10,241 bases of DNA from Prevotellaceae bacterium (GTDB lineage Bacteria; Bacteroidota; Bacteroidia; Bacteroidales; Bacteroidaceae): assembly GCA_021204715.1 (NCBI GenBank), contig JAJPYW010000177.1, positions 1 through 10,241 on the forward strand, written 5' to 3'. Under the pieces are notes generated by a model. That model did not search any database, was not told where the DNA came from, and saw only the letters and a program-made list of their open reading frames with translations. Each line of letters begins with the position of its first letter. Position 1 is the stretch's first letter. The position numbers were made by a program, and so were the translations under genes. This document shows positions 1 through 10,241 of this stretch, in pieces.

Positions 1-1512
1 GCCGTGGAACGCCTGAACAGGGCGATGGGAAAGAAAGAACGGATTTTAGTTTATGGAGATTATGACGTGGACGGCACCACCGCGGTGGCGTTGGTCTACA
101 AGTTCATCCAACAGTTCTATTCGAACATAGACTATTACATTCCCGACCGTTACAACGAGGGGTACGGCATTTCGGCCCAAGGGGTGGACTATGCGGTGCG
201 GAACGGTGTGAAATTGGTCATTGTGCTCGATTGCGGCATCAAGGCCGTGGACAAGATTTCCGCCGCCAAGCAGCGGGGCATTGACTTCATCATCTGCGAC
301 CACCACGTGCCCGACGCCGCCTTGCCGCCTGCCGTGGCCATCTTGAACGCCAAGCGGCATGACAACACTTATCCTTACGAGCACCTTTCGGGTTGCGGCG
401 TGGGCTTCAAGTTCATGCAGGCTTTCGCCAAAAGCAACGGCATCGATTTCCACCACCTCGTGCCGCTGCTCGACCTCTGCGCCGTCTCCATCGCCTCCGA
501 CATCGTGCCCATCATGGGCGAGAACCGCATCTTGGCTTACCATGGCTTGAAGCAGCTCAACAGCAATCCCAGCGTGGGGCTGAAAGCCATCATCGACGTG
601 TGCGGGCTCACCGGCAAGGAGATTACCATCAACGACATCGTGTTCAAGATAGGCCCCCGCATCAACGCTTCGGGCCGCATCCAGAACGGCAAGGAGGCCG
701 TGGACTTGCTCACCGAGAAAGAGTTTTCGGCCGCTATGGAGAAGGCCGGGCAAATCAACCAATACAACGAGACGCGCAAGGACTTGGACAAGAGCATGAC
801 CGAGGAGGCCAACCGCATCGTGGCCGAGTTGGGCGGATTGGCCGACCGCCGTTCCATTGTGCTCTACAACGAAGACTGGCACAAAGGCGTCATAGGCATC
901 GTGGCCTCCCGACTTACCGAGATTTACTACCGCCCCGCCGTGGTGCTCACGCGCACCAACGACATGGCCACCGGCTCGGCCCGCTCCGTGTCGGGTTTCG
1001 ACGTGTACAAGGCCGTGGAGCATTGCCGCGACCTGTTGGAGAACTTCGGCGGACACACCTACGCCGCCGGCCTGTCCATGAAAGTGGAAAATGTGCCCGC
1101 TTTCACCGAACGTTTCGAGGAGTTCGTGGCCGGGCACATCCTGCCCGAACAGACCAGCGCCGTAATCGACATCAACGCCGAAATCGACTTCAAGGAAATC
1201 ACTTCCAAGTTCTACAGCGACTTGAAGAAGTTCAATCCTTTCGGCCCCGACAACGCCAAGCCCGTCTTCTGCACCCACAACGTGTACGATTACGGCACCA
1301 GCAAGGTGGTGGGGCGCGACCAAGAGCACATCAAGCTGGAATTAGTGGACAACAAATCGAACAACGTGATGAACGGCATCGCCTTCGGGCAGAGCCACCA
1401 CGTGCGTTACATCAAGAGCAAGGGCTCGTTCGACATCTGTTACACCATTGAGGAGAACACCTACAAGCGGGGTGAGATACAGCTACAGATAGAGGACATC
1501 AAGCCGGGTTAA
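1..1512 (+). CDS. recJ: RecJ, single-stranded-DNA-specific 5'->3' exonuclease (5' end outside window)
   Basis: RecJ degrades single-stranded DNA from the 5' end in recombination and repair in the cytoplasm. The frame is open through base 1, so the gene starts upstream. By comparison with the usual ~570 residues, roughly 60-70 N-terminal residues are missing. Numbering from base 4, the DHH phosphoesterase motifs appear in order: GDYDVDG (18-24, metal-binding aspartates), LDCGI (75-79), the signature DHH (99-101), GCGVGFK (130-136), SIASDIVP (162-169) and GPRINASGRI (217-226). The DHHA1 motif GGHTYAAG lies at 349-356, followed by the C-terminal OB-like region. All catalytic residues visible are intact. 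The gene ends 27 nt before recQ in the same direction, so the two are probably cotranscribed. In E. coli both proteins act in the RecF pathway, RecQ unwinding and RecJ resecting. Family assignment is very secure; the true start is not visible. Confidence 0.97.
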   Translation, partial: AVERLNRAMGKKERILVYGDYDVDGTTAVALVYKFIQQFYSNIDYYIPDRYNEGYGISAQGVDYAVRNGVKLVIVLDCGIKAVDKISAAKQRGIDFIICDHHVPDAALPPAVAILNAKRHDNTYPYEHLSGCGVGFKFMQAFAKSNGIDFHHLVPLLDLCAVSIASDIVPIMGENRILAYHGLKQLNSNPSVGLKAIIDVCGLTGKEITINDIVFKIGPRINASGRIQNGKEAVDLLTEKEFSAAMEKAGQINQYNETRKDLDKSMTEEANRIVAELGGLADRRSIVLYNEDWHKGVIGIVASRLTEIYYRPAVVLTRTNDMATGSARSVSGFDVYKAVEHCRDLLENFGGHTYAAGLSMKVENVPAFTERFEEFVAGHILPEQTSAVIDINAEIDFKEITSKFYSDLKKFNPFGPDNAKPVFCTHNVYDYGTSKVVGRDQEHIKLELVDNKSNNVMNGIAFGQSHHVRYIKSKGSFDICYTIEENTYKRGEIQLQIEDIKPG

Positions 1513-1520
1513 GCCCCGGC
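1503..1520 (+). other. GC-rich hairpin across the recJ stop codon
   Basis: GCCGGG (1503-1508) and CCCGGC (1515-1520) form a 6-bp stem around TTAAGC, which contains the recJ stop codon. A loose T-rich stretch (CTTTCATTTT) follows before recQ. It could be a weak or partial terminator, or a 3'-end structure that tunes recQ expression. The T tract is poor, so readthrough into recQ is expected. Only the inverted repeat is seen; the function is inferred. Confidence 0.35.
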
Positions 1521-1539
1521 CTTTCATTTTGAGGGCACC

Positions 1540-3447
1540 ATGCAACCCGATTACTTGCAACTGCTCAAGCAGTACTGGGGATATGACGCTTTCCGTGGTA
1601 TTCAAGAGGAGATTATCCGCAGTATAGGCGAAGACCGCGACACCTTGGGCCTCATGCCCACGGGTGGGGGCAAGTCTGTCACCTTCCAGCTTCCCGCCTT
1701 GGCGCGCGAGGGGCTGTGCTTGGTCATCACTCCTTTGATCGCCTTGATGAAAGACCAAGTGGAGAACCTGCGGCGCCGGGGCATCAAGGCGCTGGCCATC
1801 CATTCGGGCATGGACAGGCAGGAAATCATCCGCGTCTTGGAGAACTGCATTTTCGGCGGCTACAAATTCCTCTACCTTTCGCCCGAGCGCTTGGACACCG
1901 AGCTTTTCCGCGTCAAACTGCCCAAGATGCACGTGAGCCTCATTACGGTGGACGAGAGCCACTGCATCTCCCAGTGGGGTTACGATTTCCGTCCGGCCTA
2001 CTTGAAGATAGCCGCCATACGCGACCTGCTTCCCGGCGTGCCCGTCTTGGCACTCACCGCCACCGCCACCCCCGAAGTGGCCAAGGACATACAAGCGCGC
2101 CTCAAGTTCCGCGGCGAGAATCTTTTCCGCATGAGCTTCGAGCGCAAGAACTTGGCTTATATTGTCCGCGCTACCGAGAACAAGACCGGCCAGTTGCTGC
2201 ACATTTTGGACCGCATACCCGGCTCGGCCATTGTCTACGTGCGCAACCGCCGCCGCACCAAGGAGGTGACCGAGTTGTTGACGGGCGAGGGCATCACCGC
2301 CACTTTCTACCACGCCGGGCTCGACGATGCCGTCAAAGAGGCGCGTCAACGCGACTGGCAGTCGGGCCGCATCCGTGTCATGGTGGCCACCAACGCTTTC
2401 GGCATGGGCATCGACAAGCCCGATGTCAGGGTGGTGGTGCACATCGACTTGCCCGACGCCGTTGAAGCCTACTTCCAAGAGGCCGGCCGTGCCGGGCGCG
2501 ACGGCTTGAAAGCCTACGCCGTGTTGCTCTACGCGGGGAGTGACAAGGCCACGCTGCACAAGCGCATCCCCGACAATTTCCCCGAGAAGGCGTTCATCCG
2601 CACCGTCTACGAGCACTTGCAATATTATTACGAGATGGCCATGGGCGACGGCCAGGACTGTGTGCGCGAGTTCAACCTCGAGGATTTCTGCCGCAAGTTC
2701 AAGCATCCGCCGTTGCCTGTGGACAGTGCTTTGAAAATCCTTACCCAAGCCGGTTACATAGAATACACCGGCGAGCAAGAGAACGCTTCCCGCCTGCTCT
2801 TCACCCTGCAACGCGACGAGTTGTACAAGCTGCACGATGTGGAGCCCGATACCGACCGGCTCATCCAAGTGATCCTGCGCTCCTATACCGGCCTTTTCAC
2901 CGACTACGCTTTCATCAACGAAGATTCCCTTGCCTTGCGCGCGGGGCTCACCCGCCGCGAGGTCTACGACAAGCTCACCGCCCTCTCCCGCCTGCGCGTT
3001 GTCCACTACATCCCGCAAAAAAAGATACCTTATATTATATATACGCGCGCGCGCGTAGAGGCCGGCAGCATCCGCATCCCCACCGACATCTATGAAGCCC
3101 GCAAAAAACGCTACCGCCGCCGCATCGACGCCATGTTGGAGTATGCCACGTGCGGCACCGTCTGCCGCAGCCGGCTCTTGCTGCATTACTTCGGCGAGCG
3201 CGACACGCACGATTGCGGTCAGTGCGACGTATGCCTGTCACGGCGCGGTGCCGGCGCTTCCCCGGCGCTTTCCGAAGGCGAGCTTGCTCTTCAAATCAAG
3301 CGGCAGCTCGAGGCCGCGCCCCTCACGCCCGCCGATTTGACCTGTCGCCTCACCGTCAGCAAGGACTTCCTGCTCGAAGCTTTGCACCATCTCTTGGAAG
3401 CCGGCGAGCTTGCAACAGAAAACGGCCTCTTGCGCCTTTCCAAATAA
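1540..3447 (+). CDS. recQ: RecQ-family ATP-dependent 3'->5' DNA helicase
   Basis: This 635-residue protein unwinds DNA duplexes and forks using ATP. The helicase motifs run in order: motif 0 (FRGIQ, Gln22), Walker A TGGGKS (41-46, Lys45), ITPLIALMKDQ, Walker B DESH (138-141, where many RecQs have DEAH) followed by CISQWGYDFRP, LTATATP, the motif V region FGMGIDKPDV, and motif VI QEAGRAGRDG. The zinc cluster is Cys542, Cys559, Cys562 and Cys565, with the 17-residue first spacing seen in E. coli RecQ. Here it follows about 160 residues of winged-helix-like sequence instead of directly following the core. After the zinc site comes about 70 residues that look like another small helical/winged domain; I see no clear HRDC domain. 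The ATG at 1540 has GAGG about 8 nt upstream. It follows recJ closely and probably shares its transcript. A slippery A-AAA-AAG and a CG-repeat tract lie inside the gene at 3018-3057. Confidence 0.97.
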   Translation: MQPDYLQLLKQYWGYDAFRGIQEEIIRSIGEDRDTLGLMPTGGGKSVTFQLPALAREGLCLVITPLIALMKDQVENLRRRGIKALAIHSGMDRQEIIRVLENCIFGGYKFLYLSPERLDTELFRVKLPKMHVSLITVDESHCISQWGYDFRPAYLKIAAIRDLLPGVPVLALTATATPEVAKDIQARLKFRGENLFRMSFERKNLAYIVRATENKTGQLLHILDRIPGSAIVYVRNRRRTKEVTELLTGEGITATFYHAGLDDAVKEARQRDWQSGRIRVMVATNAFGMGIDKPDVRVVVHIDLPDAVEAYFQEAGRAGRDGLKAYAVLLYAGSDKATLHKRIPDNFPEKAFIRTVYEHLQYYYEMAMGDGQDCVREFNLEDFCRKFKHPPLPVDSALKILTQAGYIEYTGEQENASRLLFTLQRDELYKLHDVEPDTDRLIQVILRSYTGLFTDYAFINEDSLALRAGLTRREVYDKLTALSRLRVVHYIPQKKIPYIIYTRARVEAGSIRIPTDIYEARKKRYRRRIDAMLEYATCGTVCRSRLLLHYFGERDTHDCGQCDVCLSRRGAGASPALSEGELALQIKRQLEAAPLTPADLTCRLTVSKDFLLEALHHLLEAGELATENGLLRLSK

Positions 3448-3460
3448 ATCATTACTTTTG
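3429..3460 (+). promoter_or_regulatory. Bacteroides-type promoter for the TPR gene
   Basis: TACTTTTG at 3453-3460 matches the Bacteroidota sigma -7 element TAnnTTTG exactly. CTTG at 3429-3432 fits the -33 TTTG with one mismatch, and the spacer is 20 nt. Transcription would start near 3467, about 35 nt before the ATG at 3502. The element straddles the end of recQ, so the TPR gene can be expressed independently of recJ-recQ. Confidence 0.6.
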
Positions 3461-3471
3461 CAACGACAAAC

Positions 3472-3484
3472 GCCGAGCCTCGGC
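3472..3484 (+). repeat. 13-nt inverted repeat at the 5' end of the TPR mRNA
   Basis: GCCGAG and CTCGGC are perfect inverted arms around a single C. They lie just downstream of the predicted transcription start and 18 nt before the TPR start codon. They could form a small 5'-end hairpin in RNA, or be a protein-binding dyad in DNA. No function is shown. Confidence 0.3.
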
Positions 3485-3501
3485 ACAAAGTACACACCAC
3501 T

Positions 3502-4467
3502 ATGGGCATTTTCAAATCTTTCTTCTCAGGGAAAGCCGAAGATCCTGCCGAAGAGCAACAGAAGAACCTCAGGAAGAACTTCGAGCTATTTAAGTACGAC
3601 GGCATGCGCGCCGGACGCATGGGGCGCTTGGATTATGCCGTCAAGTGCTTCAACGAAGCCCTTGCCTTGCAGGACGACTTCGAGACCATGGGCTACTTGG
3701 CTCAGACCTACATCCAGACCAACCAATTGCAAGAGGCGCGCCACACGTTGGAGCGGATGCTGCAGAAGGAGCCTTCCCACCTTGCCACGCTCTTGAACCT
3801 TGCCGAAGTCTGCTTCATGTTGGACGACTACCCGGCCATGACCGCCGCCGCCGAAAAAGCGGCCGGGGTAAACCCCGACAGCCCTTCGGCTTGGTACCTG
3901 CTTGGCAAAGCGGCCCACGCCGGAGGCAATAACGACATCATGGCCATCGCCCACCTCACCAAAGCCCTTGTATTAGACGAGGACTACACCGAAGCCCGCC
4001 AGCTGCGTGCCGCTATCCTTGCCGGCATGGGGCAATACACAGAGGCGCTGGCCGAAGTAACGGTGCTTCTCGACCGTGACCAAGCCGACGAGAACGCCCT
4101 CTTGCTGCGCGCCCGCATCGCCCTTGCCACGGGCCACCCCGATGAAGCCGAGGCTGATTACCGCCGTTGCATTACGGTGCTCAATCCCTTCAACGAGCAG
4201 GCCTACCTCTCTTTGGGCCGTCTCTACATCAGCGGGGAAAAGTATCAAGAGGCCATTGACCTTTTTACCGAAGCCATCTCCAACCTGCCCGCCTTCGCCA
4301 TGGCTTACCACGAGCGGGGCCGTGCCAAGTTGCTTATCGGTGACAAAGAAGGCGCTGCCCAAGATTCCGCCGCCGCCCTTGCCATCCGGCCCGACGAGAT
4401 GCAAGGCTTCAACGGCCGTTATGGCGACATAGGCGGCAACTCCACGGGCGATATCCTTGGATTGTGA
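3502..4467 (+). CDS. tetratricopeptide-repeat (TPR) protein, cytoplasmic
   Basis: This is a 321-residue protein of unknown specific role. From about residue 28 to 303 it is built of roughly eight consecutive 34-residue TPR units, each with the usual small and large hydrophobic pattern. Examples are the helix pairs around AVKCFNEALAL, EARHTLERML, AIAHLTKALVLDED, EAIDLFTEAI and a last unit ending in ALAIRPDE. The short N-terminus (MGIFKSFFSG) is basic and amphipathic but has no signal-peptide hydrophobic core and no lipobox, so a cytosolic protein is most likely. TPR superhelices normally bind partner proteins or peptides; no catalytic domain is visible. It has its own promoter behind recQ and is followed by the aromatic operon leader, so context gives no clear partner. 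The ATG at 3502 is the first sensible start downstream of that promoter. Confidence 0.93.
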   Translation: MGIFKSFFSGKAEDPAEEQQKNLRKNFELFKYDGMRAGRMGRLDYAVKCFNEALALQDDFETMGYLAQTYIQTNQLQEARHTLERMLQKEPSHLATLLNLAEVCFMLDDYPAMTAAAEKAAGVNPDSPSAWYLLGKAAHAGGNNDIMAIAHLTKALVLDEDYTEARQLRAAILAGMGQYTEALAEVTVLLDRDQADENALLLRARIALATGHPDEAEADYRRCITVLNPFNEQAYLSLGRLYISGEKYQEAIDLFTEAISNLPAFAMAYHERGRAKLLIGDKEGAAQDSAAALAIRPDEMQGFNGRYGDIGGNSTGDILGL

Positions 4468-4504
4468 CGCTTTTTTCCCTTTCTACCCATAAAAAACGCC
4501 GTTA

Positions 4505-4538
4505 TTTGTTGGAATCTCGAAGAAAAGTATTAATTTTG
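4505..4538 (+). promoter_or_regulatory. Bacteroides-type promoter of the aromatic amino acid operon
   Basis: TAATTTTG at 4531-4538 matches the -7 consensus TAnnTTTG exactly. TTTG at 4505-4508 matches the -33 element with a 22-nt spacer, slightly longer than usual; an alternative GTTG at 4508-4511 gives 19 nt. Transcription would begin near 4545, about 20 nt upstream of the leader peptide start, so the whole attenuator would be in the transcript. This is the only strong promoter match seen ahead of pheA. Confidence 0.65.
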
Positions 4539-4566
4539 CAGCAAATAAAGATAAAAACAAGCAACT

Positions 4567-4653
4567 GTGAAAGCCTGGCGTTATGTATACTATTATTTCT
4601 TTTACTTTTACTTTGACCGGAAAGTAGAGCGGGAGTTTGTATGCATCAGGTGA
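4567..4653 (+). CDS. Tyr/Phe-rich leader peptide of the pheA operon attenuator
   Basis: This is a 28-codon reading frame starting with GTG and ending in TGA at 4651-4653. Residues 6-16 read YVYYYFFYFYF: six Tyr and four Phe in eleven codons. A further Phe lies at codon 24 and a single Trp at codon 4. An in-frame stop at 4552-4554 means GTG 4567 is the only plausible start, and no ATG lies in frame. The upstream region is A-rich without a clear Shine-Dalgarno, as is usual in Bacteroidota. The frame lies between a good promoter and a strong terminator directly ahead of Phe/Tyr biosynthesis genes, which is the layout of ribosome-mediated attenuators such as E. coli pheL. The peptide is probably not functional as a product; its translation rate is the signal. 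No experimental support is available from sequence alone. Confidence 0.85.
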   Translation: MKAWRYVYYYFFYFYFDRKVEREFVCIR

Positions 4654-4731
4654 CAGTGATGTTTGAAGAACCGAGTGAAAACTAATAGAAGACATAAATC
4701 CCGCTCCATCCTGATGGAAGCGGGTTTTTTT
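4606..4731 (+). promoter_or_regulatory. transcription attenuator: alternative RNA pairings in the leader
   Basis: Three pairings can be read. (1) TTTTACTTT (4606-4614, codons for Phe-Tyr-Phe) pairs with AAAGTAGAG (4621-4629) over 9 bp including two G-U pairs, with loop GACCGG. (2) GAGCGGGA (4627-4634) is perfectly complementary to TCCCGCTC (4699-4706), which includes the 5' arm of the terminator; this is the antiterminator. (3) The terminator hairpin at 4700-4724. A ribosome stalled in the Tyr/Phe run blocks pairing 1 and, with a usual footprint, just leaves 4627-4634 free, favouring antitermination. A ribosome near the stop codon covers that segment and the terminator forms. A further match, CATCAGG (4644-4650) with CCTGATG (4710-4716), could reinforce antitermination. 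The pairings are seen directly; the switching model is inferred. Confidence 0.75.
4700..4731 (+). terminator. intrinsic terminator (attenuator) upstream of pheA
   Basis: CCCGCTCCAT (4700-4709) pairs with ATGG-A-AGCGGG (4714-4724) around loop CCTG. This gives a 10-bp stem with one bulged A, followed at once by seven T residues (4725-4731). It lies 29 nt before the pheA start with no gene ending nearby, since the TPR gene stops more than 200 nt upstream. That placement supports conditional attenuation instead of simple end-of-gene termination. Confidence 0.88.
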
Positions 4732-4760
4732 ATGACAGACCATATAAAAAGAGACAGTTT

Positions 4761-5609
4761 ATGAAGAAGATAGCCATACAAGGAGGATTGGGATCCTACC
4801 ACGACATCGCGGCGCACCACTTTTTCGAAGGCGAACAGATAGAACTTATCTGCTGCGCCACTTTCGAAGAGGTGTTCGCCTCCATCAAGAAGGAGAGCCA
4901 CACCATCGGCATGCTGGCCATCGAGAACACCATTGCGGGCAGCTTGTTGCAGAACCACGAGTTGTTGCGCGAAAGCGGCACGCAGATTATCGGCGAGTAC
5001 AAGCTGCGCATCTCCCACAGCTTCGTCTGCCTGCCCGAAGAGAGTTGGGACGACATTACCGAAGTCAATTCCCACCCCATCGCCTTGATGCAGTGCCGTG
5101 AGTTTCTCTCCCGCCACCCCAAAATTAAAGTGGTGGAGAGTGAAGACACCGCCCTTAGCGCCGAGATTATCCACCGCGACCACCTCACGGGCCACGCCGC
5201 TATCTGTTCCAAGGCGGCCGCCCTTATGAACGGCATGAAAGTCTTGGAAGAAGGCATCGAGACCAACAAGCACAACTTCACCCGCTTCCTTGTGGTGGCC
5301 GACCCTTGGCAGGCCGACGAGCTGAACCGCCAGCGCGGTCTCCGGCCCAACAAAGCAGGCCTCGTCTTCACCCTGCCCCATACCGAAGGCAGCTTGTCGC
5401 ACGTGCTTTCCATTCTTTCGTTCTACCGCATCAACATGACCAAGATACAGTCCCTGCCCATTATCGGGCGCGAATGGGAATACCGCTTCTATGTAGATGT
5501 CGTGTTCGACGATGTGCTGCGTTACAAGCAAGCCGTTACAGCCATCACCCCCTTGACAAGAGAATTAAGAATATTAGGAGAATATGAAGAAGGAAAATCA
5601 AACATTTGA
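4761..5609 (+). CDS. pheA: prephenate dehydratase with C-terminal ACT regulatory domain
   Basis: This enzyme converts prephenate to phenylpyruvate, the committed step to phenylalanine. The 282 residues are the normal length for a monofunctional dehydratase; there is no N-terminal chorismate mutase as in E. coli PheA. The periplasmic-binding-like catalytic lobes run from about 1 to 180, with IENTIAGS (54-61), SHPIALMQC (104-112), AAICS (146-150) and the hallmark NFTRF (172-176) containing the catalytic Thr of the TRF motif. The ACT domain (about 198-275) has GSLSHVL (210-216) and IQSLP (229-233), matching the GALV and ESRP motifs that bind Phe, so feedback inhibition by Phe is likely. The ATG at 4761 follows the attenuator terminator directly. 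The 3' end overlaps the aminotransferase start by 26 nt, suggesting translational coupling. Confidence 0.97.
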   Translation: MKKIAIQGGLGSYHDIAAHHFFEGEQIELICCATFEEVFASIKKESHTIGMLAIENTIAGSLLQNHELLRESGTQIIGEYKLRISHSFVCLPEESWDDITEVNSHPIALMQCREFLSRHPKIKVVESEDTALSAEIIHRDHLTGHAAICSKAAALMNGMKVLEEGIETNKHNFTRFLVVADPWQADELNRQRGLRPNKAGLVFTLPHTEGSLSHVLSILSFYRINMTKIQSLPIIGREWEYRFYVDVVFDDVLRYKQAVTAITPLTRELRILGEYEEGKSNI

Positions 5610-6786
5610 GATAGCCCCGGCCCGGAGGTTGGAGACCGTCAGCGAGTACTACTTCTCGCGCAAGTTGAAAGAAGTGGCCCAGATGAACGCCCAAGGCAAG
5701 GACGTCATCAGCTTGGGCGTGGGCAGCCCCGACATGCCTCCTTCCAAAGCGGCCATCGACACCCTGTGCCAAGCGGCACGCGATCCCGACGGCCACGGCT
5801 ACCAGCTCCACACCGGCATCCCCGAACTGTTGCAAGGCTTTGCCCGCTGGTACAAGACGTGGTACCATGCCGACTTGGATCCCCGGCACGAGATACTCCC
5901 CCTTATCGGCTCCAAAGAGGGCATTCTGCACGTCACGCTGGCTTTCGTCAATCCCGGCGAGCAGGTGTTGGTGCCCAATCCCGGCTATCCCACCTACACC
6001 TCCTTGAGCAAGCTGTTGGGTGCCGATGTAGTCTATTACAACCTCAAAGAGGAGAACCACTGGCAGCCCGACTTCGACGAGTTGGAGCAGATGGATCTTT
6101 CCCGTGTGAAGTTGATGTGGACCAACTACCCTAATATGCCCACCGGCGCCAACGCCACTCCCGCACTCTACGAGCGCCTCGTGGCCTTCGCCCGTCGCAA
6201 AGGCATCATCGTGGTCAATGACAACCCCTACAGCTTCATCTTGAACGACACGCCCCTGAGCATACTCGCCGTGCCCGGCGCCAAGGAGTGCTGCATCGAG
6301 CTCAACTCCATGAGCAAGGCCCACAACATGCCCGGCTGGCGCCTTGGCATGGTGGCCACCAACGCCCGGTTCATCGGCTATATACTCAAAGTGATGAGCA
6401 ACATCGAGAGCGGCATCTTCCGGGCCATGCAACTCGCCGCCGCCACCGCTTTGCAGGCCAACGCCTCTTGGTATGAAGGCAACAACCGCAACTACCGCGG
6501 CCGCCGGCAGTTGGCAGGAGAGATAATGCACGCCTTGGGCTGCACCTACGACGAGAACCAAGTGGGCATGTTCCTTTGGGGACGCATCCCCGACAGTTGC
6601 CCCGATGTGGAGCAACTTGCCGACCGTGTACTCTACAACGCCCGTGTGTTCATCACCCCCGGTTTCATTTTCGGCAGCAACGGCAGCCGCTACATCCGCA
6701 TCTCCCTCTGTTGCAAGGACGATAAATTGGCCGAAGCCCTCGACCGAATCAAGCAAATGCAGCAAGCCGCTACGCCCCAACCCTAA
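5584..6786 (+). CDS. PLP-dependent class I/II aminotransferase, probably aromatic
   Basis: This 400-residue fold-type I aminotransferase probably performs the last step to Phe and Tyr (transamination of phenylpyruvate and 4-hydroxyphenylpyruvate). That role is inferred from operon position, not from specificity residues. PLP-site residues visible are Asn184 in NYPNMPTG, Asp213 and Tyr216 in NDNPY, the Schiff-base lysine Lys245 in SMSKAHNMPGW, and the substrate-carboxylate Arg372 in RYIRIS. GSPDMPPS near the N-terminus matches the usual glycine/proline motif. The start at 5584 lies inside the pheA 3' end and has AGGAG only 3 nt upstream, a rare clear Shine-Dalgarno-like site here. Alternatives are an aspartate or LL-diaminopimelate-type aminotransferase, whose sequences are similar, or a prephenate aminotransferase. 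The family is secure; the substrate is moderately so. Confidence 0.95.
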   Translation: MKKENQTFEIAPARRLETVSEYYFSRKLKEVAQMNAQGKDVISLGVGSPDMPPSKAAIDTLCQAARDPDGHGYQLHTGIPELLQGFARWYKTWYHADLDPRHEILPLIGSKEGILHVTLAFVNPGEQVLVPNPGYPTYTSLSKLLGADVVYYNLKEENHWQPDFDELEQMDLSRVKLMWTNYPNMPTGANATPALYERLVAFARRKGIIVVNDNPYSFILNDTPLSILAVPGAKECCIELNSMSKAHNMPGWRLGMVATNARFIGYILKVMSNIESGIFRAMQLAAATALQANASWYEGNNRNYRGRRQLAGEIMHALGCTYDENQVGMFLWGRIPDSCPDVEQLADRVLYNARVFITPGFIFGSNGSRYIRISLCCKDDKLAEALDRIKQMQQAATPQP

Positions 6787-6813
6787 GTAGAATAAACAAA
6801 TAAAACAAAAGAT

Positions 6814-7881
6814 ATGGAACTCCAATTACAACCCATCCTCCTCGACGGTGTGCCGCCCAAGCGCCCCATCGTCATTGCCGGCCCCTGCAGTGCCGAAACC
6901 GAGGAACAAGTCATGAGTACAGCCCGCCAGTTGGCAAGCAAGGGTATCAAGATATTCCGCGCCGGCATCTGGAAGCCCCGCACCAAGCCGGGAGGCTTCG
7001 AAGGCGTCGGCGTGGCCGGCCTGCCCTGGTTGCAGCGCGTCAGGCAAGAAACCGGCATGTATGTCACCACCGAAGTAGCCACATCCAAGCACGTTGAAGA
7101 GGCTTTGAAAGCCGGCATCGACATCCTCTGGATTGGCGCCCGCACCTCTGCCAACCCCTTTGCCATGCAGGACGTGGCCGATGCCTTGAAAGGCGTGGAC
7201 ATCCCCGTCTTGGTGAAGAACCCCGTCAACCCCGACCTTGAGCTTTGGATTGGCGCTTTGGAACGCATCAACAATGCCGGCGTGAAGCGCATTGCCGCCA
7301 TTCACCGCGGTTTCAGCAGCTACGACAAGAAGATATACCGCAACCTGCCCCAGTGGCACATCCCCATCGAGTTGCGCCGCCGCATCCCCAACCTGCCCAT
7401 CATCTGCGATCCCAGTCACATCGGCGGCAAGCGCGAACTCATCGCCCCGCTCTGCCAGCAGGCCATGGACTTAGGCTTCAACGGGCTCATCATCGAGAGC
7501 CACTGCAACCCCGACTGCGCTTGGAGCGACGCCTCCCAGCAAGTCACCCCCGATGTGCTCGACTACATCCTCAGCCTGCTTGTCATCCGCAAGGAGAAGC
7601 AGAGCACCGAAAACCTTAGCGCCTTGCGCAAGCAAATCGACGAATGTGACGACAACATCATCCAAGAGCTCTCCAAGCGCATGCGCATCTCCCGTGAAAT
7701 CGGCACCTACAAGAAGGAGCACGACATGACCATCCTGCAGACCGACCGTTACAACGAGATTCTCGACAAGCGCGGCTCGCAAGGCATCCTGTGCGGCATG
7801 CATCCCGAGTTCTTAAAGAAAGTGTTCGAAGCCATACACGAAGAGAGTGTCAGGCAACAGATGGAAATAATCAACAAGTAA
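6814..7881 (+). CDS. bifunctional DAHP synthase (type I-beta) / chorismate mutase (AroQ)
   Basis: This 355-residue fusion has two activities. The N-terminal TIM barrel (about 1-262) condenses PEP and erythrose 4-phosphate to DAHP, the first shikimate step. The C-terminal helical domain (about 266-355) turns chorismate into prephenate. Barrel motifs are GPCS (23-26), RAGIWKPRT (49-57), GARTSAN (108-114), LVKNP (133-137), HRGF (164-167), CDPSHIGG (198-205) and IESH (227-230). Cys25, His202, Glu228 and Asp239 fit the metal ligands. The mutase begins at ALRKQID, with Arg272, Arg289, Lys300, Arg312 and Gln349 at expected AroQ active-site positions. No N-terminal ACT-like domain is present. The same order (synthase first) is known from Porphyromonas and Prevotella enzymes, where the mutase domain also mediates prephenate feedback. 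It follows the aminotransferase by 27 nt. Confidence 0.97.
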   Translation: MELQLQPILLDGVPPKRPIVIAGPCSAETEEQVMSTARQLASKGIKIFRAGIWKPRTKPGGFEGVGVAGLPWLQRVRQETGMYVTTEVATSKHVEEALKAGIDILWIGARTSANPFAMQDVADALKGVDIPVLVKNPVNPDLELWIGALERINNAGVKRIAAIHRGFSSYDKKIYRNLPQWHIPIELRRRIPNLPIICDPSHIGGKRELIAPLCQQAMDLGFNGLIIESHCNPDCAWSDASQQVTPDVLDYILSLLVIRKEKQSTENLSALRKQIDECDDNIIQELSKRMRISREIGTYKKEHDMTILQTDRYNEILDKRGSQGILCGMHPEFLKKVFEAIHEESVRQQMEIINK

Positions 7882-7882
7882 C

Positions 7883-8659
7883 ATGCGTATATTGATACTT
7901 GGAGCCGGCAAGATGGGCTCCTTCTTTACAGACGTCTTGAGTTTCAAGCACGAAACGGCCGTTTACGACACCAACCCGCAGCAGTTGCGTTTCGTCTACA
8001 ACACCTACCGTTTCACCACCTTGGACGAAATCAAGGAGTTCGTCCCCGAGCTGGTCATCAACGCCGTCACGGTGAAGTACACCATCGAAGCCTTCAAGCA
8101 AGTGCTGCCCGTTCTTCCATCTGACTGCATTATCAGCGACATCGCCTCGGTGAAGACCGGCTTGAAGCGCTTCTACGAGACCTGCGGCTTCCGCTACTAC
8201 GTCTCCACGCACCCCATGTTCGGTCCTACTTTCGCCAGCCTGAGCAACCTTAGCAGCGAGAGTGCCATCATCATCAGCGAAGGCGACCACTTGGGAAAGA
8301 TCTTCTTCAAAGACCTTTACCAGTCTCTCAAGCTCAATATCTTCGAGTACACCTTTGAAGAGCACGACCAGACGGTGGCCTACTCCCTCTCCATCCCCTT
8401 CGTCTCCACCCTTGTCTTCTCCGCTGTCATGAAGCACCAAGAGGCGCCGGGCACCACCTTCAAGAAGCATTTGGCCATAGCCAAAGGCCTGCTCAGCGAA
8501 GACGAGTACCTGCTACAGGAGATCCTCTTCAACCCCCGTACCCCCGCGCAGGTAGAGAACATCCGCTTGGAGCTGAAGAAACTCTTGGAGATTATCCAGA
8601 AGAAAGACGCTGAAGGGCTGAAAGCCTATTTGGAAAAGGTGCGGATGAACATTAAGTAG
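7883..8659 (+). CDS. tyrA: prephenate dehydrogenase
   Basis: This enzyme oxidatively decarboxylates prephenate to 4-hydroxyphenylpyruvate, the committed step to tyrosine. The 258 residues contain an N-terminal Rossmann fold with GAGKMG (7-12) and an acidic Asp29 at the end of the second strand (VYDTN), which favours NAD+ over NADP+. SDIASVKTGL (85-94) and the family signature STHPMFGP (108-115), with the active-site His110, follow. The rest is the helical dimerisation domain. There is no C-terminal ACT domain and no fused chorismate mutase, so it is the short form. Only one base separates it from the stop of the DAHP synthase gene, which implies translational coupling. It is the last gene of the operon; a structured 3' region and terminator follow. 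Confidence 0.96.
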   Translation: MRILILGAGKMGSFFTDVLSFKHETAVYDTNPQQLRFVYNTYRFTTLDEIKEFVPELVINAVTVKYTIEAFKQVLPVLPSDCIISDIASVKTGLKRFYETCGFRYYVSTHPMFGPTFASLSNLSSESAIIISEGDHLGKIFFKDLYQSLKLNIFEYTFEEHDQTVAYSLSIPFVSTLVFSAVMKHQEAPGTTFKKHLAIAKGLLSEDEYLLQEILFNPRTPAQVENIRLELKKLLEIIQKKDAEGLKAYLEKVRMNIK

Positions 8660-8668
8660 CGGACGGTT

Positions 8669-8704
8669 TTGCATAATAACAGAAGAAACGATTCTGTTCT
8701 GCAA
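8669..8704 (+). other. structured 3' UTR hairpin after tyrA
   Basis: AACAGAA (8678-8684) and TTCTGTT (8692-8698) form a 7-bp stem around a 7-nt loop. TTGCA (8669-8673) and TGCAA (8700-8704) extend it outside a small internal loop. No T tract follows, so it is not a classical terminator. It may protect the mRNA 3' end or be a partial terminator. Only the pairing is seen. Confidence 0.4.
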
Positions 8705-8744
8705 TATAAAATAAGAACTCGTGTCAAAACAGGCATAGTAACTC

Positions 8745-8792
8745 GATTGCCCTTGCTGCAAGTAGTTGTAACAAGGGCAATCTTTATATTCT
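8745..8792 (+). terminator. operon terminator between convergent genes
   Basis: GATTGCCCTTG (8745-8755) and CAAGGGCAATC (8772-8782) are perfect 11-bp arms around a 16-nt loop, followed by the T-rich TTTATATTCTAT. It lies between tyrA and the convergent minus-strand lipoprotein gene and probably ends the aromatic operon. On the minus strand the stem is not followed by a T run, so its use in the other direction is less certain, though no better terminator is seen for that gene. Confidence 0.7.
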
Positions 8793-8832
8793 ATCGAGCT
8801 TTACTTTCTTAAAGGTGATGGATCCTTCACTC

Positions 8833-9801
8833 TTATTGCGCCAGATACCCTTCCAACATATTCTGATCCGGATCTTTCAACAATACCGTCTTCCCCTTGT
8901 CAAGCAGATACATAATAGGCATGGCCGGCAAGTCATACAGTTCCTTGTCCACTATGCTCGACTCGTCTATCCCCACAATCCATTTGTCGGGTAGCTCGCC
9001 GTATCGCTCTTTCCACACATCCCGCTTTCCTTCCGTGTAGACGGCCAGCACCGTGAGCTCCCCTTCGTCGAGCAACTCTTGCAACAACAAGCTCGCACTG
9101 AGCTGCCGCAGTATCTCGTTGCAATGACTACATTCAGGGTCATAGAAAACGAGCAGCAACACCCCTTCGCCCGACGAGGTGCCATACAGCGTCTGCCGCT
9201 TTCCTTCCCGTGTCGTGTAAGTAAAGTCCGTCGCCTTTGTCCCCGGCCGGTTCTTCTTTGCTGTCTTAAGCTGCATGGCCGGGCGTATCCTTTCCGCTTC
9301 GGGCAAGTCCGCCACCTTGAGTGTCCCCTCCAAGAAGAGAATATAGTACGTCTCGTTCCGCATGGGTGAGTTCGGCTCCGCCAAATACTTCTCTGCTATC
9401 CCCGTCAACAAGTGGAAAGCCGTCATGTCGGTCGCCGCCCGTGCCAGCAAGTCGTCCACAGGGTGGGGCAGTGCCTCTTCTAATGCATGCGGAAACAGCG
9501 ATAGAAAGTTCACGAAGTTCCCCTCCATAAACATTTGGTTGTGGCTGCGAAGCGTGTCGGCAAAATCCATCCCGTCCCAAAAATGCTCCATAATGTAGGC
9601 AGCCCTTTCATGCGTGTCCGTCATTCCCTCGGGCAACGCCGGCAGCGGCAGCTCCATCATCTCCATTCCTTCCACCTGCCGCTCTTCGGCCTGTTCCGTG
9701 CCTTGCACCTCATTTTGCGCCGTCGCTCCCCCTTTGGGCGAGCAAGCGCAACACAAAGCCGCGGCCGCAAACAACCATCCTTTCATTCTTCTTATATCCA
9801 T
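8833..9801 (-). CDS. predicted lipoprotein with DUF5106-like region and thioredoxin-like domain
   Basis: Read on the minus strand, this 322-residue protein starts with an export signal: basic MDIRRMKG, the hydrophobic stretch WLFAAAALCCA, and Cys20 followed by SPKGG, consistent with an imperfect lipobox and a lipid-anchored envelope protein. Residues about 53-190 resemble the helical DUF5106-type region found ahead of thioredoxin folds in Bacteroidota. Residues about 195-322 are a TlpA/thioredoxin-like domain with the redox motif CSHC (Cys224, Cys227) in YDPECSHC and a likely cis-proline at Pro295 (AMPIMY). It probably acts as a periplasmic or cell-surface thiol oxidoreductase; the substrate is unknown. 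The start at 9801 is chosen because AGGAGG (9812-9807) sits 5 nt upstream and a -7 promoter match lies beyond it. The longer frame to 9855 would begin upstream of that promoter. A later ATG at 9786 is also possible. Confidence 0.9.
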   Translation of the reverse strand: MDIRRMKGWLFAAAALCCACSPKGGATAQNEVQGTEQAEERQVEGMEMMELPLPALPEGMTDTHERAAYIMEHFWDGMDFADTLRSHNQMFMEGNFVNFLSLFPHALEEALPHPVDDLLARAATDMTAFHLLTGIAEKYLAEPNSPMRNETYYILFLEGTLKVADLPEAERIRPAMQLKTAKKNRPGTKATDFTYTTREGKRQTLYGTSSGEGVLLLVFYDPECSHCNEILRQLSASLLLQELLDEGELTVLAVYTEGKRDVWKERYGELPDKWIVGIDESSIVDKELYDLPAMPIMYLLDKGKTVLLKDPDQNMLEGYLAQ

Positions 9802-9837
9802 CCTTCCCTCCTGTTTTATTTTTATCACATTCGCCCA

Positions 9838-9845
9838 CAAAGATA
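9838..9845 (-). promoter_or_regulatory. -7 promoter element of the lipoprotein gene
   Basis: On the minus strand TATCTTTG matches TAnnTTTG exactly. The predicted start of transcription is near 9830, about 30 nt before the ATG at 9801. No good TTTG is found at the -33 distance; a TTTTG lies only 7 nt upstream. A promoter is therefore likely but not fully formed. Confidence 0.5.
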
Positions 9846-9944
9846 GACAATCCAAAACTTATATAACCCATTCCCCCAAGAAAAACACACACTCCCCCTC
9901 TTATCTCCCGTTTTTTCCATCCTCCTTCAATTACCCCAAAATTC

Positions 9945-10003
9945 CCCTTTTTCAAGCCATGGAAAGTCCCTTTTTCAAGCACCGTATATTTCCCTTTTTA
10001 AGC
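9945..10003. repeat. three spaced direct repeats CCCTTTTTCAAGC
   Basis: Copies lie at 9945-9957, 9968-9980 and 9992-10003; the third lacks one C (CCCTTTTTAAGC). Start-to-start spacing is 23 and 24 nt, close to two helical turns. The last two copies also share similar sequence after the core (CACCGT and CCCCGT). They sit in a non-coding region about 100-160 nt upstream of the lipoprotein promoter. Tandem protein-binding sites are one possibility; degenerate repeat expansion is another. Confidence 0.55.
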
Positions 10004-10058
10004 CCCGTGAAGCCATTATACCCCTGCAAAACCCTCCGATTTCTTCCTTGTCAACCCC

Positions 10059-10120
10059 CTCATTTTTTGCTAAACATCTCCTCATTTTTGCTAAACTTGC
10101 GTGACATTTGTTTAGCAAAA
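10059..10120. repeat. TTTTGCTAAAC repeats: two direct copies and one inverted
   Basis: CTCATTTTTTGCTAAAC (10059-10075) and CTCATTTTTGCTAAAC (10081-10096) are direct repeats. GTTTAGCAAAA (10110-10120) is the exact inverse of TTTTGCTAAAC at 10086-10096. The last two form an 11-bp inverted repeat with a 13-nt loop. The cluster lies about 80-140 nt upstream of a possible start codon at 10202. It may be an operator region, a terminator-like hairpin (followed by TCATTTTTAG), or an interspersed repeat family. Confidence 0.6.
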
Positions 10121-10201
10121 TCATTTTTAGATAAATTACAACTACATAATATTCAGCCATATAATACATAAATTTTGTGTGAATCCTTCTCTTAGGAAGA
10201 G

Positions 10202-10241
10202 ATGTATCGAGAAAGGCATCCGAAATCCTTGCAAGAGGTAG
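10202..10241 (+). CDS. possible start of a plus-strand gene cut by the window edge
   Basis: ATG at 10202 opens a frame with no stop to the window end: 13 codons beginning MYRERHPKSLQEV. AGGA at 10195-10198 lies at Shine-Dalgarno distance. A near-consensus -7 element (TAAATTTTG, one base longer than TAnnTTTG) lies at 10169-10177. The in-frame stop TAG at 10193 makes this the first possible start. Too short to recognise; it could be chance. Confidence 0.35.
   Translation, partial: MYRERHPKSLQEV

Follow-up and report, generated by a model that had tools for sequence, protein, structure and literature searches.

The interval upstream of pheA in a Prevotellaceae genome raises the question of whether a short reading frame crowded with Tyr and Phe codons controls the aromatic amino acid operon behind it, in a class of bacteria that initiates translation differently. 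The window, which is the whole stretch of 10,241 nucleotides that was analysed, carries a recJ-like gene, a recQ-like gene, and then a gene for a TPR protein. They are followed by pheA, an aminotransferase gene, a DAHP synthase/chorismate mutase fusion gene, and tyrA. The TPR gene lies on the same strand as the leader and ends at 4467, and the interval from there to 4761 contains a promoter-like motif, a 28-codon frame, and a terminator. On comparison with related genomes, we consider this element very likely (probability of roughly 0.93) to be a ribosome-mediated transcription attenuator that would sense charged tRNA-Tyr and tRNA-Phe. Its parts and the genes of the operon are as follows (genomes and loci of the comparison are numbered with G and L, respectively).

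4505–4508, + strand: TTTG, −33-like promoter element (TTTG/TTG 15–24 nt before TAnnTTTG in relatives)
4531–4538, + strand: TAATTTTG, −7-like element (TAnnTTTG), conserved upstream of the leaders of relatives
4567–4653, + strand: leader peptide frame, 28 codons, GTG start, TGA stop, translation VKAWRYVYYYFFYFYFDRKVEREFVCIR
4582–4614, + strand: sensing run of six Tyr, four Phe, and one Val codon (codons 6–16)
4583–4590, + strand: segment 1, 5′ strand of the outer protector helix, pairing with 4639–4646
4627–4637, + strand: segment 2, 5′ strand of the antiterminator, GAGCGGGAGTT (RNAalifold consensus helix of the alignment)
4639–4646, + strand: 3′ strand of the protector helix 1:2 (pair probabilities, alignment pairing)
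4696–4706, + strand: segment 3, 3′ strand of the antiterminator, overlapping the 5′ arm of the terminator (pairing, swap test)
4700–4731, + strand: intrinsic terminator (segments 3:4) with U run (−14.9 kcal/mol; covariation)
4761–5609, + strand: pheA, prephenate dehydratase (PF00800, E 1.8e-52)
5584–6786, + strand: class I/II aminotransferase (PF00155, E 3.2e-56)
6814–7881, + strand: DAHP synthase fused to chorismate mutase (PF00793 and PF01817)
7883–8659, + strand: tyrA, prephenate dehydrogenase (PF02153, E 7.5e-10)

As listed, the frames of pheA and the aminotransferase overlap by 26 nt (5584–5609).

The leader frame

The original prediction described a 28-codon frame in which eleven consecutive codons include six for Tyr and four for Phe, and translation and codon counting of 4567–4653 reproduce this exactly. 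Tyr occupies codons 6, 8, 9, 10, 13, and 15, and Phe occupies codons 11, 12, 14, and 16. When both strands were scanned, this was the single site in the window at which a short frame holds at least six Tyr/Phe in 12 codons. The claimed GTG start without a Shine-Dalgarno sequence was also found: the frame opens with GTG at 4567, and the 20 nt 5′ of it (AAAGATAAAAACAAGCAACT) are A-rich and contain no Shine-Dalgarno-like stretch. The leader of the window is the sole one of 79 distinct close frames without an in-frame ATG before the run, in a comparison for which the script took ATG wherever present. This start codon is a point against the attenuator reading. A non-ATG start is not unique to the window, because the nearest start of six other leaders in the wider order sample is GTG (G131, G152, and G171) or TTG (G146, G167, and G175; in G167, an ATG is present one codon upstream of the TTG).

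Conservation of the leader before pheA

We collected 110 PheA loci of relatives, 30 from a genome search and 80 from named genomes that include Bacteroides, Mediterranea, Coprobacter, Muribaculaceae, and others. A Tyr/Phe run (at least six in 12 codons) lies upstream of pheA in 107 of the 110 loci, and the three misses have at most 143 nt of upstream DNA. The leaders of close relatives share the consensus MKSFTYAYYFFFYFYFSxKVEREFVCVK. Short frames of this kind are closely tied to pheA: in the 779,055 bases of the 80 named relatives' loci, searched on both strands, 56 frames with at least 10 Tyr/Phe lie upstream of pheA and none elsewhere, and at a cut of at least eight Tyr/Phe the same set holds 78 upstream of pheA and three elsewhere.

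For the order and the class, counts were anchored on the PheA protein, which avoids selection for the attenuator element itself. PheA was present in 63 of 148 genomes of the order sample, and 52 of these 63 possess a short frame with at least seven Tyr/Phe in 12 codons no more than 500 nt upstream, as against 3/63 on the antisense strand and 3/630 in shuffles. Among the 11 misses at this cut, G156 and G042 are contig ends with the leader on another contig (L118 and L152), the leader frame of G182 lies further upstream (L356), and G071, G074, and G079 have a leader score of 6, below the order cut of 7. In G083, G107, G126, G143, and G177, no leader frame was found within 500 nt upstream of pheA.

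The rest of the class was represented by 41 of its 44 PheA genomes (G341, G424, and G519 were left out). Here, 38 of 41 genomes carry the leader at a cut of at least six Tyr/Phe and 35 at a cut of at least seven, with antisense controls of 2/41 and 0/41, respectively. Three class genomes from one genus (L186, L187, and L197) have pheA without a leader, and no terminator was detected there by a simple finder that missed several others too. Downstream of the L186 pheA, an aminotransferase gene still follows (L316). Among 14 PheA genomes from other classes of the phylum, chosen mostly by PheA score, four have the leader. Given this spread, the element is probably old in Bacteroidia, and a few other lineages carry it too.

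Two broader screens were set aside. A count with an RNA model (87 of 295 genomes) was not clean, because weak matches include leaderless terminators, and the protein-anchored counts are used instead. Some of the matches between E 4e-4 and 0.01 are plain terminators, and nine of 20 fetched stretches lack a Tyr/Phe leader (L147–L151, L155, L157, L159, and L160; all at E 4.1e-4 or worse). A first class scan without a length or start-codon rule gave spurious windows for L170 and L174; the stricter rule underlies the reported counts and the swap test described below.

In several loci, the unit is doubled. A single pheA is preceded by two attenuators in series in Coprobacter secundus (L102) and in L125, L130, L132, L135, L138, L143, and L154, and the second copies in serial leaders match the RNA model with E-values of 2e-7 to 0.0023. 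L152 likewise has two units in series, with no gene after them in the stretch, and in L357 two Tyr/Phe leader units precede an aminotransferase-tyrA operon. The second serial unit in several loci encodes a different peptide with the tail IIRWD. A further locus, L104 (JAMPHR010000004.1), is titled as a Paenibacillus MAG and combines a Bacteroidales-like pheA (59% identity) with a Tyr/Phe leader; this record may be mislabelled.

Alternative RNA structures

Behind the frame, a terminator and then pheA had been claimed, and both are in place (4700–4731, −14.9 kcal/mol, and PF00800 from 4761, respectively). The terminator stem consists of 4700–4705 paired with 4719–4724 and 4706–4709 paired with 4714–4717, followed by the U run at 4725–4731. 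Segment 4 (4719–4724) pairs with segment 3. A simple promoter/terminator scan detected no terminator here and missed the stem at 4700–4724. The sigma-70-like site that the same scan placed inside the leader is at chance level (one found, 0.7 expected) and was discarded.

Pairing, alignment, and the swap test show that antiterminator and terminator are mutually exclusive, with segment 3 common to both. The codon run pairs on both sides of segment 2 (4583–4590 with 4639–4646, and UACUUU with AAAGUA), and the resulting 1:2 protector hairpin overlaps the run according to both pair probabilities and the alignment. This is the anatomy of an attenuator. The best duplex start in segment 2 lies a median of 12 nt after the last Tyr/Phe codon (interquartile range 9–14, n = 160), an offset that we take to approximate the stretch that a stalled ribosome would cover.

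After the equilibrium fold of the free downstream part had favoured the terminator, folding was carried out state by state along the growing transcript. When the window was folded without a ribosome, the 1:2 pairs reached probabilities of 0.96–1.0 (outermost pair, ∼0.5); in this state, 1:2 stands at ∼0.99, the antiterminator at 0.00, and the terminator at 0.94–1.0 except for its last pair (0.51). With everything before 4627 hidden, as for a ribosome on the run, the antiterminator holds 0.96–1.0 until the polymerase passes 4719. Once segment 4 has emerged in this state, the terminator wins at equilibrium (∼0.92 versus ∼0.08 for the antiterminator at 4731). With the full leader present, the terminator is thus favoured at equilibrium even when the run is occupied, and therefore the switch must be kinetic. 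With 4634–4664 hidden, the footprint assumed for a ribosome that has reached the stop codon, the transcript from position 4665 onward adopts the terminator fold. The stop codon of the window leader lies beyond segment 2, so that the separation of segments 2 and 3 by a finishing ribosome rests on 1:2 reforming. A stop codon before segment 2 was considered as the ancestral form and dropped: in a 91-leader subset, the stop codon lies at or before segment 2 in 18 leaders, in its first 8 nt in nine, and beyond it in 64.

We infer that the leader would be translated, that its ribosome would be coupled to the polymerase, and that the element would respond to amino acid supply. Transcription would start near 4545, as judged from the position of the −7-like element, and a ribosome would translate the short leader frame. 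If Tyr and Phe are ample, the ribosome would run through, and 1:2 would reform or segment 2 would be covered. With segment 2 unavailable, the terminator would form and RNA polymerase would stop near 4731. If Tyr or Phe is short, the ribosome would stall on 4582–4614 and occupy segment 1. Segment 2, which begins at 4627 directly in front of the ribosome, would be free to pair with segment 3. The 2:3 pairing would then let the polymerase continue into pheA-AT-DAHPS/CM-tyrA. If there is no ribosome at all, 1:2 would sequester segment 2 and termination would follow.

Covariation of the RNA segments

The comparison proposed with the original prediction was whether codon run, terminator, and antiterminator co-vary in relatives, and the pheA upstream regions, an alignment, and a swap test show that the three occur together and do so. 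The alignment (A1) comprises 62 rows out of 88 cut upstream regions. In five further loci (L025, L026, L053, L104, and L109), no T run was detected, L108 was mis-cut, and near-duplicates as well as L088, L102, and L103 were omitted by hand. The RNAalifold consensus of these rows is the antiterminator, with a covariation term of only −0.13. Counted by helix, 92.2% of cells are paired in 1:2, 97.0% in 2:3, and 85.0% in 3:4, whereas slid controls attain at most 63.4%, 49.8%, and 52.1%, respectively. Both sides have changed in four of the 14 pairs of 1:2, in six of the eight pairs of 2:3 (resting on 8 cells), and, in some row, in 10 of the 12 pairs of 3:4. Some controls are weak. For 1:2, 58 of 500 shuffles attain its count of pairs changed on both sides, and its pair types are attained in 431 of 500; for 2:3, 54 of 500 match the pair types; and for 3:4, a slide by one column gives 42 doubly changed cells versus 27, but fewer paired cells. 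The covariation of 1:2 is weaker than that of 2:3 and 3:4.

In the swap test, segment 2 of each leader was paired with its own terminator arm or with the arms of other leaders. Leader and hairpin were both found in 185 of 211 upstream regions, of which 160 are distinct; L001 (the window again), L034, L044, L106, the leaderless class loci L186, L187, and L197, and ten leaderless loci of other classes did not enter. Own pairing averages −16.0 kcal/mol as compared with −11.7 kcal/mol for swapped pairing among the 160 distinct leaders (0/5000 permutations). In the 91-leader subset, which consists of the order and class samples and the loci from L102 on, the values are −15.2 and −9.7 kcal/mol (0/5000 permutations). 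The permutation figures overstate certainty because related leaders are not independent. Even so, segment 2 could fit its own arm better than swapped ones only if the two had co-varied.

The reading frame has left its own trace in the alignment. All 180 gap runs between the start codon and the end of the run are multiples of 3, whereas this holds for 18 of 231 further along, where the sequence is mostly untranslated; the counts are not independent because the same gap is common to many rows. Two conserved parts of the peptide, the Ala and the KVEREF tail, sit on the pairing strands of 1:2 and 2:3, and RNA pairing may therefore explain much of the peptide conservation. The Ala-to-Val change in the window retains a G-U pair.

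Codon content follows gene content

The Tyr/Phe codon content of the leader follows the gene content of the operon, and this is the strongest line of support as well as a new one. In five genomes from four families (G054, G064, G272, G074, and G134), a lone pheA has a leader with a Phe run. The run reads MTRFFTHFFFFFTQQ in G054, SFFFFFF in G074, and FVFGFLFCF in G134 (with one Tyr at codon 2). The leader of G064 is SFRFFFFFAFFF and that of G272 is similar; in both, Tyr is confined to positions close to the C-terminus. Conversely, eight detached tyrosine operons (G054, G064, G272, G177, G143, G134, G074, and G107) have Tyr-containing leaders. They include MNNTFGYYAFYYYFFYNN in G054, MIKNISVFAYFYYYFYFSKK in G064 (G272 differs by one residue), MAPVHTYYAWSFFFFYFQNKRGHAV in G074, and two leaders in series, MMTTYTFSYFYYWFRTP and MVNFEFYYGFYYYLD, in G134. 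In G143, G177, and G107, the tyrosine operon carries a leader and the detached pheA has none in 500 nt. For the detached tyrA of G077 and G184, no leader was found in the 3.5 kb fetched.

We classed 46 of the 63 order genomes by gene content, four with pheA alone and 42 with a partner, defined as any aminotransferase, DAHP synthase/chorismate mutase, or tyrA gene in view (divergent ones may be missed). The other 17 sit at the end of a contig, lack a leader within 500 nt (including G126, with tyrA close by), or did not have their context fetched. The scored window is free of Tyr in three of the four lone pheA genes versus none of the 42 with partner genes (Fisher p 0.00026, in a test framed after the first split cases had been seen). 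G105 is a contrary case, with all partner genes and yet one Tyr codon. G184 and G060 are weak cases in which Tyr is kept and only a DAHP synthase gene was seen beside pheA.

A related case is G019 (L030), from the genus of the window, in which a DAHP synthase gene directly follows pheA and neither the aminotransferase gene nor tyrA adjoins. Its leader contains six Phe and zero Tyr codons, and a search of this 90%-complete genome gave no PDH_N match. The missing PDH_N match and adjoining tyrA suggest tyrosine auxotrophy. Together with G019, the detachments span five lineages (families f19, f29, f39, and f99, and the genus of the window), which we tentatively read as independent events. Trp codons were considered as a third signal and set aside, with Trp making up 0.95% of residues (1.6% excluding Tyr/Phe) in 148 distinct peptides.

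These runs also bear on the idea that the product of the short frame is a functional micropeptide rich in Tyr and Phe and that the terminator is a plain one, which we consider very improbable. Frame length and sequence are indeed conserved in close relatives, where 52 of 79 distinct frames have 28 codons, but what farther relatives retain is chiefly the codon run together with the RNA segments, and the frame ends vary. Moreover, the Ala and KVEREF residues that are conserved fall on pairing strands, and the leaders of detached pheA genes have runs made up entirely or almost entirely of Phe.

Relation to known systems

In the E. coli pheL-pheA leader, a short Phe-rich frame precedes the prephenate dehydratase gene, together with an antiterminator and a terminator that exclude each other. 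The element in the window resembles it in all of these features except that its codons mix Tyr with Phe, that it precedes a Phe and Tyr operon, and that it lacks a Shine-Dalgarno-like stretch. In codon content, the Phe runs of detached pheA leaders resemble E. coli pheL. The pheL/trpL-like logic that had been claimed is supported by the conserved run, the alternative helices, the covariation, and the own-arm pairing. Leaders of the E. coli ilvGMEDA type likewise combine codons for several operon products and differ in operon and amino acids.

A T-box, a riboswitch, or an RNA-binding protein could work the terminator without translation, with the frame being incidental. Such sensors serve amino acid operons in some bacteria, and terminator and antiterminator are conserved here, but the codon run, the reading frame, and their spacing are all conserved as well. 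No T-box or other Rfam riboswitch family reached its gathering score in the window, and the two best sub-threshold scores belong to leader-peptide families, RF01859 Phe_leader (20.7 bits, E 0.38, gathering cut-off 55) and RF00513 Trp_leader (17.3 bits, E 0.56, gathering cut-off 41). We regard a translation-free sensor as even less probable than a micropeptide.

A literature search, with most subscription papers outside its scope, found no paper evidently describing a leader peptide of the Tyr/Phe type in Bacteroidota. A survey that Lopatovskaya and colleagues published in 2010 may bear on novelty. The original prediction knew of no well-described Phe/Tyr attenuator in the phylum, but the element is not without precedent there: a putative attenuator before B. 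thetaiotaomicron pheA>hisHb>aroAIbeta-aroQ>tyrA, taken from Merino's prediction site, is listed in Table 7 of PMC1173090 (2005), and structured, conserved 5′ elements of pheA and hisG were reported in Flavobacterium together with the suggestion of leader-peptide attenuation of amino acid operons (PMC9723704, 2021). The former precedes the same gene order as in the window, in a Bacteroides, and is very probably the same element; the part of PMC1173090 that concerns it does not describe a leader peptide, codon run, or conservation. The pheA element of Flavobacterium psychrophilum is from the same phylum, is kept in other Flavobacteriaceae, and has no Rfam match; its account in the relevant part of PMC9723704 is without Tyr/Phe codons, tandem copies, codon switching, or class-wide spread. 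Short frames reminiscent of leader peptides also occur in long B. thetaiotaomicron 5′ UTRs (PMC7366714), and, to the knowledge of the authors of PMC2965389 (2010), no phyla other than Proteobacteria and Actinobacteria had by then been shown to have leader-peptide systems. Because of the 2005 and 2021 reports, the kind of element is already known, and the breadth and the codon logic of the Tyr/Phe leader look new.

Short frames with His-codon runs (e.g. MKYTVAHHHHHFPNE; at least four His in 10 codons) precede hisG in 24 of 30 loci (L324–L353), a count without chance control, and point to a His attenuator of the same kind. In the hisG locus of the window's own genome (L348), no His-run frame was seen.

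A promoter-like motif upstream of the leader

The TTTG at 4505–4508 and the TAnnTTTG element at 4531–4538 form what we take to be a −33-/−7-like promoter motif. TAnnTTTG is found upstream of the leader in 89 of 90 distinct regions from relatives, as compared with 7.3% of shuffles, and TTTG/TTG stands 15–24 nt before it in 86 of 90 (1.3% of shuffles). That the terminator merely ends the transcript of the TPR gene, which does stop upstream at 4467 on the same strand, and that the run arose by chance is the least probable explanation, since this motif lies before the leader in nearly every region, such Tyr/Phe frames occur almost exclusively before pheA in the named loci, and the leader recurs before pheA in many families.

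Implications

Beyond the window, we think it likely that leader-peptide attenuation is an ancient and general control of amino acid operons in the class and operates without Shine-Dalgarno initiation, hence implying close ribosome-polymerase coupling in Bacteroidia. The leader would be a modular codon sensor that gains or loses Tyr and Phe codons in step with the operon genes and is doubled in series in several families. The operon splits would then be natural codon swaps that reveal what the sensor reads. RNA models such as the present one could aid the annotation of aromatic regulation in the order. As leader-peptide attenuation needs a ribosome that keeps pace with RNA polymerase, a conserved working attenuator would make coupling in Bacteroidia, a large gut and environmental group, directly testable by a small reporter.
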